64,000 nt of DNA from Fragilaria crotonensis (taxonomy: Eukaryota; Bacillariophyta; Fragilariophyceae; Fragilariales; Fragilariaceae): NCBI GenBank assembly GCA_022925895.1, contig JAKSYS010000024.1, positions 124,001 to 188,000 of the forward strand, written 5' to 3'. The position numbers and the translations under genes are program-made. Below the pieces are notes generated by a model that was not told the origin of the DNA, searched no databases, and saw nothing but the letters and a program-made list of their open reading frames with translations. Position 1 is the stretch's first letter. Each line of letters begins with the position of its first letter. Shown piece after piece: positions 1 to 64,000 of the stretch.

Positions 1-1238
1 TAAAGAGAGAGCACCTGCAAGCAGGCAGAGAGGAGAGCATCATGATGAAGAAGGAACTGAAAAGATAAAAGGAAGATGGTCAAATGGATATGTTCTCAAT
101 TGACAAATTGCAGATAAGGAGAGCAACGGCGTCAGAAAGGGAGGATGAAGCATTTCTCTGGTTCTATGGAACATTTCATGAGTGTGTCTGCGGCCTGATG
201 TACTGGGTGTGCAAAAGTCTAAGCAATTACTGTTGCAGGTGACAAGCTCGGCCACAAACACGGCAAGTTGGTGACCATAAAGCAATGAGGCTCTTGCTCT
301 CCTTCTCTACAACAACAACATTGAGAATTGGCTCAACACTTTTCAGCAAGAGGAACAAAAGCGGCTACAGACCCCAGCAGTACCACAACCGAGAAGCAAG
401 GGAGGGAAAGGCCCACAAAGGAAAGGGAAAAAGGCAAGTATACTGAACAAAAAAGGCAACCGCAACTATGAGGATGGAGCCGCAAAGGAATGGCAAGGTA
501 TGACAATTTCTATCACTTGGTGAAGGCTGATTGTGCATGTGAACAAGCCACGGATATGGAGTTCAGTGAACTGCTAAAACACTGTACTGCATTGAAAAGA
601 AATGGAACACATGGTGAAGGTAGTCAACACTCAGCGGACAGAAGATGCGTTACTAGAACAGAGTGGAAGCACATTGGTAGTACTTGGAATAACAAAGCAT
701 TCTGTCAACATGCACAATTACTTTGATCATCATTACATACGGAAAGAAAACCACAATAAGTCAATTCACCACTTTTGGACATGTGATGATCAATAAACAG
801 TGTCATTTAATGTAGTTACTTAATAGACTCACATATTGTAGTCATGCAATCAATGTTCAAAGCATTTACATATTTTTAACTGTTAGGACACTCAATTTGT
901 ATAAAATTAATCAGACACATTAGTTGTAGTCAATTATTAATGTGAAAAATAAGCAGCATGAAATGGACAACGTGACAAATAATCAGCGTATATCATTTCA
1001 TTTAACTTAAAGATGCCATTATAATTAATTTAGATATTGGATATACAATGCACATAGTGATAAAATGAAACAAAATTTGTTTGATTCTGCTTTTTATGTT
1101 TATCAAGTAATTGTTTTGAAATGTCACGATAATCTTAAAAATGTTTAATCACTTTGAAATGTTGTTTTTGTAGTTATATTATGTTGAATAATCCCTGTTC
1201 ACTAACCATATATATTGAAACCATTTTTTATTTGAAAG
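1..1238. other. No confident gene; purine-rich then AT-rich DNA
   Basis: About 1-500 is purine-rich. It holds a short plus-strand open stretch near 287-520 with a polar, Lys/Gln-rich translation that has no upstream start and soon stops. From about 790 to 1230 the DNA is AT-rich and shows no coding signal. I recognise nothing functional here; it may be a relic of a gene or transposon. Confidence 0.4.
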
Positions 1239-1695
1239 TCACCAAATTCCACCTTGTGATGTGCCTGCTGACTCATGTTGGACCTGAATGTTGTTTACCG
1301 TATCCAAAGTCCCATCAAATGATAAAACTTGCCCGATAGATACTTGGCACCGTTGTGTTTGAACTGACAACATTGGCAATGGGGCTTCTATCACTGCTGT
1401 CAGTGTAGCATATTTGCCAGACTTTCTGCACTGTTTCACTTCTTGATGTATTGTTGAGTGCTTGTGTCTTTGTTGGGCCCAAAGACATATCCACCGTTCT
1501 ATCAAGGTTGTGGAAGGTCTTGTTTCTACTTGGATTACGAGTTCTCGGTGTCAACTACCTTGCATGTCCCCTCCAAGAAATGCCGGCCATCCGTACTTGT
1601 TATGCATAATCTTTTCCTCTAACGGGGGTATGCTCCCATGGCTGTTACACACCAACATCTCAATATCTCCATTGTGAAACTTTGCGATTGCGAAG
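1239..1695 (-). pseudogene. Decayed fragment of sugar dehydrogenase/PKD gene
   Basis: Translated on the minus strand, this stretch resembles the middle of the intact gene at 6907-9477. Matching pieces, in order, are KFHNGDIE (versus KFHVGDVG), NKYGWP (versus ANYGWP), RNKTFHNLDRTVDMSLGP (versus RNETFHKLDSMVDMFFGP), SSDRSPIA (versus SSNRSPVA) and SIGQVLSFDG (versus SLGQAITFDG). The pieces lie in different frames with stops between them, so the copy is dead. It covers the end of the propeller and the start of the PKD domain only. It has the same orientation as the intact gene and is probably the remnant of an old segmental duplication. Confidence 0.8.
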
Positions 1696-2953
1696 GCAGC
1701 AAAGATTCCACGTACAATTGATACCAAAAGCTACAGGTACTAGTAGAATAGAAGTCCTTTTTTGAGCACGTGAGCATGTGCAATGTGCACTCGAACAGCT
1801 CGGATTGGATGTTGTATAGTGTATAGTATTAGTATGATACTATGATCCTACAGTATAGACGTATCAGATATGAAATATACTGGACTACTTGTACTGCTTG
1901 TATACAGATACATGTACTGGTATGATACAAGTACAGTACAGTGGTCTCATACTCGGAGTATATAGTATATGTCATACATGCATACTGGAGTACTCCGTAA
2001 GCGATGTCGGTAAGATTTGCATATACGTAGTTGCGTCAGTGCGTGCGTCTGTTACGGAGTATGACCACTCTGGGGTACTGCACTACTTGCGTATAGTACT
2101 GAACTGTACAAACAGTAACTACGGAGCTTCGCCAGGGTTGAGTACTGAAAGTAAACAGTAACAGTAACCAAGAAGCTTCGCCAGTACCGTACACGTATTC
2201 CAAAAGTCCGACCAATTGGGAGGCGCCCACTAGTAGTATTATGATAAATGAATTTCGTTATGTAGCCCCGTATGTACTCCGTACTCTAGTACTTGTAGCT
2301 TGTACCTATACCGGTAGATACATAATACTACTACCGGTAGCACACGTATCCAGGAGAAACTTTGGTCACGCTCTCACGCATGATCTTCATTTCCGGAGCG
2401 TACGGCTAAGTGTATGACTGTACGATACGTATGACACGCAATGCAGAAGAATGGAACGCAATACTCGAGTACACTTATACCACTCCGAGTCTCTAAGTAT
2501 GTCGAGTACCGCTCCATTCGGAACGTAAAGCGTGTGTAAAAGTTTACCAGAATGTATGTTTTCAATCCGCCATGTGGATTCATTCATGCATGACCACAAC
2601 CCATCATACTTCAGAAGCGAATAGAGGCTTATTCTTCGATGTGTTGAAGCTTTTGTACACTTTACTCTTTCCTCGTCGTTACTGATCCTCTGTTGTAAGT
2701 AGACTTCAATCCGGCGTCACTCCAGGGACTTCATGTTAGACGTGCATCGACTTGGATGCTTGGATTCTTGAAAAAAATTGCGAATGGAAACTTTATATCC
2801 TTTTCATTCTTTTTTGTTGTTCACGGCATCGATTTGAAGTTGCCTCTACAACCGCAATTGAACGACATCAAATAGTCTACTTACTCTAGCTGCCTCTACG
2901 ACCATCAGTGAAACGCCTGAAAGGCCGCGATTCGGTGCTGTCACTTTTTTACC
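1696..2953. other. Intergenic, rich in AGTACT/GTAC palindromes
   Basis: From about 1740 to 2350 the sequence is crowded with short GTAC-centred words (AGTACT, GGAGTACTCC, TACCGGTA). No ORF here looks coding. About 2640-2950 is the upstream region of the LRAT/RING gene; no clear TATA box was identified. Confidence 0.5.
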
Positions 2954-4270
2954 ATGAGCTTTGACCTGTCCAATATTTCGAGCTTTAACCCGTCCGATAC
3001 CTCGAACTTCAATCTGAAGAAGCAGGGCTTGAAAACCAAGCCAAAGGGAAATGGCGAAGAAGTCCCTACTACGAAGGAGACTCTCGCTGATCTCAAAAGG
3101 AACGTTCTTCCCTTCGGCAGGTTCGGAATGAGATTTCGCACCATCGACGTCTTCTGGACGCGCATGTCAAGGGTGGAATCCTGCAACCCATCCAGGTTTA
3201 ACGAGGATTCTTCCCCAAAGGAAAATGGCGCCTTGATAGCTGCTCGTCCGCCTGATGGAATAGTCGCGCCTATCTGGCGCTACTGTCACATGGGAATCCT
3301 CCTCCAGACCTTCAAGGACGGTGAAGAAGAAGACGCCGGGCTCACGGTTGCAATTCATCTTCATACAGATGGGATTCGCATGGAGCACAGCTTCGGAACA
3401 GCATCTCAAGAGGAAGTTGTGAATAACCTACGTAACCAACAAGGAAATAGCACCGTTTATTCAGCCGGTGTGATGAGAGGCATTGATGTCGAGTTGAAGC
3501 TGCTTGTTGATTTTGTTGGTTCTTTCAAGACTTCAGGGTACAGCGTGCTTGGCTTCAACTGCCAGCACTTTACCTCATTGTTGTACTATGAATTCACTCA
3601 GCAGTACCTCAAGGACAATCTGCGTCGTCGATGGACTTCCAACAAGGACATGTTCGGAAACACTCTGAATGACGTTGAGCAAAAAGAAAAGTCCATGCAG
3701 TGGGCGAGCAGGTCGCCGTTTTTAATGGAACAGTTGGAACCAGTCGAAGGTGAACCATTACTTTTCAACCGCTCTCCGCCCGCCTTCGGTAGGGTGATGA
3801 AAACGGCTGCAGTGGTTGGCGCAGCAGCAGCTCGTCGTTTTCCAGCTGCGGCACTCGCAGTCGTTGCTGCTGCTGCCATATCGGAGACAAACCTATTGCG
3901 TCGTTTTGAGAGATCTGTGATTTGGTTCAAATACGATGAAAACAAAGAGGAATGGTTCTGGTCGCCTTATCGGAACCAAGAGTATCAAGGCGATGACTTC
4001 TGGATTTCCATTCACCAGCGTGAAGTTCCTGGAGGTCATTTTGCTGGGAGTGTACTACAAGGAAAGAGTGCCCGTATTGCTAGTATTTTGGCAAACAACT
4101 CTTTCAATCCATTAAGCGCAGACGACGGAGAGGCCGTGGATGACTGCCCAATCTGCCTTGAACCGAAGTCAGCCTCTATGCTGGTTTCAAGTGGCAACTG
4201 CAATCATTCGATTTGTCGCGAGTGTTTTGGTCAGCTCGATATCTGTCCATTTTGCCGGGTCGAGTATTAG
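2954..4270 (+). CDS. LRAT/NlpC-P60-like domain fused to C-terminal RING finger
   Basis: A single-exon 438-residue protein. Residues about 90-215 resemble the LRAT branch of the papain-like NlpC/P60 fold: a YCHMGILL segment for the catalytic His strand, a second His in IHLHTDG, and the hallmark NCQHF at 202-206 with the probable nucleophile Cys203. LRAT relatives act as acyltransferases, phospholipases or thioesterases. Residues about 275-310 are Ala-rich and hydrophobic (around RFPAAALAVVAAAA), a possible membrane segment. The C-terminus is a C3HC4 RING finger: CPIC at 398-401, then CNHSIC, REC and the final CPFC, typical of E3 ubiquitin ligases. The fusion suggests a membrane-anchored E3 ligase joined to a lipid- or acyl-directed hydrolase; that is inference. 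The ATG at 2954 follows ACC. Confidence 0.75.
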   Translation: MSFDLSNISSFNPSDTSNFNLKKQGLKTKPKGNGEEVPTTKETLADLKRNVLPFGRFGMRFRTIDVFWTRMSRVESCNPSRFNEDSSPKENGALIAARPPDGIVAPIWRYCHMGILLQTFKDGEEEDAGLTVAIHLHTDGIRMEHSFGTASQEEVVNNLRNQQGNSTVYSAGVMRGIDVELKLLVDFVGSFKTSGYSVLGFNCQHFTSLLYYEFTQQYLKDNLRRRWTSNKDMFGNTLNDVEQKEKSMQWASRSPFLMEQLEPVEGEPLLFNRSPPAFGRVMKTAAVVGAAAARRFPAAALAVVAAAAISETNLLRRFERSVIWFKYDENKEEWFWSPYRNQEYQGDDFWISIHQREVPGGHFAGSVLQGKSARIASILANNSFNPLSADDGEAVDDCPICLEPKSASMLVSSGNCNHSICRECFGQLDICPFCRVEY

Positions 4271-5739
4271 AGGACATGGATTTTTGTACCCATGGCGCAG
4301 GACTATGTTACCCATCGCCGCATGACTCCTGATACGTTGCACCTGAGGACACAAGACAGATTTCCATCTTGTCGTCAGTGCGTGTGAGAGACACAAAAGA
4401 TCGTTCTCTATCTCTCCATTCATTCCAACTCATCAAGACACGATTCTTATTTAGGGCGTTACATATTTTTCCATATTCCATATCAGATATAACTCTCATA
4501 TACCAGTATGTTTAGTTAATTTGTTCTACTTCACACTCCGTTTTGTAGGTCATATTGAACCTACACTATGCTGGTACAAGTTTTACATACGGGCATGCCC
4601 AACAGCTGGGAACAAGTCACCCAGGGAGCCTGACTGCGATGCACCACAGGTGCATTCAATATAAAAATAAATGAATATGATATGAAGTATTACTGTAGTC
4701 ATAGGCTACTCCAGTACTCCTGAGTACTTGTACTACTACGAGTACTCCACAGTATGCATACGGAGAAAAGCTTGTACAATAATGGTGGTACTGGGTACAG
4801 GAGTATACGGCTGCGTTCGGCGGTACAGGTTCCGTACTACGAGTACCGCAGTACGTACCTGCTATCTGCTATCGATCCGGATTGGACAGCAAGTCATACT
4901 CGGAGTAATGAATACATGATATCACGTAATACTGTACTCCTGTACTCATAGTCTACTTGTAAAATGTACTCCAGTACTCCGGACTCCGGAGTACTCGTAC
5001 TCCACAGTCCACAGTACTCCGGAGTACAGCATAGCTTGTAGAATAATGGTGGTAATGGCTACAGGGTACAGGCGTATACGGCTATGTACGTTCGGCAGTG
5101 CAGGTCCCACACACATTCGTAGTACCAGCTGTCGATCCGGAATGGACAGTAGCAAGTAGCAAGTCATAAATTCAATGGTTTTGTACTGGCACCGGTACAC
5201 ATCGCGATCTCTTGGCTAGTACTGTAGTACAGGCAAGTTGACGGCACAGACAGAAAAATGTCAATCTGAAGCTACACTACGATAATGTATAGAAAATTGA
5301 TCTTTGATTTTGTAGGTTAATGACACCTACAAAACCTTGGGCTTCCCGGGAAGAAAAATTTCTACATACAATTTAGTACTACTGTACGTAACAGCGATTT
5401 GGGGGGACGAATCCTCTCAGGTTTTGTAGGCTGTTTATAACCGACAATGACCCAAAAAGGCAGCTTTGACGACCTACAAAACCAGGGGTTCTATGCATTC
5501 TGGAGCACAGTGCTTGCATGATACCATAGACCCATTACCATGTACTCAGTACCCTGCACCTGAAACCTCGTTCTTCACGTGTATTATATATGGATAGATG
5601 CATTATGAATACAACGTACAGTACAAAGGAACGTACGCGAGAGACTCAACACTCCAGCACTCAGCGAGTTGGACACATTTTTCGTTTTCTTCTTCCGAAA
5701 TCGCATAGGCATACAACAATTCGATCCGTGCCTCCCCAC
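4271..5739. other. Intergenic, AGTACT-rich, with GTTTTGTAGGT hairpins
   Basis: No gene seen. About 4690-5230 is dense in AGTACT/GGAGTACTCC/TACCGG palindromes, most extreme around 4965-5035. Three related foldbacks built on GTAGGT...ACCTAC lie at 4545-4564, 5308-5334 and 5420-5483. The ORFs at 4728-4951 and 5590-5854 look like chance openings. Confidence 0.5.
5308..5334. repeat. Short perfect hairpin
   Basis: TTTTGTAGGT (5308-5317) and its exact reverse complement (5325-5334) are separated by 7 nt. A related 11-bp pair, GGTTTTGTAGG and its complement, lies at 5420-5430 and 5473-5483. A weaker GTAGGT/ACCTAC pair is at 4545-4550 and 4559-4564. They may be ends of small foldback elements. Confidence 0.6.
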
Positions 5740-6345
5740 ACTCCCCAAACACACAAGCGCAGCAAAGCGAAAACCGAGTAGTACTAAAGCAGATCTAATC
5801 GAGGGCCTACAAGTCTACACTCCACCTTGCGGAAGACACCAACAGACACTCTAAATGATTCGAGGGGCAATTGTCAGCATGTTCAATGTGCCGTCTCCCG
5901 TGGAGGACAAATGCCCTGTGCAACCAGTGGACGATGAGAGAATCATTGGCACCTAAAGATGGAAAGGTCTATATTGAAGCGAACGCTGTTTTTTGAACAG
6001 CTAGAATCAACAGTTGGATTCGCACTTTGACGCACCGAAGGATCAGAACACGCCTGCTACTAATGCGCAATGCTAATGTTAAAAAAGGTGAAGACTTTCA
6101 TGAGGAGACTGCCGTTACCGAGAAGCAGCAGAGCCGAGCTGACACGACGACAGAACTTCACTCCAACACCAATCAAAAGAAAATGGTTCTGGGCGCTTGC
6201 ATTCTCATCGTCGTTGGTATTACTCCTGTACCGATTGTTTTGACTTCGACCATCACTAACGTCATCCGAGCAAATCACAAGCATTTTTTTCAAATCAATC
6301 ATCCCTTGACCAAGTGACAAACAATGTACAACTTCGTCACCACCT
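5740..6345 (+). pseudogene. Decayed, truncated copy of the LRR membrane-protein gene
   Basis: This aligns by eye with the gene at 21348-22538, including its 5' leader (GAGTAGT...GATCT and AAGACACC...CAGACTC). The initiating ATG corresponds to 5879, followed by NVPSPVED and PVQPVDDER (versus NVPSSVQD and PVRPVDEEN). The frame stops after 25 codons. Further on, DFHEETAVTEKQQ, NQKKMVLGACILIVV and PIVLT match FHEETSVTEQQQ, NQKK and LGACILIVV/PIVLT of the intact gene. Homology ends before the leucine-rich repeats. Only one copy of the acidic repeat is present, against two in the intact gene. Confidence 0.85.
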
Positions 6346-6906
6346 ACACACCAGGATAATTTGTTGGAGCATCAATGGAAAGGTATGGTACTCCGGAATC
6401 CAGAATTCATCGAGAGTACGGCGCGGCGACGGAAGTTGCCACGCAGTGCAGCAACGACACGTAACCATAAATTTCGTCCCAGAGCTTGCGAGAGTATTCC
6501 GAGAGCAGCATGCCGCCGTAAGATTCGGATTGTGTTTGTTGATAACCCCCGAGTATCAAGCTTGGACATGCGTTTCGCCATACCCTGCTCGGATGTACGA
6601 GTACAGTATATGTGCTGGAAATCTCTCCTCGGAACCATAAAGGCGTATCGGTGAGAAGTGGGATTGATTCCACGACGTGACGATGCGACGAAATTGCAGG
6701 ATAGATGCATGACGGAAAGGGATTCTTGTACGTGGTACGGCGTAGTGCTCGGATCACAAGAATACGAAAACCAGGGTTAGGGTCTAAGGCAGTCCTATTT
6801 GCTACAATCAACCCTTATCTTCAATTCGTGAATTTACTAATGTTCTTACGATTGAAACTACCTCGGTATGTATCATGCCTGCGCATCTCCAATCGTACAA
6901 ATTCAT
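6346..6906. other. Intergenic, nothing recognised
   Basis: The overlapping ORFs on both strands here share no similarity with anything I recognise and look random. The segment separates the LRR relic from the 3' end of the sugar dehydrogenase gene. Confidence 0.4.
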
Positions 6907-9477
6907 TCAGGCAATCGTGCACCACTTTGTGAGTGATCCATCGATTCCGGTACAACCTCGGACTGGTTTGTTGCGGCCTCCTTTATCGTAGCAAACTAGC
7001 GCACCCACACAATCTGCATCCCTATCGCAATGTCCCTCGCATCGCCCACATGGGCTTGAGGACGAACAATCTCGAACAGGCTCCTTCAATCGTGGTGCGC
7101 TTGCAATTGTACACCAATCTGTGAGAGATGCATCGATTCCCGAACAACCTGGTACAGGTTTGTTGCGGCCTCCTTTATCGAAACAAACAAGGTCACCCAT
7201 ACAATCTGCATCCGTATCGCAATCCCCTTCGCATCGCCCGCATGGCCTTGAGGACGAACAATCTCGAACAGGCTCCTGCAATGGTGGCGCGGAGGATCCT
7301 TTGGAAAAAGTGGCAGTCACCGTTGTGAGCGTCGAATTCGTAGCAGTTATCTTCTTTGTGTGCCTGCGATTGCCTCCATCGGACCAGGACTTGAACTCGT
7401 ACGGGGGCTGGTCGTCAATGTCGAATCGGAGATTGTGCCTTGCCCATGTAGTGATTGTCTTCGGCGTGACAACGGGGAACTCATCGACGAGAACCTCAAG
7501 TCCTGAGGGGACGCTGTTGACTCGAACAAATCTGGTCTGCGGCTTGATCATTCGCGAAATCTTAGTTGTCAAGCCTCTGCGGTCTACGGCGTACATGATG
7601 ACTTCCAAATAGCTATTTGCGGCTGCATTGAAGTCCTCAGGTTCTGGAGCAGGGAACGCGGTGAAGTTGTTCCCAGCCCTGCGGTCAAGGAAGGGGTGCC
7701 AGTGGGTCGCATGGTGTTGACGTATTTCCCAAAACAGCTGCGAAGATGGTAATACATTTCCGCTCGAATCCACTGCCGAACCACGGAGTCGCATTCTTTC
7801 GCCAACGAAGAATTGTTTGCCAGAAGGAGGGTCGATCATCTTCGCTGTCGGCAGCTTGCCAACTGAGATAGAAATTGTTGATTGATCCACTTGTCCTTTT
7901 GCATCTGTCACAGTGAATTTAACATTGAACACTCCTTGTTTTCTGTATACATGCACCGCCTTTCTCGTCTTGGAAATACTCGAGTCACCACCGTCTCCAA
8001 AGTCCCATCTGTAGGTTAAGAAGTCACCATCTGGGTCGTAGGTCTCACTGCCATCGAACGTTATGGCCTGACCAAGCGACGCGGTGGTGTCTGAAACAGA
8101 AATCTTGGCGACGGGGCTTCTGTTGCTACTGCCAGTGGAGCGGATTCGCTGAATTTTTTGTTGGGTTGTACTCCTTGAGACTATGTAGAGTGCTCTCGTG
8201 TCCTTATATGGACCAAAGAACATATCCACCATCGAGTCCAGTTTGTGGAAAGTCTCGTTTCGAAAGCCAGGCACCGGTGGTTTGCAAGATCTGCATTCCC
8301 TGTCCTCGTCTTTGATCAGGTTGTAAATCCGACCGAAGATGAAATCGATGAAGAGGAACTTGTACTGGCTGGGCCAGAGTCCGTCAGGAACGAACACGCT
8401 TCCTGTTACGGCTCCGCCTTCTTCGCCTTTTGAGTGTTCGTAGTAGTAGAAGGGATCGAGGAATTCGCTGGGTTTAGGACAGTCCCGATTGTCTCCTCGC
8501 TCGCAAGGACCCTCCATCGGTGGCCACCCGTAATTCGCCTTTGAATAATCTGAGCCTCCCACACTGATTTCCTCCCACGCGGATGCTCCGACATCACCAA
8601 CGTGAAACTTCACTTTCGATTTCACATTGGGATCCATGGCCAGCCGGAATGGGTTGCGCAGACCTCTTGCGAATCTGTAGAATATGCAACGATGGCGAAT
8701 GAAAGAGTCGCTGTAAGTAGAAGCAGTTCATTGCCAAGAGTCACAAGAACTCGAGAAATACACTTACATTTCACCACAAACACCATTGTTTGTTTTTCCT
8801 CCATTGTTGCCGCATCTGATACCGCCATTCGCATACGGGTTGTTACTGGGAATGGACCCGTCGTCGTTCAATCTGAGGATCTTTCCATGCAAATGACCAA
8901 GATCTTGCGACACAGCAGGTTCGCGACTCCCCCCATCACCGGTGGTCACCCATAGCTTCCCGTCGTTCCCAAAGGCAACATTACCTCCGTTATGCATGTG
9001 TTTCAAGGTTGGAGGGGTTTCCAAGAGGACACGCTCGCTAGACAAGTCAATCTTAAGAGTATTGGCATTCATTGTGAATCTGGACAATCGGTTGCGGGGT
9101 CCATCCGTAGCAGATTCGGCACAACCATCGCGACTGCGTGAATAGAACATGTAAATGTATCGATTAGACTTGAAGTTGGGATGAGGCCGAATCGATTGCA
9201 AGCCCCGTTCGCCGTCCTCGCACATGCGGCTCGCCAAGTCGGCAATGACAAACTTGTCGTCCGAGTTGTCAGGGTCTTCAAGAACATAAATTTTTCCTTC
9301 TTTTGAAGAAAGCAGGAGCATAGGCTTCCCCTGCTTTCTTGGATTCGGAGCGAACGCACCTGTGATGGCTACAACATCAGCAACGTCTTCATTTACAAAT
9401 CCACTTGGAACGCAATGGACTACAAGTGCAACACACTGGAGAAGTAGTAGAAATCTGAAGAATAGTGGCGGCGTCAT
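6907..9477 (-). CDS. Secreted glucose/sorbosone dehydrogenase-like protein with PKD and two Cys-rich domains
   Basis: Two exons, 9477-8768 and 8674-6907, encode about 825 residues. The intron (8767-8675, 93 bp) has GTAAGT and CTACAG ends and restores the family motif GEI-FARGLRNPFRLAMDP across the junction. The ATG at 9477 begins a hydrophobic signal peptide (MTPPLFFRFLLLLQ). The beta-propeller carries soluble PQQ-glucose/sorbosone dehydrogenase hallmarks: HNGGNVAFGNDGKLW, TTGDGG, ILRLNDDG and GLRNPFR. A PKD domain (about residues 423-511) has WDFGDG. The C-terminus holds two 64-residue Cys-rich repeats (CGRCEG, DADC, LVCxDKGGRNKPV, GCxGIDxSLTxWC) whose DNA repeats at 192 bp. The likely role is extracellular sugar or polysaccharide oxidation or binding; activity is not proven. 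A decayed paralogue lies at 1239-1695. Confidence 0.85.
8675..8767 (-). other. 93-bp GT-AG intron of the sugar dehydrogenase gene
   Basis: The donor is GTAAGT at 8767 and the acceptor TCTACAG ends at 8675. The split codon AT|A encodes Ile. Splicing joins the two open frames into one propeller. Confidence 0.85.
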
Positions 9478-10500
9478 CGTATTTATGATCACTGAGTCGA
9501 TTTCGACAGTTGAATGTTGAACAAATCTTGTTGTGTGTTCAGCGCTCGACGTGAGCGCTACTCCACTTAGTCCAGAGTACTAAGATGCGAAGCCGAACTT
9601 CCTGATGTTGCGATCCGCGATCATAACCGGGGAGGGTGTTACTTCCCTGGGATCATACGTGAGGTACGGTCGAGTCGGGTTTTCCTAGATTCAAGCTACG
9701 AACATGGCATGCAAGCATTCCGTAAATAGTTACGGTACCCGGCAGCCGGCAGCACATACGCTATTGAACTTGAAGCAGGTATGACATAGCACGTGTGCAC
9801 GTGCTCACTGTAAGGACGGACCGGTACTCAGCAATTTCCACATTGTGCTATGTGCGCTCCGGCACTGGAAGGTCACGCGTGACGAACACACAGGATGCAG
9901 ACCGAAGTCGTGTGCGAAAAGCAAAAGCTGGAGGTTCCGGAATATCTTCTTTTCGACGCGTACGTCGACCGACATGAAAAAATAACTGAAAACGGTTAAA
10001 CGAGTTAAGTGATTTTCCCACGGAATTTAGCACTTGACATACATACTAAATCTTTCAGTTGTAATATGAATTCACCTATCTGAATTCTCCGTAGAATGGA
10101 ATAGAAGAAGAAATGAACGTGCTACGAATTCGCCTCGACAAAAAGGAAGGAAGGCTTGGAAAAATGCACAGGCAACGACTGGTATGACAATCCAATGAAT
10201 TAAATCTTCACGTTTGATTCTTAGGGAATAAACTTTAGATACTCCGACAAATTCGAATGGAATCCTCTGATAAGGAATCGTCATGATGCACGTTTTTCTT
10301 GGAGTTTCTTAAACTTTGTTAAGTTTTTTTCTCAAACTTTCTTAAGAAACTTTAAGTAGATTTTAGTTACTTAAAAAATCTTATATACTCTACGTGAATC
10401 TGGTAATAAATCGCGACTTCTTCAATTTTCTTAAATAATCTCAAACTTTCTCAATAAGACATGAGAAAAAAGAAGTTTCTGCTCCTTATAGAGAAATGGG
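9478..10500. other. Intergenic; upstream region and T-rich DNA
   Basis: About 9480-9990 is the upstream region of the sugar dehydrogenase gene; it holds AGCGCT repeats around 9541-9559 but no gene. About 10260-10480 is T/A-rich with repeated CTTTCTTAAG-like words. No coding support. Confidence 0.4.
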
Positions 10501-13500
10501 TGCAAGAAGTGTATGTATGTGCAAGTGAAGCAAACTTTGCCATCCTTTGTCTCATCAACACTTTCACAGGCATCATTACGTACAGTATTTTACCAGCTGC
10601 TTGAAATTACCACATTCTTGTTTCCAAGACAGTGATGTTCGTAGGTTATATTCTTTTGAACGTGTCCAGCTTTATACAACACCTTTCCTGTCAACAAGTT
10701 CAGCGTGTACATTCGGAATCAGAAGCAGAACTGTCAAAATCTTGAAGTTGCTTTTTGGTACAATAGCTAGCATTCTGTTGATGCAGCACTCCTCTCTCAT
10801 TCAATGCCTTAAAAAGTTCGTTGGGTTTTCTCAACAAGTTTGGTCTTTCCTGTTGGATGGTCTTGTCATTGATCATGAGTCAGGGACCATGGTCCTGAGT
10901 TGTCAGCCAGGAATATCACTGAATGAGTGTCGTCAGTAAAAAGTGACACTCATGCACAGACTGAGAAATCCATACTTTGCCAAAATTGTTGTGTCTCTCA
11001 TTGCGCTCCTCCGTAGGATTTGGACATTGCACTGGGAGCTGAGGGCTTTATTTGACCGTGACTGTGATCAAACAGAAGTACCAGGTTAAGTTTGAAGTAG
11101 AGGACATGCATACAATCAAAAATGTCTTCCGATTGAAAACTTGTATAAAACAAATTCCAAAAGCCTTCATTTCCTGCGTGCACTTTGTATATAGGTATTT
11201 GCCAAACCCTTTTGAAGGGCAGCTTTGTAGATTGTACCAAGAACTTCCATTGCAGCCCTGGTATCAATGGAAATGGATTGTTTGTTTGTCGGCACTGTGA
11301 ATTGATCCTTGCTAACTCATCCTCTGTCAACAGCCTTCCAAATCAGAACTCTTGGGAGACAAACCTGGATAATATGAACCATTTGCCTTCCAAGTTCTCT
11401 GCAAGCAGTAGATGGTGACCTTTGGTCTAACATAAATCTTGCTCCCACAAGGTATTGAGCGGAGAGGCTTACATCCTGGCCGACAATCATCATTGGCCTG
11501 GCCATTGCCGACACTTGAATGCTTGTTATGAGTTGGATAGCTGTTCTTGTCTCCTGATTTTGTCATCGATTCCAGCAGTCATTTTGAAATTCAATTACTT
11601 CTCTGTTTTGGACATGTCAAAGTAAATTGTTCTAATCCTACGCCCAGCAAGCTTTTAAAGTCAAAGCTTTGGACATAGGACAATGCGTCCAGCACTTGCA
11701 ATACGGCTTAAATTTGGTGAGATGGGCTTCGCAGAATGTCTGTCAATTTGCAACAACAGCCTTGCATTCATGCCTGTCAACATAGATACAATTCAATCAA
11801 CGAGCTTTAGGAAATGGTTCATTTATCCTCTCCTGGTTATTGTCAATGGTCTCTGATGATGATGATGATGCTGCTGCTTCTTGTTGTTGTTCTTGACTGT
11901 TATTCTTATCCTTCTTCAATTGTAATGCCAATCCTGGAAAAATGGTGGAAGCATTTAGGTCAAGCACACCTCTATTGTTAGGGTTGCTAGATGCTTCCCT
12001 TGCATCAGCAAACATTTCTAGCGGCCTGCAGTCATGGCAGAAGCTGTTTTCCACACTGAACGTAAGCATCTGCCTGAGTGTGGGACGCATTCCTGCTTGC
12101 AGTGTATTATGTTTTATGAATTGCGAGGTGATAGGCCACCACGGGTTAGTATACGCTTATCTTCTTTGGCACTTGTCTCAACACCAACTCTCTTCTGCTA
12201 TCACTGTAATCAATCGCATGAAGTCGAGCTCTTGTCAACAGAATGACAACTGCATTTCCCCCGTTGCTTTTATCACCACCATTCCTTTACGAACTCAGTT
12301 GAGGCAAGAACAAGGATACTAGGTTCCCTGTTACTTCTTGTGTCAAATAGAAAGAATGGTGGTGTTGGTACTTGATGGAAAACACTCGGCTCTGATTTGA
12401 TCCTTCAAACGGGGACATGGCAGATCCAGAATCCAAAGCCTATGAAATTGCTGTGTTAAATTTGTGAAGGTCAATCGCTATGGACGTGTCAATGTGGCCA
12501 ATGTCTGCATTCCTTCCATCCATGTTGATGCAGGGTGCAACAGTTTGACAATTGAGGTCTGTACAAAGAATCATCTGAAATCAATAACAGCCTTGACCAA
12601 AATGATCTGAATTCCTTTGTCAGCCAGCATTCATGCAGTTAACATTGCCCAGTCATTTCGATTTCTAATGGATTTAGAAGGCACGTGTTGAATTTCTTCA
12701 GTAGTGGATTTTAACAGAACTGCAAAAAGCAATCTCCCCATATACAAGTGACCTCTGCACGAGGAGAGAATACCTTGCCCCCTCAGCACACCAAGAGACA
12801 TCAGTCAGTTACCTCTGGAGAAGAGAATTTCCACAAAGAAGGCACTGATTCTGTACACCATCAGTATGTCCGGATCATGAATATGAAGATCCGGATCATG
12901 AATATGAAGATCCTATGAGGACACCACATGATCACCTTCAACCACCTATATCGTGGTCACTTGATTAAGATGAGACATGTTTTGAGACGGCTTTCTATAG
13001 CCTTCATGGCTTTTCTTTGACAATTGCAACCTTAGGTGAGGCCTTGAGATGCTGGGACACCACTAGCTAGCATCTAATTGTTCAAACAGCGAGTACTATT
13101 GATGCATAATTAGTAAGCATTCAGGGCTGCTGCAGAATTCCAGTACCAACACGGATTAACAATGCAAACACCCTAAGAAGGTTTTCCCCCGCAGTAAAAG
13201 CTAACTACTACTTGGTAATGTTCAGCGGAAAAAGATACACCACAATCTCAGAATAAGAAATCCCATAAGATTCTTGAGGCTGGACAAACGAGAACATAAA
13301 AGCATCAACTTCCAGCCAATCCACATCTCTGCCAGTGCTATAAAGCAATCATTCAAGAATTTCAAAACTTCTGACCCACTTGAAAACTTCTTGAACATTG
13401 CTGCACTATTTCATGGCATCTCTCTTGCTTGCTGTTACAAGCGAAGCAATTCATGTTACTATTTGTAACTGGGACGATACAGGATGTCCAACTATGAATT

Positions 13501-14160
13501 GGCTAAATTATTCATTTCTTCACCAAGTGTGATTTCAATAATCAGAGATCTCAGATCAAGGGTGTATCCTTGTCAATTGGAACAATGGATAGCTCATCTG
13601 CATTTACCTTGGGAGTTTCAAGGGATAGCTACCTTGAACCTGCTCTACATTTTCAGCGTATTGTTGTTGCTTTCCTGATTCCATCTATCGTGAACTCCAT
13701 TGATATTCCATAGCAAACTGCTGCTGTACTGTGGCTTGAAGTTGGCTTTACTTTTGCCAATCCGGTGGCTCTGAAGCTGTTTGGTGCTCCTCAGTGGACT
13801 GCTGTTTCTGCGTAATTAGTGGCAGTTCTTGAAGCTTTTCGGATCTGAAGATGAAAACGAAGGATGACAAGGAAGACAATGAATATGGTGAAGTTATGTC
13901 TACAAGTTTTACACATATCTTGACAGCTTTTGCCATTATTGTCACAATGAAGCAGTGGCTTCTCCTTTTCATCGATGTGATCAATGGTGGAGTCGCTGAT
14001 TGTGTCAATTACCGATGTACTAGTCATAACTTTATACATTTCATTGCTGCCATTTTCCATGAAAGCTTTTCACTCATGGACTTTAATACAGGTATGTTAC
14101 CTCTCGCGGAAATAAGGCAGCTCAAGGAACGACGGAGATCTTGAACGATATTGGCCGACA
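10501..14160. other. Decayed region with broken minus-strand ORF remnants, unassigned
   Basis: Several minus-strand pieces look like former coding sequence, but none is intact or recognisable. About 12289-12570 translates (one internal TAG) with INMDGRNADIGHIDTSIAID and SPFEGSNQSRVFSIKYQ. 11797-12090 gives ENSFCHDCRPLEMFADARE followed by Gln- and Ser-rich runs. About 10998-11330 and 13791-14060 are similar fragments. A dead transposon-like gene is possible, but I could not assign a family. A 21-bp direct tandem duplication sits at 12870-12911. Confidence 0.35.
12870..12911. repeat. 21-bp perfect tandem duplication
   Basis: A 21-base unit beginning CCGGATCATGAATATG occurs twice head-to-tail (12870-12890, 12891-12911). 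Confidence 0.9.
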
Positions 14161-14519
14161 TAGTACTTAGGAGGCGGAAAGCATGCAGCAATGCTTTGCA
14201 GTAATAACTTTAGTTTTACAGGGTTAAGAATAATCAGTTCGTACTGGGTCTACGTGGGCTACTTCAAGTTTTTCATCGCATCCAGCATGTGACTTCGTCC
14301 TGTCCCCACCAAATTTGTGCTGAAGTAACTGTCAGTTACCTGAGGATGAGATACTTTTTATCAGGTATGAAGTATGAACATACATACAAAGTATTCTTAA
14401 GTCTAAAGAAGTATCATACTCATAGGAGACTACTAGTAGAGGACTTAGTATTGTATAAGGAATGCAAAGCACCTGCGTAAGTAAAAAACTGTTGGAACCC
14501 AAAAACATTGAAGGTTTTA

Positions 14520-15886
14520 GGCCGTTGTTATACAAGAAAATAAAACATTGAAGTTTTGAAGTTTCGAACATTCATAACCTATTATCTATCGGGTTATGAA
14601 TGTTCGAAACTTCATTCGACCTTGTACATTATTATACGGCAAAACAAAATATTGAAGTTTTGAAGTACAATTATTTCAAGGTCACTCTCGTTTGACCGAT
14701 CCCTTACCAGGCACACTTACTCGAATCTGCACTTAAACGAGTACAAATGATGCATCCTCTCTTGTTACCTTCCTCCTTCTTCAGCTTCTGAAGCAAGGAC
14801 GTGTATCTCTACAAGCAGCATGAGTCTTTTACAAGGAGAGACAACAGTAGAGACGACGAGCGAGGACACCAGACCCGGAGACGACGAACCGTGTATCATT
14901 CGAATCCCGACTCAATTTCTTGACGTCCTCGCTGGTCGTATCTCACTCAATCTCGGTCGGATCAAGATGAAGGACATTGATTTGAGACCGGGCGATTCAC
15001 ACGCAACTTTCTGTCCAATCAGATTATGTTGTGGCCTTTATTTGAAGGAGTCCGAGTGATATTTGTATTATCACGGTGCGGTCCGAGTCCGGACTCGATT
15101 TCTTGACGTCCTCGCTTGTCGTATCTCACTCAATCTTGGTCGGATCGAGATGCACGACATTGATTTGAGACCGGGCAATTCACACACAACTTTCTGTCAA
15201 CTTAGATTATGTTGCAGCCTTTATTTGAAGGAGTCCGAGTGATATTTGTATTATCACGGTGCGGTCCGAGTCCGTACTCCGCATCTTGACGTCCTCGCTG
15301 GTCGCATCTCACTCAATCTTCGTCGGATTGAGATGAAAGGCATTGATTTGAGACCGGGAGATTCACACGCAACTTTTTGTCTCCTCAGATTTATGTTGTA
15401 GTCTTAGTTGAAATAGACGTACTAGCACTACTATTGCAATTATTGTATCATCACGGTGTGCTCGGCTCAATTTCCAGCAGTCATATCTGGTCATACCTCG
15501 CTCAATCTCGCTCGGATTGAGAAAAGTAAAGTTGATTTGAGACCGGGTGATTCACACGCAACTTTCTGTCTCCTCGCTCATCATTGGTTGGATCATGCTG
15601 GAGATGAGGGCTCTCCAACTTGCAGATTCTCATCGCAGTTGGTGAGTTGGAGAGATAGCCCAAACATTCCTACATGAAATACACGCAACAGGTGTACTGG
15701 AGCAATAGGTTATGAATGTTCGAAACTCCGAACTTGAATGTTTTGGCCGTGGCCACTTCAATTTTTTGAGGGGGCATGTCGACCTCATGGATTTCGAAGT
15801 TTCGAACATTCATAACCTATTGAATAGGTTATGAATGTTCGAAACTTCAAAACTTCAATGTTTTTTTTTCTTGTATAACAACGGCC
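14520..15886. mobile_element. Harbinger-like MITE / foldback element with TTA target duplication
   Basis: A 1367-bp element bounded by terminal inverted repeats of roughly 65 bp. The left end begins GGCCGTTGTTATACAAGAAA and continues ...AAACATTGAAGTTTTGAAG... to about 14584; the right end (about 15822-15886) is its reverse complement apart from a short homopolymer difference. Both sides are flanked by TTA (14517-14519 and 15887-15889). A 3-bp TTA duplication is typical of PIF/Harbinger elements. Each terminal region also folds on itself through ATGAATGTTCGAAACTTC-type arms, with internal copies near 15705-15730 and 15793-15820. There is no transposase, so the element is non-autonomous. Its interior holds four 183-bp tandem repeats. 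Confidence 0.8.
14909..15640 (+). repeat. Four diverged ~183-bp tandem repeats inside the MITE
   Basis: Units start near 14909, 15092, 15275 and 15462. Each contains CTTGACGTCCTCGCTGGTCG-like DNA (weak in the last), a CTCACTCAATCT core, TTGATTTGAGACCGGG and TTCACACGCAACTTT. One frame of units 1 and 4 reads ISLNLGRI...DLRPGDSHATFC, and the ORFs at 14820-15059 and 15456-15677 include it. I do not regard these as proven genes. Units diverge mostly by substitutions. Confidence 0.8.
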
Positions 15887-15918
15887 TTAGGCCGCGAATT
15901 TTTGTACTCCATGATACG

Positions 15919-16056
15919 TGTTTCTCCCTACAGTAGTACCTCCGGGTTTCCCGATCCACAGATGACGTCACGTTGCGAGACTCTAGACTCGCACTCACCA
16001 CTCATCTCATTAATCTACTAAGCTGCTCTTATTGATTAACTTCATACGTAGTGACA
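15919..16056 (+). repeat. 5' LTR of copia element 1
   Basis: 138 bp with canonical TG...CA termini, identical to 21039-21176. It contains the palindrome TGACGTCA at 15963-15970, the consensus for CREB/bZIP binding, and AGACTCTAGACTC just after it. Confidence 0.93.
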
Positions 16057-16085
16057 CAGCTTAGTGATCTTTCCCTGGTTTGACC

Positions 16086-17341
16086 ATGTCTACCAAACTT
16101 CCTAGTGTCAATGACACTTACTTCCAGCACAAGGTGCTTACCAGAGTTCATGGCCAGCCCACCTACGAAACTCTACAGACTCTCGCTACCGAGATCAAGG
16201 CCAACGCCTCTTCTGTGCCCTCCACGCTCGGAGGCGGCCAATACGGCCACCTCGGACTCATTCTGTCCGCCGACCGTTACGCCACTTTGGCGCATACCGT
16301 CCCTTGGATTAGTCCTCCTAATCCAGGCCCATTCGATCCACCTGCTAACGGCACTGGCCCGCAAATTGAAGCCGCCAAAGATGTCTGGCGCGAACTTAAA
16401 CTCTCATTCGACCTCTGTCAAGCTACCGAAAAAGCGCTCATTGCGCAGATTGTCGAGTCTATTGATTCCATCTATCTACGAGCCCTGCTCAACCGCACTA
16501 CTGGCCAATACTCCTCCGATATTCGCGCTGTTCTAATGCATCTTTTCGCCACTCATGGGAAGATTACTCCTCAGCAAGTCAAGGCGAAGGAAATGTCCAC
16601 CTTCAACATGCACTATGACATCTCTCTCCCTGTTGACACTGTCTTCAACACTATCGACGATCTCGTTGATCTTGCCGAGCATGCTCTCTCTCCCATGACT
16701 CCCCAGCAAATGATGGATATGGCGTACGTTATTTTTGCACGCCAGCCCATTCTCCAGCAGGATCTCCGTCTTTGGAATCGACGTCCTCCTGCTGAACGCA
16801 CCTGGGCTAATATGCTCACTCACTTTCGTGACGCCCAGAGCGATCTCAGCTCTCTCCCGACTGCTGGTGACATCTTCCACCAACAGCCTGCCCACCAAGC
16901 CAATGCTGTTTCCGCTATGGCTGACCTTGTCGCCCAACGCCTTCTCGATACGCTTCCTCCGGACACATCTCCACCTGTCGCCCTTCCGACTGATGCTGCT
17001 AACGCCGCGTTTCAACTCCGTGATAGTGTTCTCGCTGCACGCGAGGCTGCTCTCCTCACTCAGATGTCTGAGATGATGTCCCTGCTACGAACCGGCTCTT
17101 CCTCTGGTAACGCTTCCTCTCAACGTGACACTCGTTCCTCCCGTGGTGGTCGCTCGGGCCGTTCCAATGGTCGTGGTCGTGGCCCCACTGCTCCCGCCCT
17201 CGCGCGTACTGCTGGTCCCATGGTGCCTGTGCACATCCCAGTTCGGAATGCAACCATCCGTTACCTGGCCATCAGACTGGTGCTACGTTTGCTACTATGC
17301 AAGGCGGCAGCACGACAAACTGTTTCTGGCTTCCCACCTGA
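16086..17341 (+). pseudogene. gag of copia element 1 (frameshifted near its 3' end)
   Basis: The first ATG is at 16086, 30 nt after the LTR. The capsid-like region is open to about 17200 and ends in an Arg/Gly-rich stretch. The zinc knuckle is then found in the frame one base back: YCWSHGACAHPSSECN followed by HPLPGHQ and a GGSTTNCFWLPT tail typical of diatom copia Gag. A single missing base between about 17160 and 17207 explains this. The knuckle frame closes with TGA at 17339-17341 and then continues open into the protease frame. Confidence 0.75.
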
Positions 17342-19330
17342 CAGTCCGGGCCTACTCTAGGGTATCATTTAGCGAATACGTTATCTCCCCCTTCTGTAGA
17401 CAGCCTGCCCACTCCTCACGTTCTTCTCGATTCTGGTGCCACTGGCACGTTCGTTGCCACGTCCGACGTCGTCCACCTACATCGTCCCGTTCCGGTCTCC
17501 AATGGCCCCACCGTTCTCTCGGCTAGCGGTGATGTTATGTCTTCTGCCCTTCACGGTCTCCTCCCACTATCCTCCCGTCTGAGTGCACAGGCGCAGTCTG
17601 CTTTTGTTCTCGATGGTCTCCGTACTGGTACTCTCGTCTCCCTTGCTCAGCTCTGTGACGACGACTGCATCGCTATTTTTTCCAAATTCGATGTCAAAAT
17701 AGTGAAGCGTGACACTGTCATCATCACTGGCACTCGCACCCCCAATGGTCTCTGGTCCATCCCTCTTGCTGCTCCTCCCCATCAGATTAATGGTATCCTT
17801 CGCCTTGATCGGTCTCGCGAAGCTCTTGCGATTTACCATCACACTGCCCTCGGTAGTCCCTCCCTTCTACGCTCCTACGCGCGATTCGTCGCGGTCATCT
17901 CACCAGTTTCCCTGGCCTTACTACTCAGCTAATAAGCAAACATCTTCCTAAATCAATCGCTACTACTCTTGGACACCAAGATCAGGAGGCCAAGAACATT
18001 CGTTCCACTCGCTCAGTCCCACCTTCCGAAGCTTTCACTTCTGATTCCGACACTGATGTTGCTCCTTACTTGCCCCCGCACTCATCACGTTTCCGTCGTG
18101 CTCCTTGAAAACCAGTCGCTCCTCAAGTCTTATTCCGACCAAACCGGTCGCTTCCACGTCCCGTCCAGTCGCGGTAACAATTATATCTTTGTCCTCTACC
18201 ACCAGGACACTAACTCTATTCACGCGGTCGCCATTCCGAATCGGCAGGCCGCCAGCATCCGCAATGCTTGGGAGACCACTCACAAGTTGCTTCTGCGCCA
18301 GGGCCATCCTCCTGATCTCCATATTCTTGACAACGAATGTTCTCAAGATCTCAAAGACGCCTTCACGAAATACAAGATCCAATTCCAGCGAGTTCCCCCC
18401 AAAGAACACCGTGCTAACGCAGCCGAACGTGCCATCCGGACGTTCAAGAATCATTTCGTTTCCGTCCTTTGCACCGTCCACTCTAAATTCCCTCTCACTG
18501 AGTGGGATCGGCTCTTGCCTCAAACGACGCTGACCCTCAATCTCCTTCGTTCTTCCCGCATTCATCCTTCGTTATCGGCTCATGCTTCCCTTTTCGGCAA
18601 CTACGATTTCAATCGCACGCCGCTCGCCCCCATGGGCACTCAAATCGTTGCACACACTTCAGCCGACACTCGCACCCCCTTCGGCGAACACGGTAAAGTC
18701 GGCTGGTACATTGGTCCTTCGCTTGAACATTACCGTTGTTGGAAGTGCTACTTTCAGGACACGATGCACGAACGCGATGTTCTCAAAGTTGATTTCTTCC
18801 CTGAAAAAATCGCGTTTCCCGAATTCTCTCGCGAAGATTATCTCCGCCAAACTGCCGAAGACATGCTTCATTTGTTGCACCCCCAGCACCCTACCGCTTT
18901 CCCTCTTCACGATCCTCTTTCCTTTGGCCCTCCCATCCTCAACGCTTACGCTAAAGTAGCCGACATCCTTCGTCGTGCAGTCCACCCTCTCTCCTCCGCT
19001 CCTATCGCACCTGTCCCTCCACCGACTCTCGCTCCTGTTGCACCTCCGAGGGTGCCGTCAGAAATCGCTGACCCTCCTCCTGCCCTACTCGCGTCTCCTC
19101 GTTCTGTCCTACCCCTTGCCCCTGTCTCACTTCCGAGGGTGCTCGTCTCCGCTTCCAGTAAACCGCTTCCGCTCCCTGCAGCCGTTCTCCGACAAAGCCC
19201 TCGCGCCCGCCTTACTCGCCTCATGTTCGACCCGCGCACTCATCGTCGCCTCCCTCTCGCCCAATCGATCCAACACGATCCCACCATTGCTGGCAAAATC
19301 CTACCACAGGCAAGCCCGAAACCATCGACT
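17342..19330 (+). pseudogene. Protease-integrase part of copia element 1 pol (several frameshifts)
   Basis: Directly after the TGA, the same frame reads a pepsin-like retroviral protease (HVLLDSGATGTF, active-site DSGA). A one-base deletion near 17868 moves the reading to RAIRRGHLTSFPGLTTQL and SIATTLGHQDQ, the usual pre-integrase region. A one-base gain near 18107 moves it to the integrase core: SDQTGRF, HILDNECS and NAAERAIRTFK supply the D, D and E catalytic residues. A one-base loss in an A-run near 19300 leads into RT. Downstream of integrase is a Pro-rich linker (about 19000-19200). The frames make the polyprotein unproducible as written. Confidence 0.75.
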
Positions 19331-21141
19331 CTCTCCTCCGCGGACCTGATTCCCTGATCTGGTCTAATTCCCTTTCCAACGAATGGGGCCGCTGCACCCA
19401 AGGCCTCACCAAATCCCGCTCCGTTGGTGACCAAATCCTCGGCAACAACACCATGGTTTTCATTCATCCCCATCAGGTCCCGGCCGGTCGCAAAGTCACC
19501 TACGCCAACTTCGTGTGCACCATGCGCCCTGGCAAAGCTGAGCCCTATCGTATTCGCATGACCGTCGGCGGCGACCGGCTTGACGCTTACCAAGATGTTC
19601 GATCTCCGGCCATCGGTCTTGTCGACACAAAGCTTCATCTCAACAGTGTCATTTCTGACGCTCACCTTGGTGCTCGCTATTGCACTGGCGATTTAAAGGA
19701 TTTTTTCCTCGTGTCTGATATGCCCATTTTCCAATACATGCGCATTCACCGCCGATATCTCACGGCCGAAGTCATTAGTGAGTACAATCTCACCGATCCG
19801 CATTTCGACTCCAAGGGTTATATCTACGTCGAAATCCGCAAGGGTATGTACGGCCTCAAGGAGGCTGCCATCCTTGCATACGATCAACTCAAAGCGCACC
19901 TCGCCCCCTACGGTTACTTCCCTGTCACACACACTCCCGGACTCTGGCGCCACACCGACCGTCGCACCACGTTCACTCTTGCGGTTGATGACTTTGGCAT
20001 CAAGTTCTTCTCTCAGTCAGATGCTGATCATCTCTTCGCCGCGCTTGCTACCAAGTATGCCCTCACCAAAGACTGGACTGGCTCCAGTTACCTCGGATTC
20101 AAGATCGCTTGGGACTACTCCGCCGGTCACGTTGACATCTCCATGCCAGGTTACGTACCCAAAGCACTTCTCGCCTTGCGTCATCCATCTCCCCTCCGAC
20201 CTCAGCATTCCCCGCATCTATGGACCGCTCCCGTGTACGGTCAGAAGGTTCAACTCGCGAACTCGGACATTTCCCCGCTTCTCGACAAACTCGGTATCAA
20301 ACGTGTGCAACAAATCTCTGGTCTCTTCCTCTATTACTCCCGCGGTTGCGATCCCACCATCATCGTCGCGTTGAACGAAATTTCCAACAGTCAAGCTGCT
20401 CCCACTGAACACACCAACAAAGCCTGTGACATGCTTCTTGATTACCTGTCCACGCATCCTGATGCCACGATTCGCTACCATGCCAGCGATATGGTCCTCG
20501 CTGTCTGCTCTGATGCTGCGTACCTTGTCCTTCCCAACGCTCGCAGTCGCGCTGCCGGCTATTTCTTCCTTACCAACCTTCCCAGCGCCACCAGCTCTCC
20601 TCCCAGCCCCAAACTCAACGGCGCTGTCCATGTTCTATGTAAGACCATCCGTACTGTTGCTGCCTCTGCTTCCGAAGCTGAAACCGGCAGTCTTTTCCTC
20701 AACGCTCAGGAAGCCGTTCCTATGCGTACTGCCCTTGCTGAAATGGGTCATCCACAGCCTTCTAGTGGTACTCCTCTTGAAACCGACAATTCCACTGCTC
20801 ACGGCATCCTCCACGCTCAAGTTCGCATGAAAAAATCAAAGGCCTTCGACATGCGCTATCATTGGCTCAAAGATCGTATTTCCCAAAAACACTTCAATCT
20901 CTACTGGAGTCCCGGCAAAACCAACAGTGCCGATTACTTTTCCAAGCACCACCCACCCGCCCATCACAAACTCATGCGTTCTCAGTATCTTCAGCGTGCT
21001 CTTGCCGCTCACGTCGCGCCGCCTACTGTGCGAGGGTGTGTTTCTCCCTACAGTAGTACCTCCGGGTTTCCCGATCCACAGATGACGTCACGTTGCGAGA
21101 CTCTAGACTCGCACTCACCACTCATCTCATTAATCTACTAA
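19331..21141 (+). CDS. Reverse transcriptase-RNase H part of copia element 1
   Basis: An open frame of about 600 residues starting in LLRGPDSLIWSNSLSNEWG. Copia RT motifs follow: TGDLKDFFL, KGMYGLKEAA and the catalytic VDDFGIKFF in place of YVDD. RNase H residues appear as CSDAAYL, ASEAETGS, ETDNSTAHG and KTNSADYFSKHH. The last ~34 codons and the stop lie inside the 3' LTR. There is no start of its own; it would be made only as part of Gag-Pol, which upstream frameshifts now prevent. An internal ATG at 19453 is unlikely to be used. Confidence 0.75.
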
Positions 21142-21176
21142 GCTGCTCTTATTGATTAACTTCATACGTAGTGACA
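21039..21176 (+). repeat. 3' LTR of copia element 1
   Basis: 138 bp, identical to the 5' LTR, with TGACGTCA at 21083-21090. It is preceded by only a short purine run (GCGAGGG). It ends 172 bp before the ATG of the LRR gene and could influence its expression. Confidence 0.93.
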
Positions 21177-21347
21177 ATACGAACACGTCGGTCGCGGTTT
21201 CACCCACCAAGCCAAGACAGAGCAAAAAAAGAGTAGTGGAGAAGATCTCATCGCCTGTCTACTTGACTAGACGCTACTAGAGTCTAGGGCAAGACACCGG
21301 CAGACTCTTTACCCGCACCTGTTGAGTGATTCTAAGGAGCCTGCGTC

Positions 21348-22538
21348 ATGGAGAATGAAAACGTGCCGTCGTCGGTACAGGACAATGACCCTGTGAGACC
21401 AGTCGATGAAGAGAATCCCGTTGTGGAATCATTGGCTCCAAACGATGGCGAGTATAATACCAAAGATAATGTTGTTTTTGAACAACCAGAATCTGCTGAT
21501 GATGCACAGCTCGAAGACCAGGAGGATAAGAACATCTCTGCAACTGATGCTGATGTCAAAGTTGAAGAATTCCACGAAGAGACTTCCGTTACCGAGCAGC
21601 AGCAGTACGAAGGTGACACGACGAAAGAACTCTATGCCAGCAGCAGCAATACCAAAGATAATGTTGTTTTTGATCAACCAGAATCTGCTGATGATGCACA
21701 GCTCGAAGACCAGGAGGATAAGAACATCTCTGCAACTGATGCTGATGTCAAAGTTGAAGAATTCCACGAAGAGACTTCCGTTACCGAGCAGCAGCAGTAC
21801 GAAGGTGACACGACGAAAGAACTCTATGCCAGCAGCAGCAATCAAAAGAAATGGTACTGCCGACCTTTCTACCTGGGATTGTTTCTCCTAGGCGCTTGCA
21901 TTCTCATTGTCGTCATTGTCGTTCCGATTGTTTTGACTCGACCGTCAGGCACGTCATCCGAGCAAATCGCCTGCAACTTCATTGGACAACCGTCCTTGTC
22001 AAAGTGTCGAACAACCAGCGAGTACATCACCTTCAACACTCCACCAGGCACGACGATTCCAACTGAAATCGGGCTCTTGACGCAGCTGACGTCGTTGTCG
22101 CTCTACGAAAACGTATATGTCGGGACGATTCCAAGCGAGATTGGGCTCCTGACACTACTCGGTGTCTTGTTCTTCTCAGACACGGAACTGAGAGGAACCA
22201 TTCCATCGACCATTGGAAATTTAGTTGAACTCACGTACTTGGAATTCTCGAACAGCGCGTTCACTGGCAGTATTCCGTCGTCATTTGCAGGGTTAGCTGA
22301 GCTCTATGAGTTGTATATCACTTCCAACCCGATCAGTGGGAGCGTGCCATCATGGATTACCACCTTGACTAACCTCGCGTATTTGTCACTCTACAACACT
22401 TCTTTGACTGGGAGTATTCCTGCGTCTTTCTGCTCGCAGGCCAATGAGACCTTGATTGATTGTTCCGAAATCTCATGCAGCTGTTGCAATTCTTTTGTTT
22501 CAGACGACGATGGGGTTGTCAAGCCTGCTTGCGCGTAA
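21348..22538 (+). CDS. Single-pass LRR membrane protein with duplicated acidic N-terminus
   Basis: A 396-residue, single-exon protein. Residues 1-165 are acidic and disordered and consist largely of two 64-residue repeats (NTKDNVVF, ESADDAQLEDQEDKN, EEFHEETSVTEQQQ). Their DNA units (21456-21647, 21648-21839) are 192 bp and almost identical. Residues about 175-198 (LFLLGACILIVVIVVPIVL) form one membrane helix. The remainder carries about five plant-type leucine-rich repeats (xIPSEIGLLTxL, GTIPSTIGNLVEL, GSIPSSFAGL) and a Cys-rich cap (CSEISCSCC). No kinase is present. The likely orientation is acidic tail in the cytoplasm and LRRs outside or in a lumen, a common diatom architecture of unknown ligand. 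A truncated relic lies at 5740-6345. Confidence 0.85.
   Translation: MENENVPSSVQDNDPVRPVDEENPVVESLAPNDGEYNTKDNVVFEQPESADDAQLEDQEDKNISATDADVKVEEFHEETSVTEQQQYEGDTTKELYASSSNTKDNVVFDQPESADDAQLEDQEDKNISATDADVKVEEFHEETSVTEQQQYEGDTTKELYASSSNQKKWYCRPFYLGLFLLGACILIVVIVVPIVLTRPSGTSSEQIACNFIGQPSLSKCRTTSEYITFNTPPGTTIPTEIGLLTQLTSLSLYENVYVGTIPSEIGLLTLLGVLFFSDTELRGTIPSTIGNLVELTYLEFSNSAFTGSIPSSFAGLAELYELYITSNPISGSVPSWITTLTNLAYLSLYNTSLTGSIPASFCSQANETLIDCSEISCSCCNSFVSDDDGVVKPACA
21456..21839 (+). repeat. Two near-identical 192-bp tandem units within the LRR gene
   Basis: The units begin AATACCAAAGATAATG at 21456 and 21648. They differ at very few positions (for example GAACAACC versus GATCAACC) and keep frame. 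Near-identity shows recent duplication or conversion. Confidence 0.9.
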
Positions 22539-23305
22539 ACGGAAGGCAGAAGTACCCGCGTTCTCCAAGATGTCAGCGATTGCTGAATTATCTTGTAGCT
22601 GATGCTTGTGTCTAAGCTAGGTTGGTAGAACAGAACAGAACTGTAAGCACCTTTGTTTTGTTATCGTTGCTAATAGTTGTCTGTCCTCTTAATATCTCTG
22701 TGGTTCGTGGTGACTATGTTCGGTGTTGATGTTCATGGGGTGCATTGTACTCTGTACTGTACCATGTAGGACAAGTACAATACATGCATGATGTGCACAA
22801 GTACACAAGTACACATGACATGATACTCAGTTCTCAGTACTCCAGTACTCCCCAGGATGATCAAAGATGCGACAGTAACGGTATGTACAGACATAGGGTT
22901 ATTACAAATTGCTAGTAGCTACAGTACTAGTAGTGTAATTGAAATGACCTTGTTTCCGTTCAACGTTCAACCAGCTGTCAACGGAGATTTGGCGAGGAAG
23001 AGTTAACAATTGCCCATAGAGTCCTAGAGAGCGCAATAGCCAATTGGAGTTAGATGTGTTAAGAAATGTGGGAAGGTACGAAGGTGTATGTTACAATCAA
23101 CTACTGGAGTACTCCGAGTACATAGCAACTCTCGGTCGATGATTAAAGAACACACATACAAATCCATCGATTTTTCTCGCACATTTTATATCTCATATAT
23201 GTGCTTTGACTGCACGGCTCGTTGTAACGATCTTGCCATGTTTCTCAATTATATTTTTTCTTTGGAATCCCAATCACCTGTTCATCACTCCCGACTCCCA
23301 ACACG
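22539..23305. other. Intergenic, GTAC-rich; upstream region of the W-repeat gene
   Basis: No gene. 22740-22860 is dense in GTACAAGTAC/AGTACT words, again around 23100-23120. An AT-rich TTTTATATCTCATATATG stretch at about 23182-23200 may serve as a promoter element for the gene at 23306. Confidence 0.4.
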
Positions 23306-23902
23306 ATGATTCTCAACGAAGTTCTTAACAAGGTCACTGAAGTGTGCTGCGCTGGAGGTTTTGGTAAGACGTCCTCCGTGTCTGACTCGACCATCCCCAA
23401 CGCGGATGTTATGGATGATGGCAAGGTTGTGGACCCTGCACCAGTTGCTGTGACGCCAACACCACCCGTGGCGAAGAAACAAGATACTGCCTTCACCGAC
23501 TCGGAGACCAAATTCGAGTTTGTCAAGTGGTCAGATCTTCCATCGGAGGCCCACAAGGAGGCTGCGAAGGCCCTTGGTTTTGATGAGGCAAAGTGGGATG
23601 CCGATGAGCATTCCGAGGCCTGGTGGAAGCATTGGGCACATTTGTCTGAGGAGGAACGTAAGGGAGCCGAGACGCTGGGATGGGAGGAGAGTGCGTGGGA
23701 GCACAAATACGAGCACAGCAACTTTGCGGACCTTCCGGATCACGTGAAGCGTGCCGCCATTGCCGTTGGGTTTGATGCCACCATGTGGGATGATGACAGG
23801 TGGCCAGACGCCACAAAGGACAAGGCTTGGGATGATCTTACCGACGATGAAAAGCGGGCTTACACCGTATTTGGCTACACCAAGCCGACATGGGACCATT
23901 AG
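23306..23902 (+). CDS. Small Trp-rich repeat protein, function unknown
   Basis: 198 residues, no intron evident. The N-terminal 70 residues are low-complexity (VAVTPTPPVA). Residues about 72-198 hold four copies of a ~30-residue unit with the pattern W-x-x-L-x-x-E-x-x-x-A-x-x-x-G-[FWY]-x-x-x-x-W: WSDLPSEAHKEAAKALGF, WAHLSEEERKGAETLGW, FADLPDHVKRAAIAVGF and WDDLTDDEKRAYTVFGY. Each looks like two short helices ending at a conserved Trp. It is acidic and probably soluble. Such repeats occur in diatom proteins, but I know of no assigned function. Confidence 0.8.
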   Translation: MILNEVLNKVTEVCCAGGFGKTSSVSDSTIPNADVMDDGKVVDPAPVAVTPTPPVAKKQDTAFTDSETKFEFVKWSDLPSEAHKEAAKALGFDEAKWDADEHSEAWWKHWAHLSEEERKGAETLGWEESAWEHKYEHSNFADLPDHVKRAAIAVGFDATMWDDDRWPDATKDKAWDDLTDDEKRAYTVFGYTKPTWDH

Positions 23903-24239
23903 TTGTTTGTGCCGTCCATTGATAATCGGGAACACATCCATCATGTTGTCGCTGTAGAGGAATGTGGGACGCTGGGCAACAGATACCGAAACTGCCAAGA
24001 TTCTAGACTCTAGAGGGTACTCTGTTAAAATAGTGATGTACATTTGCCGGATTGATGGGAATTGAGAGTCGCAAAGCATCACGTGCTGCGGAGGTCTATT
24101 GGTACCAGACACTCCCATAGCGCCGTTTGACATGACGAAAGAAGGAATATTAGGTTGCGCGTCTCAATCTCTCATTGGTCGCCAATACAGTAACCAAATA
24201 CGGAGTGCTACGTAGTTCCAGGTACTTGTAACTACATTA

Positions 24240-24896
24240 TTAGTGAGCATGTCTTGCACCTGGATCAATCCCAACCAAACAGATCCCTCCAATGAGCAAA
24301 ATAACTCCCAACCATCCATTCCATTGTAGCGATTCACCCAACAAGAGCATTCCTAGCAAGGTCCCAAACATGACACTGCCACCAATAATGATGGGTATTG
24401 TTTGGACTGCCGGCACTCCCATGCCGGATACAAAGAAGGATATCATTTCTGCCAATCCGACGGATATTCCAGCACAAATGGCCCATTGGACACCGCGCCA
24501 ATCCCATGATAAATTTTGAGTGCCACCCTCTTGAATGGCAATAGACAGTAACAGTACGGATCCCAAGAGTGCTGCGACGAATTGCAAAATGACACCGCCA
24601 AGGACGGGATTGATGGAATAGGATCCCTTTTTAATGAAAATGTTGTAAAATGCATAGGCGAGGGCACATAAGAGAGCGGGTGCGATCCATTGACCCAGTG
24701 TGGGTGAATCCATGCCGAATCCTTCGGGAAGGTAATTGTCGTTGTTGCTGCTGCTGCTGGTACTGTAGTGGTGACTGTGGTAATGGCTGCTCAACCAGCG
24801 CTGATCACTTGAGGCAGCGTTAGCGTTGGTAGCTGATGTAACAACCATAATAGCCACAGATACAAGAGTACTTCGAGTAAACCGTAACCTGGACAT
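24240..24896 (-). CDS. DMT/EamA-like multi-spanning membrane protein
   Basis: 218 residues from the ATG at 24896, chosen because it opens a hydrophobic signal-like segment (STLVSVAIMVVTSATNANA). The frame is open further upstream but GTAC-rich and unlikely to be coding. After a Ser/Asn-rich linker come five hydrophobic helices: WIAPALLCALAYAFYNIF, VLGGVILQFVAALLGSVLLL, AICAGISVGLAEMISFFV, IIIGGSVMFGTLLGMLLLG and LGVILLIGGICLVGI. The layout resembles a half-size drug/metabolite transporter. A paralogue with matching helices lies at 42300-43324. The substrate is unknown. Confidence 0.8.
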   Translation of the reverse strand: MSRLRFTRSTLVSVAIMVVTSATNANAASSDQRWLSSHYHSHHYSTSSSSNNDNYLPEGFGMDSPTLGQWIAPALLCALAYAFYNIFIKKGSYSINPVLGGVILQFVAALLGSVLLLSIAIQEGGTQNLSWDWRGVQWAICAGISVGLAEMISFFVSGMGVPAVQTIPIIIGGSVMFGTLLGMLLLGESLQWNGWLGVILLIGGICLVGIDPGARHAH

Positions 24897-25302
24897 TTGG
24901 ATAATATTGATTGTGTACTCTTCCGATCCTGATCGACAATGGCAGCGGCAACTCAATGGAAACGATTGCGTCTTTTCCCTAATGTCTCGATCAAATGAAT
25001 TTGTAGAATGTAGATTGTAGTTACAGTAATGGGCAACCGATAAAGGATAAAGGATGATGCAGACTTCAGCTGTCGACGACTTCGTCGTAATTTGGAAGGT
25101 CCTACGGCAGCAACAGAAATTTGTGATGCCTCTAATGGCAGTGTGTATGGTGTGGAGTGTGGAGTCGGAGGTCGGAGTACTCCGAGTACCAGTATACAAG
25201 TAGGATCAACGATACTGGTACCTGTTTTTTTGTATGCAGGACATGGTGCATACAGTGATACTCCACCTCGGAGAATTTTGCTCACAAGATTCAAGTTGAT
25301 GG
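24897..25302. other. Upstream region between DMT gene and hAT element
   Basis: GTAC-rich (GGAGTACTCCGAGTACC near 25170-25190), no gene seen. The minus-strand opening extending to 25199 is a 5' extension of the DMT frame with biased composition. Confidence 0.4.
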
Positions 25303-25310
25303 GTGGCCGG

Positions 25311-27996
25311 CAGGCCGTGTAAAACTGGGGGGTTTCGCTTATGCTGGGGGAATTCCCCCAAAGTAAGCCTCCAAAAAGACCCAGTTTAAAATCGTGTACA
25401 TTACGTAGGAAGTAGTATGTACATCAACAATTTTGGAGGGAAATCGTTGTTGGATTTCATTCACTCGAGTATTACAAAAAAGTATTACAAGCGTCGTATC
25501 ATCAGCACAACGAACATCCAACCAAATGAAGAAAAGAAAGTGTGCCAAACCAAGTCAATTCCATGAGAGGTGGTTGAAGGCTTATGGGGTTCGCGTGACT
25601 GCTCGAGATGCCGCTACGGGCAATGTGTGCTCTGTTGAATGCCAGTTCTGTCGAGCGTTTGGCAAGGAAGGACGTCATGATCGAATTCGAGCTCCAAGAT
25701 CCAACATCAAGATGTTCAGCAAGCCATGGCGACCAGATCACATGAAGACCCACATGGTTGAACAGCATCAACAGCGATTTGAGGAGTATGCTGCCCTTCC
25801 TCCGGGAGAAAAGGCATCATACTTTGTTACTTGTGCCGGCGGAAAACCAGAAGTGTCAAACTTCTTCAGACCAGCTATTACAAATGACTCCACTGTTAAT
25901 GTATGGATCGACAGGTCTATCGTAGAAGGAATTATTGGTAACATGCTCTTTGATCCTGATGATGATGACTCCTTGACCAAGGAGCGTTTTCTGTCGGTCT
26001 TCAAGCTTCAAGAACAACCTTCCGAGACAAACGTCGAAGGTGGTGCTGGAGAGGGTGACCGCGATACTGGCGTTGAAAACTACGTTGCTACGGTTTCGTC
26101 AAAATGCAATTCTACTCATGCATCAAAATGGTTGCCAGTGGGCTGTCCTTCCGTCAAGCATCTAGGGTAATGCAAGATATGAAGGAAACGCTCGGCCTTT
26201 CAGCCCTTGGATCGATGTGCCCACAAAAGTAAGCAGCTTTGTTCGAATCGTGTGTGCATCAAATTTGCAGACTATCTCAGCGATTCTGAAGGAGTCCTGG
26301 GCTTTCTATTGCGCTTGATGGAGGAAACAAAAGTGATACGTCGTATCTCGACGTCAGGATTCGCGTCGTTTCAAGTTGTGGTGTGCTGTCAAACTTGCAT
26401 TTGCTTGCAATCCCAATGCGAGACCGTCACACTGGCGAACACATGTACGACCTCGCATCAACCGCACTTGATAACCTGGCCCCTGACTGGAGGAACCGAA
26501 TCATCTCAGTCACTACTGATGGCGCCTCAAGCATGACGGGTCAGTACCGCGGAGTAGCTTCTCGGTTCGGGAATGCTGCATTGCCAGGATTCTATCGAGT
26601 CTGGTGTGCATTGCACCAGCTCGACCTTGTGTTGCAGCGACTTTACAACTCTTTGTGCGACGACTCATTTGTCGGCACGGTGACATCTATGACCGGTCAC
26701 CTGCGAAGGCAGTTCAACCTGATTGCAGAAATGGGATCGAAGTGTCCACGATTTGTCAACACTCGTTGGATGTCAATGAGCAAAGTCATCAAATGGTTTG
26801 TCGCCAACCGAGTGGATATCATTGCACATCTAGCAACAAAAAACTGTCAACTGGGCGCCGACGGATGCTTGGTGGATAGTCACGTGCTGTTTGAACCGTG
26901 TTATGAAGGTTGTCGATGCCACTATTGTATCGCTTCAAGGGAAGCAGCTTCAGGTCTCAGCACAGCGTCAAATTCTCGAAGGGCTCATTGTGGACTTGTG
27001 CAAGCTTGGCGGCGCGGTTTTGGGACCATTGTCGCTTGACGAAATAGCACGATTGCAGACAAATGATGGCATCGATCGTTTGATGACTCCCTTGTCCCCT
27101 CCAAATGATTCTCTTCAGGATCCGAATGTGACATCAAGAGTACGAGAGTGGCATGTTCACAAAGGCAAATTCGCAATGAAACTCGACGACGCTCATAAAT
27201 TTGTTGAGAATTGTGGTTCTTTTGCCATGGAGCGACTTCAGGAAATGTCAGCTTCTTCTGACGGTGCAAATCTCTTGACCTATACACAAGTCTTGAATAG
27301 TGTTGCTCACATGTTTGTTGATCTCGTCAGTGGTATTGACTCAATTCAAGCGGAGCGAGATGCTTCAAATAACTCCTCTGATTACATGCTCCCACCGGCA
27401 ACACCTTCTCAACTGGCTGCTGTCAGCAATCGTGATTTTTCTATCTTGATTCAGCAACAACGTGAGCGCCTCCTTCATACGTGGCAGAGCGCTGAGATTG
27501 ATACCCTTGAGGAGCTTTTTAATGATCTGAAGTTGCTACTTGCGCAAGATGCTCGCATCAGGGCGATTGTGGAAAGTGAAAAACACTCGAGCTCATTTGC
27601 TGAGGCATGGGCTCCATTTGACAAGCAGTTTGCACCACTTAAGCAATTCTTTGGTGGTCTTGCAACCGTGTTTCCTGGAACTGCAACCGTCGAGTCTGAT
27701 TTCTCGTTGATAAACTGGGAGAAGGACGACTATCGTTCGAGTCTCACTGATTTCTCGCTTGAGGGTATCCTACACAGCAAACAATACTTTGAATTGCTTG
27801 GAATAGCAACTAATATGAATGATTAAATGGTTAGCACATAGTTTTCAGTAACATCCCTGCAGTATGGCACTTCAAATCAGCCTCGAGACACGCTGTAGTA
27901 GGCATCACCAGAATAAACCCAGGATAAAACCAAAAAAAACCCCGGAATAAGCTTATTCGGGTGTTTCTGGGGGATCCCCCAGTTTTACACGGCCTG
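25311..27996 (+). mobile_element. hAT-superfamily DNA transposon
   Basis: A 2686-bp element flanked by a perfect 8-bp target duplication GTGGCCGG (25303-25310 and 27997-28004), the size expected for hAT. Terminal inverted repeats match for 21 bp, starting CAGGCCGTGTAAAACT. Close to each end is a perfect GC-rich palindrome: GGGGGAATTCCCCC at left and CTGGGGGATCCCCCAG at right. The interior encodes a decayed hAT transposase on the plus strand. The target lies within a short GTGGCCG-repetitive stretch. Confidence 0.93.
25526..27826 (+). pseudogene. hAT transposase, frameshifted
   Basis: The first ATG is at 25526. The N-terminal part has a BED-like zinc finger (CQFC followed by HMKTHMVEQH). The frame breaks near 26160, 26235 and 26310, then reads the RNase H-like catalytic core: IALDGGNKSDTSYLDV, VTTDGASSMTG (catalytic Asp) and CALHQLDLVLQ. 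Another shift near 26875 leads to the C-terminal part, with VFPGTATVESDFSLINWEKDDYR and LTDFSLEGILHSKQ, the hAT dimerisation region. At least four frame changes mean no functional transposase. Parts of the locus carry uninterrupted ORFs (26383-27039, 26891-27826) that are fragments of this gene. Confidence 0.85.
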
Positions 27997-28004
27997 GTGG
28001 CCGG

Positions 28005-28453
28005 GTGGCCGTGTGTGGCCGTGTGGCCGTCCCAAAATAATTCACGGTGACAAAGGATTTGGTGTCAGTCCGTCCTACTCCCGACTCCCGAGGGACTCCC
28101 GATTCCCGATTCCCTATTCACATTGATTTCTCCATATGCATACATAGTTTTGCTCCTCGTACAGTAAGTCTAACCGTGAGTACGTGTGCTCCGGTATGCC
28201 GCTTTTGTTGTAGTGGCGTACTCGAGTAGTGGCTATCATATGTACTGTAGTACATGGAACCGGTACTTGCACTCAATCCGGCAACGTCGTACAAGTATAC
28301 AAGTATACGGTATTCGCAACGGAATCTCCATTCTGTGGATTTGGATGGATGGATGGAGGGACGATTTCACAGGCCTGTCTCAAGTCTCAAGTCGCGCACT
28401 CCACATATTTTTAATCATTTCGCTTAGGATCGCAAACCACCAGCAATCTCACC
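28005..28453. other. Intergenic, upstream of TrpRS gene
   Basis: Contains GTGGCCGTGT-type repeats (28010-28030), a tandem ACTCCCGA region (28076-28110) and GTAC-rich words (28210-28310). No gene seen. Confidence 0.4.
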
Positions 28454-30661
28454 ATGTCCGACGTTTCTGCTGCTGCTCCGGCTGCTGTGAGTACTGATGG
28501 TACCGAAGCGAATACTGGTAGTGCAAAGGATGTAACTGCAAAGGGAAAAGACAAGGCAAAAGAGAAGGATAAACGTGTGATTGTCGTGAGTCCCTGTCCT
28601 CCATCGGTTGCGACAGCCTACATGATCCTTCGTGGGACGGTGGCAGGTCTTTTAGGCTTGGATTTGAATGCGACACTGCAAGAACAATCTCCATCACAAG
28701 TCGAAGTATCAATCCTTCAACCCACATACATCAAGGAGGGAATTCCATCGGCCAAATTCAGCATTACGGTTGGCAAAAAATTGGGATCAGGTCTGGTCAC
28801 TCTGCCGGAGGATCCAAACGAGCAAGCATCATTCTTAAATCTGATCGAAACGACCGCCAATCGAATTGTAAATGATGCCATGCCAATCCAAGCTACCATG
28901 ATGGCTTCACAATCACAGGCACAAGAAAGATACGGATCGCATATTTTGAATCAAGGGCTTCGTGCTCGTCCCAAGAAGAGCACTGACAACAGTAACAACA
29001 GCGCTGAGAATGAACAGATTTTGGTGGCACAAATTCAAAATTTAATTACTTGCGTCCCACCTGCCCTTCCATATTCCACAACAGAAGGTCTTACCATTGT
29101 TTTGGATCGGAAGCAATCGTTTGTGAGTTGTGGAAAAAAGGCCAAGAAAGCAGAAGTCGTTTTGAAATTTGTCGCAACGACAACAACAACGACTGCTGGT
29201 ACAGAAAATCATGTCGCAACGCTTGAGATTGAACCTTTTGCGCCAGATTCCATCCAGGACTTGCTTCTTCCCGAAGGACAAGTCCTATACGAAGCACAAC
29301 AACAGCAAGAACAAGCTGAGGCTGCTTCTGCTGCTGCACTCGCGGCGGCGGAAGCTGCGAAACAAGCCACCGAATCCGCCGAGGATACCAAACCGGAAAC
29401 ACAAGATGCTGTTGTCGATGACATGGTCGTCAATGCCTTTGAAGTATCGGGAAAGATTGACTACACCAAACTCGTTGATAAATTCGGTTCTAAAATCATT
29501 GACGACGATTTGATGCGTCGTTTGAAGGCTCTAACGGTCGGACAGGGCCGAGTCCCCAACTTGCATCGATTCTTGCGTCGCAACATTTTCTTTTCCCATC
29601 GAGATTTGACCGCCCTCCTGGACTGCGTCGAACAGGGTCGACCCATGTATCTCTACACTGGTCGAGGACCATCGTCCGCGGCCATGCATTTGGGACATTT
29701 GGTACCATTCCTGTTCACACAGTGGTTGCAACAAGCATTCGACTGTCCACTTGTCATTCAAATGACAGACGATGAGAAATTCTTATTCAAGGGACAGTAC
29801 GATGACGAACAGGGTGACAATTTGAATTACTTCGCTGACCTGACCATTGAAAATGCTCGTGACATTATCGCATGTGGTTTCGATTACAACAAAACCTTCC
29901 TCTTTAGCGATCTCGATTACGTCGGCGTCATGTACCCCAACATTGTTCGCATCTGGAAGGCAGTCACGACCAACACGGTCAATGGCATCTTTGGCTTTGA
30001 CGGGACCAGCAACATTGGTAAGATTGCCTTTCCCGCCATTCAGGCTGCACCTGCCTTTAGTTCCAGTTTCCCCGTCGTTCTCGGTGGTGCCCCGCCCGAT
30101 ACGGCATGTCTCATCCCCTGTGCGATTGATCAAGATCCATACTTTCGCATGACGCGAGATGTGGCACACAAGTTGGTTCCCAAGACTGCTACCACTGCCG
30201 GCAGTCCTGCAAGCAATACTTTGGGTGGCAAACCTGCCTTGATTCACTCTAAATTCTTCCCACCTCTCCAGGGTGCCGAGGGCAAAATGAGTTCGTCCGA
30301 TTCCAATTCGGCCGTCTTTTTGACGGATACTCCAGAAGAAATTGAATTAAAAATCAAACAGCATGCCTTCTCCGGTGGACAAGAATCGAAGCAATTGCAA
30401 CAAGAATTGGGTGCCGATCTGGATGCGGATGTGGCCTACCAGTGGTTGCGATTCTTTTTAGAAGATGATGATGAATTGGAAGCTATTGGTCAATCGTACG
30501 CATCGGGGAAGGGTGAGTATTGGAGCACGGGTGCTGTCAAGAAACGATTGGTGCAAGTCTTGCAAGAATTGGTGGCGGCCCATCAAGAACGAAGGGCCAA
30601 GATTTCCGATGATGATGTTCGCAAGTGGATGGTGGAACGTAATATTTTGAAATCGTCGTAA
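28454..30661 (+). CDS. Tryptophanyl-tRNA synthetase with N-terminal extension
   Basis: 735 residues, single exon, ATG preceded by ACC. The C-terminal ~400 residues form a eukaryote/archaeal-type class Ic TrpRS. The HIGH-equivalent is HLGH at 412-415 within GPSSAAMHLGHLVPF; the KMSKS-equivalent is KMSSS at 611-615. The family motif QMTDDEKFLFKG and a downstream FGFDGTSNIGK segment are also present. The reaction is ATP-dependent charging of tRNA-Trp, probably in the cytosol, since no targeting signal is seen. Residues about 40-270 (SPCPPSVATAYMILRGTVAG, AQERYGSHILNQG) form an extension that may match the AlaX-like domain reported in some protozoan TrpRS; this is tentative. A Gln/Ala-rich linker joins the two parts. 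Confidence 0.9.
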   Translation: MSDVSAAAPAAVSTDGTEANTGSAKDVTAKGKDKAKEKDKRVIVVSPCPPSVATAYMILRGTVAGLLGLDLNATLQEQSPSQVEVSILQPTYIKEGIPSAKFSITVGKKLGSGLVTLPEDPNEQASFLNLIETTANRIVNDAMPIQATMMASQSQAQERYGSHILNQGLRARPKKSTDNSNNSAENEQILVAQIQNLITCVPPALPYSTTEGLTIVLDRKQSFVSCGKKAKKAEVVLKFVATTTTTTAGTENHVATLEIEPFAPDSIQDLLLPEGQVLYEAQQQQEQAEAASAAALAAAEAAKQATESAEDTKPETQDAVVDDMVVNAFEVSGKIDYTKLVDKFGSKIIDDDLMRRLKALTVGQGRVPNLHRFLRRNIFFSHRDLTALLDCVEQGRPMYLYTGRGPSSAAMHLGHLVPFLFTQWLQQAFDCPLVIQMTDDEKFLFKGQYDDEQGDNLNYFADLTIENARDIIACGFDYNKTFLFSDLDYVGVMYPNIVRIWKAVTTNTVNGIFGFDGTSNIGKIAFPAIQAAPAFSSSFPVVLGGAPPDTACLIPCAIDQDPYFRMTRDVAHKLVPKTATTAGSPASNTLGGKPALIHSKFFPPLQGAEGKMSSSDSNSAVFLTDTPEEIELKIKQHAFSGGQESKQLQQELGADLDADVAYQWLRFFLEDDDELEAIGQSYASGKGEYWSTGAVKKRLVQVLQELVAAHQERRAKISDDDVRKWMVERNILKSS

Positions 30662-31412
30662 ACATGTTGCGAGAGTGAGCACGAGAGTGAAATAGTACTC
30701 CGTACATGTTAACATGTTAACCTATATTAGCTATAGGTCCAACATGGGAGACGGAGCATGGCCGAGAGGAGTGAAGTAGGACGTTGTTTAGGGAATCTTA
30801 CCTGTGAAACGCTTTAAAACGAACTACTATCACTACCAGTAGTTATGTCATATCGATTGTCTCGTGCGTGTGAACTACACGTAGGATTGATTCGCATTGA
30901 TGCACGCGAAGTTTCCTTCACGAAACGACATGTTTGCCGTCAAGGATGACATAAAACAACGCTATAGGAGCCGCGCGACTGCCTCCATCCATTGCTGGAG
31001 CATCAGCAAACACAGTTCAAACGAATGCCTCTCGTTTTCACATTGCCGTCATCATCACTACAATGTACCCGACTTTTGCCACTCAGTTCAATCTTAACGG
31101 TGACAATTGCGGCGGAGACTTCCCTTGAAAAGAAGGCCTACAGATCCTTGAAAAAAAAGTTAAGGGTAAGTAACCCATGTTTTAGTAGAGATTATAACTG
31201 AATTGTTATGATGTCAATGATGTCGGTGAGTCGTGACATTTGGTCAATAGAATGCTTTCACGTGTCCGCCATGGTTCTGTTGAAAGTCATGTCAGTTGAT
31301 CCAAATGATATGCAAAAGCCCAACACACGGTCTCCTTTCAAAAACGATATTGGCCGCCCCAGACAGTTGAGCAACCGAGCATAATATGCAACTCGAGATG
31401 CAGACACCTCAG
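30662..31412. other. Intergenic between convergent TrpRS and ADC synthase genes
   Basis: No gene recognised. Short ORFs at 30897-31201 have no coding features. The two flanking genes converge here, so their 3' ends and poly(A) signals must lie in this stretch; none was pinpointed. Confidence 0.4.
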
Positions 31413-34400
31413 TCACTTTGGAACCTCCACATTCAGTTCGAGTAAACTTTCTGCTGCTGTTGCTGGTGCGTGATTGCCGTCATGAGAATCTCTACTAGTA
31501 GGACTGGATGCCCAAATCTCAACAGCTTCCTTGACGGCGCGAGCCTTAAGAAGCATCTCCTCGTATTCATCATCCGATTCGCTGAGCGCTGTAATGGCGC
31601 CGCCAGCGCCAATGCTGACCTTCCATCCATCATCGTCATCACCATCACCACCACCGTCAGTCAATGGTGTAACGACAATTGATCGAATAACAATGTTCAT
31701 ATCCATTCGTCCATTCAAACTTAGATATCCCAAACACCCCGCATACGGACCTCGACTGACTCCATCCTCCATTTCCTCCAGCAATTCCACAGTTCGTCGT
31801 TTGGGTGCACCCGTCATGCTGCCACCTGGAAAGCACGCAGTCAGAACGTCCAGAGCCGTCTTGTTCGACTCCAACACTCCTCGAATTGTGGATACCAATT
31901 GATGGACAGTCGCGTATGTTTCAATTGCCATGAGTTTGGGAACATGGACGGTACCCGTCTGACAGACGCGATTCAAATCGTTGCGCAACAAATCAACAAT
32001 CATGAGATTTTCCGCACGATTCTTGATGGACGTTTGCAATTCCAGTGCCACGACCGTGTCCATGAGAACAGTATTGTCGTCATGATTTGTAGTACTGCTG
32101 CTGCTATTGTTGCTGTTATTGGTGGAATGATATCGAGGTGCAGTCCCCTTGATGGGTTTTGCCTCAACAATAAAATCGTTGGTTTTGTCCGTGGACGGTC
32201 GCACCGATACGAATCGCTCAGGTGACGAACAACAAATGGTCATTTTGGCGCTCGGGCCCTCTTTCGGTGTTGTTGCTGTACCTTGAAAATTCACATATGC
32301 GGCAAATGGAGCAGGATTGCGGTTTCGTAGAATCTTGTACAATCGAAAGGGATCCAACATCGTCGAACTGGGAGCGACGACTGTTGCCTCCAATTGATTC
32401 GTCAAGCACAATTCGTATGATTCCCCCAATCGAATTTGTTCATGACAATTGGCAATATCGGCTTGGTACGCAGATCGAGACCGATTCGGAACAAAGTGGA
32501 GAGGCACTAAAGGCTTGGACTGTGGCAGCGGCTGCTGTTCTGGTTCCTTTGCTGTCCTTGTCATCGACATTGTCGACAGAGAACGCAAGATTTGTTCTGT
32601 ACTCGATATCCAATTAGTTGGGGACGACGTTGGTGTTGTCAATTCGATTAAATGCCAAGTATCCTTCCAATGATCGTAAATGAGACATTGATCGCAAAAC
32701 AAAAATGCGGCTGTGGGAACATGAGGATTGGTCGATGGTCGCGTTCTTGTGGCAGGGGGAGTATTGGAACGCGTCGGAGGCACATTGTCCATGTTTTCGA
32801 GTTGATCCAGTTTGCGTTGCGTATCACGCCGTACGTCGTAGCCTAAATAACCGAGATGACCACCAACAAAGGGCAAGTCTGCGGCATCAACATCATCATT
32901 ACCATCATAGATCAATTCCACGCCCTTATGATGTCGCTCGAGATAGTCCAAAACGTCCTCCACCGAGTCGTCCCTTTCCCTGGTGCCGTCGCTGTGAGTG
33001 ACATACACGCCTCGTGTTTCCCAATCGGCATGCTCTTGTCCATAGTAATCAATTCGTCGACTGAGAGGTCCCGTCATGCCAGCCAAAATGGAATATCGCG
33101 TCATGTTGTCCGCGTCGTCCGTATTGTTTTGTTGTTGTTGTTGCAAACTGGAATCTAACCAAATGGCAGGAAGGGATGCATTTTGGTGATATAATGCTTC
33201 AAAGGCTCTAGAAGTCGATACTCCCAAGCCAGTCAGGGTTCGAACGGACACTCGATACACCTGTGGTGGTTGTGGTGGTGGTGTAGCTTCTACCGTGGCA
33301 TACATGGCTGCCTCGATGATTCGAGGTGGAGGAATCATTCTGGCACGACGAGTGTCGGTATTTCGTTTGACACATGATTTCAAAAAGTTATCCATCATGG
33401 TCCGTCCATGTGGTGTTCCTATGCTTTCGGGATGAAACTGAACACCATATTGGGGCAAAGTCTTGTGTTGGAGTGCCATGATGACACATTCTCCAGTCGT
33501 TGGATCTGTGTACTGTGCCGTGACGGTAAGAGCATCGGGTATATCGTAAACTCCAAGAGAATGATAACGAGTGACTGGTATGGATTCTTCTGGAATTCCT
33601 TCCCATAACATAGAATCCGACGACGATATCAATTGAATGTCATGAACTTGTCCATGTACGGGTGTTAGACATTCTCGTACTGTGGCACCATGCACGTGTG
33701 CCAAGGCCTGATGTCCCAAGCACACTCCAAGGAGTGGCAATTGCAATTGAGTCGCATGTCGAATCCAATCCAAAGTGTATCCCATATCTTGAGGACAGGA
33801 GGGACGTCCAGGTCCTGGACTGAGGATAATGGCATCACAAGGAGGGAAATTTGGAACACGTTGATCAGTTTGTTGAGGATTGTCAAGGTCGCACGGCAAA
33901 AAATCCTTGGTGAGAACCAGCGGTGGTCGAGTGCAGAGACTTGCAATCATGTCGTAAAGATTGTAGGTATACGAATCGTAATGATCAATGAGAACGACTT
34001 GCAAATCGTACTTTGCTTGTTTAATTTCGATTGCGGCACCATTCATGCCATTCACACCATTAACACCATCACTGTGATGCCGTGAATGAGCTTTCAATAA
34101 TGTCGTCGTATCGGCATGCTGAAAGGATTGTACCGGTACTGGTAACACAGGTCGTTGAACGCCAGTACCAGAACGCCTACCAGAATCACCATTCTGCCGG
34201 GGTGCACGAATGAAGGCAGTCCTTGTACGGGTGCTGCGTGTCGTTGTGGTTCTTGCATGCCAATGTCCATGGACAAAGCTCGTGACCACTGGAGAGGGTT
34301 GTACCAATCCAAGTAGCAGTACAAGAAGTAATATACAGCATGTACGTTTCGTGCATTGATGCAACAACATTGTCGTCGGTGGTCGTTCACCCCGACCAAC

Positions 34401-34436
34401 AAGCAGTAATGACAATGAGCAAAGAGACCTGAACAT
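31413..34436 (-). CDS. Bifunctional aminodeoxychorismate synthase (PabA-PabB fusion), plastid-targeted
   Basis: About 1007 residues from the ATG at 34436, or 985 from the better-placed ATG at 34370. That second start gives a classical signal peptide (KRTCCILLLVLLLGLV) ending PVVTS/F, an ASAF-like diatom plastid site, followed by a basic Thr/Arg-rich transit peptide. The N-terminal half is a class I glutamine amidotransferase: LIDHYDSYTYN, SPGPGRP, GVCLGHQ (nucleophile Cys) and QFHPES (catalytic His/Glu). The C-terminal half is a chorismate-using synthase: KPIKGTAPR, ELQTSIKNRAENLMIVDLLRND and FPGGSMTGAPK. The Lys in PIKGT is diagnostic for aminodeoxychorismate synthase rather than anthranilate synthase. 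Its product leads to p-aminobenzoate and folate. A low-complexity Asn/Ser insert follows PIKGTAPR. A copia element begins 149 bp upstream of the first ATG. Confidence 0.9.
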   Translation of the reverse strand: MFRSLCSLSLLLVGRGERPPTTMLLHQCTKRTCCILLLVLLLGLVQPSPVVTSFVHGHWHARTTTTRSTRTRTAFIRAPRQNGDSGRRSGTGVQRPVLPVPVQSFQHADTTTLLKAHSRHHSDGVNGVNGMNGAAIEIKQAKYDLQVVLIDHYDSYTYNLYDMIASLCTRPPLVLTKDFLPCDLDNPQQTDQRVPNFPPCDAIILSPGPGRPSCPQDMGYTLDWIRHATQLQLPLLGVCLGHQALAHVHGATVRECLTPVHGQVHDIQLISSSDSMLWEGIPEESIPVTRYHSLGVYDIPDALTVTAQYTDPTTGECVIMALQHKTLPQYGVQFHPESIGTPHGRTMMDNFLKSCVKRNTDTRRARMIPPPRIIEAAMYATVEATPPPQPPQVYRVSVRTLTGLGVSTSRAFEALYHQNASLPAIWLDSSLQQQQQNNTDDADNMTRYSILAGMTGPLSRRIDYYGQEHADWETRGVYVTHSDGTRERDDSVEDVLDYLERHHKGVELIYDGNDDVDAADLPFVGGHLGYLGYDVRRDTQRKLDQLENMDNVPPTRSNTPPATRTRPSTNPHVPTAAFLFCDQCLIYDHWKDTWHLIELTTPTSSPTNWISSTEQILRSLSTMSMTRTAKEPEQQPLPQSKPLVPLHFVPNRSRSAYQADIANCHEQIRLGESYELCLTNQLEATVVAPSSTMLDPFRLYKILRNRNPAPFAAYVNFQGTATTPKEGPSAKMTICCSSPERFVSVRPSTDKTNDFIVEAKPIKGTAPRYHSTNNSNNSSSSTTNHDDNTVLMDTVVALELQTSIKNRAENLMIVDLLRNDLNRVCQTGTVHVPKLMAIETYATVHQLVSTIRGVLESNKTALDVLTACFPGGSMTGAPKRRTVELLEEMEDGVSRGPYAGCLGYLSLNGRMDMNIVIRSIVVTPLTDGGGDGDDDDGWKVSIGAGGAITALSESDDEYEEMLLKARAVKEAVEIWASSPTSRDSHDGNHAPATAAESLLELNVEVPK

Positions 34437-34584
34437 GATGAATAGAAACAAAATCGCCTCTTTATGTCAGGGTCATCATCATTCGTGTTCTTTCGTATAT
34501 TCTTCTTGTTGTTCTTGCTATTGCTGTCGGTAGAATCAATTGATGTTCGATGTGGTCAGGTCAATGCGTTGAATGCTGAGGTGG

Positions 34585-35007
34585 TAAACGAATAACGGCA
34601 TTGCGATCGTGCGTCAGCCGTTTGGGCATCATGTCACAAACTCTCAAATCGAGATGTCTCGAGTTTCACAGGACATATGAACACGTCACGAGATATTTAC
34701 AGTACTTACGAATAGCGTGCGTACGAGCAGGTCTAAGCGCATAAGAGGAAGTCGGTAGGTATCGCCCGGTGTCTACGCAAGTTCGAGAAGGCCGATATCA
34801 CGAGCCGAGCTTCGATGGGCGTTCCTTGTGGATAACTCATCACTATTCCACAAGGAAATAACAAGGGATTACATATGATTGGTTCAAACATCGGAAGGCG
34901 ATGTCAAGTCCACTATCCTTGCATTTTTACAAATAACTTATATTTTTAAAACTACTACTTTGGGAACTAGATCCCCAATTCGTTGCTCAAGCGCATCGAT
35001 TTGTTTA
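34585..35007 (+). repeat. 5' LTR of copia element 2
   Basis: 423 bp, starting TAAACGAATAAC and ending GATTTGTTTA; the 5-bp ends are inverted complements. The primer-binding site must lie in the 35 nt between the LTR and the gag ATG, but no standard TGG-initiated site is evident there. Confidence 0.95.
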
Positions 35008-35042
35008 CGCTTCCTCTGCGCTTTTAGTAAGTTACAACCAAG

Positions 35043-36266
35043 ATGGCTGATCCTGCGGCAGGAGCACAGCCTCCGATGATCCGCTTCGCATTGTCGCCAG
35101 CTCTAGCAAACCGAGATGTGCTTGATTATAATCAAGTAGCTGCGGCAAAAGTCTACGTCGCAGCATCCTCGCCAGTTTCGATCGAGTTCGATTGTAAGCC
35201 AGAGAATCTACAACTCTTCCTCGACCAAGTCAGGGACAGAGCCATCGCCCATGAATGGCAACACATTCTCCTCATCCCGAAGGACGGAAATGAAGCCGAA
35301 TCCAGGGATCTGATTGACTCCTATGGGGAGTTATCTTATGAAGATGTCAAGGCGCATGTTCTTACATACGTCGACACCGAGTCCAGGGAAGCACAAGACT
35401 CATTCATGATGTACTTATGCATCATGAGCTCCCTATCCAAGTCTGCCCAGCGACAAGTTCGACTCAGGGGCAAACAACACCCTTTCCAGCTTGCGGAGAC
35501 AGGCTCGGGACCACTTCTCCTGAAAGTCGTGATCATGGTCTCACATGTAGACACCCGAGCCACAATCAACTCAGTGCGCACGAAGATGTCCAGCCTCGAC
35601 CAGTCCATGAGAAACCTCGAGTCAGATATCGAGAAATTCAACGAGTATGTCATCGGACTAGTCGAACAACTCCAAGCCCGCGGACAAGAGACCCAAGACT
35701 TGTTGGTGAACCTTTTCAAAGGGTACAAGGCGTGCAAGGACCTCGAGTTCGTTGACTACATCAAGAAGAAAGAAGACTTGTACGAAGAAGGGGGAGACGT
35801 CTCTACTGAGCAACTCATGGAGTGGGCACTGAACAAGTTCAAGACTCGCCAAGAGAATCTCACCTGGTGTCAGAAATCAGACGAGGAAGAGACCATCATT
35901 GCGCTCCAGGCGCAAGTTCAGTCCCTCATCCACAAGACTAAGGGAAAGGCCAACGACAGTGCGGAAAAGAAGAAAGTCAAAGGAAATACCAAGTCCAGAA
36001 ATGACTATCGTGCACCGTGGATGAAAGAACCTCCAAAAGAAGGAGAAACCACAACCAAGGACGTTGATGGAAAGCAGTGGCATTGGTGTTTGACTCACGA
36101 TGCGTGGGTACGTCACAAACCAGAAGAGTGCAAGGGACTTGGGTTCAGGGCGAATAACCCCAACCCCACTCCAGCGATTGGAAAATCGGGGCCGGTAATG
36201 AGACTCTCCAACGCCCTCTCTGCCATCGATAACGACGAGGATGATAACGATGACAATGACGAGTGA
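35043..36266 (+). CDS. gag: Gag of copia element 2
   Basis: 407 residues, ATG in an AAG context just after the LTR. The largely helical capsid region includes a coiled-coil-like segment (MSSLDQSMRNLESDIEKF) and LVNLFKGYKAC. A Cys/His cluster near the end (WHWCLTHDAWVRHKPEECKG) resembles the atypical zinc knuckle of diatom copia Gag. The C-terminus is very acidic (NDEDDNDDNDE). It ends in TGA (36264-36266) followed by CGG and a stem-loop, with the pol frame continuing directly. Confidence 0.9.
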   Translation: MADPAAGAQPPMIRFALSPALANRDVLDYNQVAAAKVYVAASSPVSIEFDCKPENLQLFLDQVRDRAIAHEWQHILLIPKDGNEAESRDLIDSYGELSYEDVKAHVLTYVDTESREAQDSFMMYLCIMSSLSKSAQRQVRLRGKQHPFQLAETGSGPLLLKVVIMVSHVDTRATINSVRTKMSSLDQSMRNLESDIEKFNEYVIGLVEQLQARGQETQDLLVNLFKGYKACKDLEFVDYIKKKEDLYEEGGDVSTEQLMEWALNKFKTRQENLTWCQKSDEEETIIALQAQVQSLIHKTKGKANDSAEKKKVKGNTKSRNDYRAPWMKEPPKEGETTTKDVDGKQWHWCLTHDAWVRHKPEECKGLGFRANNPNPTPAIGKSGPVMRLSNALSAIDNDEDDNDDNDE

Positions 36267-36298
36267 CGGGTAGGCCCAACGCATTCGTGCGTTGGGCC
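36264..36298 (+). promoter_or_regulatory. Putative stop-codon readthrough signal: UGA-CGG plus UUCG stem-loop
   Basis: The gag stop TGA (36264-36266) is followed by CGG, then after 6 nt in total by a perfect inverted repeat. The arms are 36273-36283 (GGCCCAACGCA) and 36288-36298, exactly complementary over 11 bp, with the tetraloop TTCG at 36284-36287. The frame stays open from the codon after TGA through 36312 and all of pol. UGA-CGG with a structure about 8 nt downstream is the known type II readthrough arrangement of several plant viruses. Use in this element is inferred. Confidence 0.75.
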
Positions 36299-36311
36299 AT
36301 GGCGGCAAACC

Positions 36312-39300
36312 ATGCAAATCTCAATGTTGGGAATTCTACCTTTCCCGGTAATCCTGGGACAATGGGCAGCATGGATCACCGTCATAGCTCTCGCCACGAC
36401 CTACATGTATACATACATGATTGACAACAAGGAAGAGTTAGAGGGGGTAATCTATAGATTACGAGTGAACTCTTTATTCAAGTCAAGGTCTGTGTGGGAG
36501 ATTGTCGAAAATATCACCGGCCAAGTATGGGGAGTCGTCGACGAATTCGTTAGGACAAACTGCAAAGTGGACAAGACAAGGAGGTATCATCAGAAAATCA
36601 CGATCAAGAGGTCCAAGGCGACACCACCGAAGTTTCGGAATCGAGGTCCAAGGAGGATGAGCAACGTCCGGAAGACCAAGAGGCGGCCCTACGAACGCGT
36701 CCTGACGGCAATGTCAGCCATCATGGCGTTGAGCGCCACCAAAGTGAAGCCAAGGTTCCTGACTCGATTCGATTCGGATTCCAAACCGATCCGTGTCGAT
36801 AATTGCGCGTCATTCTGCATTTCGAATGATATCAAAGATTTTATCTCCGCCCTCACTCCTATCCAAAGGAAACTAAAAGGGATAGGCGGCCTCCTCGGTA
36901 ACATTCAATCGGGTACCCTTCAATGGGACATTGAAGACGATATGGGTCGGACGCATCAGATACGGATACCTAATTCGCTTTATGTCCCAGACTCCCCGTC
37001 AAGATTGCTCTCCCCTCAACACTGGGCACAAGAGTCTAATGACGTGCGTCCGAACCCGAGGGGAACTTGGTGCGCTACCTACCATGACAAAGTGGTACTA
37101 CATTGGGATCAACGACAATTCCAACGAACGCTTTCCCTTGATCGGAATGCGTCCAACGTCGCCACGCTATACACAGCATCCAGTTATGTCAATTATTCCG
37201 TGTTCTGCGCGGAATGCGACGGTGACGAGCCCAATAGCATCGTGGCATTCGATATTAATCTCATCTCGGATGAAGAGGAAGGCGAAGAACGGGGCCCAGC
37301 GAAGGAAGTCGACATCGAAGCGGCGAAGCAATTCGTTCACCAAGAAGTCGAAGCGACGTGGCCGGAAGGCCAAACTTCTCCGTCAGGGTTCGATTTTGAC
37401 CAACCTCGCCGGTCAATCATCCCATCAGAGTCTGCCGAACAAGAGAACAGGGACGTGCGTAATGACGTCATGACGGAGTTTACTCACGTGCATCAACGAC
37501 TGGGACATTTGCCACCCGCCAAGATCCAAAAGATGGCCGCAGCCGGATTATTACCGCGAAGATTGGCAAAGTGTCAAGTTCCGGCGTGCCGCAGCTGTCT
37601 CTTCGGGCAAGCTACCCGTCGACCGTGGAGGAGCAAACCCAAGAAAGGGGAGACTCCAGGAAAATTGCGGACGGCTTCCCAACCCGGACAGTGCGTCAGC
37701 GTCGATCAGCTTGAGTCTACCACGCCTGGTCTAATCGCTCAGATGAAGGGGTGGCTTACGAAGAAACGCTACCGGGTAGCGACTATATTCGTCGACCATT
37801 TCAGCGGTCTGTCCTATGTTCATTTACAGAAGACTACCAATGCAGCTGAGACTCTCGAGGCCAAGGTAGCATTCGAACGCTTTGCTCAGCGACACAATGT
37901 AAAGATTACTCAGTACCAAGCTGACAATGGACGTTTTGCGGAGACAGTCTTTCTGGAACATGTGCGACAGTCACACCAAACTATCACGTACTGCGGGGTC
38001 AACGCGCACTTCCAAAACGCGGTCGCCGAAAGGCGGATCCGAGTCTTACAAGACCGGGCGCGAACCATGTTGCTTCATGCGAAGCAGCGATGGCCGTCGG
38101 CGGTGGAGTCTTACTTGTGGCCCTACGCTATCCGACTCACCAACGAGATACACAACGCCACTCCAGACATCACGCGGCATGATCTGAAGTCCCCCCTTGA
38201 GTTGTTTACAAGCACGGCGGTGACTCCGGATCTGGGACATTTCCGACCGTTCGCGTGCCCGGTCTACGTCCTCGACAACGCGATGCAGCAAGGCAAGAAA
38301 ATTGACAAGTGGGAGGCACGATCCCGCATTGGCTTGTATCTAGGAATGTCAATGGTTCATGCTCGCAGTGTCGCACTCGTGCTTAACCTGACCACGGGAC
38401 ACGTATCGCCTCAATTTCATTTGAAATTCGACACACACTTTGACACAGTTCGGGCTATTGCGCCGCAACCGACGGTATGGCAACAAGCATGCTACTTCCG
38501 CCCATATACTTCATTGGTAAAAGCCAAGACTCACCGTTCCAGAGGGAGGACCAACGAAGATGTCGAATCCCCACTACGCAACGACGAGGAAGAGGATCAA
38601 CAACGAAACGACAGTCACGGCGAACAATTTCGGCCCGAAGGAGCGACTCCTACGCAAACTTCCAATCAGGAGGGAATAGACAACGAACCTTCCCCAAATA
38701 TCGATCAGGTGGATGGCAGGCGACGTTCCGGGCGCACGAGGCCAGGGTCGATACTCGACCGTGAGGGTATTTGGGTGACCATGGAAGCACAATTGGAGCT
38801 CGATCAACCGTACCATGTGGCATTTGAAGTGTTGAGAGAGCCGCAAGAAGATCCAGACGATCCCCATCCTCTCAAAGCATATGCAGCCTCCGCAGATCCA
38901 GATACGATGTATTATCACGAAGCCATGAAGGCGCCCGATAAGGACAATTTCGTAGCAGCGATGCGACAAGAGGTTCAGTCACATACAGACAACGAAGTTT
39001 GGGAAATCGTTCCTTCCGCTTCGGTCCCAGAGGGAGTGAAAGTATTACCATCAGTCTGGGCGATGAAACGAAAGAGAAAAATAGCGACGCGGGAAGTTTA
39101 CAAATGGAAGGCCCGACTTAATATCGACGGTTCCAAACAAGAACATGGCGTCAACTTTTGGGAGACGTTCAGTCCAGTGGCATCATGGGCAGCTATACGG
39201 ATGGTCCTCATTGCCGCATTACTAAATGGGTGGCAGACCCGGCAGGTCGACTTCGTACTCGCGTATACTCAAGCCGACGTGGAATGTGAGTTGTATATGA

Positions 39301-40508
39301 AAATGCCAAAGGGATTTGAGATGTCCAAGGAAGGCGAGTTTGTCTTGAAACTAAAGAAGAACCTCTTCGGACAGAAACAAGCGGGTCGAGTATGGAACAA
39401 TCACCTGGTGAACAAACTCCACTCCATCGGGTTCAGGTCCAGTGCGATCGACGAATGCCTATTTTATAAAGGCAAAAGTGTCTTCGTTTTATACACCGAC
39501 GACTCAATTCTGGCCGGCCCAGATCCCATAGAACTCGACGACATCCTCAAACAAATGAAGGAATGCGGACTCAATCTTACCGTCGAAGGAGACATTACTG
39601 ACTTCCTGGGGGTCCAGATCGATCGAGTAAAAGGAGGAAAGTTCAGACTCTCTCAGCCTCATCTCATTGAAGACATCTTGAAGGAATTAAGGCTCGAAGG
39701 AACCAACGTGACTACCAAAACTACCCCAGGGGCATCAAGTCAACCGCTACTGCGACATCCAACGTCAGATCCCTTCGACGGGCATTTCGATTATCGAAGG
39801 GTCATAGGCAAAATGAATTATCTGGAGAAGTGCTCCAGGCCCGATATTTCCAGTGCAGTGCATCAATGTGCCAGGTTTGTCGCAGATCCCAAGGTCGAAC
39901 ACGGAAAAGCCCTTAAGTGGATCGGACGATATCTTGCGGCGTCCAAAGACAAAGGGATCATTTACAGTCCAAAACTCAAGGCAGGGTTTGAAGTGTATGT
40001 CGACGCGTCGTTTTGCAATAATTGGGAACCGGACACGGCGGAATGGGATCCGGACACGGCGAGATCTAGGACTGGCTACGTGATCATGATCGCGGGCTGT
40101 CCCATAGTGTGGGCATCCAAGTTGCAAACCGAAGTAGCACTATCTACCACCGAGAGTGAATACATTGCGTTGTCTACGGCTACTCGTGAAGTACTACCAT
40201 TGATGGAACTCATTCGGGAAATGCATCAGTTCGGATGTTGGAAGCAAAGTTTGCGGCCCATTTTTCATTGTAAAGTTTTCGAAGACAACAGTGGAGCTAT
40301 CTACTTGGCAACAGGGGTGAAGCATCCCAAGATGCGGCCACGGACAAAACATATCAACATAAAGTATCATCACTTTCGCGCGAAGGTCATGGATGGCACT
40401 CTGTCCATTCATCAGGTGCCCACAGAGGAAATGCTCGCAGACTTGTTGACTAAAAATTGCACCGAAGCCATTTTACTTCACCTTCGACCCATATTAATGG
40501 GATGGTAA
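36312..40508 (+). CDS. pol: Pol polyprotein of copia element 2 (protease, integrase, RT, RNase H)
   Basis: 1398 residues from the first ATG; likely produced by readthrough from Gag because the upstream 45 nt are open in the same frame. The first ~35 residues are strongly hydrophobic (PFPVILGQWAAWITVIALA). The protease site reads VDNCASFCISND, with DNCA in place of D(S/T)GA. The HHCC zinc-binding region is HVHQRLGH...CQVPACRSC. Integrase D,D,E: SVDQLES, YQADNGRF and NAVAERRIR. RT: RQVDFVLAYTQA and the catalytic YTDDS. RNase H: VYVDASF, STTESEYIALS, FEDNSGAIYLA, HINIKYHHFR and MLADLLTK. All catalytic parts look intact. There is a small internal repeat EPDTAEWDPDTARS. Confidence 0.92.
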   Translation: MQISMLGILPFPVILGQWAAWITVIALATTYMYTYMIDNKEELEGVIYRLRVNSLFKSRSVWEIVENITGQVWGVVDEFVRTNCKVDKTRRYHQKITIKRSKATPPKFRNRGPRRMSNVRKTKRRPYERVLTAMSAIMALSATKVKPRFLTRFDSDSKPIRVDNCASFCISNDIKDFISALTPIQRKLKGIGGLLGNIQSGTLQWDIEDDMGRTHQIRIPNSLYVPDSPSRLLSPQHWAQESNDVRPNPRGTWCATYHDKVVLHWDQRQFQRTLSLDRNASNVATLYTASSYVNYSVFCAECDGDEPNSIVAFDINLISDEEEGEERGPAKEVDIEAAKQFVHQEVEATWPEGQTSPSGFDFDQPRRSIIPSESAEQENRDVRNDVMTEFTHVHQRLGHLPPAKIQKMAAAGLLPRRLAKCQVPACRSCLFGQATRRPWRSKPKKGETPGKLRTASQPGQCVSVDQLESTTPGLIAQMKGWLTKKRYRVATIFVDHFSGLSYVHLQKTTNAAETLEAKVAFERFAQRHNVKITQYQADNGRFAETVFLEHVRQSHQTITYCGVNAHFQNAVAERRIRVLQDRARTMLLHAKQRWPSAVESYLWPYAIRLTNEIHNATPDITRHDLKSPLELFTSTAVTPDLGHFRPFACPVYVLDNAMQQGKKIDKWEARSRIGLYLGMSMVHARSVALVLNLTTGHVSPQFHLKFDTHFDTVRAIAPQPTVWQQACYFRPYTSLVKAKTHRSRGRTNEDVESPLRNDEEEDQQRNDSHGEQFRPEGATPTQTSNQEGIDNEPSPNIDQVDGRRRSGRTRPGSILDREGIWVTMEAQLELDQPYHVAFEVLREPQEDPDDPHPLKAYAASADPDTMYYHEAMKAPDKDNFVAAMRQEVQSHTDNEVWEIVPSASVPEGVKVLPSVWAMKRKRKIATREVYKWKARLNIDGSKQEHGVNFWETFSPVASWAAIRMVLIAALLNGWQTRQVDFVLAYTQADVECELYMKMPKGFEMSKEGEFVLKLKKNLFGQKQAGRVWNNHLVNKLHSIGFRSSAIDECLFYKGKSVFVLYTDDSILAGPDPIELDDILKQMKECGLNLTVEGDITDFLGVQIDRVKGGKFRLSQPHLIEDILKELRLEGTNVTTKTTPGASSQPLLRHPTSDPFDGHFDYRRVIGKMNYLEKCSRPDISSAVHQCARFVADPKVEHGKALKWIGRYLAASKDKGIIYSPKLKAGFEVYVDASFCNNWEPDTAEWDPDTARSRTGYVIMIAGCPIVWASKLQTEVALSTTESEYIALSTATREVLPLMELIREMHQFGCWKQSLRPIFHCKVFEDNSGAIYLATGVKHPKMRPRTKHINIKYHHFRAKVMDGTLSIHQVPTEEMLADLLTKNCTEAILLHLRPILMGW

Positions 40509-40519
40509 TCATCTCTCAC

Positions 40520-40528
40520 GAGAGGGAG
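40520..40528 (+). other. Polypurine tract of copia element 2
   Basis: GAGAGGGAG lies immediately before the 3' LTR, the expected plus-strand primer site. Confidence 0.8.
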
Positions 40529-40952
40529 TAAACGAATAACGGCATTGCGATCGTGCGTCAGCCGTTTGGGCATCATGTCACAAACTCTCAAATCGAGATG
40601 TCTCGAGTTTCACAGGACATATGAACACGTCACGAGATATTTACAGTACTTACGAATAGCGTGCGTACGAGCAGGTCTAAGCGCATAAGAGGAAGTCGGT
40701 AGGTATCGCCCGGTGTCTACGCAAGTTCGAGAAGGCCGATATCACGAGCCGAGCTTCGATGGGCGTTCCTTGTGGATAACTCATCACTATTCCACAAGGA
40801 AATAACAAGGGATTACATATGATTGGTTCAAACATCGGAAGGCGATGTCAAGTCCACTATCCTTGCATTTTTACAAATAACTTATATTTTTAAAAACTAC
40901 TACTTTGGGAACTAGATCCCCAATTCGTTGCTCAAGCGCATCGATTTGTTTA
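40529..40952 (+). repeat. 3' LTR of copia element 2
   Basis: 424 bp, with the same termini as the 5' LTR. It has one extra A in the A-run near 40891-40896. It is followed by the GGTGG target duplication. Confidence 0.95.
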
Positions 40953-40957
40953 GGTGG

Positions 40958-42299
40958 ATGTTGGCATTATCGGAACTTGTGAGCCAGCAGTCTCAAAATG
41001 TGATGGCGTGCGGAATCACAATGCACAATATTTTGCATGCTCGTATGTACTCGTCCGCTGTACGAGCAAATGTAGTACTACCCTAGGACACTACTGTCGT
41101 AGCCTGAGGAATCGAATGGAATTGGATGAACTCGTGGGAGGAGGAGGGCGGAGGAAGCAAAGAGAGCGAAGAATCCGTGGCGATGGCGTGGCACAGGGCG
41201 ACGCAGCGTAACACAGGGCGCGCTGTGCGGAAATCGGAACAGAAAATGAAGAACGTGCCGCTCTGGTGTGGGTTCCAGGATCTTGCCCATATCATATTCA
41301 CCCACTGCCCACTGCCCACCCACGTCGGATGGTGGTTGGCTCTTCGTGGTGGAGGAACGTGTGCGTCTCAAATCATGAGTCAGATTGAGCTCAGTACCAG
41401 TACGACAGTATTACTGGTACAAGAATCGAACTACTACTGTGATACTACACTACTAGCCTTCTGTAGTACTCGAGCACGCTCCAAAAATTTGATTATCGTA
41501 GAGCTCGTCTATTCATTAATCCGCATTACAACATTCCTACCGTCACTTAGTACTAGGTTCTACAGCACCCGACTACAGGTTATGTAGTGGTTAGTGCAGG
41601 TACATACGACAGTAGGACAGTAAGGTATCAATTGTATACTGTAGTATTCACAGTACTCTACTCTAGTAGAGTACAATAATACTACACAGAGTATGAATAC
41701 CACCGTATTACACTTCAACAGAGAGACGCTTTTTCACTTTCTACATCATAGTATGATAGTAGTCTACTGTCAACTGTCAACTACCATTCGGAGTTCGGAG
41801 TAAATGCGCCAGAGTACGCGGCATGAGAATGATGATGATGATGTCATGACAACATATGATAAAATTGAGACAACTCTGCTTAAACTGCACTTTCATGTTT
41901 CATGCTTCACCATTCACCAGGGACCCCGAGCGCAGGATTGTTGAGAGTGGCAAATGGCAAGTGATAACCAGGTGTAATATGCTACTTGGTTAGGTTGCTG
42001 TGGTGTTGAAGCTTGAAACATCTGACGATCTCACACTCCGTTCAATCACAGACTGATTATATATCATATTCATGTCATACTCGTAGTGCATACTACAGCA
42101 TCTCATATCGCCCATCGCCCATCGCCCATCACTCTCATTCTGGTCAGTGGTGAAGTCATAAGCTACCAGGTACAAGTGCTGCGCACTCTAGTATAACACG
42201 ACAATCTGCTCGCCTCGCAGTCCCCGAGCATATTTCTTGGTAGAAAGAAGATACTTGAGACGACTAGCCGTGCCTGATACGAGCATTTTGTTCCGCAAA
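40958..42299. other. Intergenic, AGTACT-rich
   Basis: No gene. 41400-41480 and 41560-41800 are rich in GTAC words (AGTACTCTACTCTAGTAGAGTAC near 41650). The first ~150 bp are the displaced upstream region of the ADC synthase gene, separated from it by the copia insertion. 42105-42130 has a short CGCCCAT tandem. Confidence 0.45.
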
Positions 42300-43324
42300 A
42301 TGGGAGCCACCAAATCCAAATTGAAACGCAATGAAAGTACTCCGACAATGGCCTATGGTCGATTGCATATTTATGAATCTCCTGGTAATCGTTCTCGACT
42401 CGCACAAGCCCATGCCCGTACGCCCGTCATTACCCGCGGCGCGTTCAGCAGTCAACGCAACCACAACAACAACGATAACAGCCACACTCCCTTGATTCGA
42501 TCCTTTTCTGCCGATGGATTGGGATTGTTACGAACACTCACAACTGCTCCTCATCATTCACATCCGCACAATACTGAGAATAACAAGGAATCCACACCAC
42601 TGTTGGCAGGATATCCACTTCGAACTACCAATTACTACGATGCCCCATCAGCACTTGTCAATGACGATTTCGAGGAGGAAGAGGACGTACCGTACGATAC
42701 TACTGGTCCGGCACTCTCACTTTGGATTGTCCCTGCCTTGTTGTGTGGTCTTTCCTATGGTACGTGTCTGCTGGTGTGTTTGCGACGAATGAGTATGTGC
42801 CAGTGCGCTCACGAACATTTACTCATTATCATCATCCTCATGATGAAGCACTCTATAATATTTTCATCAAATTGGGTTCCTATTCCATCCACCCGGTACT
42901 TGGTGGAGTTTTGCTACAATTCGTCGCTGCTCTCTTGGGATTGATCCTACTCGCATTGCAACATGTTTCTCAACAACACCAACAACATCAACCACCATCA
43001 TCATCCATATCATCATTCAACAATGACAAAGATAATCAAGAAAATGGTCAAGATAATGACAATCAACAACTCCTCGAATACGACAGACCTGGTATCCTCT
43101 GGTCCATTTGTGCCGGAATCGCGGTCGGGGCTGCTGAAATGTTGAGTTTTTTCGTCAGCAGTCGTGGTGTTCCTGCCGTTCATTCCATACCCGTCATTAT
43201 TGGTGGCAGTGTGCTGTTTGGAACCATTTTGGGATGCGCCCTCTTACAAGAAAATTTATCACCTTGTGGATGGTGTGGTGTTGCCATGCTTGTTGCCGGT
43301 ATTGTTTTGGTGGGGACGGATTGA
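42300..43324 (+). CDS. DMT/EamA-like membrane protein, paralogue of 24240-24896
   Basis: Two exons, 42300-42759 and 42849-43324, encode about 311 residues. The 89-bp intron (GTACGT...GAAG) rejoins LSY-ALYNIFIKLGSYSIHPVLGG, matching AYAFYNIFIKKGSYSINPVLGG of the paralogue. The ATG at 42300 (AAA context) opens a 130-residue hydrophilic N-terminus rich in His, Asn and acidic residues (DDFEEEEDVPYD), replacing the signal-like segment of the paralogue. Membrane segments are SLWIVPALLCGLSYALYNIF, LLQFVAALLGLILLAL, SICAGIAVGAAEMLSFFV, VIIGGSVLFGTILGCALL and WCGVAMLVAGIVLVG. A His/Gln/Asn-rich loop (QQHQQHQPPSSS) separates helices 2 and 3. Transport function is inferred from fold only. Confidence 0.82.
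42760..42848 (+). other. 89-bp GT-AG intron of the DMT paralogue
   Basis: The donor GTACGT at 42760 and acceptor AAG at 42848 are supported by exact conservation of the joined protein sequence with the intronless paralogue. Confidence 0.85.
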
Positions 43325-43673
43325 GAAACGAAATGGATAACCATGGTTGTTGATGTTGATGTTGATGTTGATGTGTGCTCTTGATTTTGATTTTTTAGAC
43401 TAACGTACAGTATAGAGAGAGTCATGATTTTGATTTGACATCGAGTATTGCCATGACATGGAAGTGTGCGATTTGATTCACCCTGTCTCGGCTGTCGTGG
43501 CGCTAACATTTGGAAAAATGTACGCCACTTTCGTCGATAAGCGAAACAATTCACTGGTACTCAACTTTGCATTTGCAGAACCCACACGAAGTATGGCGAG
43601 CATCATAACGATTGTCTATTTGAATTCATATTTCAATAGTAGTAATGCAATAAATGCATCATCATCATCGTCA
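43325..43673. other. Intergenic between convergent DMT and carrier genes
   Basis: Contains a GTTGATGTTGATGTTGATG microsatellite (43348-43373). No gene recognised. Confidence 0.4.
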
Positions 43674-44935
43674 TTACATGCATTGAGTCAATCGTTGTGC
43701 GACATGCTCATACACGACAAAGCCAATCATGGAGGCAGGTACGGATCGCAACAATTTCAATCCAAATCCACGGTACAACCCGCCCGGTTCCAACATTAAT
43801 TCCTTGGCTGTCCCCCAAATCGTCTGATCCATCGAACCGGCTATATTTTGTAATTTGAAATGATGTTGAGAGTACAGAATCGAATCAAAAGAGGGTTCGA
43901 GGTGAACATTCATGACCAAATGGAAATAAAGACAAACGGTGAGAACCACTAGATCAAGATACATCGAGCCAGAGGGATAGATAGACTCTTTCGGGAGCGG
44001 CAGCAATACTCCTATTCTACAAATGGACGTACCTTGAATGCGCGTCTTGATGAGATCCGCGGGATAACCAACACCCTGTAGTACGATATGATGAAGGAGC
44101 AATAACAATCAGTACAAGAGTATTCATGCAGACACCAATCGAAGAATCAGCACGACAACAAATGCACAAAAATAGTACGTACCCATGCTGCGGTTGCGGC
44201 AAACGCACCCGACAGGAGTGGGACAGTCAAGGACTTGTGATATCCACCATCACTGCTACTGTTGTTGTTGCTATCGGATGATGAACGATCCTGGACAAGC
44301 AATCCTGATAGGTATTCCTTGGACATTTCATAGGAAACGAACCATACTCCATGAGGAATTCCATCGCGCAACAGTGTGGCACCAAGACCTTTCCAAATGG
44401 ATGCCATGGATGAGATCGCTGTTGTAGTAGTAGTAGTGCTTGTGCCAGAGGCAATCGCAGCAACACTTGCTGCTGGGGTTCCAAGCAAATTGATTTGCAA
44501 TTGTACCTTGACAAGTTCAATGGGTGACATGAGGAAGGATTGGAGGACCCCGCCAGTACATCCACCGACAAAAATTCCCCAATATTGATTGTGGTTGTTG
44601 CTGTTGGTATCATTGTCAAGAGTCGAAACATCACTTGGTTGTCCATATCGTTTGCCAATACCATATCCTGCCATTAGGAGTGCATTTTGGAACGGCACCG
44701 CTCCAATCATGGGCAGAGCACCTCTCCACAATTTGACAATCCCAACTTGTGCAATCAAGGTGCGAGTGGAAGCAGCTGCTGACGCTGCTGTGCCGAGTCC
44801 TCCAATCAGTTTCGAACCGGCCTGACGACGAGTCAAAATGGTATCTACTGGCTGGCAGCAAATGACTGCCGCCGCACCAGAGCACCAACCAGCGGACAAA
44901 TCAATCAATGATTCCTTATTCAGGAATAATGACAT
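43674..44935 (-). CDS. Mitochondrial carrier family protein
   Basis: Three exons, 44935-44183, 44075-44033 and 43840-43674, give 320 residues. Introns of 107 bp (44182-44076) and 192 bp (44032-43841) both start GTACGT and end TAG. The three carrier signatures P-x-[DE]-x-x appear as QPVDTILTRRQ, SPIELVKVQLQ and YPADLIKTRIQ; the last is reconstituted only by splicing. They sit at the ends of helices 1, 3 and 5. C-terminal GLYRGFGLKLLRSVPASMIGFVVYEHV is the usual sixth-helix region. The protein is expected in the mitochondrial inner membrane and probably belongs to the amino-acid/acyl-carnitine-type carriers, but the substrate is not decidable by eye. A Ser/Thr-rich insertion (SGTSTTTTTTAISS) lies in the matrix loop. 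Confidence 0.88.
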
Positions 44936-45411
44936 GTTCTTGGTTGTTGTTCTTGTTGTTTAATTGCTGCTCTGCTTCTTCTCCTGTTGGATACCCCCGC
45001 CAATCACAGCAGCACCATCCACAACGGGTGTGGATGTTTGTTGGAAGTTGGAAATGTCGCAATCTGTCAAGAATTCGATCTTTCTCGGTCGACGTACGTA
45101 CGGATAAAGAAAATCTTTGACCATGAATATGTTTAAGGGGTGTCATAATCGTCTGTCACACGCGGACGTCCCTATGTTAATTGGGTATTTTGGAGGATTT
45201 TTTTGACTCCGTGGTGTCATGATACTGGACCCCTATCATCATCTGTGGATGCCGCCGGACAGACCGACTGACACTTGATTGATCATGGAAGTTGATGTGT
45301 GTTGTGTGGAAAGTATGCATGATATGCATCGCACACATCGCCACATCTCACATCTGCTCATCCGTCATCACACCATCACACGTTCACTTTCACCCATATA
45401 TATCTTTCATC
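44936..45411. other. Bidirectional upstream region between carrier and ureohydrolase genes
   Basis: The flanking genes diverge from here. A CCCATATATATC sequence at 45394-45405 is close upstream of the ureohydrolase ATG. No additional gene seen. Confidence 0.4.
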
Positions 45412-47194
45412 ATGATGCGCCCTCCACCACACGGTGCCCGCCGCACTGTCTTTCAGGCCCTGACTAAGCCATCATCCAAGAAACAAATGATGCGAGCCCA
45501 TCATCCTGATCCGTTCAATCCCAAAACAACCAAGGGATGGGCCAATGCCTTGAAGGTGCGTTTCATTTGTTGGTTTGAATCATTGCGTAATGCGAGTGCT
45601 CTGTACCACCTCGTGCTGTAGTGCAAGGCAAGCTCGATCAGTTGCTCCATCGTCCATGGACCATTTGATGCGATTATTCTTCATCGCAGAACATGACAAG
45701 CGGAAAGATCGTGTGCGTAGGTAGCTGCGAGTGTCAGTGCGAGTGTTTTTTTAGTGTCTGTGCGAAGGCCTTCACGTCACAGTTGTCCTACACTACTCGA
45801 GTTCACGAGTACTTCAGTACGTCGGTAGTCGAGTACGCCATTATGACTCCTACACTCGTTCCACTTGTACTGTCATACAGAGAACTCCCACTAAATGTGC
45901 GAATACTTGACTACCAGCCGCTCACATTATATCCTTCTCATCATTCGCCAACAATCCAAATCAACGTCAAAATTCACGACGCGAATTCAATGTTACTAAT
46001 CCTTTGGTAGGAAGCCACAATTCCTACCACCCACGCCGAAGCCGAAATCGCCCGCGGCCTTGCCCTTGGTCTTCCAGGAGCATCCAGCATCAACGACAAG
46101 ACCATTCCCACATTTTCTCGCGGCGAACTCCCTCACTTCGCTGGAATCAACACCTTCCTCAAGGCCCCCTACTTGGAGGACGTCAATCTCGTTGGTAATT
46201 ACGACGCCGCCGTTGTGGGCGTTCCCTTTGATGGGGGCTGTACCTACCGCGCGGGGACTCGATTCGGACCGCAGGGGATCCGACGCATATCGGCACTCTA
46301 CACGCCATACAATTATGAAAAAGGAATCGATTTGCGAGAACAAATGACACTCTGCGATGTTGGCGACGTCTTTACCATACCCGCCAACATTGAAAAGTCA
46401 TTTGATCAAATATCCAATGCCGTTGCACACATTGCGGCGCAGGGGACCATGCCCATCATTCTGGGAGGCGATCATTCGATTGGATTCCCGACTGTTCGGG
46501 GATTGGCGTCCGTCACGTCCAAGAATATTGGGATTATTCATGTCGATCGACATGCCGATATTCAAGAATTTGATTTGGATGAACGCATGCATACGACACC
46601 ATACTTCCATGCGACCAATTTGCCAAATGTGAATCCCAAGAACTTGGTCCAGATTGGAATCGGTGGATGGCAGGTGCCGCGTGCGGCAGTCAAGAATATG
46701 ATTGATCGGGAGACAAATATCTTTACAATGGAAGATGTGGAAACGATTGGTATTGAAAAGATTGCAGAAATGGCTCTGGAACGTGCATGGGATGGATGCG
46801 ATGCCGTCTACATGAGTTATGATATTGATTCCATTGAAGCTGCATTTGTACCAGGGTGCGTGTGTTGACAGTTGGCAGAATCTCGTTTATCCATACATGC
46901 ACGCCTTCGTCCATGACCGTTTGACTCACGACCTTGCTTTTCCATTTTCACAGAACTGGTTGGCCGGAACCGGGCGGTCTCCTTCCTCGCGAGGCACTGA
47001 AGCTTGTCGGGCTGATTGCCAAGGAGGGATTGTGCGGTATGGAGGTGGTGGAGGTGAGCCCTCCGTACGATCACGCCGACATTACCTCCCTCATGGCCCT
47101 CCGCATCGTCGTGGACGCATTGGGTGCCATGGTCAGCCATGGAACCATGGGCAATCACAAGCACATTATTGATAAGCCATTTGTTCCATTTTGA
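45412..47194 (+). CDS. Ureohydrolase (agmatinase/arginase family)
   Basis: Three exons, 45412-45555, 46011-46855 and 46954-47194, encode about 409 residues. Introns are 455 bp (GTGCGT...GGTAG) and 98 bp (GTGCGT...CACAG); the second junction rebuilds FVPG-TGWPEPGG. Manganese/nickel-binding motifs are in place: GGDHSIGF (first His), IIHVDRHADI (H-x-D-x-H-x-D) and SYDIDSIEAAF (D-x-D). Members hydrolyse a guanidino compound to urea. A long N-terminal part with FSRGELPHFAGINTFLKAP precedes the core. Agmatinase is the default call; guanidinobutyrase or guanidine hydrolase remain possible. Choice of ATG: two in tandem at 45412 and 45415, with a third pair further in (around codons 26-27). Confidence 0.88.
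45556..46010 (+). other. 455-bp intron of the ureohydrolase gene
   Basis: The donor is GTGCGT and the acceptor TTTGGTAG. It is the longest intron in the window and holds AGTACGTCGGTAGTCGAGTAC-like GTAC-rich DNA of the kind otherwise found between genes. Confidence 0.75.
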
Positions 47195-49133
47195 ACGAAG
47201 CATAAGGTACATTTGCCGAATTGGGTTAACATTGCTCATTCTAAATAATATCTTTCCTACAAATGCCTACAGCAGTGCAGTACGAGTACTTTCTAGTTTT
47301 GGGTTTCACAACAAAGACACCCGCTCACCTTGGAAACGCATGCAATTCCATGTTCCCTCGCGACTCGCTTGCTGACGAAGCAGCAAACCAAGATTCCGTT
47401 TTGAGACAACTTCGACTACAGCCGTTTTCGACATGAACGCAAATGACGTGCGATTTTATTAGCCTTCTTTTAAATCGCATCTTGGTACAGTTGTAATGGT
47501 TTTTCGTCGCAAGATAAAAGGATTGGCCTTAGTGTACTAAATGCTATTGCAGTACTAATAAGGGGAATTTCTTGTTTGTACCTCCGCCAATAAAACGATA
47601 ATGACAGCCCTTCCTATAGAGAGTACACATAAAAATCCTAATCCTTGCTTGTAAGGAAAGGAATTGATGACGCGAGCGTTCGGAATACTTATCCACCAAT
47701 CCGATTAATTCCTTCGTCGGAATAAATTCTGCTGAGTCGACTGCCGATTTCAAAATCCGATTAAATGTCATTCAAATGACGTCGGCATACGACACGCCAC
47801 TTAGAACCGGTGTAGAAAATTTAGCTCCACGTGGAAGCCATATAAGAAGGGAATTTCAGAATTATTCTTGAAAATATTCTTTCAACGCAAATCTGCCGCC
47901 GGCCCTCCCACTCACAGTCGAAATTTGAACGCTCACTTACATTATTTACAATTATATCTATGCATATATACATACAACACACGATACCAGTACATGTACT
48001 CCTGTACAATAAATATAACACCACCTCGTCTATACTCCAGTATTGTACTCATATGCACCAGCTGCGGCACAAATCGATTCATAAAATACGACGAAGACAA
48101 AACTACGACCTTTTGATACTGCATTTCTACAGGAGCGGGTCGTCGACTGTACTCCAGTAGCGCAGTTGACATGTACAGTGTACTCCGAGTACAGTACTGG
48201 AGTACCTGGTACACTACTACCGGTAGATATGAAATCATGCTACTACAAACTACAATACGTCGATACGAACGCAACTACTACAGTACGACTAAAATGCTAC
48301 TACCTGGTTCTCCGGTACGTCGGTACCAGTGCTCGTACGCCGGTGTTGCTGTTGTCAAGTGAGACCCATCAAAAAATGCTCTGAAAATCAATCAAAACAG
48401 GTTCACTCCCATTGTCATTACAAATGACTGCCTACAATTGCTACAAGTAAAGAAGACAAAGACTGGAAGTAAGAAAAAGGGTCAACTACAAGAGAAATGG
48501 ACCCACAGTTGAGGGTCCATTGTCACAAATTACAATTTGGTATTTTGTGTAAACCGGATGCGTTCTACCGGTAGACTAAGACATACATTGACCTCCGTTT
48601 CTACGTCTTTTCTACGTTCCTGTGTAGGATTATACCGGAGCGCCCGTACAAGTCAAATTCAAAATTCAGCGCGGCTCAAACGAGCACAAAACGGCCATGT
48701 AGCCGGCCGGTCCGAGCGTGCCAGATTATTTGACGGACGATGAAATCAGAAACGGATGAGTTTTTTTTTCAGGATTCCTATGATGTCACGAAAACGTCAC
48801 ATGAATGACATTTAATCGGATTTGAGGTTTCAGTTATTCAGATACGTCGCTTCCTACAAGCAGATCATACATACTGTAGAAACTGTAAAACGATGCACAG
48901 GAGTGAGTAGTAATACCAGTACCACGAATACGTTGGGAAGCGCATGATATGTTCAACGATTATATGAATGCTCGACTACGTGTGTACTTCGTGAATCGTA
49001 ATCCAGTACTCGGAGTACTACGTATGCCCCCTCACAAAAGGCTACATCTGATGGAAGAACACATGTACAAGGACTTCTCTTCCGACATTAATCATTAAGC
49101 CAAGCGATAGCGATAACGAAGACAAGGACGACA
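47195..49133. other. Intergenic, partly AGTACT-rich
   Basis: No confident gene. 47980-48340 is packed with GTAC/CGGTAC words (TACTACCGGTAG, CCGGTACGTCGGTACC). A 75-codon minus-strand ORF at 47544-47771 has fair composition but no homology I recognise. The last ~100 bp precede the Fuseless-like gene. Confidence 0.4.
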
Positions 49134-49958
49134 ATGAAACATGCGTTCCAAGCTCTTCCGTTGAATACGGTTCTTGGTCACATTGGTGTGGGCATGGCTA
49201 GTGCATCCTTTTGGCGAGGTGCATGGTACATGTTGGATGACTGTCTCTATCCCGGAGATCCATTCCGTTCTGCCATGGCATCCTTCGGTCTTGGTACTGT
49301 TGGAATGCTAGCTTCGCAAGGATTGGTGAATAAGATGGATGCATTGGCCGCCACAACGTCAAACACCGTCTTTTCTCTTCATTCACATTCCAAAGGCGTT
49401 GGAATTTGGCATTGGCGAATCGGCCAAGTGGCGCGCTTTGGAGCAATCTACGCCCTTGCCGGAAGCTGCATATTGATATGGCGCGGCACATGGGTCATGT
49501 GGGATGTCGTGTACGAACATGCCCACCACTGTCCTATTCAAAAGACGGGACCTCGCGCCACGGATGAACATCACGCAACCTATTCGGGTCTCGTGTCGCA
49601 TCTCACGGCCGTGGTAGGTCTGCTGTCCTGCGGACTCTTTGCATCCGTCTTGGCACCTCCAGCGGCCGTGGCCGTCGTGACGAATGCTGCAGTCACAGCC
49701 GCCTCGCGTCCACAAGTACGAAATTCAGCCTCGTTGCACTTGCCCCGATCGTACGCGTTGATGCACACTACAACATTGTCACGACACGCTGCAACATCAT
49801 CTGCTGTTCGAAAGCACATTTCGCCTCGAAACGATCGAGTTTTGGCCAGGCCCTCGTCTTTCACATTCGGTATGCAAGGTAGCGGTGGCGTCATGGGAAT
49901 GAGTAGCGCAGCACAATCGGGCGCTCGTCGTATATTCTCTGCATCGACGTTTGGTTGA
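49134..49958 (+). CDS. Fuseless-like multi-spanning membrane protein
   Basis: 274 residues, single exon, ATG at 49134 after ACA. Two copies of a membrane motif with a Trp/Arg signature are visible: SASFWRGAWYMLDDCLYPGD and CILIWRGTWVMWDVVYEH, resembling the R-G-x-W-x-x-x-D pattern of the Fuseless family. Hydrophobic segments include MASFGLGTVGMLASQGLV, ARFGAIYALAGSCILIW, LTAVVGLLSCGLFASVLAPP and AVAVVTNAAVTAAS. The C-terminal ~80 residues are hydrophilic, Ser/Arg-rich and probably cytosolic. The function of the family outside animals is unknown; the assignment is by motif only. Confidence 0.65.
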   Translation: MKHAFQALPLNTVLGHIGVGMASASFWRGAWYMLDDCLYPGDPFRSAMASFGLGTVGMLASQGLVNKMDALAATTSNTVFSLHSHSKGVGIWHWRIGQVARFGAIYALAGSCILIWRGTWVMWDVVYEHAHHCPIQKTGPRATDEHHATYSGLVSHLTAVVGLLSCGLFASVLAPPAAVAVVTNAAVTAASRPQVRNSASLHLPRSYALMHTTTLSRHAATSSAVRKHISPRNDRVLARPSSFTFGMQGSGGVMGMSSAAQSGARRIFSASTFG

Positions 49959-50376
49959 TCGTTCCATCGTTTAGAGTGGTCTTTGGGAACTCGAAGTACT
50001 GCATGTACTTTGACACCGCGTTGGAGGTTAAGTAGTACGGATACGGGACAATCGGAGCAGGATTGGCTGCTCGAATGAACGGTACACTTTTCGACGGGAC
50101 GCCGAAGTAGCACTCGGAATTGTGGGCAATGTCGTTCGAGTTGCGGACACTTGGTCTCTGACGATTGATACGTGTGTTTTGCTGCAGTCACGCTTTCATC
50201 GCGTGGACTGTATTACGTTGATTTTGTGCATGCGGTTCTCCAACAGTCGCCTAAGATTCGACGACAAGGATGTCAAATCCTTGTTCGAGATTCTGTGAAC
50301 TGTTTTAAGACATTTCGTGTGGTTCCCTACGTATGTTAAGGTTGCATTAACAATAATTTTGATTATATTTGAATTG
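49959..50376. other. Intergenic, nothing recognised
   Basis: Short stretch between the Fuseless-like gene and the first paralogue of the 3-gene cluster; the overlapping minus-strand ORF at 49580-50191 looks like chance opening. Confidence 0.4.
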
Positions 50377-50919
50377 TCATGTTACCTTGTTGTTGTCCAG
50401 ATCGTTGCGGCAACTCCGGGTGCATCTTTTTGGCGCCACAGGAAATTCCAAAGAAAACAGACCTCGCTCAATAGCATCACCAAGTTTTTCGGCAAGAAGT
50501 CCCGCCAGTTCCGACAATGGTAAATCGTTCTCGTCTCGATCAGTTTGAGAGGGAGAGTTGCCAATCTCCTCTTCTGGGTAGTCAAGCAATATATCCCTGC
50601 GTTTGGTTTCCAGGAATTTTTGAGCTTCAAAACAGGCCTCCCTTGAAACCGATCGAAGTGATTCTCGTCGTCGGTTTTGCTTGAAACAAGAATGCGATGA
50701 AATGCACAACTCTTCCGTCGTCAAGCGGTCCGGTCGCTTCGTTTGACTAGTAGTACAAGTCGCTCCATGACGACGGTTTCGACGACGTGATTCAATTTTG
50801 CCTGTTTTCTCGTTCACTTCGTGAAGAGGAGCAATAACGCTGGTCCGATGATCAACAGTACTCCGAGGAGAACACTCGATTTCCTTTGGGATGGGGAATC
50901 TTCGATGCGATGCATTCAT
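50377..50919 (-). CDS. Unrecognised family, paralogue 1 (PIPKEIE...ERGLFS)
   Basis: 180 residues. Conserved blocks shared with 52817-53347 and 54895-55398: an N-terminal FPIPKEIE, a basic Arg-rich stretch (RRRNRRHG), NRRRESLRSVSREAC, EAQKFLETKRRDILLDY, and a C-terminal DENDLPLSELAGLLAEKLGDAIERGLFS. The last block predicts an amphipathic helix. No signal peptide or membrane segment. RRRESLRS looks like a basophilic kinase site; this is inference. This copy is the most diverged of the three, especially in its tail after LFS. I do not know a named family. Confidence 0.75.
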   Translation of the reverse strand: MNASHRRFPIPKEIECSPRSTVDHRTSVIAPLHEVNEKTGKIESRRRNRRHGATCTTSQTKRPDRLTTEELCISSHSCFKQNRRRESLRSVSREACFEAQKFLETKRRDILLDYPEEEIGNSPSQTDRDENDLPLSELAGLLAEKLGDAIERGLFSLEFPVAPKRCTRSCRNDLDNNKVT

Positions 50920-52816
50920 GATGATGGTTACACCTGTTATTGTGTTTCTTGATTTCCTTTTTGGACCAGTGGCGCGCCGGTATTTGTGTGTGTGTGATGA
51001 TGAGTGTGTGTTGGGATGTCGAGAGTCAAGCAGTGTCTCGTGTGTGCAACATTTTCGCCCTTGTTTTACTGTGTGAGAGGGAACTCTCGACCGGGAACGA
51101 ATGCGAATTCTCCATGATTGTTACTTCAAGTTCTGGTTTTGTGGTTCAACTCAATTGGTCACATGCACATTGTATGATCGTAGAAACAAAAAAGTTCGCA
51201 TTTGTTCGTCCGTGCCATCATGTCATTGTCCTAACTACTCGTGTAACTGCATTGAAACTTCAAACATGAATCATGTTATGGTACTTCGACAGCGATGGAA
51301 GAAGGATAATCCAGTATTGTCATGATTACATTTAAGATGGCATCTTGAGTGTTGCTCCCCGCTGACGCCCGAGGACCGACCCTACGTCATCAGAATTCTT
51401 CCTGAACAGATCTTGGAGTTGCAGCGAGGAGTAGTACGTAGCAGTAATTTGTCCATGCTCGTGTTAACTTTTTGTGGGTCGGTTGACAGTACTCGGAGTG
51501 GAAAGAAACAAAGAAACTGCACAGGAGTAGTAAACAGCGTACCAGTAACTACGGTATTAATGGAGCAGACGTACTCCGAGTCTTTGTAGTATGAAACAGG
51601 CGGTCATCTCACTGCGCTTCTCTGCTAGAGCAACCGGTAGTAGCAATTGGATTTTGAAGGTGGTGAACGCACGCCATTTCTCCAGATACTCCGATCCCAT
51701 CAGAATGCAGAATTCAGTGATATCCTAGTCGCAACAGGCTGCTGTCCATGCCATGATTTTGTAATTCTTCAGCAAATGAGCTCCGACCCGGCTTGAAGCA
51801 AAGCGTCTCATGGCCAGGAATGTTCGCAGATACCCTGTCCTACAAATCCATTGTCACACGCCGAATAGCGCTTTTCAACAATTGCAAGAACACTTAATCA
51901 TGTACAAGAACTCGTAATTGACAGACACTGGCATCTACGGTAGTTCCGCGTGTGAGATGCTGCCAACCACCATTATGCTGCGAGTCATGGTGAATGGTAC
52001 GTGTTGTTGTTGATGCTGTCCATTGGACTTTAGCTTCTCAGCTCTAACCTTTTTCTTATTGTCTAATAGACGATGAATATCGGTTCGCAGCGCATAGCAG
52101 CAGCCATGCCGTAACTGAACGACTTGAGTTGCCACTGTCACGTTAACTTGGAGTGGAAGAGTTGACAGCGTTGACAAGAGCCAACACGGACGAAGTAGGG
52201 TACACACTCGAAGTTATCGAACGAGTCATCACGGCTTTATTGACATTGTTGCGATTGGTTCAACGCGGACGCTTCACCATTCCTCGGTTCATTCAAAGAG
52301 GGATTTGCCTCATACGATGCAACTGCACCGTCAGTTCAAGCCGGTGGATCTTATCCACTCTACGAAACTCGTCGTAGTTGAATCTCATGAAGCAGCCCAA
52401 GACGCTATACTGCCTGAGAGATTGCCCCAGAATTGCCTATTGGATATCAAGGTCAGAGTCCATGTATTGACCTACGGAAATCGTGTTCAAGGATTCCATA
52501 TTATTTACCTCGTCAAGAGCTTGAAGCGTGCACAAATATCAAATAGATAGAGTCGCGCAGCATGATTCGCTGTTCGAATTTCGCCCTGATGATGTTGACA
52601 ATCGACAGAGCGAGATCGGAGAAGCTCGATAACGTCGCTTTCGGGACTCTAACTATTCTGGTTTCACCAAATTCTGCGCATGGCGGAGTATCAGGTGGAA
52701 GTCAATGAGATGGGTTTGTACGACAACCATGCCAAAATGTCCTTCATTCGAGGTCGCGTTCTCTATTTCAAACATGCAAATACCCAAGAAACTAAGGAAT
52801 AATGTGATGGCATTGA
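50920..52816. other. Intergenic between paralogues 1 and 2
   Basis: No supported gene. 50980-51015 is TGTG-rich. 51490-51580 contains AGTACTCGGAGTG-type words. A plus-strand ORF at 52305-52550 and a minus-strand ORF at 51935-52207 have no recognisable features. Confidence 0.35.
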
Positions 52817-53347
52817 TTATATTTGACTTATTGCCCCTTCGTTTTCTTGGGAATGCTCAAGATTCACATCCTGGTACATTTTCTTGCTGCTACCAAGCGA
52901 GAGTGAATCGTTAAAGGAGAACAAACCTCGCTCAACCGCATCATCAAGTTTTCCTGCCATGAGACCTGCTAACTCCGACAACGATAATTCGTTCTCGTCT
53001 CGCACACGCTGAGACGTACAGTCGCAGCTCTCTTCGGAGTATTCAAGCAAAATCTCCATCTGTGTGGCTTCCATGAATTTTTGAGTCGCAGCGCAAGCCT
53101 GACTTGAAACTGCTCGAAGGGATTCTCGTCTTCGGTTTTGGTTGAAGCCAGTAGGTGGGGACGTGCAGAGTTGCGTTGCAGACTGCTTCGAGTGCTTCCT
53201 TCGTTTGGGATCACGTCGTCCGCTTCGTCGACGTGATTCGATTCTGCCTGCATCTTCGCCAGTTGTGTTGAGGGTCACATCGTTGCAAGGACTGTTGTTG
53301 AACTCGATTTCCTTTGGGATGGGGAATGATCGATAAGCAGCATTCAT
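52817..53347 (-). CDS. Unrecognised family, paralogue 2
   Basis: 176 residues: FPIPKEIEFNNS, an Arg/Lys-rich segment (RRRSGRRDPKRRKH), NRRRESLRAVSSQAC, ATQKFMEATQMEILLEYSEESCD and RVRDENELSLSELAGLMAGKLDDAVERGLFSFNDS, then SSKKMYQD. It is very close to paralogue 3 in the second half. It is probably a soluble, possibly nuclear protein given the basic patch. The DNA upstream of its ATG is partly homologous to that upstream of paralogue 3, so the duplicated unit extends beyond the ORF. Confidence 0.78.
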   Translation of the reverse strand: MNAAYRSFPIPKEIEFNNSPCNDVTLNTTGEDAGRIESRRRSGRRDPKRRKHSKQSATQLCTSPPTGFNQNRRRESLRAVSSQACAATQKFMEATQMEILLEYSEESCDCTSQRVRDENELSLSELAGLMAGKLDDAVERGLFSFNDSLSLGSSKKMYQDVNLEHSQENEGAISQI

Positions 53348-54894
53348 GGTTGAGTGCGTTTATGTCGAATACATGAGGCGGAGCAGAAATTTTGCGTTAT
53401 CCAGATTATGTCCACTGTCCACTGTATGTCGAGAGTCATGACTTTTGACGAAGTCATCGCGAACACGTATCATATTCTCCATGACTTCTTCTCTGCAACA
53501 CGCCCCTCCAAACATTTTCTTGGCCACGTGTACTTGAAGCAAATCGGTTGTTTTTGTCTTAGCAATGCCTATTCGGATGCAAAAATGATTTATCTATCAT
53601 TTGTCATTTTGGGTTATCATAATAAATTTTTCGAAGTGACTCCGAAATGAATGCTCGGTCCGATGCATTTCAATGTGCGGGGTAACAGCATTGCATATGC
53701 AAGGACTCGGTGACACATGTCTCCCTGCGACGTGGTAGTCTTGCTGGCATTTTCAAAAAGACTCCAAAGGTGGGGTCATCCTGCGAGAGGTGGTTGCACG
53801 CAGACTGCTGTGATACGGCTCGGAATTTGTACTCGCCGCTACAAGTACCAGTCCTCTTCATGATGCACTCGACGCGATGTGGTTCAACAATGTCGTTTGA
53901 ACCATGAAAGGCCACTGAGAACGGACACAAGCCAACTGTTGATGGCACTTGGGATCACAAAACAATGACATTTGAATGACTCAATCAGATCGGTTAAGCA
54001 ACCTTGGGGCGGAAATCCTTTTTCGCGAGAAATCAGATCGGGAAGGAGCCACTTAGTCCAACGCAAGCGGCGGAATCCATTTGAAGAGAAAACCAGTACG
54101 CAATAATAGGCAGTTCAAGACAGCTCTATACGAGAAGGCTTCTGAGTTTACAGAGACGAGTTACTGATCTGGGAACAACGTGGTATTTCTTTTGAAGTTT
54201 TGATGTTGACACCATACGCAACGAGAGAGGGTGAGAGGTGTTTCGAGCACACCAGCTGATCTCGTTGGGTCAATGGGGTTGTCGTATTGCATCAATGTAT
54301 TCAAATGAGAGAATTTTTATCATCCGGCTCAACCGAATCTTTGGTTTATGAGTACCAACCGAAGGATGCACTCGGATGTTGTTCATGGAACGAATTGGTT
54401 GGACTCCAGCGACCAATCTGCGATACTCGTAGAAGTCCCAATTCGTGGCCTCCTAACACTGGACTATCGATGCAGTGCAGTCTGATAGGGTACCCAATAA
54501 GTTATGCTTTTGTTTTCGAAAAATGAGAGTCTACCCACTCGACCTTCGGACATCATTTTATTAGCGACTCGTGAACACCAGGTACATCGACTGGACCTGA
54601 TGCAAAATCATTAATCAGGAAAAAGTCGCGTTTCATACTCCCATCTCTAACACAGTTGTTAAATTGACATTCGGCCGAGCATCGAAAAACTCGGAGCTTA
54701 CTGGTTACCATCGAGTGGTTCTGTGCTTGGTGGAGTGCCGTGTCGACGTCAATGTCAAAGATTTGCTGTACTTCAGCGATTCCAAGGAATCATAAGAGGT
54801 AATGTTTACCATTTTCCAACATGCGCAATGCCTATAATTTAATAATCATAAAACGACATTGATTTTACTTGAATTATAGTCAGTACTTTCCTTG
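53348..54894. other. Intergenic; upstream part shared with paralogue 3
   Basis: About 53620-53665 (TTCGAAGTGACTCCGAAA, GAATGCTCGGTC) and 53735-53785 (CTGGCATTTTC, GGGGTCATCCTGC) recur at 55655-55690 and 55768-55805. This shows a tandem segmental duplication. No further gene is supported; the plus-strand ORF at 54287-54526 is unassigned. Confidence 0.45.
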
Positions 54895-55398
54895 TCATAG
54901 TGGTATACTCTGATGATTCATATCCTTGTGCATTTTCTTGTTGCTACTAAGCGACGGTGAATCGTCAAACGAGAACAGACCTCGTTCAACCGCATCATCA
55001 AGTTTTTCTGCCAGGAGACCAGCTAACGCTGACAACGATAGCTCGTTCTCGTCTCGTACACGAGAGCGAGAGTCGCAGCTCTCGTCCGTTGAATATTCAA
55101 GCAATATTTCCATGCGAGTGGTTTCCAAGAATTTTTGAGCCGCCGTACAAGCCGTACTTGAAACTGATCGAAGTGATTCTCGTCTTCGGACTTGCTTCAA
55201 GCTCATAGGTGGTGGTGTACACAAATGTGCCGATGACTGCTTGTTTGTGGGATCGCGTCGTCGGCTTCGACGAGATGATCCTGTGGATCCGACTCTGCTT
55301 GTGTCGTCGCCCGTTGTATTGAGAGCAAAGACGTTGCCAAGACAATTGTTGAACTCGATTTCCTTTGGGATGGTACATGATCGATTGGCGGAATTCAT
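54895..55398 (-). CDS. Unrecognised family, paralogue 3
   Basis: 167 residues from the ATG at 55398. That start matches MNxA at the same place in both paralogues; the frame is open to 55515 but the extra 39 codons are not conserved. Blocks: TIPKEIEFNN, SSRRSRRRDP, VRRRESLRSVSSTAC, AAQKFLETTRMEILLEYS, RVRDENELSLSALAGLLAEKLDDAVERGLFSFDDSPSLSSNKKMHKD. The order of blocks is identical to paralogue 2. The function is unknown. Confidence 0.78.
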   Translation of the reverse strand: MNSANRSCTIPKEIEFNNCLGNVFALNTTGDDTSRVGSTGSSRRSRRRDPTNKQSSAHLCTPPPMSLKQVRRRESLRSVSSTACTAAQKFLETTRMEILLEYSTDESCDSRSRVRDENELSLSALAGLLAEKLDDAVERGLFSFDDSPSLSSNKKMHKDMNHQSIPL

Positions 55399-56983
55399 GG
55401 TTGCGAGTTGGTCGTTCGTGTATTGAGGAGTTCTTGATTTGTGTGCCTGTTTGTGCGTTCGTCGTTGTGTATTGTGGAGTTCGTGATTGTGTGCCTTGTG
55501 CGATGCCTTCACCAAGAATTCTAATCGACTTCAACCTTGAACTAGTTTTATCGTTGTGGTTCAACAAAACATGGTTTTTGTCTCGACGATGCTTCATCTG
55601 ATCCTATATCTTTTTTCTACGATTACCTTTTTATGTTTGTTAGTAATAACAAATATTTCGAAGTGACTCCGAAACGAATTCTCGGTCAGTTGCAGTTCGA
55701 TATCGGTTCAACAACTGGCTTCACGCATTTCAGCATCACGATTTGGCATCTAAGGAATGAGTCTTTCTGGCATTCTCAGAAAAGTCAACGCGGGGTCATC
55801 CTGCATATGGTCCTTAGGTACTTACTGTAGGTTTCAACCCACGTCCCATTCAATGAGTTGTTGAATGATGCAAATTTCAACTTGTGAATGAAGGATGATA
55901 GGATGATAGTCCGTGTTACGACTACCGGTAGGGTTCAATTACAGGATTCTCCGAGTACTACAGTACATTCTACATTGATATGCCATTCTTGCCAGTTTTG
56001 GCATCATTAGAAACCTTCTTGATGCGGTTGTAGTACGCAGCAACCTCTGTGAGCGGATATTTGTTTCCAAGTACGAAAGGCATTGCTGTCGAATGGGCGA
56101 AGACCTCTGCTTACCGCACCGCCCTTCTCTGAGTTATTGCCTCCTTTTTCCTCCTTTCTAGCTAGTTGCTGGAGTAGTGGTGGCACGGTCGTTTGCTTCT
56201 TTAGTTCTTCTGAATGTAATTGTTTAATAAAGTGAATTCACTACAATTACAAGTGTGTTGCTGTGCCAATAAAAAAACAAATCCATCACAACTGTATTTG
56301 TAGGAATGTTTTATCTCAGTAAAACTAATCTTGAATTAAACATGAGCGAACCCCTACATTGCAATCATCCCTTTGACTGTACTAGTAGTTGCTAACTCTA
56401 TTAATTCCCTTGCATTTTGTTTGTTCGCAAATGCGACCATTCTGAATCACATTCGTTGGCATATGTCTTACTTTGTTTAGTGCGTCCTACTATTGGTCGA
56501 TGTTGACATGTTGACCCCTCAGTATGTAGCTCTATTCGTTGGTTTGTTCATGCACTGATAGATGAGATAACGAGGATGTGACCAATGTCCAGCCGTCGTC
56601 CGTCTGACCTTCATTCTCGTACATATGAGATCCGATTAGGTTTCACCAATTTGACGTCAGCACCCACGTCACAGTAATAAACTACAGTGAGTCCTCCTGT
56701 AGAAGATTTTTGAAGACATCGGAAATTTGAATGGCTGACAAAACACGGAATCTTTGTTGTTGACTTCTGTCGGCGCTTTTCCTAACGCGCATGTCAACCC
56801 TTTGTCATGCCAGAAAGATAACTGCTACATATCTCCTTCTATCAGTGATTCATGTGTTTCCCTTGTTTTGAATCACTCGAACTTACATTACTTTGTATTC
56901 GATTACAACCTAGTAGGGTTGCAAATCTCCTTGAATACAAGTACACTTTTCTTCTTAATCAACACCAACAGAACTTTCTTTCT
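55399..56983. other. Intergenic, nothing recognised beyond paralogue-linked repeats
   Basis: Apart from the duplicated upstream blocks at about 55655-55805 no feature is evident. A GTAC patch lies at 55915-55975. ORF 56754-57041 runs into the first 73-bp repeats and is not credible as a gene. Confidence 0.4.
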
Positions 56984-57665
56984 GTACGAATTTCGATCTT
57001 CAAATAGTCTCGAATGGACAAGTAACAGTGTGTCAGTATGATGACGACTATTTTGTGTACGAATTTCGATCTTCAAATAGTCACGAATGAACAAGTAACA
57101 GTATGCCAGTAAGAAGACGACTATTTGGTGTACGAATTTCGATCTTCAAATAGTCACGAATGAACAAGTAACAGTATGTCAGTACGATGCGACTATTTGG
57201 TGTACAAATTTCGATCTTCAAATAGTCGCGAATGGACAAGTAACAGTATGCCAGTAAGAAGACGACTATTTGGTGTACGAATTTCGATCTTCAAATAGTC
57301 ACGAATGAACAAGTAACAGTATGTCAGTACGATGCGACTATTTGGTGTACAAATTTCGATCTTCAAATAGTCGCGAATGGACAAGTAACAGTATGACAGT
57401 AAGAAGACGACTATTTGGTGTACGAATTTCGATCTTCAAATAGTCACGAATGAACAAGTAACAGTATGACAGTACGATGACGACTATATGGTGTACGAAT
57501 TTCGATCTTCAAATAGTCACGAATGAACAAGTAACACTATGACAGTACGATGACGACTATTTGGTGTACGAATTTTGTTCTTCAAATAGTCACGAATGAA
57601 CAAGTAACACTATGACAGTAAGAAGACGACTATTTGGTGTACAAATTTTGACCTTCAAATAGGCT
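56984..57665 (+). repeat. 73-bp satellite, array A (about 9 units)
   Basis: Direct tandem units of about 73 bp (some 72). Each includes GACTATTTGGTGTACGAATT, then a TTCAAATAGTC segment, then GAATG(G/A)ACAAGTAACA. GACTATTTG and CAAATAGTC are exact complements, so every unit can fold into a 9-bp stem with a ~19-nt loop. Units vary at a few fixed positions (GATGACG versus GAAGACG; GTCAGT versus GACAGT). The array ends 31 bp before the 3' end of the minus-strand gene at 57697. Confidence 0.92.
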
Positions 57666-57696
57666 ACTACATACAGCATGTACGACTACGATGAAC

Positions 57697-59291
57697 TCAT
57701 TTCTTGCATTCTTCATCCGAAGTACTGTAATTGCCGTCCCGAATTAATGTTTGCTTCCAAACACTTTGTCTATTGAAACACACGTTGCACCACCAAGTGT
57801 TTTCGAGCTTTCTCTTTTCATTGCAACACATGGAACATACATGCTTCTTACATTTCCGACACGAGTGCTTTGAAGGCTTATTGCATTCAATACAAGCATC
57901 ATCCTCGTCACCAGCTTTCTTACTTCCTGTCATCCGCTCTTTTGAAGGCTTATTGCATTCAATACAAGCATCATCCTTCTCACCAGCTTTCAAACTTCCT
58001 GTCATCCGCTGTTTTGAAGGTTGCTTGCATTCAATGCCAGCATCATTGTCGTCACCAGCTTTCCTCTTTCCCGTCACCGTACTTTGTTTCCCAAAGTACA
58101 CTGATTTCCTTAGACGATCCCGAACCTCTTTCCTTACTTTTTCTGTGTTGACACCTTTCCAAACGTTTTCCTCTTTATTGACAAAGATGTAACCTTTTTT
58201 CCGCATCTCCTCTAGCACTTCACCTGCAATATTGTCCTTAGCGCTTTCTGTTCGACTTTCAAACGTGGCATCTGCAGCTCTTCGGATTATCCGACGGAAA
58301 GCCATGTTTGGTGGATGTCCCTTTGGTTCATCGCGTTTACGTACTACAATACCATTTGGCGGTAGAGATGTACTTTCAAATGGACCTGGTCCGGCCTCCA
58401 ATTCATTTATTGACGGCGTCATGCCCTCCCCTTCTTTTTCGTTACACACACGTTTCATTCGCGATCTAATATACGCCATTCCACCATCGTATGTTTTTTC
58501 CTTCCACCCTTTTTTTTCTGTCATCTCGAGGAAACGAAATCCCTCCTTTTTTAGAGTTGTGTAAATGGTACGCTGCACCTCATATTTTTCTGCCTGATTA
58601 GCTGCTGACAAGTGCATTTTCTTGAAGTCCAATGTGCGATCAAGGTACGGAATGCATTTGCGGTGCCCCTTCCCACACAGTACATCCTTTTTCCCAGGTT
58701 TGGCGATTATCGAAACACTTTCATTTTCCTTTTCAAAATTATCGCGTATAAACTTCAACGCATTTTCGACAAATGGCAATGGAGACTTCTCGTGTGAAAG
58801 AGCAAGGATTTGCCAACACAGATTCTTCTTCTCATCTTCTGATGCAGCATATTCGAAGTCCTTCTTTAAACTTGAAATAAATGTAGCAATATGCTGTATA
58901 GACAATGGCACAAATTCACTTCCCTGCGAGAGCGCCGTGGTCGTATGTGCTCCATCAGGCATCTTTTCGGTGTCTTGAATCTTTTCTGGTGATGTATGAT
59001 CTTGTTCCTGTACTGCCTCTGCTTCACCCTTTCGTGCTGGCGACTTCGTCAACGATGGATCATCCTGCTTTCGCTGGCCTAGACCACCCGACTGCTCTTC
59101 ACCACTATCCGTCTTCCCTTTTTCTTTGTTTGTCGAGGCTTTCGCGAAGTCTTTCGCAACCGCTTCGCTACATCATCATTATTCATCTGGCACAAATCTG
59201 TTTCCCTGCCAAGCAACACTCTTTCTTTCGACAAAGGTTGCCACTGCAATATCTTGGCTAAATCAGGAAACGCATGTCGTGGTCCGGGCAT
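57697..59291 (-). CDS. DUF6824-type protein with Cys-rich C-terminal repeats (one frameshift)
   Basis: The ATG at 59291 opens a basic segment (KTSRKPRQTKKKG). A one-base shift in an A/G run near 59120 moves into the main frame, open to 57697. A first DUF6824-like domain reads KPGKKDVLCGKGHRKCIPY, then EVQRTIYTTLKKEGFRFLEM and W-K-E-K-TYDGGMAYIRSRMKR. A second, diverged copy ends VWKGVNTEKVRKEVRDRLRK. The tail has three copies of a Lys-Ala-Gly/Asp-rich unit ending C-[IK]-[EQ]-C-x-x-PSK, then CRKCKKHVCSMCC and WWCNVCF, a zinc-binding-like cluster. DUF6824 is abundant in diatoms and may bind DNA; that is inference. The ATG is in frame with the preceding gene, with only a TAG and 9 codons between, so both may be one polyprotein. 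Confidence 0.7.
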
Positions 59292-59318
59292 CGTTAGTTT
59301 CCAACGAAAGCGACCGTT

Positions 59319-61352
59319 CTATCCCCTTGCTGGGACGAAGATATTTTTGTACTCATGAGCTTCTTCTCGAACCGACCCAAAGTTGCTGCTTGCTATTCTG
59401 TCAATCAGTTGAAACAAGCTCACGTACACGTCATGCAAATAGTGAGCAAATTTTCGTGTTGATGTGGGAATGTTCCTGCCCATGCCCTTGACATTGTCAT
59501 TCCTGTCAAAAGTGATGTCACCTTTCACATTCCCACTCGTGTCGAATGTGACGTCGTGCACCATGACACAAAAATCGCGGATGAAAATCAATGATTTTAA
59601 ACCACTTTGCGCCACATCCTTTGACGTTTCCTGAATTAGAATGTAATCTGGCGGTAAACTCAACGGTCGGAAGCGCCCCCTTCTCGATGTCACATGTCTC
59701 ATTGTTCTTGTCAGTGACGACACAACCAAAATTAACGCTTTGCCGTGTGAAACCGACGTAAAACGAATGCATGTTGAAAAACCATGGTGCAACAACCTTG
59801 TCTTTCCATGGTGAGCTTTCCCTTTTCTTTTCTTCTTTTGGTTTTCGTGCTTTTGCATTTGGATCATTCTCAGGACTGAGTATGAAGTGCACCAATTTGA
59901 GGAAGAACCGGCAAATTGGCGGTGGGTCAGAACGGCGACGTTTTCCAGTTGGATCAAACAAAAAATATCCACATTTTGTATCGTTATCATTGTTCCCAGT
60001 TTTTCCACAATTCACCGCTACGAAAACAGTCCATGAACAATCTTCATCCTCTTGTGCAGGAATGACAATAAACGGCTTCGTGAGGAGATCCTTGTGTTGT
60101 ATAATGAACTCCACCACCAGAATTGTTGCCTCCATAAACCTCTTTTGGTCAATCTCGTAATGAAAGATGTGGTTTACAAACTGTCTTCTCTCTGTATCGG
60201 TTTTTAGGTCGCGAACCGAAGATGCAACGTTCCGTCCTTCAATGAAGGATGTAAAAAAGGCTCTCCATTGTTGACACCTCAGTCATGATCTTACAAGGAA
60301 TGATGGTCAGGGTCGACCAAATTTCAGCTTTACAATACCGCTGCAGCCATCCCAGAGCAATGTCCACAAAGTCTGGAGAAAGAGCGTCACCTTTGCGCGT
60401 AAGGCAACGATCTATCCAAGTCAGACGAGCACTTGGACCTTGGAATAGGTATTTTTCCATTATCGAGTTCTTCGGATGGAAGGCCTTGTCATCCCAAAAT
60501 TCACCCGAGTAACAATCATAAGTTGGTGTACAAAATGTTGCCTCTTCGTATGTTAAGTTTCCCGGGAAGAAGGCATACACGGATGGACAATCAATGGTGT
60601 TGTCATTGGGATTGTTGAACAACCTTTTCAATACTATCTGGTTTCTGGATTCTTGTGGGAAGGCAAAATATTCACGTGTAAGGCAAATCGTCAACCACTT
60701 CAAATCGTTGCTGAATCCGAGATAGTCCTTGAGTGGACTATCATCAACCTCATTGACAAAACAGTCTCTCAAAACTTTAGGAAATGCTTCAGTCCCTTCA
60801 GCCATTTCGGCAAAGTTGCGTCTTGAATAATAACCCCATGCCACTTTGTTCGCGGTCGGATTTGCTTTCAAATAAACATTTACTTCATCAACACCCACCC
60901 TACACCTTACAACTTGATGCATAATCGAAAGCAAAAAAGTTGCCATTCCGTTGGCCTGATAGTCAACCTTTGTTGCCAAAAAGAACCAAAACAGCGTTCT
61001 CTCGTTGTACAAACGTTATAGCGCATATAGCAGTGGGTTTCTCCTTTTCCCATATACTAAGTGTCTCGCCCTTACCAAGGCAAGATGACAGTGACTTCCG
61101 ATCTGAATGGTCGTCGAATATAACATGATACAATTCATAAACAGTATCACTCGCATTGTATTCATCTTCTCTTCCAACAAAGTGAAGAATACGATATTCC
61201 TGTAGGAACGTTGGTAATTGATCACGTGGAATGCGGTGGTGCCATTTCATCATCTCAATCATCGTCTTCATTACTGGGGGTTCACATCCGTCAAATGGAT
61301 CATCGTCATGCGTACTGGTTGCCTTCGGCGCGCTCTTTGTCTTCGGGGGCAT
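59319..61352 (-). pseudogene. GNAT acetyltransferase-Ulp1-like protease fusion, frameshifted
   Basis: The ATG at 61352 starts MPPKTKSAPKATSTHDDDPF. Residues to about 130 and the following frame (from about 61000) form a GNAT domain: AICAITFVQRENAVLVL then YQANGMATFLL, the Q-x-x-G-x-A acetyl-CoA loop. After a ~150-residue spacer, a C48/Ulp1-like region follows: KPFIVIPAQEDEDCSWTVFVAVN, FLFDPTGK and RQSVNFGCVV. Gln and Cys keep the Ulp1 Q-x5-C spacing, but the usual HW is SW. The frame changes in a T-run near 61000, a T-run near 60260 and a G-run near 59680. It ends TAG at 59319. The homopolymer positions allow either real decay or sequencing error. Confidence 0.65.
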
Positions 61353-61434
61353 ACTGAGGGAGATGAGTTGTTTAAGACTTGACGACCTTCAACATATACA
61401 AATCAGGTGCAGATGCTCACAGTGTCGATTGCAC

Positions 61435-62885
61435 TAATTGTGTACAGATTCTGATCTTCAAATAGTCTTCTTAGACGAAGTAACCCGTAATTTCGATCTT
61501 CAAATAGTCACGAATGGACAAGTAACAGTATGACGGTACGAAGACGACTATTTGGTGTACGAATTTCGATCTTCAAATAGTCGCGAATGGACAAGTAACA
61601 GTATGACGGTACGAAGACGACTATTTGGTGTACGAATTTTGATCTTCAAATAGTCACGAATGGACAAGTAACAGTATGTCAGTACGATGACGACTATTTG
61701 GTGTACGAATTTCGATCTTCAAATAGTCACGAATGGACAAGTAACAGTATGTCAGTACGATGACGACTATTTGGTGTACGAATTTCGATCTTCAAATAGT
61801 CGCGAATGGACAAGTAACAGTATGTCAGTACGAAGACGACTATTTGGTGTACGAATTTTGATCTTCAAATAGTCACGAATGGACAAGTAACAGTATGTCA
61901 GTACGATGACGACTATTTGGTGTACGAATTTCGATCTTCAAATAGTCGCGAATGGACAAGTAACAGTATGACGGTACGATGACGACTATTTGGTGTACGA
62001 ATTTTGATCTTCAAATAGTCACGAATGGACAAGTAACAGTATGACGGTACGAAGACGACTATTTGGTGTACGAATTTCGATCTTCAAATAGTCGCGAATG
62101 GACAAGTAACAGTATGATGGTACGAAGACGACTATTTGGTGTACGAATTTTGATCTTCAAATAGTCACGAATGGACAAGTAACAGTATGTCAGTACGATG
62201 ACGACTATTTGGTGTACGAATTTCGATCTTCAAATAGTCGCGAATGGACAAGTAACAGTATGACGGTACGATGACGACTATTTGGTGTACGAATTTTGAT
62301 CTTCAAATAGTCACGAATGGACAAGTAACAGTATGACGGTACGAAGACGACTATTTGGTGTACGAATTTCGATCTTCAAATAGTCTCAAATGGACAAGTA
62401 ACAGTATGTCAGTACGATGACGACTATTTGGTGTACGAATTTCGATCTTCAAATAGTCACGAATGGACAAGTAACAGTATGACGGTACGATGACGACTAT
62501 TTGGTGTACGAATTTTGATCTTCAAATAGTCACGAATGGACAAGTAACAGTATGACGGTACGAAGACGACTATTTGGTGTACGAATTTCGATCTTCAAAT
62601 AGTCTCAAATGGACAAGTAACAGTATGTCAGTACGATGACGACTATTTGGTGTACGAATTTCGATCTTCAAATAGTCACGAATGGACAAGTAACAGTATG
62701 TCAGTACGATGACGACTATTTGGTGTACGAATTTCGATCTTCAAATAGTCACGAATGAACAAGTAACACTATGACAGTACGATGACGACTATTTGGTGTA
62801 CGAATTTTGTTCTTCAAATAGTCACGAATGAACAAGTAACAGTATGACAGTACGATGACGACTATTTGGTGTACGAATTTTGTTC
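61435..62885 (+). repeat. 73-bp satellite, array B (about 19-20 units)
   Basis: Same unit and same orientation as array A, perfect 73-bp periodicity over most of its length. It shows higher-order structure: the variant order of units 6-8 recurs as 10-12, and 13-15 largely as 16-18. Its rightmost units share the variants GAATGAACAAGTAACACTAT and TTTTGTTCTTC with the rightmost units of array A. It separates the minus-strand gene starting at 61352 from the plus-strand gene at 63050. Confidence 0.93.
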
Positions 62886-63039
62886 TTTGACGAGTGTTCT
62901 GAGTGATGTCGCCCTTGAGCACTGACGTACTTCTGACACATGCGACGTGACAGAAAGTATAAACTCTGATCACATTTTTCCTCCTTCGATTCCTTGCCCA
63001 ACGCTGTTGCGAATGGTTATCAAACGGCAGAAGCAACTT

Positions 63040-63283
63040 GGAAACCATCATGAGGACGTCAAAACAGGTCACTGTTATCTGTGACTCGGGGCACAGTAAC
63101 AGCAGTTCCAACCTTGACGTCACAAAAAGCATGATGAGGAGTACGGTTGTGGAATGCAAATGTAGCAACGAGGAAACCATCATGAGGACGTCAAAACAGG
63201 TCACTGTTATCTGTGACTCGGGGCACAGTAACAGCAGTTCCAACCTTGACGTCACAAAAAGCATGATGAGGAGTACGGTTGTA
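63040..63283 (+). repeat. 132-bp in-frame tandem duplication
   Basis: A segment of about 112 bp starting GGAAACCATCATGAGGACG occurs at 63040-63151 and 63172-63283, identical by eye. The 132-bp period keeps the coding frame of the partial gene. Confidence 0.9.
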
Positions 63284-64000
63284 CAGAATGATACCACAAG
63301 TGAGAACATTGGCAAGACTGGAAAACGAGGTTTTCAACATGTATATAAATCAAGGAAAAAGTCAAGCATCACGACGCAGGAAGCATACAAGAAGGCAATA
63401 GAAAATGGCAAGCCAAAGAGTGTTTATGCAAAGAAGCGCAATTATTTGAAGAAGAAAAGGCTAGATAGTTTGATGCAAGTTTCGTCGTCCCATGAGCATT
63501 CACTGGGCAAAACACTGTTGCAGAACAGTTGTAAACCATTATTCTATAGTGGAGCCGATATGGAAAACTCAACGAGACTTCGCAAATGCATAGGTGATGC
63601 GCACATGCTGTTTGCAATCAATGATCTTAAAGTCATTGACACTATGTCTGGTGCCCGTTTGATTTTACCGAGTGGGGATAACGTATTCACTTTGATCCCA
63701 CGTCCGTATGTTGTTGAAAAACTTACAAGGGTTAACCAAACCATCGAGGCACTTCATGCACTTGAGGATGCAGAATCCAAAGCAGAAGTGCGTGGAATTA
63801 AACGAGTACCTGTTGCGGAAGATAATGGCAAATACACCACTGTTGGGTTAAAGCCAAACCGTGGTTCAACTGGTATTATCGAGTCTTGGCCGAAAACATT
63901 AAGTGACTGGAGCAAGACACAAATCCGTGACTTAATGAAGAGGTGTCATGAAGTTGCAAAGGATTCATTCCAGGGAATGATCTTCGAGGACTCCGTAGTG
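63050..64000 (+). CDS. Partial gene, unrecognised, running off the window end
   Basis: The frame is open from 62963 to the window end; the first in-frame ATG is 63050. At least 317 residues. It starts with two 44-residue repeats (MRTSKQVTVICDSGHSNSSS). Then comes a basic region (GKRGFQHVYKSRKKSS, YAKKRNYLKKKRLD), followed by a mixed domain with GADMENSTRLRKCIGDAHML, LILPSGDNVFTLIPRPYVVEKL and GSTGIIESWPKTLSDWSKTQ. I do not recognise the family. It diverges from the GNAT-Ulp1 unit across array B and may belong to the same element. No stop or intron signal is seen. Confidence 0.6.
   Translation, partial: MRTSKQVTVICDSGHSNSSSNLDVTKSMMRSTVVECKCSNEETIMRTSKQVTVICDSGHSNSSSNLDVTKSMMRSTVVQNDTTSENIGKTGKRGFQHVYKSRKKSSITTQEAYKKAIENGKPKSVYAKKRNYLKKKRLDSLMQVSSSHEHSLGKTLLQNSCKPLFYSGADMENSTRLRKCIGDAHMLFAINDLKVIDTMSGARLILPSGDNVFTLIPRPYVVEKLTRVNQTIEALHALEDAESKAEVRGIKRVPVAEDNGKYTTVGLKPNRGSTGIIESWPKTLSDWSKTQIRDLMKRCHEVAKDSFQGMIFEDSVV

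Follow-up and report, generated by a model that had tools for sequence, protein, structure and literature searches.

The gag-pol junction studied here, in a window of 64,000 nucleotides of genomic DNA from Fragilaria crotonensis, is that of a young, structurally intact diatom copia retrotransposon. Gag ends at an in-frame stop codon, pol continues in the same frame, and a hairpin begins a few bases past the stop. In related junctions the distance from stop to helix is kept, the helix changes by compensation between families, and the downstream frame is under coding constraint. From these observed features we infer that the stop is read through, at some limited frequency, and that termination is the step on which the hairpin acts. 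Very probably the gag stop is subject to programmed readthrough that the hairpin stimulates, and this would set the ratio of Gag to Gag-Pol.

The element occupies positions 34585-40952 of the window on the forward strand (6.4 kb) and is flanked by a GGTGG target-site duplication, read from the sequence at 34580-34584 (forward strand) and 40953-40957. Alignment of the two LTRs with each other placed the 5' LTR (TAAACG...TTGTTTA, 423 bp) at 34585-35007 and the 3' LTR (424 bp) at 40529-40952, both on the forward strand. The original prediction called them near-identical, and they are: all 423 aligned bases agree, with one 1-base indel. Because of this identity and the duplication of GGTGG at both ends, we consider the element young. 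The purine run GAGAGGGAG lies directly before the 3' LTR.

Gag is an open reading frame of 407 amino acids (35043-36266, forward strand) with an acidic C-terminus and a UGA end; the window gag had no match in Pfam. The pol frame (36267-40508, forward strand) extends from the gag stop to a TAA at 40506-40508. It is the same frame as gag and has no further stop before that TAA, in agreement with the original prediction. A copia-type reverse transcriptase was identified at 38991-39728 on the forward strand (RVT_2, Pfam PF07727, E 1.9e-42). Within one translated piece of pol, RVT_2 covers residues 508-753 and SH3_retrovirus residues 252-322; since SH3_retrovirus is upstream of RVT_2, the integrase precedes the reverse transcriptase, which is the copia order. 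The integrase core and RNase H gave no Pfam match in pol. A DNCAS motif read from the pol frame at 36798-36812 (forward strand) is presumably the protease motif of this element. The RVT_2 reverse transcriptase, the integrase domain upstream of it, the LTRs and the target duplication together assign the element to Ty1/copia.

Several other features of the window and the genome were observed in passing. Adjoining the element on the reverse strand (31413-34451) is a single frame of 1012 amino acids that encodes a fused anthranilate synthase; its domains are glutamine amidotransferase, anthranilate synthase N-terminal and chorismate-binding. A second retroelement-like region, at 16080-21141, has open frames of 426, 462 and 562 amino acids; the third gave a weak, sub-threshold RVT_2 match, and the gag and pol studied here matched none of the three. 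Just upstream of that copia-like region is a perfect 25-bp inverted repeat with a 3-nt loop (15796-15848; -35.7 kcal/mol as RNA), longer than any other perfect hairpin found in the window. Silicon transporters mark the host as a diatom: the genome yielded 19 matches to this family, of which 18 exceed the cut-off, including three tandem domains in one open frame of 1456 amino acids (C97:29749-33762) and two tandem domains in C771.

The codons at the end of the window gag are GAG-UGA-CGG. The stop, which is the proposed readthrough site, is at 36264-36266 (forward strand), and direct reading confirmed both that gag terminates in UGA-CGG and that a perfect 11-bp inverted repeat capped by UUCG begins 6 nt past the UGA. 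On the forward strand, a spacer of 6 nt, CGGGTA (36267-36272), separates the stop from the 5' arm, GGCCCAACGCA (36273-36283), which forms 11 Watson-Crick pairs with the 3' arm, TGCGTTGGGCC (36288-36298), across the UUCG loop (36284-36287). The hairpin as a whole spans 36273-36298. The extra-stable form of this tetraloop is C(UUCG)G; the closing pair in the window is A-U, so its loop is not of the extra-stable type.

Within the 6.4 kb of the element, the junction hairpin is the sole perfect hairpin of at least 10 bp (loop of 3-8). Its dinucleotide shuffles (n=200) contained 0.04 hairpins of at least 10 bp and 0.005 of at least 11 bp per element, and the fraction of random sequences with a hairpin of at least 10 bp at +6/+7 was 0.0006. 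The minimum-energy segment among 6,330 segments of 45 nt along the element begins at 36264. The fold of the 101-nt stretch 36240-36340 is only moderately better than those of shuffled sequences (z -1.67), 14 of 200 shuffles being equal or better, and little weight is placed on it.

Related junctions were sought in the assembly to which the window belongs (62.1 Mb, 881 contigs), and the DNA comparisons therefore cover one genome. A search with the window gag gave 106 matches, many of them only pieces and often several to an element. We read the gag-pol junction at 63 loci; further gag pieces exist beyond these, and outside the 63 are six elements with no stop (L091-L095 and L104), four with no readable junction (L102, L103, L105 and L108) and one with no gag end (L040). 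Sister copies lacking the stop were a check on the original prediction, and there are none among the readable junctions: gag ends in a stop in all 63 (60 UGA and 3 UAG), of which 59 were located by a gag motif or by reading in all frames and four (L006, L007, L030 and L054) only by a search pattern in which TGA was obligatory. The context is UGA-UGG in 35 junctions, UGA-CGG in 17, UGA-CUN in 8 (none of them CUA) and UAG in 3. What had been expected to be conserved was UGA-CGG; it is the stop that is conserved, and the following codon varies, with UGA-UGG in the largest group. The three UAG copies, L083 (C744), L087 (C871) and L096 (C545), all have the context UAG-GGA and form clade C of the gag tree described below.

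The helix begins 6-7 nt after the stop in 60 of the 63 junctions, and the other three (L029, L030 and L083) have 1-base indels in the spacer. The distance is 6 nt in clades B and C and in the window, and 7 nt in the rest of clade A; one clade C copy has a 1-base deletion in an otherwise equal spacing. The copies share ancestry, and the junction counts are therefore not independent trials. The weight of the case is carried by the separate helix sequences and by the switch of stop codon.

A midpoint-rooted tree of 20 gags, for which the program warned of long branches meeting, above all that of clade C, had the stop-bearing elements split from three fused single-ORF elements. Clade A comprises the window, C377, the large UGA-UGG group and C354 (UGA-CUG). 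The contexts in clade B are UGA-CGG or UGA-CUC/CUU, and the context in clade C is UAG-GGA. The gag of C377 is about 92% identical to that of the window; the corresponding values are 55-62% in the rest of clade A, 36-40% in clade B and 35% in clade C. The nearest copy, C377, looks dead, because it has a second in-frame stop, a TAG at the 12th codon past the UGA, and further stops within its gag and pol matches; its stem differs from that of the window by one base. In the six distant elements without a stop, gag reads on through the stretch examined, and in one such element, C293, a single frame extends over 1801 residues.

The helices of the three clades differ in sequence and in form, those of clades A and C being compact hairpins of 10-12 bp and that of clade B a two-part stem of 57-81 nt in all. 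The clade A stem is GGCCCAACGCA/UGCGUUGGGCC in the window type, GCCCAAUGGAC/GUUCAUUGGGC in the UGA-UGG group and GCCCAAGGGAC/GUCCUUUGGGC in C354. Matched to its own 3' arm, the window-type 5' arm forms 11 of 11 pairs; matched to the 3' arms of the other types, it forms 5 or 6. Counted from GCCC, pair 7 is C-G, U-A or G-U, and pair 9 is C-G, G-U or G-C. All scored pairs are kept in 37 of 40 clade A copies (L030 was left out of the scoring), and 10 of 11 are kept in L019 and L101; the latter, a UGA-CGG copy on C818, has one stem mismatch.

The clade B stem consists of an outer GGGU/ACCC and an inner GGRCY paired with GGYCU or a close variant, with a 2-base bulge between them. Of the 104 pairs in eight families, 92 are canonical, and sliding the partner by 1-3 bases reduces this number to 34-57. 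When the 3' arms were permuted among the eight families, with one row per family, 83.5 +- 2.4 pairs were canonical and 92 was reached in 6 of 5,000 permutations. Pair 7 is A-U in five of nine rows and G-C in four, and pair 11 occurs as four canonical types; pairing in the upper stem is less regular (4/9 at pair 13, for example). These pair tables omit L075, which has one motif base change, and L085, which is cut by the end of its stretch. In clade C the stem is GGCCAAGGCACC/GGUGUCUUGGCC, a hairpin of 11-12 bp, and an additional outer pairing, GAACA/UGUUC, is predicted in L087, L096 and L083. Random substitution in the stem had been named as a sign against the predicted module, and the substitutions are not random: changes between families are compensatory. 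With a stop at every readable junction and these compensatory changes, the sequence comparisons support the reading of the junction as a putative readthrough cassette.

Stop and stem are conserved where their flanks diverge. Any two of the UGA-UGG rows L005, L009 and L012 agree at all but one of the 30 bases counted from the stop. In an ungapped comparison of 15-base blocks, the same rows have 3-12 differences upstream and 2-11 from +45 on, where indels inflate the differences. L073 and L090 of clade B1 remain similar until just beyond the stem, after which the similarity disappears. Between the window and C377, dN/dS is 0.24 over 426 post-stop codons, and the 12 hairpin codons have zero synonymous changes and one amino-acid change. 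For the first 75 post-stop codons in clade B, dN/dS is below 1 with p<0.05 in two of nine comparisons, and one ratio exceeds 1.

We propose that the gag UGA would stop most ribosomes, yielding Gag. In a minority of them a near-cognate tRNA would decode the UGA and translation would proceed in the same frame into pol, producing a small amount of Gag-Pol. The helix, with its base 6-7 nt past the stop, would be the stimulator; it would be encountered at the ribosome entrance when the stop occupies the A site, and readthrough would thereby be favoured over release. UGA-U, which the largest copy group uses, is not known as a favoured readthrough context.

Frameshifting was rejected, given that gag and pol are in one frame. 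The main rival is termination followed by reinitiation, or internal initiation, with Pol starting at a nearby AUG and the hairpin either holding the ribosome or shielding that AUG. The first in-frame AUG is indeed close to the stop in some elements, the distance being 12 nt for those UGA-UGG rows that were examined, 24-30 nt for three of the B families and 45 nt for the window (36312), and in the available part of the Tca2 report a minor promoter in the junction drove downstream expression in yeast (PMC2194720). The AUG has no fixed place, however. Five of seven B1 copies have no in-frame AUG over the 223-259 nt examined and have an out-of-frame AUG at 173, and in B2, B7 and clade C the in-frame AUG is at least 135 nt away or absent from the stretch examined. 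In the window (at 36299), B2, B7 and clade C, an out-of-frame AUG precedes the in-frame one. With a first in-frame AUG that ranges from 12 nt to beyond 223-259 nt, and out-of-frame AUGs ahead of it, reinitiation is weakened as an explanation, and the features that are conserved are instead the frame and the distance of 6-7 nt from the stop. We regard it as unlikely.

The hairpin could also serve the RNA itself, in packaging, dimerisation or reverse transcription, with the stop bypassed in some other way. A structured element in a genomic RNA may have several roles, and its fold alone does not tell them apart, but the distance from stop to helix is 6-7 nt in all three clades, across helices that differ in sequence, length and loop. 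This constancy points to the terminating ribosome, and a role confined to the RNA is improbable. Differential splicing that takes the stop out of part of the RNAs could draw on the GT dinucleotides found near the stop in several families and on seven possible frame-keeping GT-AG pairs around the stop of the window. There is no conserved donor, however, since four of 15 rows have no GT within 45 nt upstream of the stop and its position varies in the others, and under splicing the kept distance from stop to stem would have no reason; we consider this very improbable. Decoding of the UGA as selenocysteine would be compatible with the 60 UGA junctions, but in clade C a UAG occupies this position, with the same spacing. 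An Rfam scan of 34500-41100 at E values up to 10 gave two matches, neither of which is a SECIS and each of which scores far below its gathering score, and we give selenocysteine almost no credence. Selenocysteine, splicing and reinitiation were thus rejected as main explanations on the SECIS and UAG, donor, and AUG evidence, respectively, and hairpin-stimulated readthrough is the reading that we retain.

Copia elements have mostly been described as having a single ORF or as frameshifting; Tca2 belongs to Ty1/copia, and the sireviruses are also copia members. In Tca2 of Candida albicans, gag and pol are split by a UGA with a possible pseudoknot, and the junction alone directed no readthrough in Saccharomyces cerevisiae, according to the available part of the report (PMC2194720). 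Because of that result, resemblance to known signals is not proof. Tca2 and the window element share a gag-pol UGA and a possible 3' RNA structure, but there the structure is one proposed pseudoknot and here hairpins covary across families (PMC2194720). The original prediction held that a readthrough module would be unusual for copia. Tca2 provides a precedent for the gag-pol UGA, and the novelty lies in the covarying-hairpin copia group, which, judged by its sequences, is a new variant of known readthrough arrangements. The gag-pol junction of sireviruses, as described in the accessible sections of that work, also has a stem of 11 bp that covaries and carries a 4-nt loop; pol there lies in the +1 frame and the frames overlap, in contrast to the one frame split by a stop found here (PMC5009743).

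Type II readthrough is described, in the portion of the source available, as UGA-CGG with a stem-loop a few bases downstream (PMC3542737). The window junction resembles the type II signals of alphaviruses, tobraviruses, furoviruses and coltiviruses in its UGA-CGG, same-frame extension and 3' stem-loop; it differs in that the host element is a diatom copia, the stem begins at 6-7 nt rather than about 8, the structure is a compact 10-12 bp hairpin (A, C) or a 57-81 nt two-part stem (B), and relatives have UGA-UGG, UGA-CUN or UAG-GGA at the same spacing (PMC3542737). A type II context (UGA-CGG or UGA-CUA) is present in the window and in 17 of the 63 junctions, and not in all relatives. The window's stem-loop, after 6 nt, is slightly closer to the stop than the type II distance of about 8 nt, and the same-frame extension is accompanied by downstream constraint that is clear over the whole of pol and, in clade B, weak over the first 75 codons. 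The type II label given to the junction in the original prediction therefore suits the window and does not extend to the clade as a whole, in which UGA-UGG, UGA-CUG/CUC/CUU and the type III-like UAG-GGA occur. The UAG-G of type III is absent from the window and present in L083, L087 and L096. Gammaretroviral type III signals likewise yield Gag-Pol by readthrough of a gag stop, but they have a pseudoknot and an 8-nt spacer, as far as the available text describes them, whereas clade C, with its UAG-G, has a simple hairpin of 11-12 bp and a 6-nt spacer (PMC3542737).

The fission yeast elements Tj1, Tosmo and Tcry1 also have an in-frame UGA between gag and pol, there after GAA, and the Tj1 stop is required for efficient transposition; unlike the element studied here, they are Ty3/gypsy elements with a conserved UGA-CTA/CTG, and the available parts of the two papers describe no hairpin at the stop (PMC4600332, PMC10085805). 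The CoDi elements are copia elements of diatoms, and the word "readthrough" is absent from the main text of the CoDi paper, the accessible portion of which mentions no hairpin (PMC2806351). In the open-licence literature we found no paper that analyses a readthrough signal in a retroelement of a diatom.

Homologues outside this genome are protein sequences. Public protein sets contained 205 homologues of gag and 175 of pol, 120 of each being listed, and no Gag domain was present among the 120 listed pol homologues. The four nearest full-length gags listed (P0001-P0004; 81-99% identity) end at 407-413 amino acids and have the same acidic tail. These ends agree with a conserved stop and are not proof of it; P0001 may come from the same species as the window. 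Viral contigs gave no relatives, whether queried with gag, with pol, with nine aligned gags or with a degenerate pattern of the junction, and prokaryote genome contigs gave none with the gag alignment.

Between the gag stop and the protease motif is a hydrophobic segment, possibly membrane-spanning, which a hydropathy scan placed at 36333-36389 on the forward strand (Kyte-Doolittle 1.72 over 19 residues). A 19-residue stretch with a hydropathy of at least 1.6 occurs within the first 75 post-stop residues in 13 of 17 rows; the rows below this value are L009 (0.98), L012 (1.35), L018 (-0.41) and L101 (0.55). Among the first 60 of the 120 listed pol homologues, several from other sources start with a similar stretch, and P0140 starts with LLGW, as do B2 and B3 after their stop. 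Such stretches at the start of outside pol homologues are only a lead. One tentative proposal is that the module arose long ago and defines the clade, with the in-frame stop and a helix base at 6-7 nt as its sole fixed parts, while the identity of the stop, the next codon and the fold turn over. Readthrough might then add a membrane-seeking segment in many families, both setting the dose of Pol and targeting Gag-Pol to the membrane; we think this combined reading rather doubtful.

In the literature searched, Tca2 was the sole case of a copia element with a UGA between gag and pol, and by the available part of its description its junction gave no working readthrough signal in yeast. The diatom copia group comprises dozens of copies with several hairpin sequences, two stop codons, six next-codon contexts and a kept spacing. 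It may serve as a natural mutation series for the question of what a readthrough stimulator must provide, and its junctions would be ready-made reporters for diatom translation.
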